From the NCBI GenBank assembly GCA_947259175.1, contig CAMYKW010000031.1:1-52774 (forward strand): a stretch of DNA of 52,774 bases, read 5' to 3'. A program made the position numbers and the translations under genes. Shown piece by piece: positions 1 to 52,774 of the stretch. The notes beneath the pieces are model-generated. The model was not told where the DNA came from, searched no databases, and saw only the letters and a list, made by a program, of their open reading frames with translations. Source of the stretch: an uncultured Gammaproteobacteria bacterium (GTDB lineage: Bacteria > Pseudomonadota > Gammaproteobacteria > Arenicellales > JAANXG01). Position 1 is the stretch's first letter, and every line of letters starts with the position of its first letter.

Positions 1-151
1 GCACCGCAGCGCTCAGTCCGAGTGTGCCTGATTCCCCACCCGGCATCCCCGCGTCGATCGGACATGATCGTCATCGAATTGCTGACAAACTTAAAGTGTT
101 CTCCACGCCAATACCGGGTAGACTCCATCATGACCACGCAGTCGTCCCGGT

Positions 152-415
152 TTAAGTACGATGACTGCTTTGCGGACGACAGGACACTTTCTCAAACTTG
201 TATGGGAATTCCTTTCCCAGAAAATGACGGTGATCGCCTTTCCCTGTTTCATTGTCGTATCCGACCAACCGCTGGCCCTCCTTACCATAGTACAGCCTGT
301 ACTTCATTCCGTGCGGTCGGTTTTTCGTCGTGTCCGACAACTGCCAAATCACCATTTCTCGAATCGCTCCGTCTTCGAATCTTGTCTTTTTATGTAAGAC
401 TTTCCGCGCTTTTAT
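152..415 (-). pseudogene. Decayed TumE-type (DUF6516) toxin gene
   Basis: On the minus strand a frame reads from about 415 to a TAA at 152-154. It contains the stretch MVIWQLSDTT, then KYRLYYGKEGQRLVGYDNE and GKGDHRH, which I recognise as the signature of the TumE/DUF6516 toxin family. The family usually begins with Met-Lys-Ala. Here the matching codons are ATA AAA GCG (415-407), so the start codon appears mutated, and no ATG, GTG or TTG lies between the upstream in-frame stop and the internal ATG at 355-353. After the YKFEKV segment the C-terminus diverges and stops early. No TumA-like antitoxin is visible downstream. I read it as a dead toxin gene. Family assignment is from memory of the motif, moderately sure. 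Confidence 0.6.
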
Positions 416-428
416 TATATGGTTTTAT

Positions 429-451
429 ACACCATATAATATGTATGGTGT
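429..451. promoter_or_regulatory. Palindromic operator-like site before the TumE relic
   Basis: Perfect inverted repeat with 8-bp arms (ACACCATA and TATGGTGT) around a 7-bp AT-rich spacer. A consensus plus-strand TATAAT lies inside it (435-440). It ends 14 nt before the presumed start of the decayed TumE gene on the minus strand, which fits an autoregulatory operator. The binding protein is unknown. Confidence 0.45.
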
Positions 452-540
452 CAAAGACCGTATTAGTCATGGAGGTGGTTTTTTGTGTGGCATCAACGTT
501 TGATTTGCTGAATGCTCACCGCGGAGTTTGGCGGCAGGCA

Positions 541-633
541 GCTTGGCGACAATCGTCAGTAGATGGATAAGAAGCAGCGAAACGTTCTTCATTCCGTCCA
601 CAGATTACCAGAACTGCTGCCGACAACAAGATT
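541..633 (-). repeat. 93-bp repeat, copy A (inverted relative to copy B)
   Basis: The reverse complement of this segment aligns without gaps to 8827-8919 with 14 mismatches by hand count (about 85 percent identity). In the frame that is open in copy B it reads as a hydrophobic stretch followed by STDDC. Copy A lacks a start codon in that frame. The rest of 1-873 holds no gene I can support beyond the TumE relic at 152-415. Confidence 0.75.
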
Positions 634-873
634 GTGTCAGCGAATGAATTAGGGAGGAAATTGCTAATTGGACACCCACATGGTCCGTGGTCACTAAGCG
701 AACGCTTGCTGGTTATCCAATCTCGGGATTCTGTTGAGTCGCCTACATCTACAGTGCCCAGAAAACTGCGAAGGTGCCTGAACCCTCTAGCTGCGAGAGC
801 AAGCTCGCCCGAACGACTGTGGTAAAGTACCGAGTTTATTGATTCGTTCTCCATCAACGGAAGGCACCGGGGC

Positions 874-1371
874 TTGATTGTTGTTGTTATCGGCGTATCC
901 GCATCGGGCAAGAGCACGCTGGGCAAGGCGCTTGCGGCCGTGCTCGGTTGGGAGTTCATCGATGGTGACGATTTTCATCCGCCGGGCAACGTCGCCAAGA
1001 TGCGCCGCGGCGTGCCCCTGAACGACGCCGACCGGGCCCCGTGGTTGGTGGATCTGAACCGGCGAATCATGCAGGTCGATGAGGCCGGAGAGGATGCGGT
1101 GCTGGCCTGTTCGGCACTGAAGAAACACTACCGGGACATGCTGCGAGGCGGCATCCGTGACATCCGCTTCGTCTACCTTTGTGGCGATACCGAGCGGATT
1201 CGAGCGCGCATACGGGGACGCCAGGATCATTTCATGCCCGCCGGTCTGCTCGACAGTCAGATCGCCGCGCTGGAGCCGCCAGACAATGCGGTATTGGTCC
1301 GTATCGACCTGTCGACCAAGCAGCAGATAACGGAAGTACTACAGGCGTTGGCGCTGGATAGCGATACATGA
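874..1371 (+). CDS. gntK: Gluconokinase
   Basis: Phosphorylates gluconate to 6-phosphogluconate with ATP, in the cytoplasm. The 165-residue protein has the usual length of the family. It shows the P-loop GVSASGKST near the N-terminus, the IDGDDFHPPGNVAKM substrate segment, and the CSALKKHYRD and GRQDHFMPAGLLDSQ segments typical of GntK. The start is a TTG at 874, with a GGAAGG ribosome site about 10 nt upstream; the protein already begins at the first beta strand, so no earlier start is needed. The stop overlaps the next ATG as ATGA. It is the first gene of a lactonase, glucose dehydrogenase and glucosidase operon, which fits a role in feeding oxidised glucose to the pentose phosphate or Entner-Doudoroff route. 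Confidence 0.93.
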   Translation: MIVVVIGVSASGKSTLGKALAAVLGWEFIDGDDFHPPGNVAKMRRGVPLNDADRAPWLVDLNRRIMQVDEAGEDAVLACSALKKHYRDMLRGGIRDIRFVYLCGDTERIRARIRGRQDHFMPAGLLDSQIAALEPPDNAVLVRIDLSTKQQITEVLQALALDSDT

Positions 1372-2243
1372 AAAACTACGAAACCGAAATCAGCGCGACT
1401 GGTCTCGCTTTCCCCGAAGGGCCGCGTTGGCACGAAGACCGTCTCTGGTTCACGGATCAACATGCACGCAGGATCTATGCGATGCAAACCGCCGGCGCAT
1501 TGCAGACGGTGGCGGATACCTCGGACCTGCCCGGTGGGTTGGGCTGGCTGCCGGACGGCACGCTGCTGGTCGTCTACATGACCCAGCGTCGGATTATGCG
1601 CCTGTCAGGTACCGAGCTGCACCCCTATGCGGATCTCTCGCAACACGCCCGGTTTCACTGCAACGACATGGTCGTCGACGCGGTCGGGCGCGTCTACGCC
1701 GGCAATTTCGGCTTCGACCTGCACGGCGGCCAGGCGATGTGCGCCACAGAGATTGTGTTGGTCGATAGCGACGGCACTATTGAGCCTTTCGCCACCGACG
1801 TGGTTTTCCCCAACGGCAGTGTGATCACGCCGGACGGCAGGCAGCTGCTGGTCGCCGAGACCTTCGCTCGCCGCATCAGCGCGTTCGATCTGAATCGCGA
1901 CGGTCGCCTGCAGTCGCGCCGGGTCTGGGCCGAGCTGGGCGAAGCCACACCAGACGGCATCTGCCTTGACCGGGAAGGGGCGCTTTGGGTCGCCTCGCCC
2001 GGTAGCGGTGAACTCATCAGGGTGAAACAAGGCGGGGTTATCCTAGCGCGCTGCACGACCCGCGGCACGCCTTACGCCTGCATGTTGGGCGGCTACGAGC
2101 GCCGCACCCTGTTCGTCTGCAGCGCGGAGACGGATGACCCCGACCTGGCGGCGGAGCGCGAATCCGGTCGGATCGAACAGGTCGAGGTTGCGGTACCGGG
2201 CGCAGGGCGGCCGCGTGAATTAGCGACGGGAGGAGGACTGTAA
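1368..2243 (+). CDS. SMP-30/gluconolactonase-family lactonase
   Basis: A 291-residue six-bladed propeller protein of the SMP-30/gluconolactonase/LRE family, which hydrolyses sugar lactones in a metal-dependent reaction. Visible features are FPEGPRW (Glu17, expected metal ligand), FHCNDMVVD, the NGSVITPDG blade and TPDGICLD with acidic residues at the usual ligand places. It overlaps gntK by 4 nt, and its TAA shares a base with the ATG of the downstream dehydrogenase, so the three are translationally coupled. In context it would open glucono-1,5-lactone made by the dehydrogenase and pass gluconate to the kinase. The exact lactone cannot be told from sequence. Confidence 0.88.
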   Translation: MKNYETEISATGLAFPEGPRWHEDRLWFTDQHARRIYAMQTAGALQTVADTSDLPGGLGWLPDGTLLVVYMTQRRIMRLSGTELHPYADLSQHARFHCNDMVVDAVGRVYAGNFGFDLHGGQAMCATEIVLVDSDGTIEPFATDVVFPNGSVITPDGRQLLVAETFARRISAFDLNRDGRLQSRRVWAELGEATPDGICLDREGALWVASPGSGELIRVKQGGVILARCTTRGTPYACMLGGYERRTLFVCSAETDDPDLAAERESGRIEQVEVAVPGAGRPRELATGGGL

Positions 2244-3058
2244 TGAGAGTCTATCGAGCCGATGCATTGCGCGGTCAGCGGGCACTGGTTACCGGCGGGA
2301 GTTCAGGAATCGGGGCCGCGGTCTGCCGCGCCCTCGCGATGGCCGGCGCGCGGGTCGTGGTCAACTATTTGTCCAACCGCGACGAGGCCGAGCAACTGGT
2401 CAAAGAGATCCAGGCGGACGGCGGTGAGGCGATGGCCATCCAGGCCGATGTGAGCCAGGAAGCCGACGTGCAGCGGATGTTTCGCCAAATGATCGATACC
2501 TGGGGCAGCATCGAGATTCTGGTGGCCAATGCCGGCATTCAGCGTGATGCTGCGTTTCACCACATGTCGCTGGATCAGTGGAACATGGTCATGAACGTCA
2601 ATCTCACAGGCCAGTTCCTGTGTGCCCGCGAGGCGGTCCGCGAGTTCAACCGGCGTGGTGTCATCCCCGAGGTCTCGTGCGCCGCCGGCAAGATCATCAG
2701 CATGTCCTCGGTGCATGACATCATCCCATGGGCCGGCCACGTCAACTATGCCGCCTCCAAGGGGGGGCTGCTGATGTTCATGAAAAGCCTGGCGCAGGAG
2801 GTGGCTCGCCATAAGATTCGCGTCAACGCGATCTCACCGGGGGCGATTCGGACGGAGATAAACCGCAGTGCCTGGGAAACACCTGAGGCCGAGGCTGATC
2901 TGCTCCGGCTCATCCCCTACGAACGCGTCGGCGACCCGATGGATATCGGCCACGTCGCTGTGTGGCTGGCCTCCGATGCCTCAGATTACGTGACCGGAAC
3001 GACCATTTACGCCGACGGCGGCATGACGCTGTATCCCGGCTTCCGCGAAGGCGGCTAG
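2243..3058 (+). CDS. SDR-family glucose 1-dehydrogenase
   Basis: Classical short-chain dehydrogenase of 271 residues. The Rossmann motif TGGSSGIG starts at residue 17, NAG sits after beta 4, and Tyr169-x3-Lys173 (YAASK) forms the active site, preceded by a serine in SMSSV. The C-terminus ends in the YVTGTTIYADGG segment common to glucose 1-dehydrogenases. It would oxidise beta-D-glucose to glucono-1,5-lactone with NAD(P). The next residues after the GxxxGxG motif include VNYLSNRDEAEQL, which favours NADP or dual use, but this is weak. It sits directly after the lactonase gene with a one-base overlap. Another sugar or polyol as substrate cannot be excluded. Confidence 0.85.
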   Translation: MRVYRADALRGQRALVTGGSSGIGAAVCRALAMAGARVVVNYLSNRDEAEQLVKEIQADGGEAMAIQADVSQEADVQRMFRQMIDTWGSIEILVANAGIQRDAAFHHMSLDQWNMVMNVNLTGQFLCAREAVREFNRRGVIPEVSCAAGKIISMSSVHDIIPWAGHVNYAASKGGLLMFMKSLAQEVARHKIRVNAISPGAIRTEINRSAWETPEAEADLLRLIPYERVGDPMDIGHVAVWLASDASDYVTGTTIYADGGMTLYPGFREGG

Positions 3059-3085
3059 CCCAGCGCGCGGCAGGAGGCTGTTGTG

Positions 3086-5089
3086 ATGGCGTCTGCGCTG
3101 GTACCGCTGGAATGTGTGCTCGAGAACGCATCCGCTCAGCCGGACGAACGCGAATGGTGGATCAGCAACGGTATCGGTGGCTACGCCGGCGGCACCCTCG
3201 GCGGCGTATTGACGCGTCGCTACCATGGCCTGATGGTGGCACCGCTGCATCCGCCGCTGGGGCGCTATCTGATACTAGCCAAGGCCGACGCGGAACTGAT
3301 GGACGGCGAGACGCACACGCCGCTGCACAGCAATACCTGGCGTGGTGGCATCGTGGAGCCACAGGGGCATAGACATCTCGAGGCCTTTCGGCTGGATGGC
3401 CAGATACCGGTCTGGGACTTCGCCGTCGATGACCTGCGTGTCGAGCAGCGCGTATGGATGGATCATGGGCGCAACCAGACCCGTGTCGCTTTTCGTTGGC
3501 ACGGCGGTGAGCGCGCGAGGGCGCCTGTCGTGCGTCTGGGCCTAATCGCCAGCTACCGCGATCACCACGCCGTCAACCGGGCACACGGCTTCGAGATCGG
3601 CACCGAGGTGCTGCCGGATGGGCTTCAGCTGCATCTGCCCGATGGGCGCTTCGTTGAGGTGCGGTCCACCCAGGGCCATTTTAAAGTCGACGCGACCTGG
3701 ATCGAGGGCTTCTTTCTAGCACGAGAGCGCGAGCGCGGCCTTGAGGAGATCGATCACCATTTGCGCATCGGTCAGGTCGACATCGAGCTGTCACCAGATC
3801 GCTGGGTGGGCATCGGCGTGGCGCTGGGTACCCTGCAGACGCTAGATCCGGCAACATCTCTCGCAGCCGAGCGAGCCCGTATCGAGGCGTTCTCCAGCGC
3901 CGCACTACCTGGAATCGACAGGGCGGTGGTACCGGCCTGGATCGACCGGCTGGTGGTCGCGGCCGATACGTATCTGTTCCGGCGCCAGGCGCCCGATGGC
4001 GGTCAACGCGCCTCGGTCATCGCCGGGTATCCCTGGTTTGGCGACTGGGGCCGTGACACCATGATCGCCCTGCCGGGCCTCACGCTGGCCACCGGGCGGC
4101 CATCGGTGGCCCGGGATATCCTAGCCAATTTCACCGGCTTTGTAAGCGAGGGCATGCTGCCCAATGTGTTTCCCGGCGACGGTGAGACCCCACAGTACAA
4201 TACCGTCGATGCGGCGCTCTGGTTCATTGAGGCCTGGCGTGCGTATATCGCGGTCACGAACGACACCAAGGCCCTGAAGGACGCTTTCGCGGCGCTGGCA
4301 GAGATCGTTCACGCCTACCGCGACGGTACGCGATACGGCATCGGCATGGATCCCGAAGATGGCCTGGTGCGCGCCGGTATCCCGGGCCAGCAACTGACCT
4401 GGATGGATGCGCGCGTGAACGGGCGGGAGATCACGCCGCGCCACGGCAAGCCGGTCGAGATCAATGCGCTGTGGTACAACGCCCTGCGCAGCATGGCCGA
4501 TTTCGCACGCCGACTGGGACAATCGCCAGCCGCATTCGATACCCTGGCCGACAAGGTGACCGGGTGCTTCGCACGCTTCTGGCGCGGCGACGATGCCGGA
4601 CTGTACGACGTGCTGGATGGCCCGGACGGCCACGATGCCGCGATTCGCCCGAATCAGATCTTCGCCGTCAGCCTGAACCACTCACCGCTGGCCTCTGACA
4701 CCATGCGGCGCGCCGTCGTAGCCGAGTGCAGGGAGCATCTGTTGACGCCTTTCGGTCTTCGCTCGCTGTCGCCGCGGGATCCGTCGTATCGCGGGCGCTA
4801 TGCCGGCGGCGTCGCGGAACGCGATGCCGCCTATCACCAGGGTCCGGTCTGGGGCTGGCTGCTCGGTCATTATGCGCTGGCCGAGCACCGCGTGACGGGC
4901 CGCGCAGAGCCGGCGCGGCAACGCCTCGAAGCGATCGCCGGTCATCTTTGCCAAGCTGGGCTCGGCCAGGTCAGTGAGATCTTTGATGGAGATCCGCCGT
5001 ATACCCCGCGGGGTGCGCCGGCCCAGGCCTGGTCGGTGGCCTGCATCCTGGAGGCCTGGTGGAGACTGGCGCGCGAACAGGCACAATAG
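3086..5089 (+). CDS. Amylo-alpha-1,6-glucosidase-type glycogen debranching enzyme
   Basis: About 667 residues, matching bacterial GDE-type debranching enzymes (GH133). An N-terminal beta domain begins with EWWISNGIGGYAGGT and TRRYHGLMVA. The catalytic alpha/alpha barrel holds GYPWFGDWGRDTMIALPGL, LPNVFPGDGETPQYNTVDA, QLTWMDARVNG and KPVEINALWYNAL, all hallmarks of the family. It would remove alpha-1,6-linked glucose from limit-dextrin branches. An AGGAGG ribosome site (3072-3077) serves the ATG at 3086; a GTG at 3083 is equally spaced for use. It lies 24 nt after the dehydrogenase stop, and free glucose from debranching is a plausible substrate for that dehydrogenase. No signal peptide is visible, so it should act in the cytoplasm. 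Confidence 0.9.
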   Translation: MASALVPLECVLENASAQPDEREWWISNGIGGYAGGTLGGVLTRRYHGLMVAPLHPPLGRYLILAKADAELMDGETHTPLHSNTWRGGIVEPQGHRHLEAFRLDGQIPVWDFAVDDLRVEQRVWMDHGRNQTRVAFRWHGGERARAPVVRLGLIASYRDHHAVNRAHGFEIGTEVLPDGLQLHLPDGRFVEVRSTQGHFKVDATWIEGFFLARERERGLEEIDHHLRIGQVDIELSPDRWVGIGVALGTLQTLDPATSLAAERARIEAFSSAALPGIDRAVVPAWIDRLVVAADTYLFRRQAPDGGQRASVIAGYPWFGDWGRDTMIALPGLTLATGRPSVARDILANFTGFVSEGMLPNVFPGDGETPQYNTVDAALWFIEAWRAYIAVTNDTKALKDAFAALAEIVHAYRDGTRYGIGMDPEDGLVRAGIPGQQLTWMDARVNGREITPRHGKPVEINALWYNALRSMADFARRLGQSPAAFDTLADKVTGCFARFWRGDDAGLYDVLDGPDGHDAAIRPNQIFAVSLNHSPLASDTMRRAVVAECREHLLTPFGLRSLSPRDPSYRGRYAGGVAERDAAYHQGPVWGWLLGHYALAEHRVTGRAEPARQRLEAIAGHLCQAGLGQVSEIFDGDPPYTPRGAPAQAWSVACILEAWWRLAREQAQ

Positions 5090-5107
5090 ACGGAGGACAG
5101 TGAGCGT

Positions 5108-7810
5108 ATGAATGCAGAACGGGAAAGACTCGAGAACCAGCGCGAGGGGCGCGAATCCTGGGATCTGTGGGGTCCCTACCTCAGCGAACGCGGCTGGGGG
5201 ACGGTGCGCGAAGACTACAGCGCGAATGGCACAGCCTGGGAGTACCTGGATCATGACCAGGCGCGCTCGCGGGCCTATCGTTGGAACGAGGATGGCTTAG
5301 GTGGCATCAGTGATGCCGGGCAATACTTGTGCTTTGCCATGGCCTTATGGAACGGCCGCGATCCGATCCTCAAGGAACGCGCATTTGGCCTGACCGGCAA
5401 TCAGGGCAACCGCGGCGAGGATGTCAAGGAATACTATTTCTACCTTGATGCCACACCCTCGCACAGTTACCTGCGTTACCTCTACAAGTATCCGCAGCGC
5501 GAGTTTCCCTATCGCCGCCTGCTGGAGGAGAACCGGCGCCGCGGACGCGACCAGGAGCCGTTCAATCTGCTGGACAGCGGTGTCTTGGATGAAGATCGTT
5601 ATTGGGATATCGAGGTCGACTACGCGAAGGCCTCGCCGGAAAAGATCCATATCCGTATCGCGGCGCACAACCGGGGTCCGCAGCGCGAGACCATTCATCT
5701 CATCCCTATGCTGTGGTTCCGCAATACCTGGAGCTGGGGCGACGACGTGGACAGGCCGCTGATATCGAGGCACCCGGGCACCGATGGCGAGGGCTGGGCG
5801 GTGGAGGCGGATCACCCGGTACTGGGTCGCTATTACCTGCACGGTGCACAGCGCGCCGAGACCCTGTTCAGCGAGAACGAATCGAATGCCGAGCGCCTGT
5901 GGGGGGCACCCAATCCATCGCCCTATGTGAAGGATGCCTTTCACCGGCGCATCGTCGGTGCCGAAACTGGCGCCGTTAATCCGGACGGCCGCGGTACTAG
6001 ATTTGGTGCTTGGAGCCAATGGCAAGTGGAATCCGGGCAGTGGGTACACCTCGATCTAGTCCTGTGTCGCGACGCTCGACCGGACCTCAATGCCAACAGT
6101 GAGGTCGTCTTCTCATCGCGTCGGACCGAAGCCGATATCTTTTACGATGAAATGCTGCCCGAGGCCGGCCCCGAGGATCTGCGCATCCTGCGTCAGGCCA
6201 GCGCCGGCCTGATCTGGACCAAGCAGTTCTTTCATTATGATGTGGAGCGCTGGCTGCGCGGCGACGGCCATCCGCCGCCGCCCGGGCGTCAACAGGGGCG
6301 CAACCGGCACTGGCGGCATCTCAAGGCCAGGGACATCATCAGTATGCCCGATAAATGGGAGTACCCCTGGTTCGCCGCCTGGGACCTGGCCTATCACTGT
6401 GCTGCGCTGGCCCTGCTGGATGTCGATTTTGCCAAAGGCCAGATCGAGTTGATGCTCGATGAGCGCTATCTGCACCCCAACGGTCAGATCCCGGCTTATG
6501 AGTGGGCCTTTGGCGACGTCAACCCGCCGGTGCACGCGATGGGTGCGCTGAAGGTGTTTCGCGCCGAGCGCGTGCAGCGCGGCAAGGGTGATCTCCATTT
6601 TCTGCAGCGTGTGTTCAACAAGCTGTTGTTGAACTTCTCCTGGTGGATCAATCGTAAGGATGTGGAGGGGCACAATCTATTTGAAGGGGGGTTCCTTGGC
6701 CTGGACAACATCTCCGTCTACGACCGCTCGAAGCCGCTGCCGCACGGCTATACGCTCAAGCAGGCGGATGCGACGGGCTGGATGGCGATGTTCGCCCTGA
6801 ACATGACCGCTATGGCGCTCGAGCTCTGTGTCGAAGACCCAGATCACGAAGACATCGCGATTCAGTGTTACCTGCAATTCCTCGCAATTGCCGAGGCTAT
6901 TGCCGGTGAGGGCGAGACCGGCATGCCGTCGCTGTGGGACCCCGAGGCTGGTTTCTTCAAGGACCTGCTGGTAACCCCCGATGGTTCCGTACATCGGATC
7001 GACGTTTATTCGTGGGTGGGCCTGATCCCGCTGTTTGCGACCGAGGTCATCGACCAGCGTCTACTGTCCCATGCGCCACGCTTTCGTGAACTTCTCAGAG
7101 AGAACAAGGGAGGACTGTTTCGGGGAAGCTACATCTGTACCTGCCCCGACTGGGAAAACGAGCGCGGCGAACACCTGCTGGCGCTGGTCGATCACTCGAT
7201 GCTGCCGCGTATGCTGACGCGGCTGTTGGACGAGTCCCAATTTCTGTCGGACTTCGGCGTACGCAGTGTCAGCAAGGTCCACAACACGCACAAAGACCTC
7301 GGCTTTATCCCCGGCATCGGCCGCGCGATCATTGACTATGTCCCCGGCGAGTCCAACTCCTACTTGTTCGGCGGCAACTCGAACTGGCGCGGCCCGGTGT
7401 GGCTGCCGACCAATTACTCGCTGATCCAGGCGATCGAAAAGTTCCATCGCTTCCTGGGACCAGAGTTCACCGTTGCCGCCCCCTGCCTCGGCAATCAGCG
7501 GATCAACCTGAAGCAGATCGCCAATCTGCTCTCTGAGCGCCTTGTCGATCTGTATCGTCGCGATAATGACGGCGTCATCCCTGCCTTGCGGCGCGACAGT
7601 CGTTTTCACACCGACCCGTGGTGGCGGGATCTCACGCTGTTCTATGAGTACTTCCACGGCGAGACTGGTCGCGGTCTCGGCGCCGCTCACCAGACCGGCT
7701 GGACGGGCCTCCTCGCCAACTTGGTGATGCGTCGGTACGAAAAAGACATTACGCCGTGGAGCGGCCTGGATGCCGGGCGGAAGGCAGCCTGGATGGACGA
7801 GCTGGCGTGA
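5108..7810 (+). CDS. GH63/MGH1-like glucosidase
   Basis: A 900-residue protein of the large bacterial glucosidase group related to GH63 and mannosylglycerate hydrolase. Diagnostic stretches are the N-terminal ERGWGTVREDYSANGTAWE, the middle DKWEYPWFAAWDLAYHC and HPNGQIPAYEWAFGDVNPP segments, and SNSYLFGGNSNWRGPVWLP near the C-terminus, where GH63 enzymes carry catalytic acidic residues. The substrate is unknown; an alpha-glucoside is likely. A GGAGG lies upstream of the ATG, 18 nt after the debranching enzyme stop, so it closes the operon. No signal peptide is seen. In related genomes I recall this gene beside debranching-type glucosidases, which supports a role in cytoplasmic alpha-glucan or oligosaccharide use. 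Confidence 0.85.
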   Translation: MNAERERLENQREGRESWDLWGPYLSERGWGTVREDYSANGTAWEYLDHDQARSRAYRWNEDGLGGISDAGQYLCFAMALWNGRDPILKERAFGLTGNQGNRGEDVKEYYFYLDATPSHSYLRYLYKYPQREFPYRRLLEENRRRGRDQEPFNLLDSGVLDEDRYWDIEVDYAKASPEKIHIRIAAHNRGPQRETIHLIPMLWFRNTWSWGDDVDRPLISRHPGTDGEGWAVEADHPVLGRYYLHGAQRAETLFSENESNAERLWGAPNPSPYVKDAFHRRIVGAETGAVNPDGRGTRFGAWSQWQVESGQWVHLDLVLCRDARPDLNANSEVVFSSRRTEADIFYDEMLPEAGPEDLRILRQASAGLIWTKQFFHYDVERWLRGDGHPPPPGRQQGRNRHWRHLKARDIISMPDKWEYPWFAAWDLAYHCAALALLDVDFAKGQIELMLDERYLHPNGQIPAYEWAFGDVNPPVHAMGALKVFRAERVQRGKGDLHFLQRVFNKLLLNFSWWINRKDVEGHNLFEGGFLGLDNISVYDRSKPLPHGYTLKQADATGWMAMFALNMTAMALELCVEDPDHEDIAIQCYLQFLAIAEAIAGEGETGMPSLWDPEAGFFKDLLVTPDGSVHRIDVYSWVGLIPLFATEVIDQRLLSHAPRFRELLRENKGGLFRGSYICTCPDWENERGEHLLALVDHSMLPRMLTRLLDESQFLSDFGVRSVSKVHNTHKDLGFIPGIGRAIIDYVPGESNSYLFGGNSNWRGPVWLPTNYSLIQAIEKFHRFLGPEFTVAAPCLGNQRINLKQIANLLSERLVDLYRRDNDGVIPALRRDSRFHTDPWWRDLTLFYEYFHGETGRGLGAAHQTGWTGLLANLVMRRYEKDITPWSGLDAGRKAAWMDELA

Positions 7811-7889
7811 TGTACGCTTCAGACTTCTTTACGGTGCCGACAGCGACATTTCGAATTCTGTGCGTTTTCGTCGTCGTAACCCACGACCG

Positions 7890-8060
7890 CCGCCATATCT
7901 ATCACTTCAATGTCATCGCCCATCCCAACTCCATTATTTGGACAGCGCGACCAAATGGACGGGTGATTCAATCGCCAGAATAAGAACAGATTGTCGAGCT
8001 CCCTCGCGTCGGTGACCTGCATCACGAACATGTGCGCATGGCTGCTTGAGAAAAGATTAG
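7890..8060 (+). mobile_element. 3'-end relic of an rve-type transposase (copy 1)
   Basis: From 7954 to 8049 the codons align one-for-one with the last 32 codons of the transposase relic ending at 17457 (71 of 96 bases identical by hand count). The shared reading runs to ELPRVGDLHHEHVRMAA and a TGA. This copy has an internal TAA at codon 10 and its upstream part is frame-shifted and only loosely similar, so it is dead. The similarity continues a little past the stop toward the element end. It sits between the glucosidase operon and the VapBC cassette. Confidence 0.7.
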
Positions 8061-8096
8061 TAAATAGTGGCGACAACGATGAAAGCCGAATCACAC

Positions 8097-8516
8097 TCAA
8101 TCGACCCTGAACGGATTTGTAACTCGAACCGTCCCGTATTGTTGTCCATCGTTCAAATCTTCGCTGTATAGAGTCGTGGCACCTAAGGCATCAGCCGCTG
8201 CAATAAGTGCCGCATCCCAGTAAGATATCTGGTAACGTTCACTTATCTCCGCGGCAATCTTTACCAGGCTGGCATCAACAGCAAGACATGGAAAGGCGTC
8301 CAGTTGCTCTATCCATTCTAAAGCGTTGTCTGCACTTAACGTAACCTCTATCTTTCGCGTAACGGCTACGTAGAATTCTTGAAGCACCTGAGCTGAAAAG
8401 CTCACCTCTTCATGCTCGATGAGTTCCAAAGCGCGTTTGCGTTTCTTTTCTTCGGCACCTCGTCCTGCCGCAGCATATACAAGGATATTGGTGTCGAGAA
8501 AACACTCAACGCTCAT
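8097..8516 (-). CDS. PIN-domain toxin, VapC type
   Basis: A 139-residue PIN-domain ribonuclease. The acidic quartet expected of PIN domains is visible: Asp8 in FLDTN, Glu47 in QEF, Asp101 in YWDAALIAAA and Asp120 in LYSEDL. Proteins of this family cleave RNA with Mg2+ or Mn2+ and are held inactive by the partner antitoxin. The start overlaps the end of the upstream antitoxin gene by 11 bp, the usual arrangement for translational coupling. All key residues are present, so the toxin is likely functional. It lies in a decayed region with IS relics, in keeping with an acquired addiction module. Confidence 0.88.
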   Translation of the reverse strand: MSVECFLDTNILVYAAAGRGAEEKKRKRALELIEHEEVSFSAQVLQEFYVAVTRKIEVTLSADNALEWIEQLDAFPCLAVDASLVKIAAEISERYQISYWDAALIAAADALGATTLYSEDLNDGQQYGTVRVTNPFRVD

Positions 8517-8736
8517 GCAACTCGTCGCGGCTCCAGGTTTTCGATCCGAGTCGCGCCTTGGAACGGTTACTCAGTCGCCGGATACGCTGACGGGCTTGTC
8601 GCGCCCGATCTTCCCGCTCCGAGATGCGCGTCAGGTACTCGCGCACGAGCTGGTTGACCGACGAGTTTCGCTCTGTTGCGTAACGCCGTACGGTGGCGAG
8701 GACATTTTCGTCAACGGAAAGAGTGATGTTTTTCAT
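8506..8736 (-). CDS. Ribbon-helix-helix antitoxin of the VapC-type toxin
   Basis: A 76-residue protein whose first 45 residues fit a ribbon-helix-helix DNA-binding domain: MKNITLSVDENVLATVRRYA, then NSSVNQLVREYL. The basic C-terminus would wrap the PIN toxin. The ATG at 8736-8734 is preferred; a GTG two codons upstream (8742) is in frame. The predicted transcription start lies about two bases before the ATG, so the message may be nearly leaderless. The dimer probably binds the palindrome that overlaps the -10 box and represses its own operon. Confidence 0.82.
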   Translation of the reverse strand: MKNITLSVDENVLATVRRYATERNSSVNQLVREYLTRISEREDRARQARQRIRRLSNRSKARLGSKTWSRDELHER

Positions 8737-8740
8737 AAAC

Positions 8741-8773
8741 ACACAGTTTATGTGTTACTGTGCTTGCTGTCAA
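8741..8773 (-). promoter_or_regulatory. Promoter and operator of the VapBC cassette
   Basis: On the minus strand a perfect TTGACA (8773-8768) is followed by exactly 17 bp and TAAACT (8750-8745). The -10 box lies in a palindrome, ACACA-5-TGTGT, at 8741-8755, an obvious autorepression site. The expected transcription start is near 8738, two bases from the antitoxin ATG. Confidence 0.75.
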
Positions 8774-8815
8774 AAAAGTCAAACCTGTGGATGTCTAATT
8801 CCAAGATTTTGGTTA

Positions 8816-8956
8816 ATGATTAGCGCAATCTTGTTGACGGCAGCAGTTCTGGCAACCTGTAGCCAGAACGAAGAAGGTTCTTCTGCTTCTGATACATCTA
8901 CTGACGATTGTTGCCAAGCTGCTTGGACGGGGTGGTATCAAGGGCATCATCGTTGA
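8816..8956 (+). CDS. Possible 46-residue lipoprotein-like ORF
   Basis: An ATG at 8816 opens a 46-codon frame with a short hydrophobic stretch ILLTAAVLATC that resembles a lipobox, then a small polar segment with STDDCC. No clear ribosome site is present. Most of it lies in the 93-bp repeat shared with 541-633, where the same frame lacks a start. It may be the 5' stub of a lost lipoprotein gene rather than a living gene. Confidence 0.25.
   Translation: MISAILLTAAVLATCSQNEEGSSASDTSTDDCCQAAWTGWYQGHHR
8827..8919 (+). repeat. 93-bp repeat, copy B
   Basis: Partner of 541-633 in opposite orientation, 79 of 93 bases identical without gaps by hand count. The two copies bracket the gluconate/glucosidase operon and the VapBC cassette. 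From 8957 to 9458 I see nothing that can be supported as a gene; a 76-codon open frame at 9210-9440 has no ribosome site or recognisable motif. Confidence 0.75.
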
Positions 8957-9458
8957 GAGCCCGCTACTAAAGCCGCAACTTCTCGTTGTTTGCCGCCCGC
9001 GGCGAAGGGAACCGAATCTGTTACCGACAGAACGGTTTCTATTTGGTTTCTTTTAATCAGAGCTTCCTTAACTATTTCTTCGGCCCGGCCGCATTACGAA
9101 AACGGCAGTAGTCGTTCAGCCATCGACGCCGCTGCGATTTCATGACTGATACGTCGGAAGTATCGGGCCTTTTACTCGCCGCACCTTAGCTAGTCGTAGA
9201 ATAACCGTTGTGCTTGAGTTCTTGCCCCGGTCGATCAATAATATTGAAACTCGCCAATTGCGTTACACTAGCCACAGAGCGATCGACATTGGCTTCTCTG
9301 TATCGTCCGCACACATGAAATATCAATGCCTTGCCCAAGAATTGTTGGATGCGCTGGTTCTACCACGCCCGGAAGAGTACGACTACTCGTCCGCGTACGG
9401 CGATATGACACCTTGGAATAACGTGCTCACGCCCAGGTAGAATCGCAAACAACAATCG

Positions 9459-9950
9459 ATGAGCATCGCGAAGGTATACAATTCATTTAAGTGGCTGGTT
9501 ACCCCCCTGGTTGGCCTGATGCTAGCGTGTCAAGCCCTGGCGCTATGCGTTGTACTGGCGGCCGTTCCGCATCATGAAAGTCAATTGACTGCACCGGTAC
9601 ATCCTCCTGCGTTGAGTGATGTCGGGACAAAAGAATCACTCCATGGCAGCAGCTCACACGACGCCGACCTGGGAATTCAATCGGCGTCAGAGCAGCCGAC
9701 ATCCACATTCATACCGCACTTGAATAGTCATTCGTATCCCCATTCTGCAGATCATGATTGCTGCAACGATGACACCGATACGATGCGCGTTGCTGTTCTA
9801 ATCGTCCTCTGGTTTGCCATTGCCCTAAGACTAATCCGTCCCGGGGATCTGCGCATTTTCAGCTTCTTCTTCATATCCCGATATAAGCCGCATGAACGCG
9901 AGGCCGGTTATCCAAGGCCGCATCTTGTTCATTGCAAGCTATTGAACTAG
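9459..9950 (+). CDS. His-rich two-helix membrane protein of the copper efflux operon
   Basis: I do not recognise a named family. The 163-residue protein has a hydrophobic segment at about residues 13-36 and another at about 108-126 (VAVLIVLWFAIALRLI). Between them is a predicted periplasmic loop rich in histidine, with HH, HGSSSHD, HLNSHSYPHSADHDCC, that could bind metal. It precedes the cusC gene on the same strand by about 150 nt. Small His-rich membrane proteins are common next to CzcCBA/CusCBA pumps (CzcI-like position), so a metal-binding or regulatory role is inferred from composition and context only. Confidence 0.6.
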   Translation: MSIAKVYNSFKWLVTPLVGLMLACQALALCVVLAAVPHHESQLTAPVHPPALSDVGTKESLHGSSSHDADLGIQSASEQPTSTFIPHLNSHSYPHSADHDCCNDDTDTMRVAVLIVLWFAIALRLIRPGDLRIFSFFFISRYKPHEREAGYPRPHLVHCKLLN

Positions 9951-10104
9951 CCTGCCCTTCTCCCAGAATGTGGCGGTAGCGCCGATCTCCTACGGTCTGC
10001 ACCGGCTGCCACGGTCTAAAAACTGAAATTTTCCAATCGCGCTTTTCGAACAAAGGAGAGCGACGCGGTCATTGGTCGGTTGAACAAATCCACGGTAACA
10101 AGAG

Positions 10105-11469
10105 ATGACGTTAGGTAATTTATTAGCGGGAAACGTTTTGAAAGAATGGAGATTTACAAGTTTGATACTCCTCATGCCGTTATTGGTATGCCCTAATGTG
10201 TACGGGGCGTTGACCCTGGGGAGAGCACAGGACCTCGCGTTCAGTACGGACGCCGGTCTTGAACAGGTACTTCAAAACGCTGAGGGACTGCGCTCCGAGG
10301 CGGTGGCTCAGGGGCAGCTACCGGACCCGGTATTGACTCTGGGCGCGTTAAACCTGCCCGTTGATACATTTGATTTCGACCAGGAACCCATGACTCAGCT
10401 CAGGTTCGGCGTGCGGCAGATGTTTCCACAGGGAGATACGTTGTCACTAAAGAAAGACAGGCTGATAACCAGGGCCGGATCACTGAACGATGATGCGCAA
10501 ACTCGATACCTGCAGGTACGCCGCGAAGTACGCCGGATATGGTTCGACGTGCTTTACTCGATCAAAGCCGTGAGGATTCTGAAACAGGACAAGGTACTGT
10601 TTGAACAATTGCTAGACGTTACCCGGTCACTATACAGCGTCGGAAACGTAGAGCAGCAGGATGTGTTGCGGGCTGAGCTCGAACTCGCCCGTCTGCATGA
10701 AAAGCTAATCAAGGCGGAACGCCTGGAACAACAGCACAGAGCAGCTCTGGCGCGCTGGGTGGGATGGGAGGCGCGCCGTGCCGACTGGCCGGATCAAATT
10801 CCAGAGCTCCAGCACACCCCACCGATATCCGCCCGCCTCGACCGAAAGGAGGTCTTGCAGAATTCCGATGATATCGCCAACGCTCTTCGCGGCCACCCGG
10901 TGATCGCCGCGATGCAGAAACGGGTCGACGAGGCGGAACTGGATCTACAACTCGCCAAGACTAAATACAAGCCCGCCTGGGGGGTCGAGGTAAGCTACGG
11001 ATTGAGAGACGGAGAGAATCTGGATGGGACCGGGCGCAGCGATTTTTTCAGCGCGATGGTAACCATGTCGATGCCGTTTTTTACACGACTTCGACAGGAC
11101 AAGGGCGTGGAGAGTTCGACCCACAGGATGCAGGCCCGGAGTTATGCAGTGAGCGACCGTCTGCTGGAAATGACCGGTACCGTGGAGCAGATACTCGAGC
11201 GCTTGATACAAACAGAAGAGCGAATTGCTTTGTTCCGCGATGAACTTCTGGCCAAATCCAGGCATCATGCAAAGGCCGCTCTTACTTCCTACCAATCCGA
11301 CACCACCGATTTCGACGTATTAATGAGGTCTTACCTGCGCGAGCAAAGAGACAGACTTGATTTTCAACGCCTGCTCATTGACCGCCAACAATTGCTTTCA
11401 GAATTGCAGTTCTATTTCCCCACGGCGTTACCCGAGTTAATTATCGAGGCAGAGGTACGAAACCAATGA
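10105..11469 (+). CDS. cusC: TolC-family outer membrane channel of the copper/silver pump
   Basis: Outer membrane efflux protein of 454 residues. A signal peptide is visible (WRFTSLILLMPLLVCPNVYGA), followed by two repeats of coiled helical segments typical of CusC/CzcC, including SVGNVEQQDVLRAELELARL in the first half. It would form the exit duct of the tripartite pump. The ATG at 10105 places about twelve extra residues before the basic part of the signal peptide; a TTG at 10138 is an alternative start. Its stop overlaps the start of cusB by 4 nt. No lipobox cysteine is evident, so unlike E. coli CusC it may not be lipidated. Confidence 0.85.
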   Translation: MTLGNLLAGNVLKEWRFTSLILLMPLLVCPNVYGALTLGRAQDLAFSTDAGLEQVLQNAEGLRSEAVAQGQLPDPVLTLGALNLPVDTFDFDQEPMTQLRFGVRQMFPQGDTLSLKKDRLITRAGSLNDDAQTRYLQVRREVRRIWFDVLYSIKAVRILKQDKVLFEQLLDVTRSLYSVGNVEQQDVLRAELELARLHEKLIKAERLEQQHRAALARWVGWEARRADWPDQIPELQHTPPISARLDRKEVLQNSDDIANALRGHPVIAAMQKRVDEAELDLQLAKTKYKPAWGVEVSYGLRDGENLDGTGRSDFFSAMVTMSMPFFTRLRQDKGVESSTHRMQARSYAVSDRLLEMTGTVEQILERLIQTEERIALFRDELLAKSRHHAKAALTSYQSDTTDFDVLMRSYLREQRDRLDFQRLLIDRQQLLSELQFYFPTALPELIIEAEVRNQ

Positions 11470-13241
11470 AGTACATCGTTGTTATTACTTTGCTTGTTTC
11501 GGCCTTTTTGGGGGGGATCGCGATGGAGAAGTATGTCTTGAAAATTTCGGATCCGAATGACGGCGAGGCGAACGTGGCGCAGTCTGTTGGTTCCGGCGAG
11601 CGCGAACCCCTCTACTGGGTAGCGCCGATGGATCCAAACTACAGGAGGGACAAGCCCGGGAAATCACCCATGGGTATGGATCTGGTTCCTGTGTATGAGG
11701 AAGACGCAAGAGGCGGCGATGAGGGCGTGGTAAAGATATCTCCGGTCGTGGTCAACAACCTCGGGGTTCGGCTCGGCACCGTCCATTCCGGTCCACTGTC
11801 GATACCAATCAAGACAGTGGGTTACGTTACCTTTGACGAGGAAAAGCTATCTCACATACACGGCAGGGTCGACGGCTGGATAGAACAACTCTTTGTCAGC
11901 AGCGCGGGGGAGCCGGTGCGTAAGGGCGAGACTCTGTACGAGCTGTTTTCGCCTACTTTGGTGAATGCACAGGAAGAATACCTGGCAGTGTTGCGCAGCG
12001 GGAGCCGAGAACTCAAACAGGCGTCGAGGCTGCGACTGCAATCACTGGGACTCAATGAGGATCAGATCAACGCACTCGAAAAACGGGGGCGGGTGGATCA
12101 ACGGATAAAGATCGCGGCGGCGCAGGACGGAATCGTAAACCAGTTGAACGTGCGGCAGGGCATGTACGTAAATCCCGCGACAGAGTTGATGTCGATAGGT
12201 TCTCTCGATAGCGTTTGGGTCATTGCAGAAGTTTTTGAGCGGCAGGCGAACTGGGTTCGGCAAGGCCAGCGAGTCGAGATGTCGGTGGTCGCCATGCCCG
12301 AACGAACCTGGGTAGGCGAGGTAGATTATCTTTACCCGGTACTGGACAGCAAAACCAGAACACTTCGCGTAAGGATTCGCTTTTCCAATCCGAAACAGCT
12401 GTTGAAACCGAATATGTACGCTGATGTCACGATCTACGCGGAATTGGCGGATAACGCGCTGAGTATACCCAAGGAGGCCCTTATCCGGGGTGAACGATAT
12501 GACCGCGTCGTAGTGCAACTCGACGATGGGGTGTTCAAGTCCAGAGCCGTAAGGACTGGTCAGGAGGCAGGGAGGCGCGTGCAGATTCTCGCAGGTCTTG
12601 CAACTGGAGACAAAGTGGTGACTTCGGCCCAGTTCCTGATCGATTCCGAGTCCAATATCGATGCCGAGTTTGCAAGGATGGAGGAACAGGAAAAAAAGAC
12701 CGAATCCGTAGTGGTAACCGCTACGGGAACGATACGGAGTATCTTCGGAGAAAAGGCCATGATAAGCATTGATCATGACCCGATTGATGACCTTGGTTGG
12801 CCTGCAATGAAAATGGATTTCAAGGTGGCCGACGCGGTACTCATCGATCAACTTCGATCAGGCCAGGTAATTGAGTTCGAACTGACCAAACAAAACGAAG
12901 GGGATTACCTGATAACAGCCATCAAAAACGGCTCAAAGAATGGTGACTCACACAATCACGGCTCCCATCAGCTTACCGCGGTTTCCGCGGAGAACCAGCC
13001 GCAGGATGCAATGGGCGTCGCGGCCACGGGCATCGTGCGCAAACTCATGCCGGAATCAGGCATGGTAGAGATTGCCCACGATCCGATTCCGAAGTGGAAG
13101 TGGCCGACGATGACCATGTCCTTCAAGGTAGCAGCTCCGGATGAACTCCAGTCATTGGTTCCGGGTCGGCGTATCCGCTTTACGTTGACTAAAACGGCGG
13201 AAGGGGACTACATACTTTCGAATCCCGAACCTGTCGAATAA
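11466..13241 (+). CDS. cusB: CusB-type periplasmic adaptor fused to two CusF copper-chaperone domains
   Basis: A 591-residue adaptor that links the inner and outer membrane parts of the pump. A single N-terminal membrane anchor is followed by APMDP and GKSPMGMDLVP, where Met55, Met69 and Met71 match the copper-binding methionines of E. coli CusB. Barrel-sandwich and membrane-proximal domains follow to about residue 400. Two CusF-like OB domains are appended. Domain 1 (about 415-487) has His437, Trp445, Met448 and Met450. Domain 2 (about 516-590) has His538, Trp546, Met549 and Met551. Both keep the exact H+8 W, +11 M, +13 M spacing of CusF (H36, W44, M47, M49). A linker with His496, His498 and His501 joins them. 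Start overlaps cusC by 4 nt. Confidence 0.93.
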   Translation: MKYIVVITLLVSAFLGGIAMEKYVLKISDPNDGEANVAQSVGSGEREPLYWVAPMDPNYRRDKPGKSPMGMDLVPVYEEDARGGDEGVVKISPVVVNNLGVRLGTVHSGPLSIPIKTVGYVTFDEEKLSHIHGRVDGWIEQLFVSSAGEPVRKGETLYELFSPTLVNAQEEYLAVLRSGSRELKQASRLRLQSLGLNEDQINALEKRGRVDQRIKIAAAQDGIVNQLNVRQGMYVNPATELMSIGSLDSVWVIAEVFERQANWVRQGQRVEMSVVAMPERTWVGEVDYLYPVLDSKTRTLRVRIRFSNPKQLLKPNMYADVTIYAELADNALSIPKEALIRGERYDRVVVQLDDGVFKSRAVRTGQEAGRRVQILAGLATGDKVVTSAQFLIDSESNIDAEFARMEEQEKKTESVVVTATGTIRSIFGEKAMISIDHDPIDDLGWPAMKMDFKVADAVLIDQLRSGQVIEFELTKQNEGDYLITAIKNGSKNGDSHNHGSHQLTAVSAENQPQDAMGVAATGIVRKLMPESGMVEIAHDPIPKWKWPTMTMSFKVAAPDELQSLVPGRRIRFTLTKTAEGDYILSNPEPVE

Positions 13242-13271
13242 TCCTGAGATTTCAAACAACGGGTTTCTCAC

Positions 13272-16200
13272 ATGATTTCTGGAATTATCCGCTGGTCTAT
13301 CGCCAATCGATTCTTTGTTGTACTCGCGTCAATCGCACTCTTAATAGCGGGTGTTCTGGCGTTGCGAAACACACCCATCGACGCTATACCGGACCTGTCA
13401 GATGTCCAGGTGATCATAAAAACGAGCTATCCCGGCCAGGCGCCGCAGGTCGTCGAGGATCAGGTAACTTATCCACTGACGACAGCCATGTTATCCGTTC
13501 CAGGCGCCACCACCGTAAGGGGTTTCTCCTTTTTCGGGGACTCCTATGTCTACGTCATTTTTAAAGACGGAACCGATCTGTACTGGGCGAGATCGCGGGT
13601 ACTCGAATATTTAAGTCAGGTTGCGGGCACCTTGCCGGCATCGACTAGACCGGAGCTGGGTCCCGATGCGACAGGGGTTGGATGGGTGTATGCCTATGCT
13701 CTTATCGACCGATCCGGCCGACATGATCTAGCCGACCTGAGAAGCATTCAGGATTGGTTTCTCAAGTATGAACTGCAGACCGTCCCTGGGGTATCGGAGG
13801 TTGCTACGGTTGGCGGTATGGTGCGGCAGTATCAGGTCGTCGTTGACCCGAACAGGCTGCGCGGTTTCGGTGTACCGCTCAGCCACATTCGAGCATCTAT
13901 TCAGCGTGCCAATCAGGAATCAGGCGCATCCGTCATTGAAATGGCGGAGGCCGAGTATATGGTGCGAGTCACCGGATACTTGAAGTCCCGAACAGATCTG
14001 GAAAACGTACACCTTGGCTTGAACAAGACCGGTACGCCACTTCTACTTCGGGACGTCGCGGAAATTCGTCTCGGTCCCCAGATGCGGCGGGGAGTCGCCG
14101 AACTCAATGGTGAAGGAGAAGTGGTAGGCGGGATCGTGGTAATGCGGTTCGGTGAGAATGCACAGAAAACCATCGCGGGTGTCGAAAAGAAATTGGAAGA
14201 GCTCAAGCGCGGCCTTCCCGAGGGCGTCGAGATAGTGACCACCTATAACCGATCATCGCTGATAAAAAGGGCAGTAAGTAATCTGTACGAAAAGCTCATC
14301 GAGGAGTTCGTGGTCGTAACTTTGATCTGCGTACTCTTTCTTTTTCATTTTCGATCGTCTTTGGTGGTGGTATTCAGCCTTCCGTTGGGAATACTTGCCG
14401 CCTTTGTAGTGATGTATAGCCAGGGTCTCAACGCAAACATCATGTCACTAGGCGGCATCGCCATTGCCATTGGCGCCATGGTCGACGGTGCAATCGTAAT
14501 GATCGAAAACGCGCACAAGCACCTGGAGCGATCCGATTTGACCAGGCAGAACCGATGGGAAGTGATCGGCCAGGCGGCATCCGAGGTCGGTCCACCTCTG
14601 TTTTTCTCGTTGCTCATTATCACCATGAGCTTCCTGCCGGTATTTACGCTTGAGGCACAGGAGGGGAAATTGTTCTCGCCCCTCGCATTCACCAAGACTT
14701 ACGCAATGGCCGCTGCGGCGGGACTGTCCATCACCCTTGTCCCCGTATTGATGGGCTATTTTATTCGCGGAAAAATAATTCCAGAGCACCGCAATCCAAT
14801 CAACAGACTATTGACCGCAGTCTACAGGCCAACAATCAAAGGGGTGCTCGAATACCCGAAAACCGTTTTATTTCTTTCCCTCATCGTACTCGGCATAGGA
14901 CTATGGCCCGCGTCTAAGCTCGGCAGTGAGTTCATGCCGGCATTGGATGAAGGCGATTTGATGTATATGCCTACGACCTACGCCGGCATATCCATAGGCA
15001 AGGCGAGGGAGTTATTGCAGCAAACTGACAAGCTGATTCGTACTGTCCCAGAGGTAGTCACCGTTTTTGGCAAGATCGGTCGTGCGGACACCGCAACGGA
15101 CCCGGCGCCGCTTACAATGATGGAGACATTTATCCAACTCAAACCAAAGGAGGAATGGCGACCCGGTGTAACCACGGATTCACTAAGGAATGAACTGGAC
15201 AAGTTGGTCAGTTTTCCCGGACTCACCAACGCTTGGGTAATGCCGATCAAAACCCGCATCGACATGCTGTCAACCGGGATAAAGACCCCGGTTGGAATCA
15301 AAGTCTCCGGACCCAGCCTCGGCGAGATCGAGAAGATAGGGAAGCGTCTGGAAGCGGTTCTTCCTCAGGTGAAAGGTACCGCCTCAGTGTACTCCGAGCG
15401 GGTAGCCGGCGGCCGCTACGTTAGAGTCGATATCGACCGGGAGAAGTCCGCCCGCTTCGGGCTCAACATTGCGGATTTACAGGACGTTGTTCGCACCGCC
15501 GTCGGGGGCATGAATATTACGGAAACGGTCGAAGGTCTGGAGCGTTATCCGGTCAATCTGAGATATCCTCAGTCATACCGCGACTCCGTGGAGCAGCTCA
15601 AGCTATTGCCTGTAGTGATTCCGGATGGAGAGCGCATCGCGCTCGCGGACGTCGCTAGAATCCAAGTCATCGACGGTCCCCCTGCAATCAAGAGCGAGAA
15701 CGCCCGACTGAACGGCTGGACACTTGTCGACATCGAGGGTCGCGACCTGGGTTCCTACGTGGCAGAGGCAAAACGCTTGGTGTCGGAACAGGTCGATCTT
15801 GCCCCTGGCTATTCGATATCCTGGTCAGGTCAGTACGAATACATGGTACGGGCCAAAGAAAAGTTGATCTTCGTGGTACCCCTCACTATTGCGATTATCA
15901 TCGTTCTCCTTTACTTGAATTTCCGCAATATCGGTGATGTTCTCATTATTATGGGGACCCTTCCCTTCGCCCTGATCGGTGGCTTGTGGCTAATGTACGG
16001 GCTTGGCTACAACATGTCGGTCGCGGCGGGGGTTGGGTTCATCGCACTTGCCGGAGTCGCTGTTGAAATTGGTGTTCTGATGCTGGTGTATTTGAACCAA
16101 TCCTACGAACGGTCCTTGTCAGAGGCGGCACACGAAGCCAGGGAATTCACCGAACTCGATCTGCGTCGAGCGGTTTTCGACGGCGCCGGACTTCGCGTGC

Positions 16201-16409
16201 GGCCGATTATGATGACCGTGGCAGCAATCGTAATCGGCTTGGTACCGATCATGATCGGAAGCGGCACCGGGTCGGAAGTGATGAAACTGATTGCCGGCCC
16301 CATGATCGGAGGAATGGTCAGCACCGTTTTGCTTACGCTGCTGGTCATTCCTGCCCTGTACTTTGTACGCAAGAAGATGTTTTTGACAATCAAGGGAGAG
16401 GAATCATGA
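13272..16409 (+). CDS. cusA: CusA-type RND copper/silver efflux pump
   Basis: Inner membrane proton-driven RND transporter of 1045 residues, the usual length. It starts with the heavy-metal efflux signature TPIDAIPDLSDVQVIIKTSY. The fourth helix carries GAMVDGAIVMIENAHKHLE with the proton-relay Asp. Met566 (LMYMP), Met616 (LTMMET) and Met665 (RIDMLSTG) line up with the three-methionine site M573/M623/M672 of E. coli CusA at a constant offset of 7. This points to Cu(I)/Ag(I) rather than the divalent ions of CzcA. It begins 30 nt after cusB and overlaps the PII-like gene by 4 nt. Confidence 0.94.
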   Translation: MISGIIRWSIANRFFVVLASIALLIAGVLALRNTPIDAIPDLSDVQVIIKTSYPGQAPQVVEDQVTYPLTTAMLSVPGATTVRGFSFFGDSYVYVIFKDGTDLYWARSRVLEYLSQVAGTLPASTRPELGPDATGVGWVYAYALIDRSGRHDLADLRSIQDWFLKYELQTVPGVSEVATVGGMVRQYQVVVDPNRLRGFGVPLSHIRASIQRANQESGASVIEMAEAEYMVRVTGYLKSRTDLENVHLGLNKTGTPLLLRDVAEIRLGPQMRRGVAELNGEGEVVGGIVVMRFGENAQKTIAGVEKKLEELKRGLPEGVEIVTTYNRSSLIKRAVSNLYEKLIEEFVVVTLICVLFLFHFRSSLVVVFSLPLGILAAFVVMYSQGLNANIMSLGGIAIAIGAMVDGAIVMIENAHKHLERSDLTRQNRWEVIGQAASEVGPPLFFSLLIITMSFLPVFTLEAQEGKLFSPLAFTKTYAMAAAAGLSITLVPVLMGYFIRGKIIPEHRNPINRLLTAVYRPTIKGVLEYPKTVLFLSLIVLGIGLWPASKLGSEFMPALDEGDLMYMPTTYAGISIGKARELLQQTDKLIRTVPEVVTVFGKIGRADTATDPAPLTMMETFIQLKPKEEWRPGVTTDSLRNELDKLVSFPGLTNAWVMPIKTRIDMLSTGIKTPVGIKVSGPSLGEIEKIGKRLEAVLPQVKGTASVYSERVAGGRYVRVDIDREKSARFGLNIADLQDVVRTAVGGMNITETVEGLERYPVNLRYPQSYRDSVEQLKLLPVVIPDGERIALADVARIQVIDGPPAIKSENARLNGWTLVDIEGRDLGSYVAEAKRLVSEQVDLAPGYSISWSGQYEYMVRAKEKLIFVVPLTIAIIIVLLYLNFRNIGDVLIIMGTLPFALIGGLWLMYGLGYNMSVAAGVGFIALAGVAVEIGVLMLVYLNQSYERSLSEAAHEAREFTELDLRRAVFDGAGLRVRPIMMTVAAIVIGLVPIMIGSGTGSEVMKLIAGPMIGGMVSTVLLTLLVIPALYFVRKKMFLTIKGEES

Positions 16410-16714
16410 ACAATACGCGGATTACACTCCTGGTGCCCCCGGAAAGAGAACGTGCAATTGAGGATGCGCTCAAGGAAGTGGAGATCAATGCGATGGCGCG
16501 CATCAAATCTCGAGGCTATGGGGGGCATCCGAATTTTTATGCTACAGACTGGACCAATGAGGTCGTCTTGATCGAACTGTTTGTTTCAAAACAACAGCTG
16601 TCCGTGTTGCGGGACAAACTCAAATCGATTTGCGAGAGCGACGGTCCATGCAACTGCGTTGTCGTTACGAGCGAGGTATCTGAGCTATTTCCGTCCACAG
16701 CGGAGCGCGTATAG
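16406..16714 (+). CDS. PII-like protein of the metal-efflux operon (PII-NG type)
   Basis: A 102-residue protein with the ferredoxin-like pattern of the PII superfamily: TRITLLVPPERERAIEDAL at the N-terminus, a loop with RGYGGHPNFY, then VLIELFVSKQQLSVLRDKL. The PII-NG group is known to be encoded beside CusABC/CzcABC pumps, which matches this location. It probably forms trimers that sense a small ligand or metal and may touch the pump; this is inferred. Cysteines occur as CESDGPCNC near the C-terminus, which could bind copper. Its start overlaps the cusA stop as ATGA, making it the last gene of the operon. Confidence 0.7.
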   Translation: MNNTRITLLVPPERERAIEDALKEVEINAMARIKSRGYGGHPNFYATDWTNEVVLIELFVSKQQLSVLRDKLKSICESDGPCNCVVVTSEVSELFPSTAERV

Positions 16715-16766
16715 CATTGAAGTGACGGCATCAGTGGGACCATTGAAGTGACGGCATCAGTGGGAC
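16715..16766 (+). repeat. Perfect tandem duplication of 26 bp
   Basis: Two identical 26-bp units lie head to tail at 16715-16740 and 16741-16766. The first base follows the TAG stop of the PII-like gene. They lie about 65 bp upstream of the transposase relic and may be element-end sequence or a slippage product. Only two units are present, so it is not a CRISPR array. Confidence 0.9.
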
Positions 16767-16829
16767 TGGCTGTCGTTCCTACAAAATAATCACACTTGAC
16801 TTTATTGCCTTTTTCCGACGACTCCAGTT

Positions 16830-17457
16830 AGCCTCAGAACCATATTCAAATGGCTGAGAATACTGGTCGGCGCTCTGCGCTCGGCCTTTCGTCCGCATCG
16901 TGAATTGGTTCTTGAGAATCTGGCTTTTCGCCTACAGCTTGCAGTATTCAAGCATCGTCATCCTCGGCCGCGGCTCAAGGATTTAGATCGATTATTCTGG
17001 GTCTTGCTGTGTAGAGTAGAGTAATGTCACGACTCATCCCACCGCTACCTGGACGGCACGACAACTCGTCGAGGCTTGCGGCATAGTCGAGCCACCAAGG
17101 GATCCGATCCGAGACCGCGATGGGATTTATGGGTATCGTTTTCGTCAGCAAGCCAAAGCACTTGGTTTAGAGGAAGTAACAACTGCTCCCGGGTCACCGT
17201 GGCAGAATGCTTATGCGGAATGTGTCATCGGCTCCATCCGTGGGGAATGCTTGGACCACATGATAATCCCGGGAGAACTTCATCTGAAACGCATCCTTTC
17301 CAACTATATAAGCTACTATCACAGCGCGAGAACTCATTTGTCCTTAGACAAGGATGCGCCGGATGGTCGTGCTATACAACCACCTCGGCAAGACACGGTA
17401 GTCGAAGTCCCTCGCGTCGGTGGCCTCCATCACGAATATGTACGGATGGCTGCTTGA
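16830..17457 (+). mobile_element. Transposase relic (rve/DDE type) with internal deletion
   Basis: Two pieces of one transposase remain. The first (about 16840-17023) reads ALRSAFRPHRELVLENLAFR and HRHPRPRLKDLDRLFWVLL, then hits stops. The second, open from 17050 to the TGA at 17455-17457, reads WTARQLVEACG, RDRDGIYGYRF, TAPGSPWQNAYAECVIGSI and YYHSARTHLSLDKDAP. This is the C-terminal half of an integrase-core transposase: the second Asp (RDRDG) and the catalytic Glu region survive. The HTH linker and the first Asp are missing. Its last codons are repeated in the relic at 7954-8049. Inactive. Confidence 0.8.
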
Positions 17458-17485
17458 TCGAAGAGCAATTTATAGTAGGCACAGT

Positions 17486-20014
17486 GTGAAATTACGAGCA
17501 TCCGTTGACGGGATCCGCACCGCATCGACCCTCTGCGTATGCCTGTTGATGGCGTGCAGTCGCGCCGAGACGCGAACGGTAACCGCAGACGAGTCGCTTC
17601 GGGCGGGGTCGGTACACCGTTGGCTGGTGGGCGCCGACTATCGCGAATTGTGGCAGACCCCGATCGAAGTCGAGGTATTGGATCTACAATCGTTTGCGGG
17701 CGGCCTGAAACCACAGGTCCGGGTGGGCGGGCAGACCCTCGGGCTCGCCATGAAGGGAAGAGACGGCAAAAACTACACGTTTCGAAGTGTGGTCAAGGAC
17801 CCGACTTTCTTCATGCCGGAAGACTTTCGGGGGTATCTGATCGATCGCATCGTGCAGGATCAGCTGGCGGCGGCGCATCCTGCGGGCGCGCTGATTGTGC
17901 CGCCCCTGGCCGAGGCGGCCGGCGTATTGCACACGACGCCTGAGTTGATGTTGATGCCGGACGATGCCGCGCTGGGCGAGTTCCGTGAAACGTTTGCCGG
18001 TCGGCTCGGCACTATCGAGGTATACCCAATGAAGGCAGGTGCCGGCCATGCAGGCTTCCACGGCGCCACCGACATCGTGTCCACGGAGGACCTCTGGCAG
18101 AAACTCGTCGGCAGCCCGCAGGATCGAGTCGACGTTGAAGCCTTTCTGCGCGCACGCCTTCTCGACTATCTGATTGGCGACTGGGACCGGCACCCAGGCC
18201 AGTGGCGGTGGGCGAGGCTTCCGTCCAGCGCCGGCTGGCAGCCGATCCCGGAAGACCGCGACTGGGCATTCTCGAACTACCAGGGGGCGTTAATCTCTTT
18301 GTTCCGGCCGTACCGGCCCAAGTTCGTGCGTTTCGACGCCAAGTATCCGAGCAAGACGGGCTTGTCGTGGCAGGGCTGGGAGATTCACCGCTGGTTGTTG
18401 GCGGAACTCGACGAGACGGCCTGGCTGCGCATTGCATCGGATCTGCACGACCGGTTGACCGACGAAGTCATCGAGGCGGCGGTTCGCCGCATGCCACCAC
18501 CGTACTACGAAAAGGCGGGCGACGAGATCGTGCAGAAGCTGAAAGCGCGGCGCGACCGCCTGCGGGAATACGCGGCGAAGATGTACGCGTTTCACGCAGC
18601 GGAGGTGGACGTATACGCAACCAATCAGGACGAACGGGCGGCGCTCACGGAACTCGGCAAAGGCGGGTTGGAAGTGACCCTGGCGCCGGCCAGCGCCGCA
18701 GCCACCCCTTACTACCGGCGCCGCTTCAACCGTGAAGAAACCAAAGCCGTCAGAATTTATCTGGGCGATGGAAGCGACGATGTCGTCTGCAGCGTCAATG
18801 CAGGCCGAAATATCAAGATAGAAGTAATCGGCAACCCTGCAACCGATCGCTTGCACGACTGTGGATCCGCGCTGCGTTTCACCGGCAGTGAGGAGATCGA
18901 ACTGCGCGAGGACCCGATCCGGGAGCGCCTCGATCTGTGGCAGCATTTCTCCAACAAGGATGAAGAAGCACCGTGGTTAAGAAACCGGGATTGGGGTACG
19001 CGTATCATTCCCATCTACAGACTGGGGCTCAACTCCGACCAGGGACTGGTGCTGGGTGGCGGGGTGTCTATTGACCGCTACCAGTTCGGCAAGGCGCCGT
19101 TCGGGCATCGGCACACGCTGACCGGCGCCTACTCGTTTAAACTGAAGACGGGCAGCGTCGGGTATGAGGGGATATATCAATTCTGGAACAGGCGGCTTTT
19201 AGGCAAGCTGAGCGCGTACGTGTCCGGCCTCGCACAGGCCCGGTTTTACGGCCTCGGCAACGAAACGACCGACGATGGCCCCGACGACTTCTTCAAGTCC
19301 GAATTGACCGTGTACGTTATCGAGCCGTCGCTGAGCTATGTCATCGCGCCCCGGCTGGAAGGTTTTATCAGCGCTCAGTTCAAGTCTACGTCCACCGATG
19401 AGGGCGCGGTCACCCTTTTGAACGAGCTTAAGCCGTATGGTATCGGGGAGTTCGCGCAGTTCGGCATTCGGGGTGGCCTGGACTACGACACGCGGGACCG
19501 CGCCAAGGTCTACGGGCCGGGCGTCCACGCCCGCGTACACGGACGGTGGGCGCCCGAGGCGGGGGACGTGGTCAGCCCATTTGGAAGCATCGAGGGGGAG
19601 CTCGCCGGCTACGCCGCGTTGACCGAACGCGTTTTGCTCAGTGCGCGCGTAGTGGGCAAGAGCGTGTTCGGTACGTTTCCGTTCCAGGAAGCTGCCTACA
19701 TCGGCGGCAGCCATTCGCTTCGCGGTTACTTTCAGAACCGCTTCGCCGGCGAGTCTTCGTTGCTCGCCAGCGGGGAGCTTAGGTACACGCTCGGCTATGC
19801 CTCCGCGCTCCTGTTTCGCGGGGAATGGGGCGTGTTTGCCTTCGGCGATACGGGCCGGGTATGGGTAGACGGTGAGGACTCCGACGAGTGGCACCCGACC
19901 GGCGGCGGGGGCGTTTCTGTCTCGACGCTGGAGCGGTCCCTGCTGGGAACGTTCAGCGTAGCCGAAAGCGACGAGCAGACCGTGTTCTTTGTCCTGTTGG
20001 GTTTCAGTTTTTAA
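17486..20014 (+). CDS. Lipoprotein with atypical-kinase-like domain fused to an Omp85-type barrel
   Basis: A GTG at 17486 gives an 842-residue protein with a signal peptide ending CLLMAC (lipobox, Cys24). Upstream codons are the tail of the transposase relic in another frame. The N-terminal half has AMKGRDGKNYTFRSV (possible nucleotide-binding Lys90), then DYLIGDWDRHPGQW (Asp232, Asp234, His236) and PEDRDWAF (Asp257, Asp259). This arrangement resembles the catalytic and metal loops of Fam20/HipA/CotH-type atypical kinases. The C-terminal half is a beta barrel: alternating strands, GGSHSLRGYFQNRF (the Omp85 LRGY motif), and a terminal Phe in LLGFSF. The protein would sit in the outer membrane. 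Kinase activity is inferred. A PhoD-like phosphatase gene follows. Confidence 0.65.
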   Translation: MKLRASVDGIRTASTLCVCLLMACSRAETRTVTADESLRAGSVHRWLVGADYRELWQTPIEVEVLDLQSFAGGLKPQVRVGGQTLGLAMKGRDGKNYTFRSVVKDPTFFMPEDFRGYLIDRIVQDQLAAAHPAGALIVPPLAEAAGVLHTTPELMLMPDDAALGEFRETFAGRLGTIEVYPMKAGAGHAGFHGATDIVSTEDLWQKLVGSPQDRVDVEAFLRARLLDYLIGDWDRHPGQWRWARLPSSAGWQPIPEDRDWAFSNYQGALISLFRPYRPKFVRFDAKYPSKTGLSWQGWEIHRWLLAELDETAWLRIASDLHDRLTDEVIEAAVRRMPPPYYEKAGDEIVQKLKARRDRLREYAAKMYAFHAAEVDVYATNQDERAALTELGKGGLEVTLAPASAAATPYYRRRFNREETKAVRIYLGDGSDDVVCSVNAGRNIKIEVIGNPATDRLHDCGSALRFTGSEEIELREDPIRERLDLWQHFSNKDEEAPWLRNRDWGTRIIPIYRLGLNSDQGLVLGGGVSIDRYQFGKAPFGHRHTLTGAYSFKLKTGSVGYEGIYQFWNRRLLGKLSAYVSGLAQARFYGLGNETTDDGPDDFFKSELTVYVIEPSLSYVIAPRLEGFISAQFKSTSTDEGAVTLLNELKPYGIGEFAQFGIRGGLDYDTRDRAKVYGPGVHARVHGRWAPEAGDVVSPFGSIEGELAGYAALTERVLLSARVVGKSVFGTFPFQEAAYIGGSHSLRGYFQNRFAGESSLLASGELRYTLGYASALLFRGEWGVFAFGDTGRVWVDGEDSDEWHPTGGGGVSVSTLERSLLGTFSVAESDEQTVFFVLLGFSF

Positions 20015-20232
20015 TACCGGCTTGACGCCCAAAACGTTCGGCCCATTCGGCGAAGGAGGCTCCTGAGCCGCACGATCGGATTCGACTTGGTCATGCGGTC
20101 GCTGCGTGGGCTTGTGTTCCGTGGCTTTTCGAGCCGCTCGAATTTGACGGAACGAATACTGTTGCACAGCGGCTGAGAGATTATACGTAGATGATGTTTC
20201 GGGAACACAATAGATTATGTAATTATAATCCC

Positions 20233-21351
20233 ATGAAATCGATAGCCTCTTATGGCCTTATCGGCCTCTTATTTCTTGTGACCGGGTGTTGGACAAAGGT
20301 CCTAAAGGATGCGCCACATGCAACTAACGATAACAACCTGCTGCGAGTAGCCTTTGGTTCGTGCAACAAGCACAAACAACCTCAAACGTATTGGCAGAGC
20401 ATCAACGCTTACTTCAGTGGCGGGCAAGGTCCAGGCTATCCAGATATCTGGATCTGGGTAGGAGATATCGTGTATGCCGACACGAGAGACGAAAAAACTC
20501 TAAACGATGCTTACGATAAAGTTAAAAGTAACGTCGACTACAAAACTTTTGTCGAAGGCTGCGAGAAGTCGAACTGCGATATCGTCGGCGTCTGGGACGA
20601 TCACGACTTTGGGGAAAACAACTTGGCTGGCGACTCTCAAGATCAGACTCCGTTCAAAAAGCTTACAAAGCCCATGCGGAAAGCCGCACTGCTGAAGTTT
20701 CTCGGGAAACCGACGACATCGAAAGTCGCAGGCCGGGAACAGATCTACGCAGTTTACGATTACCAGCGTGAAGACGTTAGCATCCGCATCATCCTCTTAG
20801 ACTTGCGCTACAATCGCCAGGATAAAGGGAAGACCTCAAGAATCATGGGGAAAGACCAATGGGACTGGCTGAAAAAAAACTTGACGTCTGACGACGTCGA
20901 CCTCCACTTGATCGTATCCAGCACCCAGATCTTACGTACGGATGGGAAGGATACTTGGGGCCATTACCCGGACGAAAGGACAAAGCTGCTGACGCTGATT
21001 CGCAACAGTCCAGCACAGGGAATCGTGTTACTGACAGGAGATATTCACGCCGCCGAGATCAGCAGATTGGACGATTATGTAGACGATACGGGGGATAACT
21101 ACCGTATGGACTATCCGCTATACGAGATTACGGCGAGCGGCTTGAATCATGTGAGATGCAAATTCTTTCTCTGCTACCATAACCTGTCCAATCCATATCG
21201 GGAGGGATTCGTTGCCAAGAAGAATTTCGGTGAGATCGATATTTCCAGATCGGATGACGGATCATTGATGGTCCTTGCAACGCTGCGCTCTTCCCAATCT
21301 CCGGAGGGAGATGTTCTACTGCGTAAGAGCATCAAGTTTGCTCCTCGTTGA
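20233..21351 (+). CDS. PhoD-like metallophosphatase lipoprotein
   Basis: Alkaline phosphatase D-type phosphoesterase of 372 residues from the ATG at 20233. That start is preferred because it opens a lipoprotein signal peptide ending LVTGC; ATGs at 20191 and 20194 would add a polar extension. Metal-site motifs are visible in order: VAFGSCN, WVGDIVYADTRD, VWDDHDFGENN, and LLTGDIHAAEIS. Enzymes of this family hydrolyse phosphodiesters or phosphomonoesters with Ca2+/Fe3+ in the periplasm. The N-terminal PhoD domain is absent, as in short family members. Base composition looks more AT-rich than the neighbouring kinase-barrel gene, hinting at a separate origin. No ribosome site stands out. Confidence 0.85.
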   Translation: MKSIASYGLIGLLFLVTGCWTKVLKDAPHATNDNNLLRVAFGSCNKHKQPQTYWQSINAYFSGGQGPGYPDIWIWVGDIVYADTRDEKTLNDAYDKVKSNVDYKTFVEGCEKSNCDIVGVWDDHDFGENNLAGDSQDQTPFKKLTKPMRKAALLKFLGKPTTSKVAGREQIYAVYDYQREDVSIRIILLDLRYNRQDKGKTSRIMGKDQWDWLKKNLTSDDVDLHLIVSSTQILRTDGKDTWGHYPDERTKLLTLIRNSPAQGIVLLTGDIHAAEISRLDDYVDDTGDNYRMDYPLYEITASGLNHVRCKFFLCYHNLSNPYREGFVAKKNFGEIDISRSDDGSLMVLATLRSSQSPEGDVLLRKSIKFAPR

Positions 21352-21699
21352 AGACCGGGCCGGTGAAAGCTTAAGTGCGGTTTCCGGAAATGTGAACTTG
21401 TTCGTGAACAACTTGTGGCTCCCATTTATTCCTCGCGCTTGATTCTAAGGCGTTTTTGCACGGACCCCGGTGAAGTCGTGCAGACGTTTTTCGGTTCCGT
21501 CATTCAAGACGTGCCACACAATGCTTAGTGGACAAGAAGGTACTGACAAATTAACTTTCAAGCTTATGCGAACTCTCGGCAAGATCCTGCCTAAAGTGCT
21601 GTAGCATATTTCCAGAACGCAGAGGCGCTGTGGTCCGCAATTATCAAGAATTCGAGACGCGCGCGGCTTACACTGCAAGTCAACAGAAACAGTTTATGT
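21352..21699. other. Gene-poor stretch
   Basis: No coding region is supported here. A weak hyphenated palindrome (TTGTTC-GT-GAACAA) lies near 21400, with no gene close enough to assign it. The RelB-type operator follows at 21707. Confidence 0.4.
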
Positions 21700-21706
21700 T
21701 ATACTT

Positions 21707-21722
21707 GCTATACATGTATAGC
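21707..21722. promoter_or_regulatory. Perfect 16-bp palindrome before the RelBE cassette
   Basis: GCTATACATGTATAGC is its own reverse complement. It lies 17 nt before the antitoxin ATG, and TATACT (21700-21705) and TATAGT (21731-21736) flank it. This is the expected site for autorepression by the RelB dimer. Confidence 0.7.
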
Positions 21723-21739
21723 ATTGTGCGTATAGTGAC

Positions 21740-21952
21740 ATGTTGGCAATTAGATTACCTGAAGAGATCGAAAAACGACTGGCGCGGCTCGCAAAAAAGA
21801 CCGGCCGCACTAAGACTTTCTACGCGCGCGAAGCGATCCTGGAGCATATCGAGGATCTAGAAGATACGTATCTCGCCGCAAGTAGGCTAAAGCGTACCGC
21901 TAAACGTTGGACTCAGGAGGACTTGGAGCGGGAGCTTGATTTGGAAAGTTGA
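21740..21952 (+). CDS. RelB-type antitoxin
   Basis: A 70-residue protein with an N-terminal ribbon-helix-helix domain (LAIRLPEEIEKRLARLAKKT) followed by TKTFYAREAILEHIEDLED, the characteristic RelB/DinJ-like stretch, and an acidic C-terminal tail that would bind the toxin. The toxin start lies inside its last codons (17-bp overlap). It should repress the pair through the palindrome at 21707-21722. Confidence 0.85.
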   Translation: MLAIRLPEEIEKRLARLAKKTGRTKTFYAREAILEHIEDLEDTYLAASRLKRTAKRWTQEDLERELDLES

Positions 21953-22202
21953 ATGGGATGACCGTGCGCGACGTGAGTTACGCCGTTTGGATCAACAAGC
22001 TCAGCGCCACATTTTGCGCTTTTTTCGCGAACGAATTATGACCGGACAAGACCCGCGCCGTTTCGGTCGACCCTTACGTCACGAGCTACACGGGCTATGG
22101 CGTTATCGCGTTGGCCCCTATCGCATGGCATGTCGCATCGAGGATGATAGAGTCGTGGTCGTCGTGTTGGCTGTCGGACATCGCAGTTCGATATATCGAT
22201 GA
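21936..22202 (+). CDS. RelE/ParE-superfamily toxin
   Basis: An 88-residue toxin with the RelE fold pattern: WKVEWDDRARRELRRLD, then PLRHELHGLWRYRVGPYRMACRIED, VVVVVLAVGHRSSIYR. The basic and aromatic residues used by RelE for ribosome-dependent mRNA cleavage (Arg in YRVG, Arg in HRSSIYR) are present, so it looks functional. The start is a TTG at 21936 preceded by a GGAGCGGGAG stretch. Translation is coupled to the antitoxin by overlap. Confidence 0.85.
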   Translation: MIWKVEWDDRARRELRRLDQQAQRHILRFFRERIMTGQDPRRFGRPLRHELHGLWRYRVGPYRMACRIEDDRVVVVVLAVGHRSSIYR

Positions 22203-22402
22203 CAAACTTCGACGTTGAGCCAAACCGAGCGTCGCACAGTTTAACGAGAATGTAACTGGCTTTTATCAAAACGTGTCTCTGCGTGTCTGTCGTCCGCAAA
22301 CCCCATCGGCAAACGGCGTCATCTTCGATGGCACAGGCATGCATACATCCGCGATCGTCAATAACAGGGTTGCACCGTTAGGGTCGCCATCATTTCCATT
22401 GA

Positions 22403-23161
22403 TTATCCCACCATCTTCCGGATCATGGCGACGTCCACCAGATGATGGCCTCGGGCATCCCCCTGCAGAACCTTGAAGGGCCTATCGGGCTCGCCAAGTT
22501 GGTCAAGCACGATGGCCGCATCGGTAAAATCATGCTCCCGTGTATAGTCATTGACAGTCACAATTGTGACCAGCCGGGCTTCACGAGAAGAAAGGATGCC
22601 ATTGCGAGAGTCCTCAAACGCCACGCACTCCTCCGGAGCGAGGTTCATGGTCTCCAAGACGTAGTGATAGATATCGGGCGCCGGTTTTTTCGCCGGCACC
22701 ACATCACCCGCGCCTATCACCTCAAACCAGTCCACGGCCGACTCACTCAACGTATAGGTCAAAAGGGCCGAGACGTTTTCAGGTGTCGTAGTCGTTGCAA
22801 TGGCCAGACGAATGCCCTGTTCCCTGGCTTCACGCAGCAGCCGCTCCACGCCGGGCCTCAATGGAATCTCGCCATTCGATAACAACCGCGTATAAAAGGT
22901 GGTCTTGGCGGCATGGAGTCCAGCCACGAACTCATCAAAGTCACCAGGGCGTTGAAACTCGGTATTGTACTCATCCAAGTAAAAACGAATGCGCTCCTTG
23001 CCCCCGGTGACCGCTAACAGTTCACCGTATAATTCCACACTCCATTCCCAATCCAACCCTGCTTCGGCGAAGGCCTGGTTAAAGGCGACCCGATGTCCAT
23101 CGCGCTCCGTATCTGCCAAGGTCCCGTCCACATCGAAAATCAACGCTGTTACTCGATTCAT
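22403..23161 (-). CDS. cbbY: HAD-family phosphatase, CbbY-like
   Basis: A 252-residue haloacid-dehalogenase phosphatase. Motif I is FDVDGTLADTERDGHRVAFN, which carries the CbbY-type ERDGHR cap contact. Motif II is ATTTTPEN, the motif III lysine is in KKPAPDIYHYVL, and motif IV is FEDSRNG. Close homologues dephosphorylate xylulose-1,5-bisphosphate, a Rubisco inhibitor, in autotrophs. No Rubisco gene is in this window, so the link to carbon fixation is only suggested by the family. It stands alone on the minus strand between a RelBE cassette and a damaged gene. Confidence 0.8.
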   Translation of the reverse strand: MNRVTALIFDVDGTLADTERDGHRVAFNQAFAEAGLDWEWSVELYGELLAVTGGKERIRFYLDEYNTEFQRPGDFDEFVAGLHAAKTTFYTRLLSNGEIPLRPGVERLLREAREQGIRLAIATTTTPENVSALLTYTLSESAVDWFEVIGAGDVVPAKKPAPDIYHYVLETMNLAPEECVAFEDSRNGILSSREARLVTIVTVNDYTREHDFTDAAIVLDQLGEPDRPFKVLQGDARGHHLVDVAMIRKMVG

Positions 23162-23281
23162 TTGTCTGTCTGATTCCCAGTTTCTTACTCAGCGAGAAAG
23201 GCCTATGTTAACGCAGATAGTTGGTTAGTTCTGCCGACGCCGGAGGAAATATCTCCAGAGTCGTCGAAGCAAAATCACCCT

Positions 23282-23923
23282 GTGTTCCGCAATTACCACA
23301 ATCCTGCCGGACGGTATTTCGTCCAAGGCCGCGATCCGGCGAGCCCAATGGAGGCGTTGCACACCGAGTCCACTTTTCTGTCGATATGGAATGCCAACTA
23401 CCGCGCCTATATGGACAGCAAGGCTTCGGCCGCAAAGGTGGAGGAATGGGTCGCCGACCCGCGCATCGAGATCACCGACTACATCAAGACCCATCCGCAG
23501 CAATACGACAGCTGGAACGGGTTCTTCGCCCGTAACCTTGAATCCGCCCCCGATGGAACCTATCCGAGCCGACCCGTTACCATGCCTGAACGCGACTATG
23601 TGATCGTGTCACCCACTGACTGCATTATGAACCCGTTGGTCCAGGTGCTGAACGAGAACGGTGTAACCGCTCGCCGCTATATCGAAAACCCGCTGCAGCT
23701 CGACACCCACCGCGTCAATTGCTTCGACGTCCGCACACCGTCATCTACGCCCAAGCCGGTAAAGAAGGGCATCACCAAATTCGGCAATTTCTTCTTCGGC
23801 GGCTCGCTCGACATCCTGCTGTTCTCACGGGGCATGGTCACGCCCGCTGTGCAAACGCGGATGGGCAACCAGATTGGCGTGATCAACATCGGCTCGGCGC
23901 CGAAATCGGCCTGGTCCGAATAA
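23282..23923 (+). pseudogene. Phosphatidylserine decarboxylase-like gene with internal deletion
   Basis: A GTG at 23282 opens 213 codons. The first part has SWNGFFARNLE, TYPSRPVT and VIVSPTDCIMNPL, matching the N-terminal part of PSD-like proteins. The last part has KFGNFFFGGSLDILLFSRGM and RMGNQIGVINIG, the C-terminal region with the self-cleavage-site area. Roughly a hundred residues that normally lie between them, including the conserved His-rich segment, are missing at about 23700-23755, where the reading has no family resemblance. The N-terminus also looks cut. I infer a deletion that leaves the enzyme inactive; a natural short paralogue is less likely. Confidence 0.55.
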
Positions 23924-24101
23924 GCCTTGGCCGGGCGAATTGATAAGGGAGAGCGAGCTGACAAGCAATGAACAAAACCGTAGCGTTCGTGTGGACATGA
24001 TGCGCCGCAGCCCGTACCCCAGAGGCGAACATACCAAAGCATCCTCGGTCTGATAACATAGTTGCGTATGTGGAAAAGGTGACAGCTGAGAACTTACACG
24101 C

Positions 24102-24890
24102 GTGTTCTATTATTTTGGCTACGGCTCTAACATGAATCTGACTTCGCTACGGGTGAAGGGGGTCGAACCGCGGTCGTCGGAACCTGCTGCACTCCATGGA
24201 TGGAGGCTGCTGTTCAATGTGCATCACTGGTTCCGCCACGAGGGCGGCGTCGGCAACATCCATCCCTCGGACTCCCCAGCGGACCAGGTGCAGGGGCTGG
24301 TGCATTTGTGCGAGGACGAACACTTGCCCTTGCTGGACGCGGTGGAATCCTACGGTGTCGGCTATGATCGAATCGAAGTCGAGCTGCGAACCACCGGCGG
24401 CTTCAGGCGCGCGCTCACTTACATCGGTCTCCCCTCCTATCTGGACAACCGCTGCCTACCCACGCAGCGTTATCTCAACATTCTCGTAAAGGGAGCGATC
24501 AGTGCGGGGCTGGATGCGGCCTACATCGAAAAACTCCGCCAGCATCCGGTTCACCCCGAGAAGGACTACCCGCCTTTCCAACACCCCCCTGGGCACGCGT
24601 CGGTATTCAACCGGGACACGCTCACCCGATATCCGCTCTACACCGCGCTCGCCGGGGCCGTGTTCGACATGACGGACGCCCGCCGGGATCTCCACTGCCT
24701 GCGCGACTTATTTGGCGGTAAGGACATGACTCTCTTCCATCTTAAGCGACTGGATACCAGCGATGGAAGTGAGACGCTCGAAGACGTCAAGAGCGGACGA
24801 ATTTCCGCGGCCGGCCGCAACTACCTCAACGCTTATCTGCACGAATACGACGCGGAGTTCCGCTATGTCGGCCGCTATGTTTACGACTAG
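24102..24890 (+). CDS. Gamma-glutamylcyclotransferase-like protein
   Basis: A 262-residue protein starting at a GTG (24102) with the FYYFGYGSNM motif that marks the GGCT fold. It continues with AALHGWRLLFN, QGLVHLCEDE and LLDAVESYGVGYDRIEV, where the acidic residue near ESYGVGY fits the catalytic Glu position. A second half of about 100 residues (HPPGHASVFNRDTLTRY onward) is longer than in minimal GGCTs and ends in FRYVGRYVYD. The family includes glutathione-degrading and AIG2-like enzymes; the substrate here is unknown. The stop codon lies inside a 21-bp sequence repeated at 40314-40334. The next gene starts 88 nt downstream. Confidence 0.75.
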   Translation: MFYYFGYGSNMNLTSLRVKGVEPRSSEPAALHGWRLLFNVHHWFRHEGGVGNIHPSDSPADQVQGLVHLCEDEHLPLLDAVESYGVGYDRIEVELRTTGGFRRALTYIGLPSYLDNRCLPTQRYLNILVKGAISAGLDAAYIEKLRQHPVHPEKDYPPFQHPPGHASVFNRDTLTRYPLYTALAGAVFDMTDARRDLHCLRDLFGGKDMTLFHLKRLDTSDGSETLEDVKSGRISAAGRNYLNAYLHEYDAEFRYVGRYVYD

Positions 24891-24908
24891 CCCGCATTTC
24901 TCACCAGG
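24888..24908 (+). repeat. 21-bp direct repeat, copy 1
   Basis: Identical over 21 bases to 40314-40334 in the same orientation. It starts with the TAG stop codon of the GGCT-like gene and continues CCCGCATTTCTCACC. No third copy was found by eye. Confidence 0.85.
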
Positions 24909-24978
24909 CGCCCAGCTACTATTCCTGGCACACGCTCCAACGAACACCCTTACCACAAACAAACTTGGAGGACCGACC

Positions 24979-25695
24979 ATGACTGGATTTCCGGACGCCA
25001 TGCCGCACAGTGCGATCGACGAGGTGTTTCCCGACGTCTTTTTCGTGACGGGGACCATGAAAAACGAGTTTTTCGGATCGATGTGGCAGTTCAGCCGCAA
25101 CATGATCGTCATTCGTGAGGGCGATAAACTGACGATCGTCAACTCCGTGCGGCTGGACGAACCGGGGCTTGCGGCTCTCGACGCACTCGGCACGTTGGTG
25201 AATGTCGTTCGCATCGGCGACATGCACGGGATCGACGACCCCTTCTACGTCGACCGCTACGCAACGACTTTCTGGGCGTTGCCGGGGATGAACATCGAAG
25301 ACGGTCTAAAGGTCGACAAGGAACTCACCAGCGACGGAGAGATGCCGTTCGGCGATTGCAGCCTGTTCGAGTTCAAGACCACCAAGCGCCCCGAAGGCAT
25401 CCTGCGCCTCAACCGCGAGGGCGGCATCATGATCGCCTGCGACTCGCTTCAGAATTGGGTTGAGCCGGACGAGTTCTTCCTCGATGAGACGGTCGCGACC
25501 ATGCGCGAGATGGGCTTCTTTGTGCGCGCGAATCTGGGCCTCGCGTGGCTGCACGCGAGCGAACCACAGGCGCAAGACTTTGTACGCCTCAAGGAAGTGC
25601 CCTACAGGCACGCGCTCTGCGGACACGGCAGCCCGCTACGCGACACCGCGCGAGAGGATTACAACGCCACCTTCGCGCGCATGTTCGGAGTCTGA
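24979..25695 (+). CDS. Metallo-beta-lactamase-fold-like protein without the metal motif
   Basis: A 238-residue protein with a strong GGAGG site 7 nt before the ATG. The pattern VFFVTGTMKNEF, NMIVIREGDKLTIVNSVRL and FWALPGM follows MBL-fold proteins of the DUF4336 kind, and CGHGSPLRD sits near the C-terminus. The usual HxHxDH motif is replaced by DMHGIDDPFYVDRY, so hydrolytic metal binding is doubtful and a sensory or scaffold role is possible. Its stop is 3 nt before the giant kinase gene, so the two should be cotranscribed and coupled. Family call is tentative. Confidence 0.6.
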   Translation: MTGFPDAMPHSAIDEVFPDVFFVTGTMKNEFFGSMWQFSRNMIVIREGDKLTIVNSVRLDEPGLAALDALGTLVNVVRIGDMHGIDDPFYVDRYATTFWALPGMNIEDGLKVDKELTSDGEMPFGDCSLFEFKTTKRPEGILRLNREGGIMIACDSLQNWVEPDEFFLDETVATMREMGFFVRANLGLAWLHASEPQAQDFVRLKEVPYRHALCGHGSPLRDTAREDYNATFARMFGV

Positions 25696-25698
25696 TGT

Positions 25699-28600
25699 AT
25701 GGACGCAACCCGGTCCACTTTCGTCACTGCGGCGAGCATCCCGGGATTCGAGATCGAAAACGTGCTGCACCAATCGGGCCCGCGGATCATCTACCGCGCC
25801 GTGCGAAAGGTGGACAACGAGGGAGTCATCCTCAAGACTTTGCACGACCAGTACCCACGAAAGCAAGACGTGGCGGAGATCCGGCGAGAGTTCCAGATCG
25901 CCGACAAAATAAACGTCGAGGGGGTCATACATGTACACTCGCTCATAACCTACGGCGCCGGCAACCTGGCCATCGAGATGGAGCCGTTCGGTGTTTCGCT
26001 GGCCGACCTCATGGCCCAGCGAGAGGGCAAACCACTGCCGCTCGATCTTTTCTTCTCTATCGTCCTTAACCTCGCGCAGATTCTCGGCCGATTACATGAG
26101 CAGGATGTCGTGCACAAGGACGTCACACCCCGGAATATCTTGTTTGACCAGGAATCGGGCCAGCTGCGTCTGATCGACTTCGGAATCTCCTCGGAACTCT
26201 CCCGCGAGCGCCAGAGCGTCACGCTATCCAAGCGTCTCGAGGGCTCGCTGCCGTATATCTCGCCGGAGCAGACGGGGCGGATGAACCGCGACCTGGACTA
26301 CCGCTCCGACTACTATTCGTTGGGGGTTACACTCTACGAACTGCTCACCGGGAAGCTCCCCTTTGCGGCCGACAACGCGCTCGAGTGGGTCCATCGCCAC
26401 ATCAGCCAGCCGCCACCCGAGGCACACAAGGTCCGCGTCGAGATACCCGAGCCGCTGTCACGGATTGTCTCGAAGCTGATGTCCAAGAACGCCGAAGACC
26501 GTTACCAGAGCACCTACGGGCTGATTGCCGATCTCGAACGCTGTCGCGAAGAGTACACACGTAAGGGGTCGGTCACGCCGTTTGAATTGGGACAGGCGGA
26601 CGTGTCACGCAAGTTTCACATCCCGCAACAACTCTACGGCCGCGAGACGGAGCTGGAACAACTCTTTGCACTATTCGACGATGTAGCCCATGGGGCGATG
26701 GAGTTGTGCCTGGTATCCGGATACGCAGGCGTGGGTAAGTCGGCGCTGGTCAACGAACTCGGTAAGTCGATCGTTCATAAGAAGGGCTACCTGATCCAGG
26801 GCAAGTTCGATCAATTCCAGCAGAACGCCGCTTACAGTGCCTTTGCGTTAGCGTTTCGCGGTCTCATGCAGCAGCTGCTCGGGGAACCCAAGGCACAACT
26901 GGACCGGTGGCGCGAGGCCCTGGCAGAAACCCTCGGCTCCAATGGACAACTCATTATCGACCTCGTGCCCGAACTCGAGCTCATCATCGGGGCGCAGCCG
27001 CACGTCCCGGCGCTGCCTCCCACAGAGGCGCAGAATCGTTTCCAGATCGTTTTCTTGAACTTCGTAAAAGTGTTCGCGGATGCAGCGCATCCGCTGGTTA
27101 TCTTCATGGATGACCTGCAGTGGAGCGACATCCCGACGCTGAACTTGATTCAGCGCCTGGTGACGGCACGCGAATTGAACCACCTCTTCATGATCGGTGC
27201 CTACCGCAGCAATGCGGTTGATGCGAGCCATCCATTGCGCGTGTCCTTGGACCAGATAAATAAGACACGAAACTTCACCGAATTCTCGCTGCAAGCTCTG
27301 GATCGGGCCGCCGTTGATCGATTGATCGCCGACACCTTGCATAGTGATCGGCAACGTTCGGCGCCGCTGAGCAAGCTCCTCTACGAGAAGGCGCAGGGCA
27401 ACCCGTTTTTCATCAAAGAGTTGCTCAAGAGTCTGAACGAGGACACAGCCATCGTCTTCGATCCGGAGGATGGGCGTTGGGACTGGGACATGGACGCGGT
27501 ACGACACGCCGAGGTCGGCGACAGCGCGGTCGAGTTCATGGTCGCCAACCTGCGCCGCCTGCGTGAATCTACCCAAAAGGTGCTGCAACTCGCGGCGTGC
27601 ATCGGCAATACCTTTGACCTCAGGACGCTGTCGATGATCCGCGAGAGATCGATGGAGCAGACCAGCGCGGAGCTGCACGAGGCGCTGAAGCGCAATATGG
27701 TCATTCCCCTGAATGAAAGCTACAAGTTCGTCGGCCCTGACGTCACCGGGGAAGATGGATCGGGCGCGGCGCTACCCACCTTCAAGTTCCAGCATGACCG
27801 CGTGCAGCAGGCGGCCTATGCGCTGATCGATGCCGACCGAAAAAAGGCGGTGCATCTATCGGTCGGACGGCTGATGCAACGCCATAGTACGCGCGAAGAA
27901 CTCGATGAGCGGCTGATCGACATCGTGGGCCACCTGAACGCGGGGCGCGACCTGATCGACGACCCATCCGAGCGCCGCGACCTTGCCTGCTTGAATCTCG
28001 AGGCTGGAATCCGGGCCCAGCAATCGTCGGCGTATGACTCCGCACTTCACTTCCTTCGCATGGGTCAACAGATGCTTCCCGATGACGCATGGCAAAACGA
28101 TCACGACCTGATGCTGGCCCTCAGTAAGGAGGTGCAGCAGTGCGCGTACCTGACCGGCGACCACGAACAGGCCGACGCGTGGACGGAGACGATGCTGGCA
28201 CACGCACGGACGCCGTTCGTAAAAGCGGAGATCCTGTCCGCGCGCACGCGCCAGTATGCCACTATTGGGAAAATGCGTGAGTCCATCCAGGCCGCGATCG
28301 CCGGCCTGTCGTTACTGGGCGTCGACCTGTTCGAGACTCCTAGTTCCGATGACATCACCGAAGAAGTCGCCCGGGTGAAGAAGAACCTCCGGGGGCGTGC
28401 CATCCCCGAACTGATCAATGCGCCTGAACTGACGGATCCGCACGCCCGGGTCGCGATTCGTTTGTTGATGGAAATCTTTCCCGCGGCGTTCTTGTCTGGG
28501 AGTGGAAATCTCTTTCCGTACCTGGTGCTGAAGTCTGTAAACCTCTCACTGCGTCACGGCAACAGTCCCGAATCTGCGTTCGCCTATGCGGCCTACGGGA

Positions 28601-31092
28601 TGCTGTTGTGCGGTGCTCTTGGTAACCCGGCGCTGGGCTTCGAGTACGGCCGGCTTGCAGTGGCGATGAACGAGCGCTTCGACGACATTGCGCTGAAGTC
28701 GCGCATCATCTACGTGTATGCGATGTTCATCCACCACTGGACCAAGAGCTGGGCGAGCATGACCCCGTGGTTTCTCAAGGGGATTGAAGCCGGGTACCAG
28801 TCTGGAGACCTGCTGTACCTGGCCTACAGCGCCCAGGACTGCATCATTTGGGATCCCACCCTCGATCTGGAGACGGCCTCTCAGGAACACCGCAAGAACC
28901 TCGCCATCGTTAAGGACTGCGAGTATCAGGACTCCCTGGACTCAGGGACTTTGTTCCTACAGATGCAGCTCAACTTCCAAGGACTGACCGAGGGGCCGTA
29001 CTCGATGAACGATGCCTCCTTCGACGAAGCACGGTGTGTCGAGGGCATGCGGCAGCGGCGCTTTATGACCGGGATCGCCAACTACCACATCTACAAAGCG
29101 GAGATCCACTTCTTCTACGACGATTACGAAGGTGCGCTCGAGCACGTCCAACGCCAGGACGAGCTCATCGCGTCCTCCATGTCGCTGCCGCAATTGGTTC
29201 GGTTCTACATTGTCGCGTTCCTGACGCGCGCCGCGCTATATCCGTACCAGGATGATGCGCAACAGCAAAAGACGCTTGAGGCATTGCACGCGCACCTGCG
29301 TCAAATGCAAATGTGGGCCGGCCATTGCCCGGAGAATTTCGACCACCTGCGTCTCATCATGCAGGCTGAATTGGCGCGGCTCGAGGACGACATACCGGCT
29401 GCGATGCAACTATTCGAGGCGGCCATCAGCGCAGCGAAGGCCAACGAGTTCCGTCGCGACGAAGCATTGGCCAACGAGTTGGCCGCCAAATACCTGTTGA
29501 GCACAGGGCTTTCGAAAGCCGCCGAGGGTTACCTGGGTGCCGCTCACTATCTCTACTACCGCTGGGGCGCCCACAGAAAAGTCGAGCTTATGGAGCAGAA
29601 ATACCCGCAGTTGCTGCGCGCGCCGGGACCGGCGCAAGGGGTCGGCCCGACCACTCAGACCTCCTACGCGATGACGCGTACCCTGGATTCAGCTTCGCTG
29701 GATATGAGTTCGGTGGTGAAGGCGTCACAAACCATCTCCGGTGAAATCGACGTTGAGCAACTCCTGATGACGACGATACAAATTGTGCTCGAAAATGCGG
29801 GGGGGCAAAAGGGATATTTCGTCGTGCGTGAGGACGACCAACTCGTCATCCGCGCGCAGGGCGAAGCCGGGCGGGAAGCATGCAGCCGCGGTTCGAAACT
29901 ACCGGTGCCGGTTCGCGCCGACGGTCCGCTGCTGCCCGTTTCGGTGGTCAACAACGTGCTGCGCACCGGTAAGTCGCTGGTGCTGAACGACGCGGCGGAG
30001 TCCGGTCGTTTTGCAACAGACCCTTACATCGTCGCACACCAACCGAAGTCCATCATCTGCATTCCAATCCTCCGGCACGGTCAATTCCAGGCGGCGATCT
30101 ACTTGGAGAACAACCTGACCACCGGCGCCTTCACGGAAGAACGTGTCGAGATCATCAACCTGCTGTCGGCACAGGCATCAATCTCGATAGAGAACGCCAG
30201 ACTCTTCGCGGATCAGGCGCGTCTGGCCGAGGCCCAACAGCGTTTCGTTCCCAGCCAGTTCCTCGAGAGCCTGGGTCACCATGACATCGCGCAAGTTGGT
30301 CTTGGCGAGTATGTCGCCAGAGAAATGACGGTGATGTTCGCAGATCTGCGCAACTTCACCTCACTGGCGGAACGCCTGGGACCGCGTTCGATCATCGAGC
30401 TGCTGAATCGCTACTTCAGCCGGCTCATCGAACCGATCGCCGACGCCGGAGGATTTATCGACTCTTACAACGGCGACGAAATCATGGCGCTGTTTGGTCT
30501 TTCCGCCGACAGGGCGGTGGATGCCGGTGTCAAGATGTGGCGCGCACTCGAGGACCTCAACCGCGAATCCGCGGCGAGCGGAGTCCCAACCCTGAAGATG
30601 GGCGTGGGCGTCAACACGGGCGAATTGGTGTTGGGCACGGTGGGCGCGCAGGATCGTCTCCAATGCAGCGTCGTGGGGGACTGTGTCAACATGGCTTCGC
30701 GCATCGAGCAGCTTACCAAGTTCTATCGTGCGCCGCTGCTCATCGGGCAACACACCTACGACCGTCTGCGCGCGCCCGAGGCATTCTCCCTGCGCATGGT
30801 TGACCGCGTCGCGGTAATGGGCAAAGAGCAGGGTTTTCTGCTGTACGAAGTTCTCGACGGCGAGACCCCGGAACGCCGCGCCGCGAAGGAGTCCACGCGG
30901 GATCGGTTGCACCGCGCCATGGAGTGCTACGCCGCCCGCGACTTCGCCACAGCCCACGGGATGTTCACCGCAGCCCTGGTGCTCGACCCCGAAGACGCCG
31001 TACTGTCGATCTTTGCCGAACGTTCGAAGCGTTATGCCGAAACCCCCCCGCCGTCGGACTGGCATGGGTTCGAGATGCTCACGCACAAATGA
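25699..31092 (+). CDS. Giant Ser/Thr kinase - AAA ATPase - GAF - nucleotide cyclase
   Basis: A 1797-residue cytoplasmic signalling protein. Residues 15-285 are a Hanks-type kinase: Lys46, HKDVTPRN (Asp141, Asn146), DFG at 160-162, SPE at 188-190. Residues 310-600 are an AAA_16/PknK-like ATPase with the P-loop GYAGVGKSA at 341 and Walker B FMDD at 469-472. A long TPR-like helical region follows to about 1320, then GAF (about 1335-1497) and a class III cyclase (about 1540-1680). The cyclase keeps metal Asp1549 and Asp1593, Asn1664 and Arg1668. The purine-selecting residues are Ser1589 and Ser1657, not the Lys and Asp/Thr of adenylyl cyclases. The start follows the MBL-like gene by 3 nt; the stop overlaps the next ATG. 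Confidence 0.88.
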   Translation: MDATRSTFVTAASIPGFEIENVLHQSGPRIIYRAVRKVDNEGVILKTLHDQYPRKQDVAEIRREFQIADKINVEGVIHVHSLITYGAGNLAIEMEPFGVSLADLMAQREGKPLPLDLFFSIVLNLAQILGRLHEQDVVHKDVTPRNILFDQESGQLRLIDFGISSELSRERQSVTLSKRLEGSLPYISPEQTGRMNRDLDYRSDYYSLGVTLYELLTGKLPFAADNALEWVHRHISQPPPEAHKVRVEIPEPLSRIVSKLMSKNAEDRYQSTYGLIADLERCREEYTRKGSVTPFELGQADVSRKFHIPQQLYGRETELEQLFALFDDVAHGAMELCLVSGYAGVGKSALVNELGKSIVHKKGYLIQGKFDQFQQNAAYSAFALAFRGLMQQLLGEPKAQLDRWREALAETLGSNGQLIIDLVPELELIIGAQPHVPALPPTEAQNRFQIVFLNFVKVFADAAHPLVIFMDDLQWSDIPTLNLIQRLVTARELNHLFMIGAYRSNAVDASHPLRVSLDQINKTRNFTEFSLQALDRAAVDRLIADTLHSDRQRSAPLSKLLYEKAQGNPFFIKELLKSLNEDTAIVFDPEDGRWDWDMDAVRHAEVGDSAVEFMVANLRRLRESTQKVLQLAACIGNTFDLRTLSMIRERSMEQTSAELHEALKRNMVIPLNESYKFVGPDVTGEDGSGAALPTFKFQHDRVQQAAYALIDADRKKAVHLSVGRLMQRHSTREELDERLIDIVGHLNAGRDLIDDPSERRDLACLNLEAGIRAQQSSAYDSALHFLRMGQQMLPDDAWQNDHDLMLALSKEVQQCAYLTGDHEQADAWTETMLAHARTPFVKAEILSARTRQYATIGKMRESIQAAIAGLSLLGVDLFETPSSDDITEEVARVKKNLRGRAIPELINAPELTDPHARVAIRLLMEIFPAAFLSGSGNLFPYLVLKSVNLSLRHGNSPESAFAYAAYGMLLCGALGNPALGFEYGRLAVAMNERFDDIALKSRIIYVYAMFIHHWTKSWASMTPWFLKGIEAGYQSGDLLYLAYSAQDCIIWDPTLDLETASQEHRKNLAIVKDCEYQDSLDSGTLFLQMQLNFQGLTEGPYSMNDASFDEARCVEGMRQRRFMTGIANYHIYKAEIHFFYDDYEGALEHVQRQDELIASSMSLPQLVRFYIVAFLTRAALYPYQDDAQQQKTLEALHAHLRQMQMWAGHCPENFDHLRLIMQAELARLEDDIPAAMQLFEAAISAAKANEFRRDEALANELAAKYLLSTGLSKAAEGYLGAAHYLYYRWGAHRKVELMEQKYPQLLRAPGPAQGVGPTTQTSYAMTRTLDSASLDMSSVVKASQTISGEIDVEQLLMTTIQIVLENAGGQKGYFVVREDDQLVIRAQGEAGREACSRGSKLPVPVRADGPLLPVSVVNNVLRTGKSLVLNDAAESGRFATDPYIVAHQPKSIICIPILRHGQFQAAIYLENNLTTGAFTEERVEIINLLSAQASISIENARLFADQARLAEAQQRFVPSQFLESLGHHDIAQVGLGEYVAREMTVMFADLRNFTSLAERLGPRSIIELLNRYFSRLIEPIADAGGFIDSYNGDEIMALFGLSADRAVDAGVKMWRALEDLNRESAASGVPTLKMGVGVNTGELVLGTVGAQDRLQCSVVGDCVNMASRIEQLTKFYRAPLLIGQHTYDRLRAPEAFSLRMVDRVAVMGKEQGFLLYEVLDGETPERRAAKESTRDRLHRAMECYAARDFATAHGMFTAALVLDPEDAVLSIFAERSKRYAETPPPSDWHGFEMLTHK

Positions 31093-32339
31093 AGGCACCC
31101 CCGCATAGGTTCTCCCGGCGCGGCCGACGGTTGATCGACGCCTCGCCCCGCCCGTGCTACCTGTCGGAGCATTTCGCGCGCGCGCATCAATCGTGGCACC
31201 CGGAATTGAGACCCGATGGATACGTTTCACTCTGTATCGCCGAGAACAAGCGCATGGCCGACCGGCTGGTCGAATGCCTGGACGCCTACCGCCAGGTGCC
31301 CAGTTCGGTACTCGGTTACGACGACATGATCGGCAACTTGGAGTTTCGCCGCAATCTCGCTGCCTTCATGAGCCGCAGTTTTCTCGGCCGCGACATCGAT
31401 GCAGAGCGCATCGTAGTCCTCGCCGGCGCAGGGAGCGTGCTGGAGATCCTCTTCTACGTAATCGCCGATGCGGGTGATGGCGTGCTCGTTCCGACACCGA
31501 GCTACGCGGGATTCTGGCCCGACCTCGAGCTCCGCGACGGTCTCACCATCGTGCCGGTGCAGTGCCGTAGCAACGATGACTTTCGACTCACTCCGGCATT
31601 GCTCGACGAAGCCATGGCAAGTGCGAAGGTCCCGGTGAGGGCGCTGCTGTTCACGACGCCGGACAACCCGCTCGGTCGGGTGTACACGCGCGAGGAACTT
31701 CTGGAGATTCTCGAATGGGCCGAGGGCAGGGATCTCCAGGTCGTCTTCGATGAGATCTACGCACTGTCCGTGTTCGGTGATCGCGCTTTCGTGAGCGCCG
31801 CGTCCCTGCGCCAGGACCTGAGTGAGCGGGTACATATCGTTTGGGCCTTTAGCAAGGACTTCGGCGCAAGCGGCCTCCGTTGCGGGGTGCTGATCAGCGA
31901 CAACGACGACGTCCTTCGAGCCGTTAATGAGCTCGCTTACTGGTCGGTCTGTTCGGGTTACACGCAGTATCTGCTTTCACAGCTCGTGGCCGACCGGGAG
32001 GTCGTGGACGACTACATCATGCGCATGCAAGACGATTTGAAGCACGTCTACGAGCGGGTGACGCAACGCCTCGAGGCAATGGCAATCGCCTACTTGCCCG
32101 CCGAGGCGGGTTTCTTCTTGATCTGCGACCTGCGCGAACACCTCGATGCACCGACGTGGAACGCGGAACGGCGCCTGTGGCGGCGCATCTTGGACGAGGC
32201 CAACATCAATCTCACGCCCGGAGAGGCGTGTCGCATCGCCGAGCCGGGATTCTTCCGCATGTGCTACGCGGCCGAGTCGGAGGCAGCGGTGCAGGTGGCG
32301 ATCGAGCGCCTGGGCCGCGTGCTCCGGCGCCGCCCCTGA
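31089..32339 (+). CDS. ACC-synthase-like PLP-dependent aminotransferase
   Basis: A 416-residue fold-type I PLP enzyme of the class I/II aminotransferase group. VSLCIAENKR near the N-terminus and FSKDFGASGLRCG (Lys256, PLP Schiff base) resemble plant and animal ACC synthases and their bacterial relatives. TTPDNPLGRVY and FDEIYALSVF carry the Asn and Asp/Tyr that hold PLP. The ATG at 31089 overlaps the cyclase stop as ATGA; longer upstream readings run inside the cyclase gene and are rejected. The reaction could be ACC formation from SAM, beta/gamma elimination or ordinary transamination. Strict coupling to the kinase-cyclase suggests the enzyme serves or is controlled by that signalling protein. 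Confidence 0.8.
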   Translation: MKAPPHRFSRRGRRLIDASPRPCYLSEHFARAHQSWHPELRPDGYVSLCIAENKRMADRLVECLDAYRQVPSSVLGYDDMIGNLEFRRNLAAFMSRSFLGRDIDAERIVVLAGAGSVLEILFYVIADAGDGVLVPTPSYAGFWPDLELRDGLTIVPVQCRSNDDFRLTPALLDEAMASAKVPVRALLFTTPDNPLGRVYTREELLEILEWAEGRDLQVVFDEIYALSVFGDRAFVSAASLRQDLSERVHIVWAFSKDFGASGLRCGVLISDNDDVLRAVNELAYWSVCSGYTQYLLSQLVADREVVDDYIMRMQDDLKHVYERVTQRLEAMAIAYLPAEAGFFLICDLREHLDAPTWNAERRLWRRILDEANINLTPGEACRIAEPGFFRMCYAAESEAAVQVAIERLGRVLRRRP

Positions 32340-32376
32340 CCACAGGTACCGGCGTTGACGCACTGCGAAGCGCGTA

Positions 32377-32423
32377 TTCGTTACCGCAATCGCTGTTGCG
32401 CGGCGACACCTTGCAGTAACGAA
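32377..32423. terminator. Nested inverted repeats between convergent genes
   Basis: An outer perfect 8-bp pair (TTCGTTAC and GTAACGAA, 32377-32384 and 32416-32423) encloses an inner 5-bp pair (CGCAA/TTGCG). It lies between the convergent PLP enzyme and the Cys-rich protein gene and may act as a bidirectional stop. No T-tract is present, so the call is weak. Confidence 0.3.
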
Positions 32424-32443
32424 CGATGCAAGAACCGTCCGGA

Positions 32444-33853
32444 TTACCTGCCGCCGGGTCCGCAGCTTGTTAACTTGGCACCGATGCCGTCGGCGCAGGG
32501 ATCGAAATCCGCCCCCCCCTGCTCCCGGCATCGCTCCAACGCCTGTTCGAAACTATACTTCGGGACGACGTGCGGCTGTTTGTCGGGACGATAGGTGATG
32601 TACAGATCCATCTGCGCCAGGGCGCAAATGATCTTGAGGTTGTCCGGGTTCGTTGCCGACTGTTTTGGCCGACAACCGCCTTTCTCGTCACCGAACCAAT
32701 CCAGACAGGCCTTCGCGCGCGCCTCCTTTGGGTGAATCCCTGGATTTTCGTTGTATTGCCTGAGGAAAGAAGCGGCCACCAGGTCCTGGGCCTCGTAAAC
32801 GCGAATGTCCGGTGCTGCGTCCTGCTTCGACTTGCAGCAAACGCCCGTCACACCCGCGGCGATCATGTGGTTGGCAATCATATAGGGCGTGAGCTTTTTG
32901 CTCTCGGGGTTGAGTAACACGAAACCCGCCTGCGTCACTTTGACCTCGGGCTCCCCGTAGTCCTCATTCCGGTCTAGCGCCGGCTGCCCGTCGGGGAGCT
33001 TCTGGTCCTTGTACCGCACGCGAAACCAACCGGGTGCCTGCGGGTCGTAAAGCGGAGACCCACCCACCAGCAGCGGGAGCGTGTATGGATTGTGCTCGTT
33101 ATGCGGCGGGTTGAGCATGACCTCCAGAACCGAGCGGATGTAATTGCAGTGCCACTCCTCGTTGTCGAAGAACACGGACGACATCATGATCGGGAAATAG
33201 TCGTTGGGGTATTCGCTCTCGCCGGAGCCGGGGGCGGCAATCGGATTGACATCGACGATCGACCAGTAGAGCTTTCGTTCTGCCTCGTTCTTGATCCCCA
33301 CGTGTTCCAGCAATCGAGTCCAACGCCACAGCGTAGTGTTGTTCAGGTAATCGGCAGTCTGCATCGCCACGTAAGGCGGGTAGTGTAAAAGGGTGACGGA
33401 TCTGTGGTTGGCGATGGGCATACCCAGGGGCAGGAACAGGTGCCACCTGGACAACTCGGCTTTATTGGTGTGGTAACCGGACATCGGGTTCCAGGCGCCG
33501 GGGGTCTCCTGCATGCGCCGCGCACCGTTGACCGCCTGACCCGTGCAGTCTTCGCGAAGCAACTGCTGATGCATTTTGGCGAAGTGCTCGCCCTGCTCTT
33601 CGTAACCCGGCTGCGCCTCGAACTGGACCCAGTAACGCGCCTCCCGCGATGACGGGTCAGGGTAGACCTTAAGAGACTCCGGCACGATCTGGATACCGTC
33701 GGTATTAAGCGAGCTGCGCGTGTAGTGCGCAATCACCTCGGCGAGTGTCGTGATCTTGGCTTGGCCGCTCGATAGTGGATTCGGTTCAATCACATCCACC
33801 GGCGGGTAGTAGTCCGATGCTTCTCCATCGGCAGGAATCTGATACTTGATCAT
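32444..33853 (-). CDS. Unrecognised 469-residue protein with Cys-rich C-terminus
   Basis: I do not recognise a family. Translation from the ATG at 33853 is supported by a GAGGAGCGAGG purine-rich site. There is no signal peptide or membrane segment. The middle is rich in Trp, Tyr and Asn, with conserved-looking blocks such as HRSVTLLHYPPYVAMQ and WRWTRLLEHVGIK. The C-terminal 160 residues contain nine or so cysteines (CCKSK, CLDWFGDEKGGC, CREQGGADFDPC and a final CGPGG), a density that suggests disulfides or metal binding. It is divergently transcribed from the phospholipase-type gene across 319 nt. Confidence 0.6.
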   Translation of the reverse strand: MIKYQIPADGEASDYYPPVDVIEPNPLSSGQAKITTLAEVIAHYTRSSLNTDGIQIVPESLKVYPDPSSREARYWVQFEAQPGYEEQGEHFAKMHQQLLREDCTGQAVNGARRMQETPGAWNPMSGYHTNKAELSRWHLFLPLGMPIANHRSVTLLHYPPYVAMQTADYLNNTTLWRWTRLLEHVGIKNEAERKLYWSIVDVNPIAAPGSGESEYPNDYFPIMMSSVFFDNEEWHCNYIRSVLEVMLNPPHNEHNPYTLPLLVGGSPLYDPQAPGWFRVRYKDQKLPDGQPALDRNEDYGEPEVKVTQAGFVLLNPESKKLTPYMIANHMIAAGVTGVCCKSKQDAAPDIRVYEAQDLVAASFLRQYNENPGIHPKEARAKACLDWFGDEKGGCRPKQSATNPDNLKIICALAQMDLYITYRPDKQPHVVPKYSFEQALERCREQGGADFDPCADGIGAKLTSCGPGGR

Positions 33854-34172
33854 CCTCGCTCCTCGCTATTCTCTTGTCCGCTGCGTTGAGAGATGGCAGG
33901 TATTGTGCTGATACTCGGGCACACACGACCCCGCCAAGCGTAAAGTAATAATACATTCGTGAATCCAGCAATAAAACAATACTGCTTGCAAACACGGGAT
34001 TGGTATCGAATCTTGGGGAAATTACCCGTCCGTACCGCGGATGGCCGGCTCCGATTGCGTTTCCTTCAATAGGTCGAGGGGTTTATACTTCCCAACCGTT
34101 TCAGTCCGCTGCAACCGTCAACATACAACCACCATCCGGCGATTCAATCATCGCACTTTAACAGGTCACAAT
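33854..34172. other. Divergent intergenic region
   Basis: AT-rich spacer between the minus-strand Cys-rich protein gene and the plus-strand phosphoesterase gene. It must hold both promoters, but no pair of -35 and -10 boxes is clear enough to name. No small gene is supported. Confidence 0.5.
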
Positions 34173-36608
34173 ATGAACACTAGCTGCCATCAATATCTCA
34201 TCAACCGAGACCCTAAAAGTGACAAGTATTCAGTATGGGAGTTCAACGCGGATTCATCGACGCTGCTGAAGAAGCTGAAAATCAAGGACAGCCACCCGGT
34301 CCCCGGCTCCCACCACATGACCCAAGTCGGTAACTATATTCTTGAGTGGAGCCCCCTCAATAGAGACCATCAATATACATACAGGCTCGTCGAGTTTGAC
34401 CCCGGTCAGCCCAATCCTCTGGGAAGTTATGATCGACAAGGAAATTGGACAGCGGCGGCGGTAAATTCCGGCAGTTGGGAAAAACGCAAGTTTTTCGGCT
34501 CCCGATCCGACTTTGCGAATCCCGGCGGCGCAGAAAAAGGTTATGAGTCCGGCGATGATGTAGTGTTGGTTTCGCTGCATAACTTTGTTCTGAATTGGAT
34601 TCCAACGTCCGGGCGAGGCACCTATCATCTGTTCAACTTCGATCATGCGAGCAAAGACCCGTTACCTAAAACAATAACCCCCCAGGGAGCTTGGCTGACC
34701 ATTCAAGATGGTCACCAACTCATACCGTGTTGCGGCTATATCATCGATTGGGAGTCCAGATCGGGCGATTACGCGATATGGCAATTTGATGCACAAGACA
34801 AGAATCCATTGAGTTTCCCGCCCATTCAACAGGGCAACTGGAAATCACTCGGCATCAACAGCAAGCACGAACTCATCGCCATCGGCAACTCCGTTCTCGA
34901 CCGAGTTAAAGCGACTGGTGAGTATCGACTGTGGGCGTTTGATCCCAACAGCGATGGCGCCCTGATTGGACCGATCAAGACCGGTAAATTGCCGAAGAGC
35001 TTCAGCAAGGATTCGATCATCACGCCGGTTGAAACCACGATTCCGGTCGACCAAAGGAACGCGCGTGTCGAAGGGACTGTGGATTTCATGCGCACAAAAA
35101 TTGAGCACGTTGTCTACTACATGATCGAGAATCGCTCTTTCGACCATGTCTGCGGGTGGCTGTACAAGAAAAATGCGCCGATAAAGGTTATTGGGCCTTC
35201 AGGTCCCTATAAAGGAGTCGACAACAAGTTCACCAACGAGTTTCGCGGCGAAGACTACCCGGTGACCCAATACAACAATGGAAAACTCAGCGAGAAGACC
35301 AAGGATGGCGAACCTTTCACTTTGGACCTGGATAAGCATGACCCCTATCACGACAACTCCGACGTGCTGAGGCAGTTGTTCTCCAAGGACATCAACGATT
35401 ATCACAACAAGAAAACACCCGACATGGGCGGCTTTGCCTGGAACAACGGCACGCAGGAAGTCATGCTGGGCTATTCGCCTGCTCAGCTGCCTGTACTGAA
35501 TGGTCTCGCCAAAAATTTTGCTGTTTCGGACGAATGGTTTTGCTCGATGCCAGGCGGTACCGATGTCAACCGCGCCTTTTCACTCACCGGATCTTCATTT
35601 GCGGAACTCAACAATTTTCAAAACGGAGTTGAATACACGGAGTGGTCCGAATACCCGCATCGGCCTTCGATATGGAAAGTCCTGTGGAGCAACGGATTCA
35701 AGGACTGGAAGATTTACAATGCAGTCGAGTGGGTGAACTGCAAATTTACCTACAATCTTTTCTTGAGAGGACAAATTCCTTCCATCGATAACCCGTTCAA
35801 GTTGGGTGACTACGCGCCGCAACTGAACCAATTCTATGACGACGCCAGGTACGGCACCTTGCCCAAATTCGCATTTCTCGAACCCAAATGGGTCGCCAGC
35901 AGCGGTTCAACGTCCTATCACCCCGGTAATGATCTGATTCCGGGAGAGCGGACCTTGAACGATATCTTTAACGCCTTACAGAATAGCCCGGCATGGGAAA
36001 AGACACTGCTGGTTATCACGTTCGATGAACACGGAGGGATGGCCGATCATGTTCCTCCACCATACGCCAAAAAACCCTTCGCTAATGATTCCGCCGGGGG
36101 ATTTGACTTCGACATCATGGGGGTTCGCGTACCCACAATTTTAGTGTCTCCGTGGATCAACAAAAACACCGTATTCCGATCTGAGACCGACACCCCCTAC
36201 GATTCTACTTCGATACTCGCCACCCTGCTGAATTGGTTGGGAATTCCCAAATCCAAATGGGGCCTCGGCGAACGCGTGAACTGTGCTCCCACCTTTGAAA
36301 GAGTCGTCCAAGCCAAGCAAGCGAGAACCGACAAGTTGTCCCTGACTCCGCCTTGGGATGCTAAATTTCCAAAACCGAAAACCGGCAATGGAGAGGACGT
36401 TGCTGCTGCACAGAGCGCGGACAGCAAGGATTTGAAGATTCACGATTTACACCGTTTAGTGGTGCCGCGAATGGTCGCCGACATGACTCCCAACATGAGC
36501 CAGGCAGAACGTGCAAAAATAACCGAGGAGATCTTGAGCAGCGCAGAGAACCAGGCGGCGCTGCACAAGCTACTGGATGAGCTGAATAAGCAATACAGTT
36601 CCACCTAG
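34173..36608 (+). CDS. Phospholipase C-type phosphoesterase with N-terminal repeat domain
   Basis: An 811-residue protein from the ATG at 34173; the reading upstream of it has no family resemblance. Residues 1 to about 290 are about five copies of a 50-60-residue repeat with a YxxWxFD...NPL...QGNW pattern, probably a small beta-propeller or lectin-like fold. Residues about 310-740 are a phosphoesterase of the PF04185 family (phospholipase C, AcpA): HVVYYMIENRSFDHV, FDEHGGMADHVPPP and VPTILVSPW. These hydrolyse phospholipids or phosphomonoesters. No Sec or Tat signal peptide is visible, unusual for this normally exported family. The coding sequence looks more AT-rich than its flanks. Confidence 0.83.
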   Translation: MNTSCHQYLINRDPKSDKYSVWEFNADSSTLLKKLKIKDSHPVPGSHHMTQVGNYILEWSPLNRDHQYTYRLVEFDPGQPNPLGSYDRQGNWTAAAVNSGSWEKRKFFGSRSDFANPGGAEKGYESGDDVVLVSLHNFVLNWIPTSGRGTYHLFNFDHASKDPLPKTITPQGAWLTIQDGHQLIPCCGYIIDWESRSGDYAIWQFDAQDKNPLSFPPIQQGNWKSLGINSKHELIAIGNSVLDRVKATGEYRLWAFDPNSDGALIGPIKTGKLPKSFSKDSIITPVETTIPVDQRNARVEGTVDFMRTKIEHVVYYMIENRSFDHVCGWLYKKNAPIKVIGPSGPYKGVDNKFTNEFRGEDYPVTQYNNGKLSEKTKDGEPFTLDLDKHDPYHDNSDVLRQLFSKDINDYHNKKTPDMGGFAWNNGTQEVMLGYSPAQLPVLNGLAKNFAVSDEWFCSMPGGTDVNRAFSLTGSSFAELNNFQNGVEYTEWSEYPHRPSIWKVLWSNGFKDWKIYNAVEWVNCKFTYNLFLRGQIPSIDNPFKLGDYAPQLNQFYDDARYGTLPKFAFLEPKWVASSGSTSYHPGNDLIPGERTLNDIFNALQNSPAWEKTLLVITFDEHGGMADHVPPPYAKKPFANDSAGGFDFDIMGVRVPTILVSPWINKNTVFRSETDTPYDSTSILATLLNWLGIPKSKWGLGERVNCAPTFERVVQAKQARTDKLSLTPPWDAKFPKPKTGNGEDVAAAQSADSKDLKIHDLHRLVVPRMVADMTPNMSQAERAKITEEILSSAENQAALHKLLDELNKQYSST

Positions 36609-36630
36609 GAGTCTGCGCGGATTGAGTTCA

Positions 36631-36650
36631 CCGCGGCGAAATCGCCGTGG
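36631..36650. terminator. Hairpin after the phosphoesterase gene
   Basis: A 9-bp stem with one mismatch and a 2-base loop (CCGCGGCGA AA TCGCCGTGG) lies 22 nt after the stop. No T-run follows, so it is only a possible terminator. Confidence 0.35.
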
Positions 36651-36840
36651 TCTGAATACGCCACAGTGGACGAGCCGGGGTCGCGGGAGTGCAAACATCA
36701 ATCCGTAAATCCGCCACTCGAGTCGGCGGATGTGTCAGCGAAGTACACGCCAAAAAAAGATTGCGTGAAGCCAATTCCCAGGTGTATGGTGGGTTATTAT
36801 CGCACGCAATCAGTCTGCGGTGAGACCCAAGGAGGTGGCC

Positions 36841-39800
36841 ATGAAGGTCCGTCAGTTCACGCGCGGCGGCGCACTCGTGCTGCTGCTGTTGGTTGCGCTC
36901 GGCGCCAACGGCAAATCCAATCAGGCGCCGCCGACCCCGGTCGATACGCCGCCCAGCGCGATGCCCCTGCAGGACTACGAGACCCAGGTCCTCTACCCGT
37001 GGCTCAAGGCGCGGGGTTATGCCCGGCCGGAGCTGGGATGGACCGTGGATTCCGGGGTACGCGATACCGGTCCGTTTATCGCCGGGAATTACTACGGCAC
37101 GCATCCCGCGGTGCGCATCTACTACTCGCCCGCGGTCAGACGATGGCTGGACGGCGGTCGATCGGGGCCGGTGCCGGACGGCGGCATCATCGTCAAGGAG
37201 ATGTTCACACCGCCGGCCGCGATCTACCGCGAAATCGCGCAGAATCCCTGGTTCGAAAAGCATCCGGACCAGTACGAGGCGCTGCTCGAGGAACTGCTGA
37301 GCGGTTGGGCGGTCCTGATTAAGGATTCCAGGGGCGATTCCAAGGACGGCTGGTTCTGGTCTTCACCCGGCAATGCCGAAACGCTGGCCAAGATGCTCGA
37401 CCCGAAGGCCGGCAACGTGGACGACTACTCGCACGTTCTGACCTCGGCGTTCGGCATCGGCACCTGCATCCGCTGCCACGCCTCGGCGGAGTCGGAAAAC
37501 ACCTTTTCCTCCAGCACCAACTTCCTGCGCGGCGCGTCGCCGCTGCAGTTCCGCGTCGACAACTCCTGGCGCACCGACGCCTACCTCGGCACCGTGTACA
37601 CCAAGATCCAAAAGTTTCTCACCGCGCGCGGCGTTCCCGAAGCGGACGCGCAGGCGCTGCTCAGCCAGCTGAACCTCCCGCAACAACAGCGCCCGTGGCG
37701 CGACGACAACGTCCCGGACATCGCCGAGTTCGTCAGCGCGCATCTGCCCCGAGCAGCCGATCCGTCGGCGGGCTTGGCGTCTGCGCCGCGCAAGGCGGGG
37801 ATCAATGCCGATTTCGTGGCCAACTTCGCCGACCTGAACCACCTCGTCGACCATCGGCTGAGCGATGCGGAGATCGATAATTTCAGCTTCCCGTTCCAGT
37901 GGTCGGATCACGTGGTGCCGAAGCCGGCGATCGAGCAAGGCGGGACCGACAATCCCAGCGAGTACATCACCTCGGACAACTGCTACGGCTGCCACGGCGG
38001 CCTCGGCGGCGCGCCGTTTGCCGTGACCATGTTCGTGCAGACCGGTCCGAAATCGGGAGACGGTTTCAACATCTCCGAGTATGGCGAGTGGCGGTGGTCG
38101 CCGATGGGACTGGCGGGCCGCGATCCGGTGTTCCATGCGCAGCTCGAGACCGAATTGATCATCCTCATGCAGGAAAACGGGCAGCTTAAGGGCGGGAAGC
38201 CGGCGACCGGCGACGTCCGCACCGCCCAGCAGGCGCTCACCGACACCTGCCTGCGCTGTCACGGCGCCATGGGCTTGAGACAAAAGGGCATCGACCAGGG
38301 CGGTGACATCCTCAATCCCCGGTTCGACGTCAACTTTTTTTACCTCACCGAACCCCTCACCGCGGCGCAAAAAGACGATCCCGATTTCAAACCGCCGGCG
38401 CACCAGGTCAATCCCCCGTCGGGCCTGGACCCCAAGGCGTTCTACGCCGCGCACGACCTGGGCGAGCTGGCGCGGGAGGGCATCAGCTGTTTGGTCTGTC
38501 ACCGCATCGCCCCGCCGGATGCGCAAATCGCCAAGCGCTGGGTGGCGGACCATCCGGCCTGGTTCGGCAAACAACCGGTGTGGAGCGACGCGTTCTTTTA
38601 TTTTCTCGGGCGGAACACCACGGGCCTGTATACACGCAATGCGGCCAATGAGCTGTACGGGCCGTTCGACGACATCAAGCTCAAGCCGATGCAGAACGCC
38701 CTCGGGATCACCCCGCGGGTGGCGCCCGCCATGCACCACGACACGCCGTTCACCTCGGACTCGGCGATGTGCGGGACTTGTCACACCATCAACCTTCCCA
38801 ACATCGGCGCGCCGGCGGGCGAAACCCCGGTCCTCACCGCCCTGGAGCCCAACCCGCACTTCAAGCATCTCTCGCACAGCGTCGAACAGGCCACCTACCT
38901 GGAGTGGCTCAACAGCGCGTTTGGGCTCGGTAAAGACAACAAAAAAGGGGACAAATTTCAAAGCTGCCAGGACTGCCACATGCCCAACCGCTTCGCGACC
39001 CTGGACAAATCGGTGGAGATCCCGCGGCTCGCCAGCCAGATCGCCACCATTCAGGGGGCGGCGTACCCCCAGTCCGAGCATCAGCTCGCGTCCGCCGATC
39101 TCGACATTAAGACGCGTCCGGACTACCGGCGTCACGAACTGGTGGGCCTCAATGCGTTCATGATCGAGATGTTCAAACAGTTTCCTGAGGTGCTGGGCGT
39201 GTCCCCGGGCGATTACGAGACCGGGGCCGTCACCGGCGCCGATTTTGCGATTGAAAACATGCTGCTCTCCGCCCGCGAGGGTCGGGTCGCGACCGTGACC
39301 TTGAATTCCGCCACGGTGGGCGACACCGAGCTGGCGGTCGATGTCACGATCGCCAACAAGACCGGCCATCGCTTTCCCAGCGGTGTCACCTTCCGGCGCG
39401 CGTTCCTCGAGCTGCTGGTGCTGGATGAGCAAGGCCGGGTGATCTGGAGCTCCGGCCGCACCAATTCCGCCGGCGTGATCGTCGACCGTCACGGCCGTCC
39501 GCTGGCAACGGAGTTCCTCAACCACAAGGCAAGCGACAAAGATTCGATCGCCCAATACCAGCCCAACCACCAGACGATCCGCAGCGACCGGCAGGTGCAG
39601 ATCTATGAAGAACTCATCACCAACGCCGCCAACGAATTCACCACCAGCTTCATCCACCGGGTGCATCACATCAAGGATAACCGGCTGCCGCCCGAGGGCG
39701 CGGTCAATGCCAAGACCTTTGCCGGGCAGACGGCGGATGCCGGTATCGGGGACCAGGGTCAGCTGCTGTTCGAATTCATGAAGGCAACCGAACCCGAAGG

Positions 39801-40143
39801 CGCGAGCGTCATCGGCGGAACGGATCCGAACGGCGCACGGTTCGACGCGGACACCGACTTCACCGCGAGCCCCAACGACGGCGCCGATCGCCTGCGCTAC
39901 GACATCCCCGTTAGCCAACTCAACGGGCGTCCGGCCTCGGTCCGGGCGACGCTGTACTCCCAGTCGCTGATGCCGGCCTGGTTCCATCAAAGGTTCTCGT
40001 TGGCGAACGCCGCCAAGGCGGCGGGCTACAACACGCCGGAGACCGACCGGCTGTACTATCTTGCCAGCCGTTTGAACCTGGAGGGCACCGCCATTCAAGA
40101 CTGGAAACTCGAGATCGACAGCGACAGACTGATCATCGAATAG
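36841..40143 (+). CDS. Hexaheme cytochrome c, large exported
   Basis: An 1100-residue protein from the ATG at 36841, served by AAGGAGG 8 nt upstream. A signal peptide is visible (FTRGGALVLLLLVALGANG). Six CxxCH haem c motifs occur at residues 209, 381, 470, 550, 644 and 709 (CIRCH, CYGCH, CLRCH, CLVCH, CGTCH, CQDCH), so it should act in the periplasm or at the surface as an electron carrier or oxidoreductase. The last 300 residues contain a beta-sandwich-like segment NKTGHRFPSGVTFRRAFLEL with GRVIWSSGRT, which I have seen in large multihaem cytochromes of unknown function. No membrane porin or quinol partner gene is adjacent, so its redox partner is unknown. Confidence 0.87.
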   Translation: MKVRQFTRGGALVLLLLVALGANGKSNQAPPTPVDTPPSAMPLQDYETQVLYPWLKARGYARPELGWTVDSGVRDTGPFIAGNYYGTHPAVRIYYSPAVRRWLDGGRSGPVPDGGIIVKEMFTPPAAIYREIAQNPWFEKHPDQYEALLEELLSGWAVLIKDSRGDSKDGWFWSSPGNAETLAKMLDPKAGNVDDYSHVLTSAFGIGTCIRCHASAESENTFSSSTNFLRGASPLQFRVDNSWRTDAYLGTVYTKIQKFLTARGVPEADAQALLSQLNLPQQQRPWRDDNVPDIAEFVSAHLPRAADPSAGLASAPRKAGINADFVANFADLNHLVDHRLSDAEIDNFSFPFQWSDHVVPKPAIEQGGTDNPSEYITSDNCYGCHGGLGGAPFAVTMFVQTGPKSGDGFNISEYGEWRWSPMGLAGRDPVFHAQLETELIILMQENGQLKGGKPATGDVRTAQQALTDTCLRCHGAMGLRQKGIDQGGDILNPRFDVNFFYLTEPLTAAQKDDPDFKPPAHQVNPPSGLDPKAFYAAHDLGELAREGISCLVCHRIAPPDAQIAKRWVADHPAWFGKQPVWSDAFFYFLGRNTTGLYTRNAANELYGPFDDIKLKPMQNALGITPRVAPAMHHDTPFTSDSAMCGTCHTINLPNIGAPAGETPVLTALEPNPHFKHLSHSVEQATYLEWLNSAFGLGKDNKKGDKFQSCQDCHMPNRFATLDKSVEIPRLASQIATIQGAAYPQSEHQLASADLDIKTRPDYRRHELVGLNAFMIEMFKQFPEVLGVSPGDYETGAVTGADFAIENMLLSAREGRVATVTLNSATVGDTELAVDVTIANKTGHRFPSGVTFRRAFLELLVLDEQGRVIWSSGRTNSAGVIVDRHGRPLATEFLNHKASDKDSIAQYQPNHQTIRSDRQVQIYEELITNAANEFTTSFIHRVHHIKDNRLPPEGAVNAKTFAGQTADAGIGDQGQLLFEFMKATEPEGASVIGGTDPNGARFDADTDFTASPNDGADRLRYDIPVSQLNGRPASVRATLYSQSLMPAWFHQRFSLANAAKAAGYNTPETDRLYYLASRLNLEGTAIQDWKLEIDSDRLIIE

Positions 40144-40313
40144 ACGGTGTCATCCGCACAAATCCGCTCTGACTCACTCGGGACGAGTAACTAGCCCACA
40201 ACCGGTTCGATCGAGGTCACAGGCGACCGTGGATCGAATTCACGACCGCGACACCCGACGATCGTCCCGCTCTATCGTCGCTGAAAATTATTGCTTGTTG
40301 AACGGCGCGAAGT

Positions 40314-40334
40314 TAGCCCGCATTTCTCACCAGG
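40314..40334 (+). repeat. 21-bp direct repeat, copy 2
   Basis: Same 21 bases, same orientation as 24888-24908, in the gap after the hexaheme cytochrome and seven bases short of the end of the Rieske-TPP gene. The pair encloses the kinase-cyclase to cytochrome block (about 15.4 kb). Confidence 0.85.
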
Positions 40335-40340
40335 ATCCCA

Positions 40341-42323
40341 TCAGATGAGTTCAGCATCGGTCATGATTTCCACCAACGCGGGTCCGTTGTGAGCCAGTGC
40401 CTCGTCCAATGCCGCCTTCAGTTTGTCCGCTGTCTTTACGCGCACGCCATGGGCGCCGCACAGTTTCGCGAAGGTGGCGAAATTGGGATTGTGCAGGTCG
40501 GTTTGCCATACGGGCCATTCGCCGGCGCGCTGCTCTTTCGTGATCTTGCCGAGCTGCGCGTTGTTCAGCAGCACGTGGGTGATGTTCATGTCGTACTTCA
40601 CGGCCGTCGTGAAATCGCCCAGGTACTGGCCGAAGCCGCCGTCGCCGCTGACCGAGATCACTTTGCGCCCCTGGTACTCGTCCTGGTCCTGCGTCGCGGC
40701 CCACGCGCCCATCGCAGCGGGGAATGCGAAGCCGATCGAACCTAAATAGCCCGACATCAAAACGCGCTGGCCCTTGCACTCGAAGTAGCGGCCAAAGGAA
40801 TACGTGTTGTTGCCGACGTCGACCGCGATGACCGCATCGTCCGGCACGGCATCGGTCAGCGCGGCAAACACGGCTGCCGAGCCGAGGCCTTTGCCCCGGT
40901 CATCGGCGAGGCGACTGGTCTTTTCCTCGCGCCAGATCGCCCAGCGCTCTGAGAGCTCGGGCCGCTGATCGACGGTGTGGACGACATCGCCAAGCTCGGC
41001 GGCCAGGCGTTTGGCCGTGACGCCGATCTCGCCCCAGACCGGAACGGCCACGCTGTGGAACTTGCCCAGCGCCATGCGATCGAAATCGACCTGGATGATC
41101 GGCCGTTTCGGCGTAATCCCCGTGTGATTCGAGAACGAGGAGCCGAACGCGAGGATCAGGTCGCACTCGTTCATGAACCAACTCGCCACCGGGGTGCCCG
41201 AGCGCCCGAGGACGCCCGCCGCCAAAGGATGACGATCATTGATCTGCCCTTTTGCCTTGAACGTCGTCAGCACCGGCGCGTTGAGCTGCTCCGCCAACGC
41301 AATGACTGCAGGCATCGCGTCGCGCGCGCCGTAGCCGACGATGACGATCGGCCGTTTCGATGCGCCGATCAGCGTTTTCGCTGCCGCCAGCGCTTGCTCG
41401 TCCGGCGCAATCTCAGGCAGAGCGATCCTCCCCTCAGGGCCCGATGCGCTTGCCGATTCGGCGGCCGGCAATGTCTGCACGTCGTCGGGAAAGATCAGGT
41501 GCGCGACGTCGCGGTCGACGATCGCATTCTTGCACGCCAGCGCCATCAGCTCCGCGTGCTTCGACGTGTGCAGCACCGTCTGGCTGAAGCGTGCGACCGG
41601 GGCGAACGCCGAATGCAGGTCGATCTCCTGGAATGCGCCCGGACCCAGGACCTGCACGTCGACCTGTCCCGTCAATGCGAGCACCGGCGCGCGGTCGACT
41701 TTGGCGTCCCACAGGCCCGTCATCAAGTTCGTCGCGCCCGGCCCGGCGATGGTCAGGCAGGCTGCGGGCTTGCCGGTCAATTTCGCGTAGCCGGAGCACG
41801 CGAATGCCGCCGCGCCTTCATGGCGGATGCCGTAATAGTTGAGGCGGCCTTTTTGCTGTTCGAGGCGCAGCGCATCCGCCAGACCCAGATTCGAGTGCCC
41901 GACCATGCCGAACACGCTGCTGACGCCCCAGTTGGTCATCGTCTGGGCCATCACGTCAGTGACGGTCTTCTCGCGTACCGGCTCGGGCTCGAGGCCGACG
42001 TAGATGCCGTCGTCACGGACTTCGATCGGATACAGCTTCTGACCGCTGTCCCGGTGGCCGCCCGGCGGTAACCCGGTCTTTGGATCGAAGTCCCAGCCGT
42101 GCCACGGGCAGCGCAGCCAGCACTGCCCATCGACGCCGATTTCGACGGAGCCTTCGCCGAGCGGGCCGCCCTGGTGCGGGCAGCGGTTGTCCATGGCGGT
42201 GTAATCGCCGTCGATATTCGTCAGCGCCATCGAATGTACACCGGCGGTCACGGTCTTGACGCGGCCGGAAGGCAGTTCATCGAGACCGGCCACCCGATGC
42301 CAGTTCAGTTGCTGTTCGCCCAT
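40341..42323 (-). CDS. TPP-dependent enzyme with N-terminal Rieske domain
   Basis: A 660-residue fusion from the ATG at 42323. Residues 1-115 are a Rieske [2Fe-2S] domain: Cys48-x-His50 (CPHQGG) and Cys72-x2-His75 (CPWHGWDFD). Residues 120-660 are a TPP enzyme of the pyruvate oxidase/acetolactate synthase type: YYGIRHEGAAAF with the TPP-activating Glu, a central domain, and SGDGGFGQYLGDF ending in LLNN, the TPP/Mg motif. The reaction is unknown; a decarboxylation feeding electrons into the Rieske cluster is plausible. An in-frame start 153 nt upstream lies within the preceding gene and is rejected. It is the last gene of a three-gene operon, 14 nt after the DUF5996-like gene. Confidence 0.85.
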   Translation of the reverse strand: MGEQQLNWHRVAGLDELPSGRVKTVTAGVHSMALTNIDGDYTAMDNRCPHQGGPLGEGSVEIGVDGQCWLRCPWHGWDFDPKTGLPPGGHRDSGQKLYPIEVRDDGIYVGLEPEPVREKTVTDVMAQTMTNWGVSSVFGMVGHSNLGLADALRLEQQKGRLNYYGIRHEGAAAFACSGYAKLTGKPAACLTIAGPGATNLMTGLWDAKVDRAPVLALTGQVDVQVLGPGAFQEIDLHSAFAPVARFSQTVLHTSKHAELMALACKNAIVDRDVAHLIFPDDVQTLPAAESASASGPEGRIALPEIAPDEQALAAAKTLIGASKRPIVIVGYGARDAMPAVIALAEQLNAPVLTTFKAKGQINDRHPLAAGVLGRSGTPVASWFMNECDLILAFGSSFSNHTGITPKRPIIQVDFDRMALGKFHSVAVPVWGEIGVTAKRLAAELGDVVHTVDQRPELSERWAIWREEKTSRLADDRGKGLGSAAVFAALTDAVPDDAVIAVDVGNNTYSFGRYFECKGQRVLMSGYLGSIGFAFPAAMGAWAATQDQDEYQGRKVISVSGDGGFGQYLGDFTTAVKYDMNITHVLLNNAQLGKITKEQRAGEWPVWQTDLHNPNFATFAKLCGAHGVRVKTADKLKAALDEALAHNGPALVEIMTDAELI

Positions 42324-42337
42324 TGCGCTCGCCCCTG

Positions 42338-43174
42338 TTATTCGTTGGTTGCCAGATGGGTCCGGCCCGCCGCCAGCAACCTCGACCAGAGCCCCTGCAG
42401 GTACCCGGCCGGGTCGTTCACTGCGACGAGATCCTTGTATAACAGTACCGCGCCGCTGAAGCCCTCGCTCTTCCACGTCGTGCCCGCCGGCAGTTCAATC
42501 TCCGGCAGCGCGTCGGGCAGCGGGTAGGCGGTGATATAGAAATACGGCGCCTCGATGCCTTCATCACCGTATACGAAACCGAAGTTCATTTGCTTGTCCG
42601 CGTACTCCTCGTCCGCCGGATCCTGATCCGGGACTTTGTGCCCGGGCAGCCAGATCATCGATAGATCGAAATGGTGCGGCCAGACCTGTATCGGGCTGGT
42701 CTCTTCCCGGATCCCGGCGCGAAAGTCCTCGAGTGCGGCGGTGACCGAGGCGAGTGCCCGTTGCAGCCCGATCGCCTGCTCGCCGGTATAGCCGCCGAAA
42801 TGCTCTTCCGCCCGGACCTTGTCACCCGGTGCGAGCGAGGGGTCGACACCGATCGCGACGAGCGTTTCGTCGAGATAGGACGCAACGCTCGCGGCCGACT
42901 GGCCGCTCAGGTCGTGGGTAATGTCTTTATCGGCCGTCCGCACCTTAAGTCGACTCGCGATAAAATCGAGCTCGAGCTCGAAGTCGACGCCGGCGTGCAC
43001 GACGCCCGTCGTCAGTCCCGCCAGCGACGGTCTGAGACTCGCGTGCCACCAGTGCTTCCTGCGTGCTCTGGTCGGACTGAGCCAGCCACCGAGCACGCGT
43101 GCATAGGCGTGCAGCGCGTCGCGCGTCGCACGTATGGCGCCGGCATCGAGTTCCGGAAATCGTTGCGTGGTCAT
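42338..43174 (-). CDS. DUF5996-like protein
   Basis: A 278-residue cytoplasmic protein. HWWHASLRPSLAGLTTGVV, FELELDFIASRLKVRT and SPIQVWPHHFDLSMIWLPG match the pattern of DUF5996 proteins, whose function is unknown; conserved Trp and His clusters (HWWH, WPHHFD) suggest a ligand or metal site. GAGGA lies about 8 nt before the ATG. It is 12 nt after the Rieske-GltB-like gene and 14 nt before the Rieske-TPP gene, so it must be made with both and may assist or regulate them. Confidence 0.65.
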   Translation of the reverse strand: MTTQRFPELDAGAIRATRDALHAYARVLGGWLSPTRARRKHWWHASLRPSLAGLTTGVVHAGVDFELELDFIASRLKVRTADKDITHDLSGQSAASVASYLDETLVAIGVDPSLAPGDKVRAEEHFGGYTGEQAIGLQRALASVTAALEDFRAGIREETSPIQVWPHHFDLSMIWLPGHKVPDQDPADEEYADKQMNFGFVYGDEGIEAPYFYITAYPLPDALPEIELPAGTTWKSEGFSGAVLLYKDLVAVNDPAGYLQGLWSRLLAAGRTHLATNE

Positions 43175-43186
43175 GGGATGTCCTCG

Positions 43187-44800
43187 TCAGGCGGCGGACA
43201 CGCCGCCGTAGGCGACACCAGACAGTCGGCACATGTCGGTCTTGAACGACGTCAGATCGGAAACTTTGAATTCGGACAGATGCCGGTGTCCGGCGGCGCG
43301 TGCGACTACGGTCATGAGTTCGACCGCCGCACCGAAGAATCTTGCCAGGCGTTCGGCCGCGATGTCGACCGGCAGCCGCGCCCGCAGGTGCGGTTTCTGC
43401 GTCGCAATGCCGACCGGGCAATTGTTCGTGTGACAGGCGCGCATGCCGAGACAACCGATCGCCTGGATCGCGGCGTTGGACACGGCGATCCCGTCGGCGC
43501 CCAGCGCCATCGCCTTGGCGAAGTCCGCCGGGGTACGTAACCCGCCGGTGATGATCAGCGTAACGCCATTCGCGTTGCATGAGTCGAGATGCTTCCTCGC
43601 CCGCGCCAGCGCCGGGATCGTAGGCACCGATATGTTGTCGCGGAATATCAACGGCGCCGCACCGGTGCCGCCGCCGCGGCCATCGAGGATGATGTAGTCG
43701 ACGCCGACCTCGAGCGCCGCGTCGATGTCCTTCTCGATATGTTGTGCCGACAGTTTGAAGCCGACCGGAATGCCGCCGGTGCGCTCGCGTACTTCGGCGG
43801 CGAAGTCGCGAAACTGCTCCAAGCTCTCCCAGTCGGGGAACCGTGCCGGCGAGATCGCGGATTCGCCCTCGGGCAAACCGCGCACTTCGGCGATCTTGCC
43901 CGTGACCTTGGCGCCCGGCAGATGGCCGCCGGTGCCGGTCTTCGCGCCCTGACCGCCCTTGAAATGAAACGCCTGTGCTTGTTTGACCTTGTCCCACGAG
44001 AATCCGAAGCGGGCCGAGGCGAGCTCGTAGAAGTAGCGCGAATTCGCCGCCTGCTCCTCCGGCAGCATGCCGCCCTCCCCCGAGCAGATGCCGGTGCCCG
44101 CGAGTTCGGCGCCCTTCGACAGCGCCACCTTGGCTTCCTCGGACAATGCGCCAAAACTCATGTCCGAGACGAACAGCGGTATATTCAGACGCAACGGTTT
44201 CGCGGCGTTGGGCCCGATGGTAATGTCGGAGCCGACCGGCTCGTCGTCCAGCAGCGGCAGCTTGTGCAGCTGGCCGACGACGAACTGCAGGTCGTCCCAC
44301 TTCGGCAGGCCGTCGCGCGGCACGCCCATCGCGGCGGCGGGGCCGTGATGGCCGAGCTTGCTCAAGCCTTCGTCCGCGAGCTTGCGAATGAACTTGACGT
44401 GTGGCTCGTCGCCCGTACCGGTCGGGTCCTGGTAGACGCCCTGATAGGCGTCGCGCTCATACGGCTGTGGGTGCCGTTTCGCCCACGCCGCGATCTCGTC
44501 TTCGTCAACGTAGACCTGACCGTCCTCGACCCAGGCGTTGAACTTCGCCAGCGTCTCGGTGTTGTTGTATTCGCTGATGCCGGTGTCGAGCCGGTAATCC
44601 CAACCGTGCACGCCACAGATCAGATTGTCGCCGTCGACATGGCCGTCGGCCATCAGCGCGCCACGGTGGGCGCAGCGCCCATAAAGCACGCTGACCTGAT
44701 CGTCGTAACAGATGACCACAAGATCGACATCGGCCACCAGCGCGTGCGCGGGCACGCGATCGTCGAGTTCGTCAAGGGAATAAATCGGCAATGCCTTCAT
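43187..44800 (-). CDS. GltB-type FMN enzyme with N-terminal Rieske domain
   Basis: A 537-residue fusion. Residues 1-100 hold a Rieske-type domain, Cys43-x-His45 (CAHRGALM) and Cys62-x2-His65 (CGVHGWDY). The remainder is the FMN-binding glutamate synthase domain: SDMSFGALSEEAK, GTGICSGEGGMLPEE, AFHFKGGQGAKTGTGGHLPG, VDYIILDGRGGGTGAAP and GCLGMRACHTNNCPVG, whose cysteines should bind the [3Fe-4S] cluster. The amidotransferase domain of true glutamate synthase is absent. So it resembles archaeal-type or FMN-only GltB proteins with an added electron-entry domain. First gene of the operon with the DUF5996-like and Rieske-TPP genes. Confidence 0.87.
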   Translation of the reverse strand: MKALPIYSLDELDDRVPAHALVADVDLVVICYDDQVSVLYGRCAHRGALMADGHVDGDNLICGVHGWDYRLDTGISEYNNTETLAKFNAWVEDGQVYVDEDEIAAWAKRHPQPYERDAYQGVYQDPTGTGDEPHVKFIRKLADEGLSKLGHHGPAAAMGVPRDGLPKWDDLQFVVGQLHKLPLLDDEPVGSDITIGPNAAKPLRLNIPLFVSDMSFGALSEEAKVALSKGAELAGTGICSGEGGMLPEEQAANSRYFYELASARFGFSWDKVKQAQAFHFKGGQGAKTGTGGHLPGAKVTGKIAEVRGLPEGESAISPARFPDWESLEQFRDFAAEVRERTGGIPVGFKLSAQHIEKDIDAALEVGVDYIILDGRGGGTGAAPLIFRDNISVPTIPALARARKHLDSCNANGVTLIITGGLRTPADFAKAMALGADGIAVSNAAIQAIGCLGMRACHTNNCPVGIATQKPHLRARLPVDIAAERLARFFGAAVELMTVVARAAGHRHLSEFKVSDLTSFKTDMCRLSGVAYGGVSAA

Positions 44801-44889
44801 GGTCTACGGCTCCGTTCAATGATACGGCTCTACGGGCGCTAATCCCGATTCGAAATACTCTGCGGCCGTGATCTTACAGGAACTCCAGC

Positions 44890-46365
44890 TCAGGCGGCGA
44901 AGCGCAGCCCCGCCTGATTGCCCTCGATCCAGGCGACCGTGGCCGATTTCCCGCCGATTGTTACCGTTGCACCTTGCGCGGGTGGATTCGCCATTTCAAT
45001 GCGCACGCCTTGCTTGCTGCGATCGACCACGGTGCAAGGCGTATCCTCGACCGTTGCCGATTCGTCGACTACTCGCCGCAACTCGGCGCGCTCGTGAAAC
45101 AAAGGCAGTTCCGCCCTGCCCTCCCGGATATCCATCGCAGACCAAGGAATGTTGCCTGGGCTGTAGGTGGTGGAGCGCCTCTGCAGCCCATCATCCTTCT
45201 CGGTGACGATCTCCACCTGTTCATCCAGACGTTGTACCAGGGAGGGGTGAAGCATCTCGCAACCGGCGGCCTTGGCTCCGGACTCCAGCGCTCGCGCGCG
45301 GGCAGTCGGGCCAACCGGTCGTTCCTGCTCAAAGCTCGAAAACAAACGCCCGACCTTATCCCAAAGCCCGTCCATCGAATCATGTTGGCTCGGCAGCTCC
45401 CGCAATTCCAGGCGCGGCAGCGGTTCGGTCTGGTCAATCACCAAACCACACTCCGCGGCGCGGCGCAGCATGAAGTCGAAGGTGATGTCGCCGATACCCT
45501 TGTCGCCGTAACCGCCGCCGATATCCGAATGCACCCCCGGGAACCACACCTGCAGGCAGGTCTGTCCGGGCCCCAGGGCAGCGTGTTCCGACGCCGCGGT
45601 CCAAAGAGTGGGCGCGTAGGGACCGCGCTTTTCGTCGACGGCCAGCGCGTGGACCGAGTGCTCGACACGGGTCGACAGACCGGTGTTGTGGAAACCGACC
45701 ACGGTGTCATTGAGCTTGTCCGCCTTGGGCACTGGAATGCCCAGGGCACCCACCGTGTCATAGACACCGACAAAACGCACCTTGATGTCAGTGTGGCGCG
45801 GGTGATTCTTGATATCGCGGCTTAACAGATCGCTCAACCAAGCTTTCATCGTGTTCACGGCCCGATCGATCGACCAGCCTTCCGGCTTTCCCACCACCGC
45901 GTCCGCAAGGGCATAGTAGTGCAGGTAGGCGCGCAGCACGTCGCCTTCGCTGGGCTTCTGGAGTAACCCACCGGCCCGGTCGATAAAGCCGCATAGCGAA
46001 CGCGCGGTATAGGCGCCGCGACTGAAACCGAAGATATAGATTTCGTCGCCGGGCTGATAGTGATGAGCGAGATAGTGGTAGGCATCGCGAACGTTGTCCG
46101 ACAGGCCGCGCCCCAGCGCACCGCCGGTGACCAATTCACCGAATCCCGTTCCGACTCCCTTGTCGTAGTACAGCAGCACGTCCGAACCGTCCGACGCCTT
46201 GCCGTGGCAGTGCCGCCAACCCTCGATCTTGCCCTTCAACCCGCGCACCGGATCGCTCGCATCGCGAAGCTGCGCGCGCAGATGCTCATAGGTGCGGTGG
46301 ATATTTGTCCCGTCGCGGGGTTTGTTCCAGGTCCCGTCACAACAAACAACGATCTTGCGTGCCAT
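44890..46365 (-). CDS. DUF2235 hydrolase with C-terminal PilZ domain
   Basis: A 491-residue protein. The ATG at 46365 is preceded by GGAGG at good spacing. Residues 1-320 are a DUF2235/Tle1-like alpha/beta hydrolase: VVCCDGTWN, the nucleophile elbow GFSRG (Ser115), and WFPGVHSDIGGGYGD for the acid. Relatives include type VI secretion phospholipases. Residues about 420-491 form a PilZ domain with both c-di-GMP contacts: Arg426-x3-Arg430 (RAELR) and Asp448-x-Ser450-x2-Gly453 (DRSKQG). The hydrolase may thus be controlled by c-di-GMP. There is no signal peptide, and no VgrG or immunity gene beside it, so an intracellular lipase is as likely as an effector. It follows the S41 peptidase gene by 63 nt. 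Confidence 0.83.
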   Translation of the reverse strand: MARKIVVCCDGTWNKPRDGTNIHRTYEHLRAQLRDASDPVRGLKGKIEGWRHCHGKASDGSDVLLYYDKGVGTGFGELVTGGALGRGLSDNVRDAYHYLAHHYQPGDEIYIFGFSRGAYTARSLCGFIDRAGGLLQKPSEGDVLRAYLHYYALADAVVGKPEGWSIDRAVNTMKAWLSDLLSRDIKNHPRHTDIKVRFVGVYDTVGALGIPVPKADKLNDTVVGFHNTGLSTRVEHSVHALAVDEKRGPYAPTLWTAASEHAALGPGQTCLQVWFPGVHSDIGGGYGDKGIGDITFDFMLRRAAECGLVIDQTEPLPRLELRELPSQHDSMDGLWDKVGRLFSSFEQERPVGPTARARALESGAKAAGCEMLHPSLVQRLDEQVEIVTEKDDGLQRRSTTYSPGNIPWSAMDIREGRAELPLFHERAELRRVVDESATVEDTPCTVVDRSKQGVRIEMANPPAQGATVTIGGKSATVAWIEGNQAGLRFAA

Positions 46366-46428
46366 GCTATTTCCTCCCCTGCTTGTTGAACCATCCCGCG
46401 CTACAGCGGGCCACATCCTCGAATTTTA

Positions 46429-48489
46429 TCAAAGCTCCACGCGCCGAATCGCAACCAGTTCGTCCCCTTTGTAACCCACCAGCTGCAGCTCGTCGGCTCC
46501 CGGGATCGACGGCAGGGTGACTTGGGTGCTGGCGCTGCTGATGCTGCGCGATAGCTGGGGCCGGGTGTCGATATAGACGTCGAGCCGATTGATGTTTTTC
46601 GTGGTGAGTGCAATGGTCAACTCGCCGGAGGCGCCGGCGGTGGCCACGGCGTCGAGTCGGTAGCGCGGCATCTGATGCAACAGCTCCCCGGCCCGGTTGA
46701 TCAGGTCGACGTTACCCTCGAGTACGTCCGCCCGGGTCATGAAGTGGCGATGATCGGGCATCACACCGAGATCTTCAACCGGCGTGCCGGCGTTGTGTCC
46801 AACCCGCAGGGTGCGCCTGATCGACGCCCGCATGTTCGCACCGTTGGGCAGATTCACATAGGGATTGTCTGCACTCGGTGTGGGCAGTTCCATCAACAGC
46901 TTAAACAATCCATGTTCCCACACGTTGGCGCCGCCCGCGCCGGTATTGTTGTCCGTGCCCAGCACGGGACCGATCTTGTGGTCCTGGAACCCCGCGGCGA
47001 AGATGTCGGTCGCGCTGTAGCACTTGGCGTCGGTAATCAACACCACCGGTCCGATGTACTGCTGACCGATATTGTTGGCCTGTTGTTCGGTGGTGATCGG
47101 AAATGCACGGGAGTACGCAGCCCCGGTCTTGATGGCCTCCTTCATCGACGCCAGCCACGGCCCCAGATCGATTCCGGAGGCGCCGGTCTTATGCCGCTCG
47201 CACAGCCGGATATTCAACGACGAGTTGATGAATTGGGTGGGTTCGGGCGTAATCCGGTGCGGGGTCAGCACCTGCAACAACTGCTCACTGGCATGAATAT
47301 GCCCGCCGCCGTTTCCGCGCACGTCCACTATCAGGCCGTGTTGCGGCAGCTGACTCGCGAGGCGCACGAATTCATTCACGAAATCGTCCGGCGTCACCAC
47401 AAACGGTTTTCGCGGAAGATTGAAGCTGAAGATGCGGATATAGCCGAATGTGCCGTTGGGCGTATCCACGGACTTGGCGGCGAGCAGACTCGGCAGGGAA
47501 CTGGTCAACGCTAATGCCCGCACGGCGCGCGCGCTCAACCGGCCGCCTTTGGTTCGCGCCCTGGATCGGGACAGTTTCCGTTCGGCGGCCACCACCGCCG
47601 GGGCGAACAATACTTTCTTCATGCGATTGATCAGCTCGACCTCCAAGTCCGACCCGATAGCGGCTCTTTGCGCCACCGACCCGCCGCCATCTCCGTCACT
47701 GCCGGGGTCCGGCGCCTGGAATATCAGCCACTCGAACTTATGCTCGCGAACATCGCCATTTGGGGCGCGAAATCCCACCACGACCCATTCCGCGTCGGGG
47801 TGTGGAGACACCGCCAGCGGCCGGATGGTCAAGTGTTCCAAACCGCGGGCATGCCGCGCGTCCGGGTTGCTGCCCGCATGGCGGTCGGCGTTAATCTCAA
47901 CCGCCCTGTCGACGGGCACCCCGTTCCAATGGACGATATCCACGCCCTCTTTGAAATGCGGGTGACTGAATCCATCCATGACGTGAGACACGACGTAGCG
48001 CCGGGTATCTTGTTCAAAATATTCCTCCACCAGGAACGGTAAGAACGCGGTCACTTTGTTAAATGGCTCTGGCAGCACGTAGTTCGTGTGAAGATCACGC
48101 ACCGACGCGAAGATTTGCGTCATCTCACGGTGAAACTGCGCCTCGGCAGGCATGGTACTGTTGGTCAGTTGATTGAGACGATGCCGCAGCAGCTTCAGTC
48201 TTTGTATCGGGTCTACCGCGTGCATGGCCCGCTTCAAAGGCAGGTGGACGTAATTCTGTTCCAACAACACCAGCGCCTGATCGACCAGCTGCTTTCGTTT
48301 CGCCAGCGTCAGTACACCGGACGTTGAGATGAAGGTCGACAACGCGGTGGAGGCCCGCAGGTGGGTGCGGACCGCCGGGTGGCTTTTCGAGAGAAATGCG
48401 GCGAACGCCTTTTTCTTACCGCGGGATCGTGCGCGGGTCTTGCTGCGCTTGACTTTGCTGACTCGCTTTTTACGTCTGGCAGAATTCAT
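46429..48489 (-). CDS. S41-family peptidase-like protein
   Basis: A 686-residue protein. GGAGG lies 7 nt before the ATG. The C-terminal processing peptidase pattern is clear: GTFGYIRIFSF, GLIVDVRGNGGGHI, then VVLITDAKCYSATDIFAAGFQDHKIGPVLG, where Ser492 is the expected nucleophile and the Lys in DHKIG follows. The first 40 residues are extremely basic (runs of Lys and Arg) and no signal peptide is seen, unlike typical exported S41 enzymes; the basic tail may bind nucleic acid or membrane. A PDZ domain is not obvious. The last 80 residues form a beta-rich domain. It is transcribed just before the DUF2235-PilZ gene and just after a tiny membrane peptide. Confidence 0.82.
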   Translation of the reverse strand: MNSARRKKRVSKVKRSKTRARSRGKKKAFAAFLSKSHPAVRTHLRASTALSTFISTSGVLTLAKRKQLVDQALVLLEQNYVHLPLKRAMHAVDPIQRLKLLRHRLNQLTNSTMPAEAQFHREMTQIFASVRDLHTNYVLPEPFNKVTAFLPFLVEEYFEQDTRRYVVSHVMDGFSHPHFKEGVDIVHWNGVPVDRAVEINADRHAGSNPDARHARGLEHLTIRPLAVSPHPDAEWVVVGFRAPNGDVREHKFEWLIFQAPDPGSDGDGGGSVAQRAAIGSDLEVELINRMKKVLFAPAVVAAERKLSRSRARTKGGRLSARAVRALALTSSLPSLLAAKSVDTPNGTFGYIRIFSFNLPRKPFVVTPDDFVNEFVRLASQLPQHGLIVDVRGNGGGHIHASEQLLQVLTPHRITPEPTQFINSSLNIRLCERHKTGASGIDLGPWLASMKEAIKTGAAYSRAFPITTEQQANNIGQQYIGPVVLITDAKCYSATDIFAAGFQDHKIGPVLGTDNNTGAGGANVWEHGLFKLLMELPTPSADNPYVNLPNGANMRASIRRTLRVGHNAGTPVEDLGVMPDHRHFMTRADVLEGNVDLINRAGELLHQMPRYRLDAVATAGASGELTIALTTKNINRLDVYIDTRPQLSRSISSASTQVTLPSIPGADELQLVGYKGDELVAIRRVEL

Positions 48490-48549
48490 ACTGCGTCCTC
48501 CCCATTAATCGATGGTATTTGAAGTTTTTACAATATACCTTGCGAATAG

Positions 48550-48630
48550 TTAGAACCCACAAGACTGTAGCGCATGCGCGTATAACAGCATCACAAAAGC
48601 ACCCATCATCCATGCCCAAGCGTCGGTCAT
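48550..48630 (-). CDS. 26-residue single-helix membrane peptide
   Basis: An ATG at 48630-48628 opens 26 codons (MTDAWAWMMGAFVMLLYAH, then ALQSCGF) to a TAA at 48550-48552. A strong GGAGGG site lies 7 nt upstream (48643-48638). The product would be one short transmembrane helix, in the style of CydX-like small proteins, although I cannot name a family. It lies 60 nt before the S41 peptidase gene on the same strand and downstream of the CRP site and palindrome, so it looks like the first gene of that operon. A longer overlapping frame in this area lacks comparable ribosome-site support. Confidence 0.45.
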   Translation of the reverse strand: MTDAWAWMMGAFVMLLYAHALQSCGF

Positions 48631-48695
48631 CGTTCCACCCTCCGTTCCGCGTAATGGCGCGCAGCGCGTCTGCAATCACCGCGCTGACAAAGCTT

Positions 48696-48710
48696 CCTGG
48701 TCCGACCAGG
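48696..48710. promoter_or_regulatory. Perfect 15-bp palindrome over a possible -10 box
   Basis: CCTGGTC, one base, GACCAGG. On the minus strand it overlaps TACCCT (48713-48708), an extended -10 preceded by TGT. A repressor bound here would block the promoter of the peptide/S41/DUF2235-PilZ operon. Confidence 0.45.
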
Positions 48711-48734
48711 GTAACAGCAACCACCCGCCATGAA

Positions 48735-48750
48735 TGTGATCTATTTCACA
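48735..48750. promoter_or_regulatory. CRP-type binding site
   Basis: TGTGA, 6 bp, TCACA, a perfect core with matching AT flanks. Its centre is about 41 bp from the transcription start implied by the minus-strand TACCCT box at 48713-48708, the class II position. It would make the 48630-44890 operon cAMP-activated. It is 293 nt from the plus-strand gene at 49043. The rest of 48490-49042 shows no further gene besides the 26-residue peptide. Confidence 0.6.
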
Positions 48751-49042
48751 TCAGTTACCTGCAATATTTTCCAGGATCGGCCTTGACGCGCGCCGTGGAC
48801 GGACAGATGATGATTCACTCAGACCCGAGTCGGTCGTGTTACCGCAGGTATGCGTATAGGATCTAACGGTTTGCTGCTGCGTCCGGCGTTGCACGGCATT
48901 GCGCAGCTGTTAATTTACGCCGGCGATAGGCCGTTCCCGCATCGAACCGTTCGCGCGCACTGCGGCCGCATGGCCTGGCCGGTAACTCCAAGCATCCCTG
49001 AACAGGGCGGTGGTCCATGAAACTTCGTTGGAAGGAACGGCC

Positions 49043-50746
49043 ATGAACCATATTGAGAAAATCGCGCGCGACACGCTCACGACGGCACACGACACACTGT
49101 CCAAGTCGCGGCGCAACCTGCTGTTCGCCGCCGGATTGCTGGCGTTGATCCATCTGCTGACCGTGCACCCCTACCTGAAGGCGGCCGGTGAAATCACCAG
49201 GATCGAGGCGTCTATGGCGACGAATACCACCCTGGTGACCGCACTGGATTCGAAAATCAACAAGCTGCGCGCTGCTTCGGACAAGGTCGGGCGCATGCTG
49301 GATGCGCTGCTCGAGAGGACGACGAATCGAATGATTACCGATTTCGCAGATTTGCGGACGCTGGTTCAGCACGCAAAAGCCGGTAATTTCCAAGTCGGCG
49401 GTCCGACCGGGGACAGCCCGATCGCAGTGCCCGGCCAGATGCAGCCTCCCAGCATGCCGGCGCAAATGCAGCCGCCGCAGATGCAGGCCCCCAACATGCC
49501 GGCGCAAATGCAGCCGCCGCAGATGCAGCAGATGCAAATCCCGAACATGCCGCCGCAAATGCAGGCTCCCAACTTGCCGCCGCAAATGCGGGCACCGCAG
49601 ATGGGGATACCGAATGTACCGCCGCCTATGCAGCAGATGCAGATCCCGAACCTGCCGCCGCAGCCGCAGTATCAGGGACCGGATCCGAGTCAATTTCCGG
49701 GACCCGAGAATCTCCCCTTTCCGGGATCGCCCAGCCCGGCGGCGGTCGGACCGGTCGCACCCTACTGGCCGCCCAGCTTCGGTCCGGAGCTGCAGCCGAT
49801 CCTGCAAGCCATCGGCGCCGATAATCCCGAAGGCTACGAACGCTTGATTGAGTTTGCCCGATCCACCATCGTCAAGCAGGCATACGCCGATGCCCAGGGC
49901 GAGTGGAACCGGACGATCCGGCCGGCCTACCTGTTCGCGCTCAAAGAAACCGGGGACACAGCCCGCAGGCTGGCGGAGCACGCACCGGCGGGGAACGCGA
50001 AGATCGCGGCCGAGCTGCTTGCCGCAGCCGACAAGCTCAGCGACCAGCAGGGCAGGATCGAGGCCTTGGAGATCCGGCATGACGCCGGCGTCGATGCCGC
50101 CCTGGGCAGCGACTGGTGGCATACGGTGCAAGGCAAGGGCGCGTTCCGCGACGCGGTGTCGGAAAGCATCCACGCTCAGCTCAGCGAGATCGGCGCGATC
50201 GCCGCAGCGCCCTCGGCCAGCATCACACAGGCCATTGCGCTGCAGGAAGCGCTCCGCGACGAGCTGAAGGCGCAGCAGGCCAGGCTGGAAGCGCAGTACG
50301 GCGAGCAGCGCAAGCAACTCGCGTCGTTGTCCGGAATCTCGGGGGTGATCCCGGTGGACCTGGCGAGCTTCATCGGCCTGTTCCCGCTGGTGCTGGGGCT
50401 GGTGCTGGGCCTGTTGATGCTGCGGGGAGGTGAGGCGCGGCGCGAGGCGGCACAGGCGGCAGCCGACCTTGCGCAGGCCGCGCCGGAAGACCGCGAAACC
50501 CGGCTGTGGCTGGCCGCGCGTGCGATGGGCGCGAAGCGGGCGCAAGGTCCGGTCGCCGCCGCGGTGATCGCGGCGGTCACGGTGATCGCCTGGATCGTGC
50601 TTGCCGGGCTGCAGGTTGCCGGCAGCACCGCGGCCGCGCCGTTGTCGCCTTGGCTCAGCGGCGCAATCGCCGTCATGCTGGTAGCGGCGGCGACGGGCTG
50701 GGACGTGATGTCCATGCGGCGCCTGGCCGCCGAACTGAAGCGGTGA
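49043..50746 (+). CDS. Unrecognised membrane protein with Met/Pro/Gln repeats
   Basis: No family recognised. The ATG at 49043 follows GGAAGG. The 567-residue protein has an N-terminal membrane helix (NLLFAAGLLALIHLL, about residues 25-40) and a coiled-coil-like part. From about 132 to 215 it is a low-complexity stretch of repeats such as MPAQMQPPQM and MPPQMQAPN. A helical domain of about 200 residues follows, then three hydrophobic helices, one at about 435-455 (FIGLFPLVLGLVLGLLML) and two near the C-terminus. It may span the envelope with the Pro-rich part as a spacer; Met-rich runs could also bind copper. It is followed 215 nt later by another membrane-protein gene. Confidence 0.6.
   Translation: MNHIEKIARDTLTTAHDTLSKSRRNLLFAAGLLALIHLLTVHPYLKAAGEITRIEASMATNTTLVTALDSKINKLRAASDKVGRMLDALLERTTNRMITDFADLRTLVQHAKAGNFQVGGPTGDSPIAVPGQMQPPSMPAQMQPPQMQAPNMPAQMQPPQMQQMQIPNMPPQMQAPNLPPQMRAPQMGIPNVPPPMQQMQIPNLPPQPQYQGPDPSQFPGPENLPFPGSPSPAAVGPVAPYWPPSFGPELQPILQAIGADNPEGYERLIEFARSTIVKQAYADAQGEWNRTIRPAYLFALKETGDTARRLAEHAPAGNAKIAAELLAAADKLSDQQGRIEALEIRHDAGVDAALGSDWWHTVQGKGAFRDAVSESIHAQLSEIGAIAAAPSASITQAIALQEALRDELKAQQARLEAQYGEQRKQLASLSGISGVIPVDLASFIGLFPLVLGLVLGLLMLRGGEARREAAQAAADLAQAAPEDRETRLWLAARAMGAKRAQGPVAAAVIAAVTVIAWIVLAGLQVAGSTAAAPLSPWLSGAIAVMLVAAATGWDVMSMRRLAAELKR
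49430..49665 (+). repeat. Coding low-complexity repeat (Met-Pro-Gln)
   Basis: Imperfect tandem units of 21 to 42 bp, built on ATGCAGCCGCCGCAG-like blocks, encode the Met/Pro/Gln-rich spacer of the membrane protein at 49043. They stay in frame throughout. Confidence 0.8.
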
Positions 50747-50961
50747 GACCCGGGCGTCCGGGCCCGGCAAGCGTGCCGCGCACTCGCCGGCGCATCCCAT
50801 CGCTAATGCGCACAACTTGAACCAATGGGAAATACGGCCGATCTCGGGCGATGCAAGACAACGCTCACACGACGATATCGCCTGATTGCTCGGTTTAAAC
50901 CAGGTAACATGTGCTTGGTACTTCCACTACTCGAGAACAACGCCGCGAATAGGGACCGCAG

Positions 50962-52774
50962 ATGTTTTTAGATTTCCTGCAGAAAGCCGTTGGCAGTATC
51001 CCCGCGAAGACTGAAACGGATTTCTCCGCGCTGAAAGCGATGATCAAGGAAAGCATCGGTCATGTGCACGTGCGCCAAACCGGAGGCGATGAAAGGGTCG
51101 CGCAAGTTTCAGATACGGAACTCGTTGGCGGGCTCGCGGCCCTGCAAGTCGAGTTGAAGGCCGCCTGTGACAGCACGCATATCCGCGATCCCGTGACTTT
51201 TCGGCGCGTCTGCGAACCGGTATTCGCGCATATCGACGCGGTGCTCGCGGCGCCGGGAGCGTTGACTGGCCTGGAGACGTTTGAAAAGGATCTGTTTGCG
51301 CTGCATGGACACTTACAGACGCTGGAACACGGAGCGCGCAAGCGAACGAAATGGGTGCGCAGTATGGCGTGGCTGCTTTCCGCGGGTCCGATTCTGGGTT
51401 TTTTGATCCACTGGGGAATCACCAATTATTATTCTGTCGCTCTGCTCGAATCGATAGACGTGTTCTATCCGCAACAACGCTTCGTCCTCGACGCGGACGG
51501 CTACTACCGTGCCGACTACGACGGCATGCAAGACACCATCGCTTCGTTCGAGGACTACTACTTCCACGCCACCCGCAGCCAAAGCCGGCCGAAGCGCGAC
51601 GAAGGCGACAATTCCCCGATCGTTATGGAAGTCGCGTCAACACGTAACAAAAACCCGCTACCCACTGTGTTCAACCAGGAAACCGCCACCAACTGGGGCG
51701 TGCCGCAGGGCGAGACAAGCGGCAACCTGTTCGTCTTCCGTGTATTTCTGAAAAACCTGAAAAAATCCAACCTGGTGAGCAAGGTCGGTGTCACGGCAAA
51801 ACGCAGCGAAGACAGCGGATTCTTTTGGGACCGCTTGAACCTGGCGACCGAACTCGAGCTATACCCGCGACGGCACTTTTTCACGGTGCTCACGACACGC
51901 GCGCCGGTCAAAGACGTCGCGCTTAACATCGCGCAGGTGAAGATCTTAGACGATAAGGTCACGCCGACAGTGCGCAACAATGGACATATCGTCACCAGCG
52001 AGAACTTTCATCCTCAGTTCGGCGACCACCCGCTATTCGAGCAGCGTGAATTCCCTGTCTACTATCGCTTTCCCCGCGATGCACTGCCTGCCGAGGCCGC
52101 ACGGCGGGCCACGAAGCCGCGCCTGAGGAAAAATGATCGCCGCGCGATGGACCGCGCCTTCGATATTGCTCACCGCGCAATCACCTCGAATCCCTTGGTA
52201 CGGATCGACTGCCGTGACGACACCACGATGCTGGTCGCCTCGGACATGGCGGCGCTGGAACTGACTACGCGTGTCGCTCGGGTGGACACACTGTCTGTCG
52301 GCATCGACTATGCGCTGCTGAACGGCCAGGGGAAATCCATACGAGAAACACTGGAATTTCCCACTCCGTTCGTATTTATCGACCAGACACACCGAACCGA
52401 ACGTAACGCCCTGTTCGAGTGCTTGATGCCGGGCGGCGGCATGGGGGGTGACGTAGCCAGCGCCCAGGGCCTGGATCGCGCCAGCAGTGCGCAGATAGTG
52501 AGGGCTGCGGCAGTCCTCGCCGGCGTGCTCAACCCCGATCTGGTGCTGGATGAAGGGGCGATCGTCATCGAAGCCACTTTCCATCTTGATTTGCGCGACG
52601 CCACCAGCATCACGAAATTTCATCGCGAACTGGCGGTGATGGACGTCGGCGACTTCGCCGCGATCAATATCGTGCTCACCAACTATCCGTCCGGAATCTA
52701 CGACTTTGCGTTTTTCTTCAACGATGAATCGGTGAGCACCTTGCGCATGGATCCGTTATGGCCGGCGTCGCTGC
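50962..52774 (+). CDS. Unrecognised protein with one membrane helix, cut by window end
   Basis: The frame from the ATG at 50962 stays open for 604 codons to the last base, so the C-terminus lies outside the window. An AGGGA sits 6 nt upstream. Residues 1-130 are soluble and helical. One hydrophobic segment is at about 137-155 (WLLSAGPILGFLIHWGIT). The rest (about 160-604) is predicted to lie on the other side of the membrane and is rich in beta strands, with blocks such as NLFVFRVFLKNLKK and ITSNPLVRIDCRDD. I see no known domain or catalytic motif. It follows the Met/Pro/Gln repeat protein in the same direction and may work with it. Confidence 0.6.
   Translation, partial: MFLDFLQKAVGSIPAKTETDFSALKAMIKESIGHVHVRQTGGDERVAQVSDTELVGGLAALQVELKAACDSTHIRDPVTFRRVCEPVFAHIDAVLAAPGALTGLETFEKDLFALHGHLQTLEHGARKRTKWVRSMAWLLSAGPILGFLIHWGITNYYSVALLESIDVFYPQQRFVLDADGYYRADYDGMQDTIASFEDYYFHATRSQSRPKRDEGDNSPIVMEVASTRNKNPLPTVFNQETATNWGVPQGETSGNLFVFRVFLKNLKKSNLVSKVGVTAKRSEDSGFFWDRLNLATELELYPRRHFFTVLTTRAPVKDVALNIAQVKILDDKVTPTVRNNGHIVTSENFHPQFGDHPLFEQREFPVYYRFPRDALPAEAARRATKPRLRKNDRRAMDRAFDIAHRAITSNPLVRIDCRDDTTMLVASDMAALELTTRVARVDTLSVGIDYALLNGQGKSIRETLEFPTPFVFIDQTHRTERNALFECLMPGGGMGGDVASAQGLDRASSAQIVRAAAVLAGVLNPDLVLDEGAIVIEATFHLDLRDATSITKFHRELAVMDVGDFAAINIVLTNYPSGIYDFAFFFNDESVSTLRMDPLWPASL

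Follow-up and report, generated by a model that had tools for sequence, protein, structure and literature searches.

Three genes on the - strand lie close together in the 52,774-nt stretch of DNA that was analysed (the window). Gene A (43187..44800) encodes a 537-aa protein with an N-terminal Rieske [2Fe-2S] domain and a GltB-type FMN/[3Fe-4S] domain (PF00355 and PF01645, both above cut-off), gene B (42338..43174) a 278-aa DUF5996 protein (PF19459), and gene C (40341..42323) a 660-aa protein with an N-terminal Rieske domain and a TPP enzyme of the pyruvate-oxidase/acetolactate-synthase type (PF00355, PF02776, PF00205 and PF02775). The gaps, also on the - strand, are 12 nt between A and B (43175..43186) and 14 nt between B and C (42324..42337). 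The open reading frame coordinates agree exactly with the position and spacing given in an earlier, sequence-only reading of this DNA, and the Pfam domains and ligands confirm its description of two unrelated enzymes, each with an intact Rieske site, with a DUF5996-like gene between them (117.5 bits for DUF5996, cut-off 25). A longer open reading frame of gene C with a GTG start (40341-42476) overlaps the DUF5996 gene; the start is likely the ATG at 42323, and the ATGs of all three genes are preceded by purine-rich stretches. A search for sigma-70-like promoters in 40000-45000 found none (0.9 expected by chance), so the co-transcription of A, B and C that we infer is based on their spacing and on conservation elsewhere. 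Among the window's 121 six-frame open reading frames with 100 aa or more, the motif C-x-H-x(14-24)-C-x2-H was confined to genes A and C, which together with the Pfam scores excludes a chance origin of both Rieske sites. A defence-system reading was rejected: PADLOC matched none of the three genes, nor the gene that follows upstream.

The Rieske domain of gene A (44546..44788, - strand; aa 5-85) scored 43.8 bits (cut-off 20.3) and has the ligands C43-x-H45 and C62-x2-H65. Its Glu_synthase domain (43286..44218, - strand; aa 195-505) scored 300.3 bits against PF01645, retains E242, K281, Q284, K287 and R307, and is changed relative to GltS at T290 and H293; putative [3Fe-4S] ligands are arranged as C450-x5-C456-x4-C461 (43418..43453, - strand). 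The Rieske ligands and the listed FMN-site and [3Fe-4S] residues were invariant in all 81 aligned members of the family. We take E903, K966, Q969, K972, Q978 and R992 (Synechocystis numbering) to be the 2-oxoglutarate-site residues of GltS; the family keeps five of the six in 81/81 sequences, and the remaining one, Q978, is His in 81/81. Gene A thus resembles GltB and ferredoxin-dependent GltS in its PF01645 domain, its [3Fe-4S] cysteines and most of its 2-oxoglutarate-site residues, but differs from them in the His at Q978, in having its own Rieske gate and in having no Pfam match to a glutaminase or a GXGXG domain. The only GXGXG match (PF01493) in the window's genome lies inside its 1499-aa GltB, to which gene A is 35% identical, and the separate GXGXG gene found in 2 of 11 A-bearing genomes (G139 and G223) adjoins another GltB-like gene, not A. 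Gene A is not a standard glutamate synthase, and with neither a glutaminase nor a GXGXG part it is unlikely to make glutamate from glutamine.

In gene C the Rieske domain (42072..42305; aa 7-84) scored 60.0 bits (cut-off 20.3), with ligands C48-x-H50 and C72-x2-H75 that are invariant in all 31 family sequences, gene C among them, that have residues at these positions (one of the 32 rows is gapped). It is followed on the same (-) strand by Pfam matches of 110-121 bits each to TPP_enzyme_N (41613..41966; aa 120-237), TPP_enzyme_M (41004..41387; aa 313-440), which in relatives is the FAD-binding domain, and TPP_enzyme_C (40365..40820; aa 502-653). The best NCBIfam model was the pyruvate oxidase PRK08611, at 394 bits below its cut-off of 742; scores against PRK09124 (315 bits, cut-off 792) and acetolactate synthase TIGR00118 (292 bits, cut-off 538) were also below the cut-offs. 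The best PDB match was PoxB (3eya/3ey9), and TPP enzyme C is, in sequence, nearest to pyruvate oxidase. Like the quinone-dependent pyruvate oxidase PoxB (3ey9) and POX, it has all three TPP domains and the catalytic Glu (Glu169, aligned to PoxB Glu50). Unlike them, it has an added N-terminal Rieske domain, a C-terminus that in the alignment falls about 40 residues short of that of PoxB, which we take to be the membrane-binding part, and Lys593 where PoxB has Phe465 and L. plantarum POX has Phe479. In pyruvate oxidases this Phe is linked to electron transfer to FAD; it is replaced by Lys in 31/31 C sequences, and gene C may therefore not be an oxidase.

The Pfam domains of A and C are those of GltB and of ALS/POX enzymes, and with E903, K966, Q969, K972 and R992 retained the two genes could be read as ordinary paralogues, one of glutamate synthase and one of acetolactate synthase, on which the Rieske domain is an inert decoration. 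We regard this as very unlikely, given the missing glutaminase and GXGXG parts of A, the only GXGXG of the genome being that of the 1499-aa GltB, the invariant His at Q978, and an acetolactate synthase score for C well short of its cut-off. Rieske ligands that are invariant over many phyla also do not look inert.

The Rieske domains of A and C have a mean identity of 21%, compared with 66-67% within each type, and each type is at least as close to a stand-alone Rieske ferredoxin encoded in this genome (identities of 26% and 28%). Such low identity between the two fits separate acquisition of the Rieske domains by A and C. The sister group of A has two CDGSH-type [2Fe-2S] motifs at the N-terminus (12/12 read) in place of a Rieske domain, and Rieske-type and CDGSH-type cores are 55-72% identical (sample of 21 x 12 cores; in this comparison the label 'other' was given to seven truncated loci, L120, L121 and L124-L128, their N-termini being cut off). 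At the E975 and Q978 sites the CDGSH cores have T in 11/12 and H in 10/12, as in A. A more distant relative (L118; core 43% identical) belongs to the same Glu_synthase core family and also has an N-terminal one-electron carrier, here rubredoxin instead of Rieske. In the tree, which omitted 9 of 46 rows (six truncated loci, one truncated duplicate and two true GltB rows), the Rieske group formed a single clade (89/100; recovered in 90% of bootstrap trees), which is nested with the CDGSH group or lies next to it. Rieske and CDGSH have been exchanged on one core; we claim the exchange and not its direction, since CDGSH as one clade was not rejected (p-AU 0.364) and some outgroup branches were very long. 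With Rieske, CDGSH or rubredoxin on related cores, these enzymes seem to carry an interchangeable electron gate at the N-terminus. The swap of Rieske for CDGSH, a natural experiment on one catalytic core, suggests that the core needs a His-ligated, probably proton-coupled [2Fe-2S] gate.

Two CDGSH motifs joined to a glutamate synthase FMN domain were named type 5 CISD in 2011, and the literature searched, including the available part of the naming paper, offered no function for them (PMC3174974). Gene A shares with type 5 CISD the core, most of the T/H signature, the [3Fe-4S] motif and an N-terminal His-ligated [2Fe-2S] gate, and differs in that one Rieske domain replaces the two CDGSH motifs; the locus gives a handle on these proteins. 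The supposition that no described pathway has this layout held for the trio, which was not described among the matches listed from open-licence PMC papers; on the GltB side, CDGSH-fused type 5 CISD is a known cousin. A riboflavin-catabolism system with Rieske and TPP enzymes (PMC12746152) was set aside as a different one: these are separate proteins in the available part of that paper, from whose text 'glutamate synthase' is absent.

Gene neighbourhoods were counted for the 80 most similar Rieske-GltB (A) loci found, which come from many phyla. A Rieske-TPP gene (C) was near A in 32 loci, on the same strand in 28 and within 600 nt in 22 of those; no C was present within the examined flanks, often stopped by contig ends, of the other 48. 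Among 398 Pseudomonadota genomes C was detected (E <= 1e-100) in five, all of them among the 12 with A, seven of which had A without C. When the window's genome was left out, C was present in 4 of 11 A genomes vs 0 of 386 others (Fisher p = 3.2e-7, kinship ignored; three of the 386 have a core fragment whose N-terminus was not seen). Within the window's genus and family, A was found in 8 of 12 genomes and C in just two of those eight (E <= 1e-60); relatives G006, G007 and G017, which have C, also have A, that of G017 being a fragment. A survey of genomes for the trio thus showed that the A-C pair recurs across phyla and that every genome with C that was searched whole also has A. These patterns suggest a widespread, apparently undescribed electron-passing module and not a chance pair: a conserved redox enzyme set that is widely distributed and was not described among the matches listed from open-licence PMC papers. 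The first description needs correction in that DUF5996 proved to be an optional member (14/80 A loci), the layout is larger elsewhere, and A often occurs without C.

Near A in 21/80 loci was a third Rieske protein, a membrane protein with a Pfam Ferric_reduct domain and a C-terminal Rieske domain (for example, L041 12161-13228). In 22/22 aligned sequences it retains five His that may be haem ligands, and its Rieske domain has a mean identity of 33% to that of C and 21% to that of A. This ferric-reductase-like protein belongs to the neighbourhood of A, but is membrane-borne and was absent from the window's genome in a genome search. It was detected in 6/398 Pseudomonadota genomes, and its strict co-conservation with A was rejected because two of the six (G123 and G320) have it without A.

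The reading that we favour, with confidence somewhat below even, is a redox relay in which a 2-oxo-acid-oxidising TPP enzyme, C, and an FMN enzyme, A, form one module with Rieske gates. The cofactors bound, the direction, the substrates and the exchange of electrons between A and C are predictions of this scheme. At its TPP, and probably with the help of FAD, C would decarboxylate a 2-oxo acid oxidatively; the electrons would leave by its own Rieske domain, which would replace the membrane-binding tail of PoxB. They would go to A either directly or by way of a small carrier common to both enzymes and pass within A from Rieske to [3Fe-4S] to FMN, and A would then reduce a carboxylate-bearing 2-oxo or 2-imino substrate or run the reverse reaction. 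Where encoded, the third Rieske protein (predicted haem b) would exchange electrons with the membrane; DUF5996 may be an accessory factor. According to the available parts of the sources, the [3Fe-4S] cluster of glutamate synthase hands electrons to FMN (PMC8097209), and a precedent is given by mitoNEET, whose CDGSH cluster takes electrons from FMNH2 and delivers them to O2 or ubiquinone (PMC9490426).

The relay is built on observations: the order of the genes, their domains with intact ligands, the recurrence and co-occurrence of A and C, and the Rieske/CDGSH exchange on one core. Invariant ligands, A-C adjacency, the occurrence of C only with A, the third Rieske protein, the exchangeable gate and the missing PoxB tail of C were counted in its favour; the far wider distribution of A than of C, the Phe to Lys replacement in C the lack of the third Rieske protein in the window's genome and its presence without A in two of six genomes were counted against it. 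If the relay is correct, a TPP enzyme with its own Rieske exit would be a new coupling of 2-oxo-acid decarboxylation to electron transport. A broader proposal, on which we have distinct doubts, is that a Rieske-wired circuit extends over many phyla: an FMN/[3Fe-4S] core, a TPP enzyme and a predicted haem-b membrane protein, each fused to Rieske, would couple 2-oxo acid oxidation, reduction of a second carboxylate and the membrane through proton-coupled His-ligated [2Fe-2S] clusters, with the Rieske gate interchangeable with CDGSH on one core.

A is far commoner than C (no C in the examined flanks of 48/80 loci, in 7/12 A genomes of the 398, or in 6/8 A-bearing near relatives), so A can work without C. 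A alone may be the core, an FMN/His-ligated [2Fe-2S] oxidoreductase between a cytosolic metabolite and the quinone pool or oxygen, with C, the third Rieske protein, an antiporter and DUF5996 as interchangeable clients or neighbours that pass no electrons to A. The neighbours of A do vary between loci, none common to A and its CDGSH-bearing sister genes was seen by eye among the matches listed, and the mitoNEET reaction with FMNH2 (PMC9490426, available part) would serve as precedent here as well. However, C lies on the same strand within 600 nt of A in 22/80 loci and, in those genomes that were searched whole, was never seen without A, and we consider the A-alone arrangement possible but rather doubtful.

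The antiporter, of the Na+/H+-exchanger family, was near A in 23/80 loci, directly upstream within 100 nt in 20, and adjoins the trio in G007 from the window's family (L161), in which the antiporter gene is split in two. The module could thus serve under osmotic stress or stress from pH/Na+, with A and C remaking amino- and 2-oxo-acid pools while the antiporter moves cations and the Rieske domains mainly sense redox or pH through titration of their His ligands. This is unlikely: the antiporter was not found in the window's genome (E <= 1e-30) or detected in 57/80 A loci (some cut by ends), and none of the three proteins has a regulatory domain according to Pfam. The larger operons found outside the window also encode a 253-aa membrane-anchored protein, one barrel of which matches mainly single-stranded-DNA-binding and other small barrel (OB-type) chains (best Z 8.1); this match is uninformative as to function.

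The AlphaFold2 model of gene B (pLDDT 89, pTM 0.88) has two alpha-beta-alpha halves. Residues H22, P166-H167, D170, G203-D204, P210-Y211, Y213 and W234 are invariant in 14/14 aligned sequences. Each half of the model has structural matches to frataxin chains (best Z 5.0 over 97 residues, rmsd 4.7, and 5.7 over 90 residues, rmsd 3.3), where a Z below 8 may reflect merely a common alpha-beta-alpha arrangement. DUF5996 might, on that basis and from its presence at 14/80 A loci, be a frataxin-like iron donor that matures the neighbouring Rieske and [3Fe-4S] enzymes, a role that concerns gene B only and is compatible with the other readings. We hold it to be quite unlikely, since unrelated Mediator chains outscored frataxin (Z 7.0 and 6.3), Foldseek returned nothing at E <= 0.001 with the DUF5996 model, and most A loci have no DUF5996.

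The window's genome also has a second GltB-like and TPP pair (C56, L093), without Rieske domains. The idea of an ancient pairing did not amount to a strong pattern: a TPP gene was near a GltB-like gene of this type in 3/30 loci (about 1.5 kb per side), including that of the window's genome and one distant match.

Genes A, B and C lie in that order on the - strand of the window, with 12 nt between A and B and 14 nt between B and C. Gene A (43187-44800) encodes a protein of 537 aa with Rieske and Glu_synthase domains, gene B (42338-43174) a DUF5996 protein of 278 aa, and gene C (40341-42323) a protein of 660 aa with a Rieske domain and three TPP-enzyme domains (all by Pfam). Both A and C had intact Rieske ligands, and A an intact GltB-type C-x5-C-x4-C motif. 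The window has 121 ORFs of 100 aa or more, and a Rieske-like motif was found only in these two. The sequence-only reading had reported Rieske domains on two enzymes with a closely spaced DUF5996 gene between them, and coordinates, Pfam domains and ligands showed this to be correct; its central idea is strengthened at the level of sequence. Our best reading, a tentative one, is that A and C would form a Rieske-gated redox relay.

Relatives of A were detected in at least 580 stretches among contigs of GTDB species, with Rieske presence checked for part of them, and the best 80 of these, a sample biased to close kin, were compared. By record title, the 80 loci included Pseudomonadota groups, Acidobacteria, Nitrospinaceae, Nitrospirales, Planctomycetota, Chloroflexi, Gemmatimonadetes, Poribacteria and a cyanobacterium, mostly as MAGs. 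In the alignment of A with these loci the four Rieske ligands and the three [3Fe-4S] cysteines were each invariant (81/81), and so were glutamate synthase (GltS) residues E903, K966, Q969, K972 and R992 (81/81; Synechocystis Fd-GltS numbering, taken from the alignment with A). The position of Q978 was His in 81/81 sequences and that of E975 was Thr in 80/81. In GltS, E903, K966, Q969, K972, Q978 and R992 are residues of the 2-oxoglutarate site. The Lys, Arg and Glu residues kept in A suggest a carboxylate-bearing 2-oxo or 2-imino compound as its substrate.

A Pfam search of A's own chain found no glutaminase or GXGXG domain. The single GXGXG match in the window's genome was within an ordinary GltB (GltS alpha subunit) of 1499 aa, and a separate GXGXG gene, present in 2 of 11 A genomes (G139 and G223), adjoined another GltB-like gene and not A. 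Because these domains are missing from A and GXGXG genes lie elsewhere, it is improbable that A acts as a glutamine-dependent glutamate synthase, whether standard or split. Since the [3Fe-4S] cluster of GltS feeds electrons to FMN, as described in PMC8097209, electrons in A would pass from the Rieske cluster to the [3Fe-4S] cluster and then to FMN.

Among 398 Pseudomonadota genomes, 12 contained A with its Rieske part matched (10 full length, 2 fragments), and 28 further genomes gave matches of 57-71% identity that began at A residue 109-128, past the Rieske domain. All 12 of the latter whose N-termini were examined had two CDGSH-type motifs, and Pfam confirmed two CDGSH domains in one of them (locus L100). 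Two CDGSH motifs on a Glu_synthase core is the architecture named type 5 CISD in PMC3174974, and noted also in PMC5859297. Type 5 CISD is the closest known system to the trio; its cores were 55-72% identical to the Rieske-bearing cores sampled and likewise had T at the E975 position (11/12) and H at the Q978 position (10/12), whereas the gate is two CDGSH motifs in the one and a single Rieske domain in the other. In a tree, 21/21 sampled Rieske-bearing cores formed a single clade (89/100), and the CDGSH-bearing cores lay next to it or surrounded it. Judged from these sequences, the N-terminal gate on the core appears exchangeable, and the tree gives no direction of exchange. A more distant relative (L118, 7294-8754, -) had rubredoxin N-terminal to the core (Pfam), a third kind of one-electron gate in this core family. 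Matches listed from open-licence PMC papers included no description of the trio, a Rieske-GltB protein or a Rieske-TPP protein.

The best alignment of C was with pyruvate oxidase (PoxB). The catalytic Glu of PoxB was kept in 32/32 C sequences, and Lys593 of C stood at the position of PoxB Phe465 (31/31). C ended about 40 residues before the PoxB C-terminus, the region of PoxB that binds the membrane. Electrons would leave C via its Rieske cluster, an output that fits a TPP oxidase bearing a Rieske domain and lacking the quinone-contacting tail. Given the Lys593 substitution, the half-reaction of C may differ from that of PoxB.

C was detected in 5 of the 398 genomes (E <= 1e-100), all among the 12 with A. 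With the window's genome left out, C was present in 4/11 A genomes vs. 0/386 others (Fisher p = 3.2e-7), a value that overstates independence, one family supplying three of the four A + C genomes; three of the 386 (G312, G266 and G246) carry a core fragment with its N-terminus out of view. Among the window's genome and 40 relatives, C occurred in four (the window's own, G006, G007 and G017); A was full length in G006 and G007 and a fragment in G017, on a contig other than that of C. Across the genus and family relatives G001-G012, A was present in 8/12 and C in G006 and G007 only. The A-C pair recurs, and A often occurs without C; the absence of C from most A-bearing genus and family relatives counters a strict partnership. 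The main rival to the relay, judged somewhat less likely than it, is that A would function alone as an FMN/His-ligated [2Fe-2S] oxidoreductase with changing partners. A second GltB-like and TPP pair in the window's genome (L093, 7645-10898, -) lacks Rieske domains; in 30 loci of this type a TPP gene was adjacent in three, counting the window's genome, and an aldehyde dehydrogenase gene in six.

Neighbor counts from the flanks of the 80 A loci are lower bounds, as contig ends cut many. A C homologue was near A in at least 32, on the same strand in 28 and, in 22 of these, less than 600 nt away. A Na+/H+ exchanger-family antiporter was present at at least 23 loci (immediately 5' of A, at most 100 nt away, in 20), a third Rieske protein and a small membrane protein at at least 21 each, and a 253-aa membrane-anchored protein at at least 18. 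The third Rieske protein (e.g., L041, 12161-13228) combines a ferric-reductase-like membrane domain with a Rieske domain C-terminal to it (Pfam), and its five conserved His (22/22 aligned) are possible haem ligands; it occurred in 6 of the 398 genomes, four of them among the 12 with A. Antiporter, A, small membrane protein, third Rieske protein, 253-aa protein and C stood in one row at L053, L090 and L113, and at L161 in G007, of the window's own family, a split antiporter gene accompanied A, DUF5996 and C. Neither the antiporter nor the third Rieske protein was found in the window's genome at the threshold used. Mean Rieske identity was 21% between A and C, 21% between A and the third protein and 33% between C and the third protein, and one stand-alone Rieske ferredoxin of the window's genome was 26-29% identical to all three. 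A and C probably gained their Rieske domains independently, since the mutual identity of these domains is low and the ferredoxin is at least as close to each. The 253-aa protein (L041, 13225-13986, +, and relatives) has one predicted N-terminal helix, then barrel domains, and an invariant D-x-K-C ... H-x2-C-A-x2-C motif (15/15 aligned); it matched no family in a Pfam search.

DUF5996 was present at at least 14 of the 80 loci: in the window's arrangement, flanked by A and C, at four (L018, L078, L087 and L089), 3' of C in five, adjoining A with no C in the flank in three, and on the opposite strand in two. At L018 (9629-12480, +) DUF5996 shares one frame with C's Rieske part while the TPP part is in another frame, either a true fusion with a frameshift or an assembly error. 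DUF5996 occurred in 5/40 chosen, non-random genomes (G000, the window's own; G006; G007; G017; and the CDGSH-type G322) and in 1/14 control genomes (Methanosarcina acetivorans), and this distribution shows that it is not specific to the A/C module. Residues that never vary in the family include His, Asp, Tyr and Trp (14/14 aligned), and DUF5996 was not named in any open-licence PMC paper searched. An AlphaFold2 model of B (pLDDT 89, pTM 0.88) has two alpha-beta-alpha halves, and Foldseek returned nothing significant for it. Frataxin structures scored Z 5.0-5.7 against each half, and unrelated chains scored higher; any part in delivering iron is no more than a lead.

Other genes flank the trio in the window. 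A gene with a T6SS Tle1-like phospholipase catalytic domain (44890-46416, -; 238 bits) lies 89 nt upstream of A on the same strand, in the place of the antiporter of G007, and an S41 peptidase gene (46429-48489, -), two genes upstream of the trio, weakly matched the CPAF model (65.5 bits, cut-off 250). Convergent with the trio is a gene (36820-40143, +) whose 1107-aa product has CxxCH haem-binding motifs at six sites (aa 216, 388, 477, 557, 651 and 716) and only weak cytochrome matches. A Phosphoesterase-family protein (34041-36608, +) resembles phosphocholine-specific phospholipase C, with a score below the cut-off of that model.
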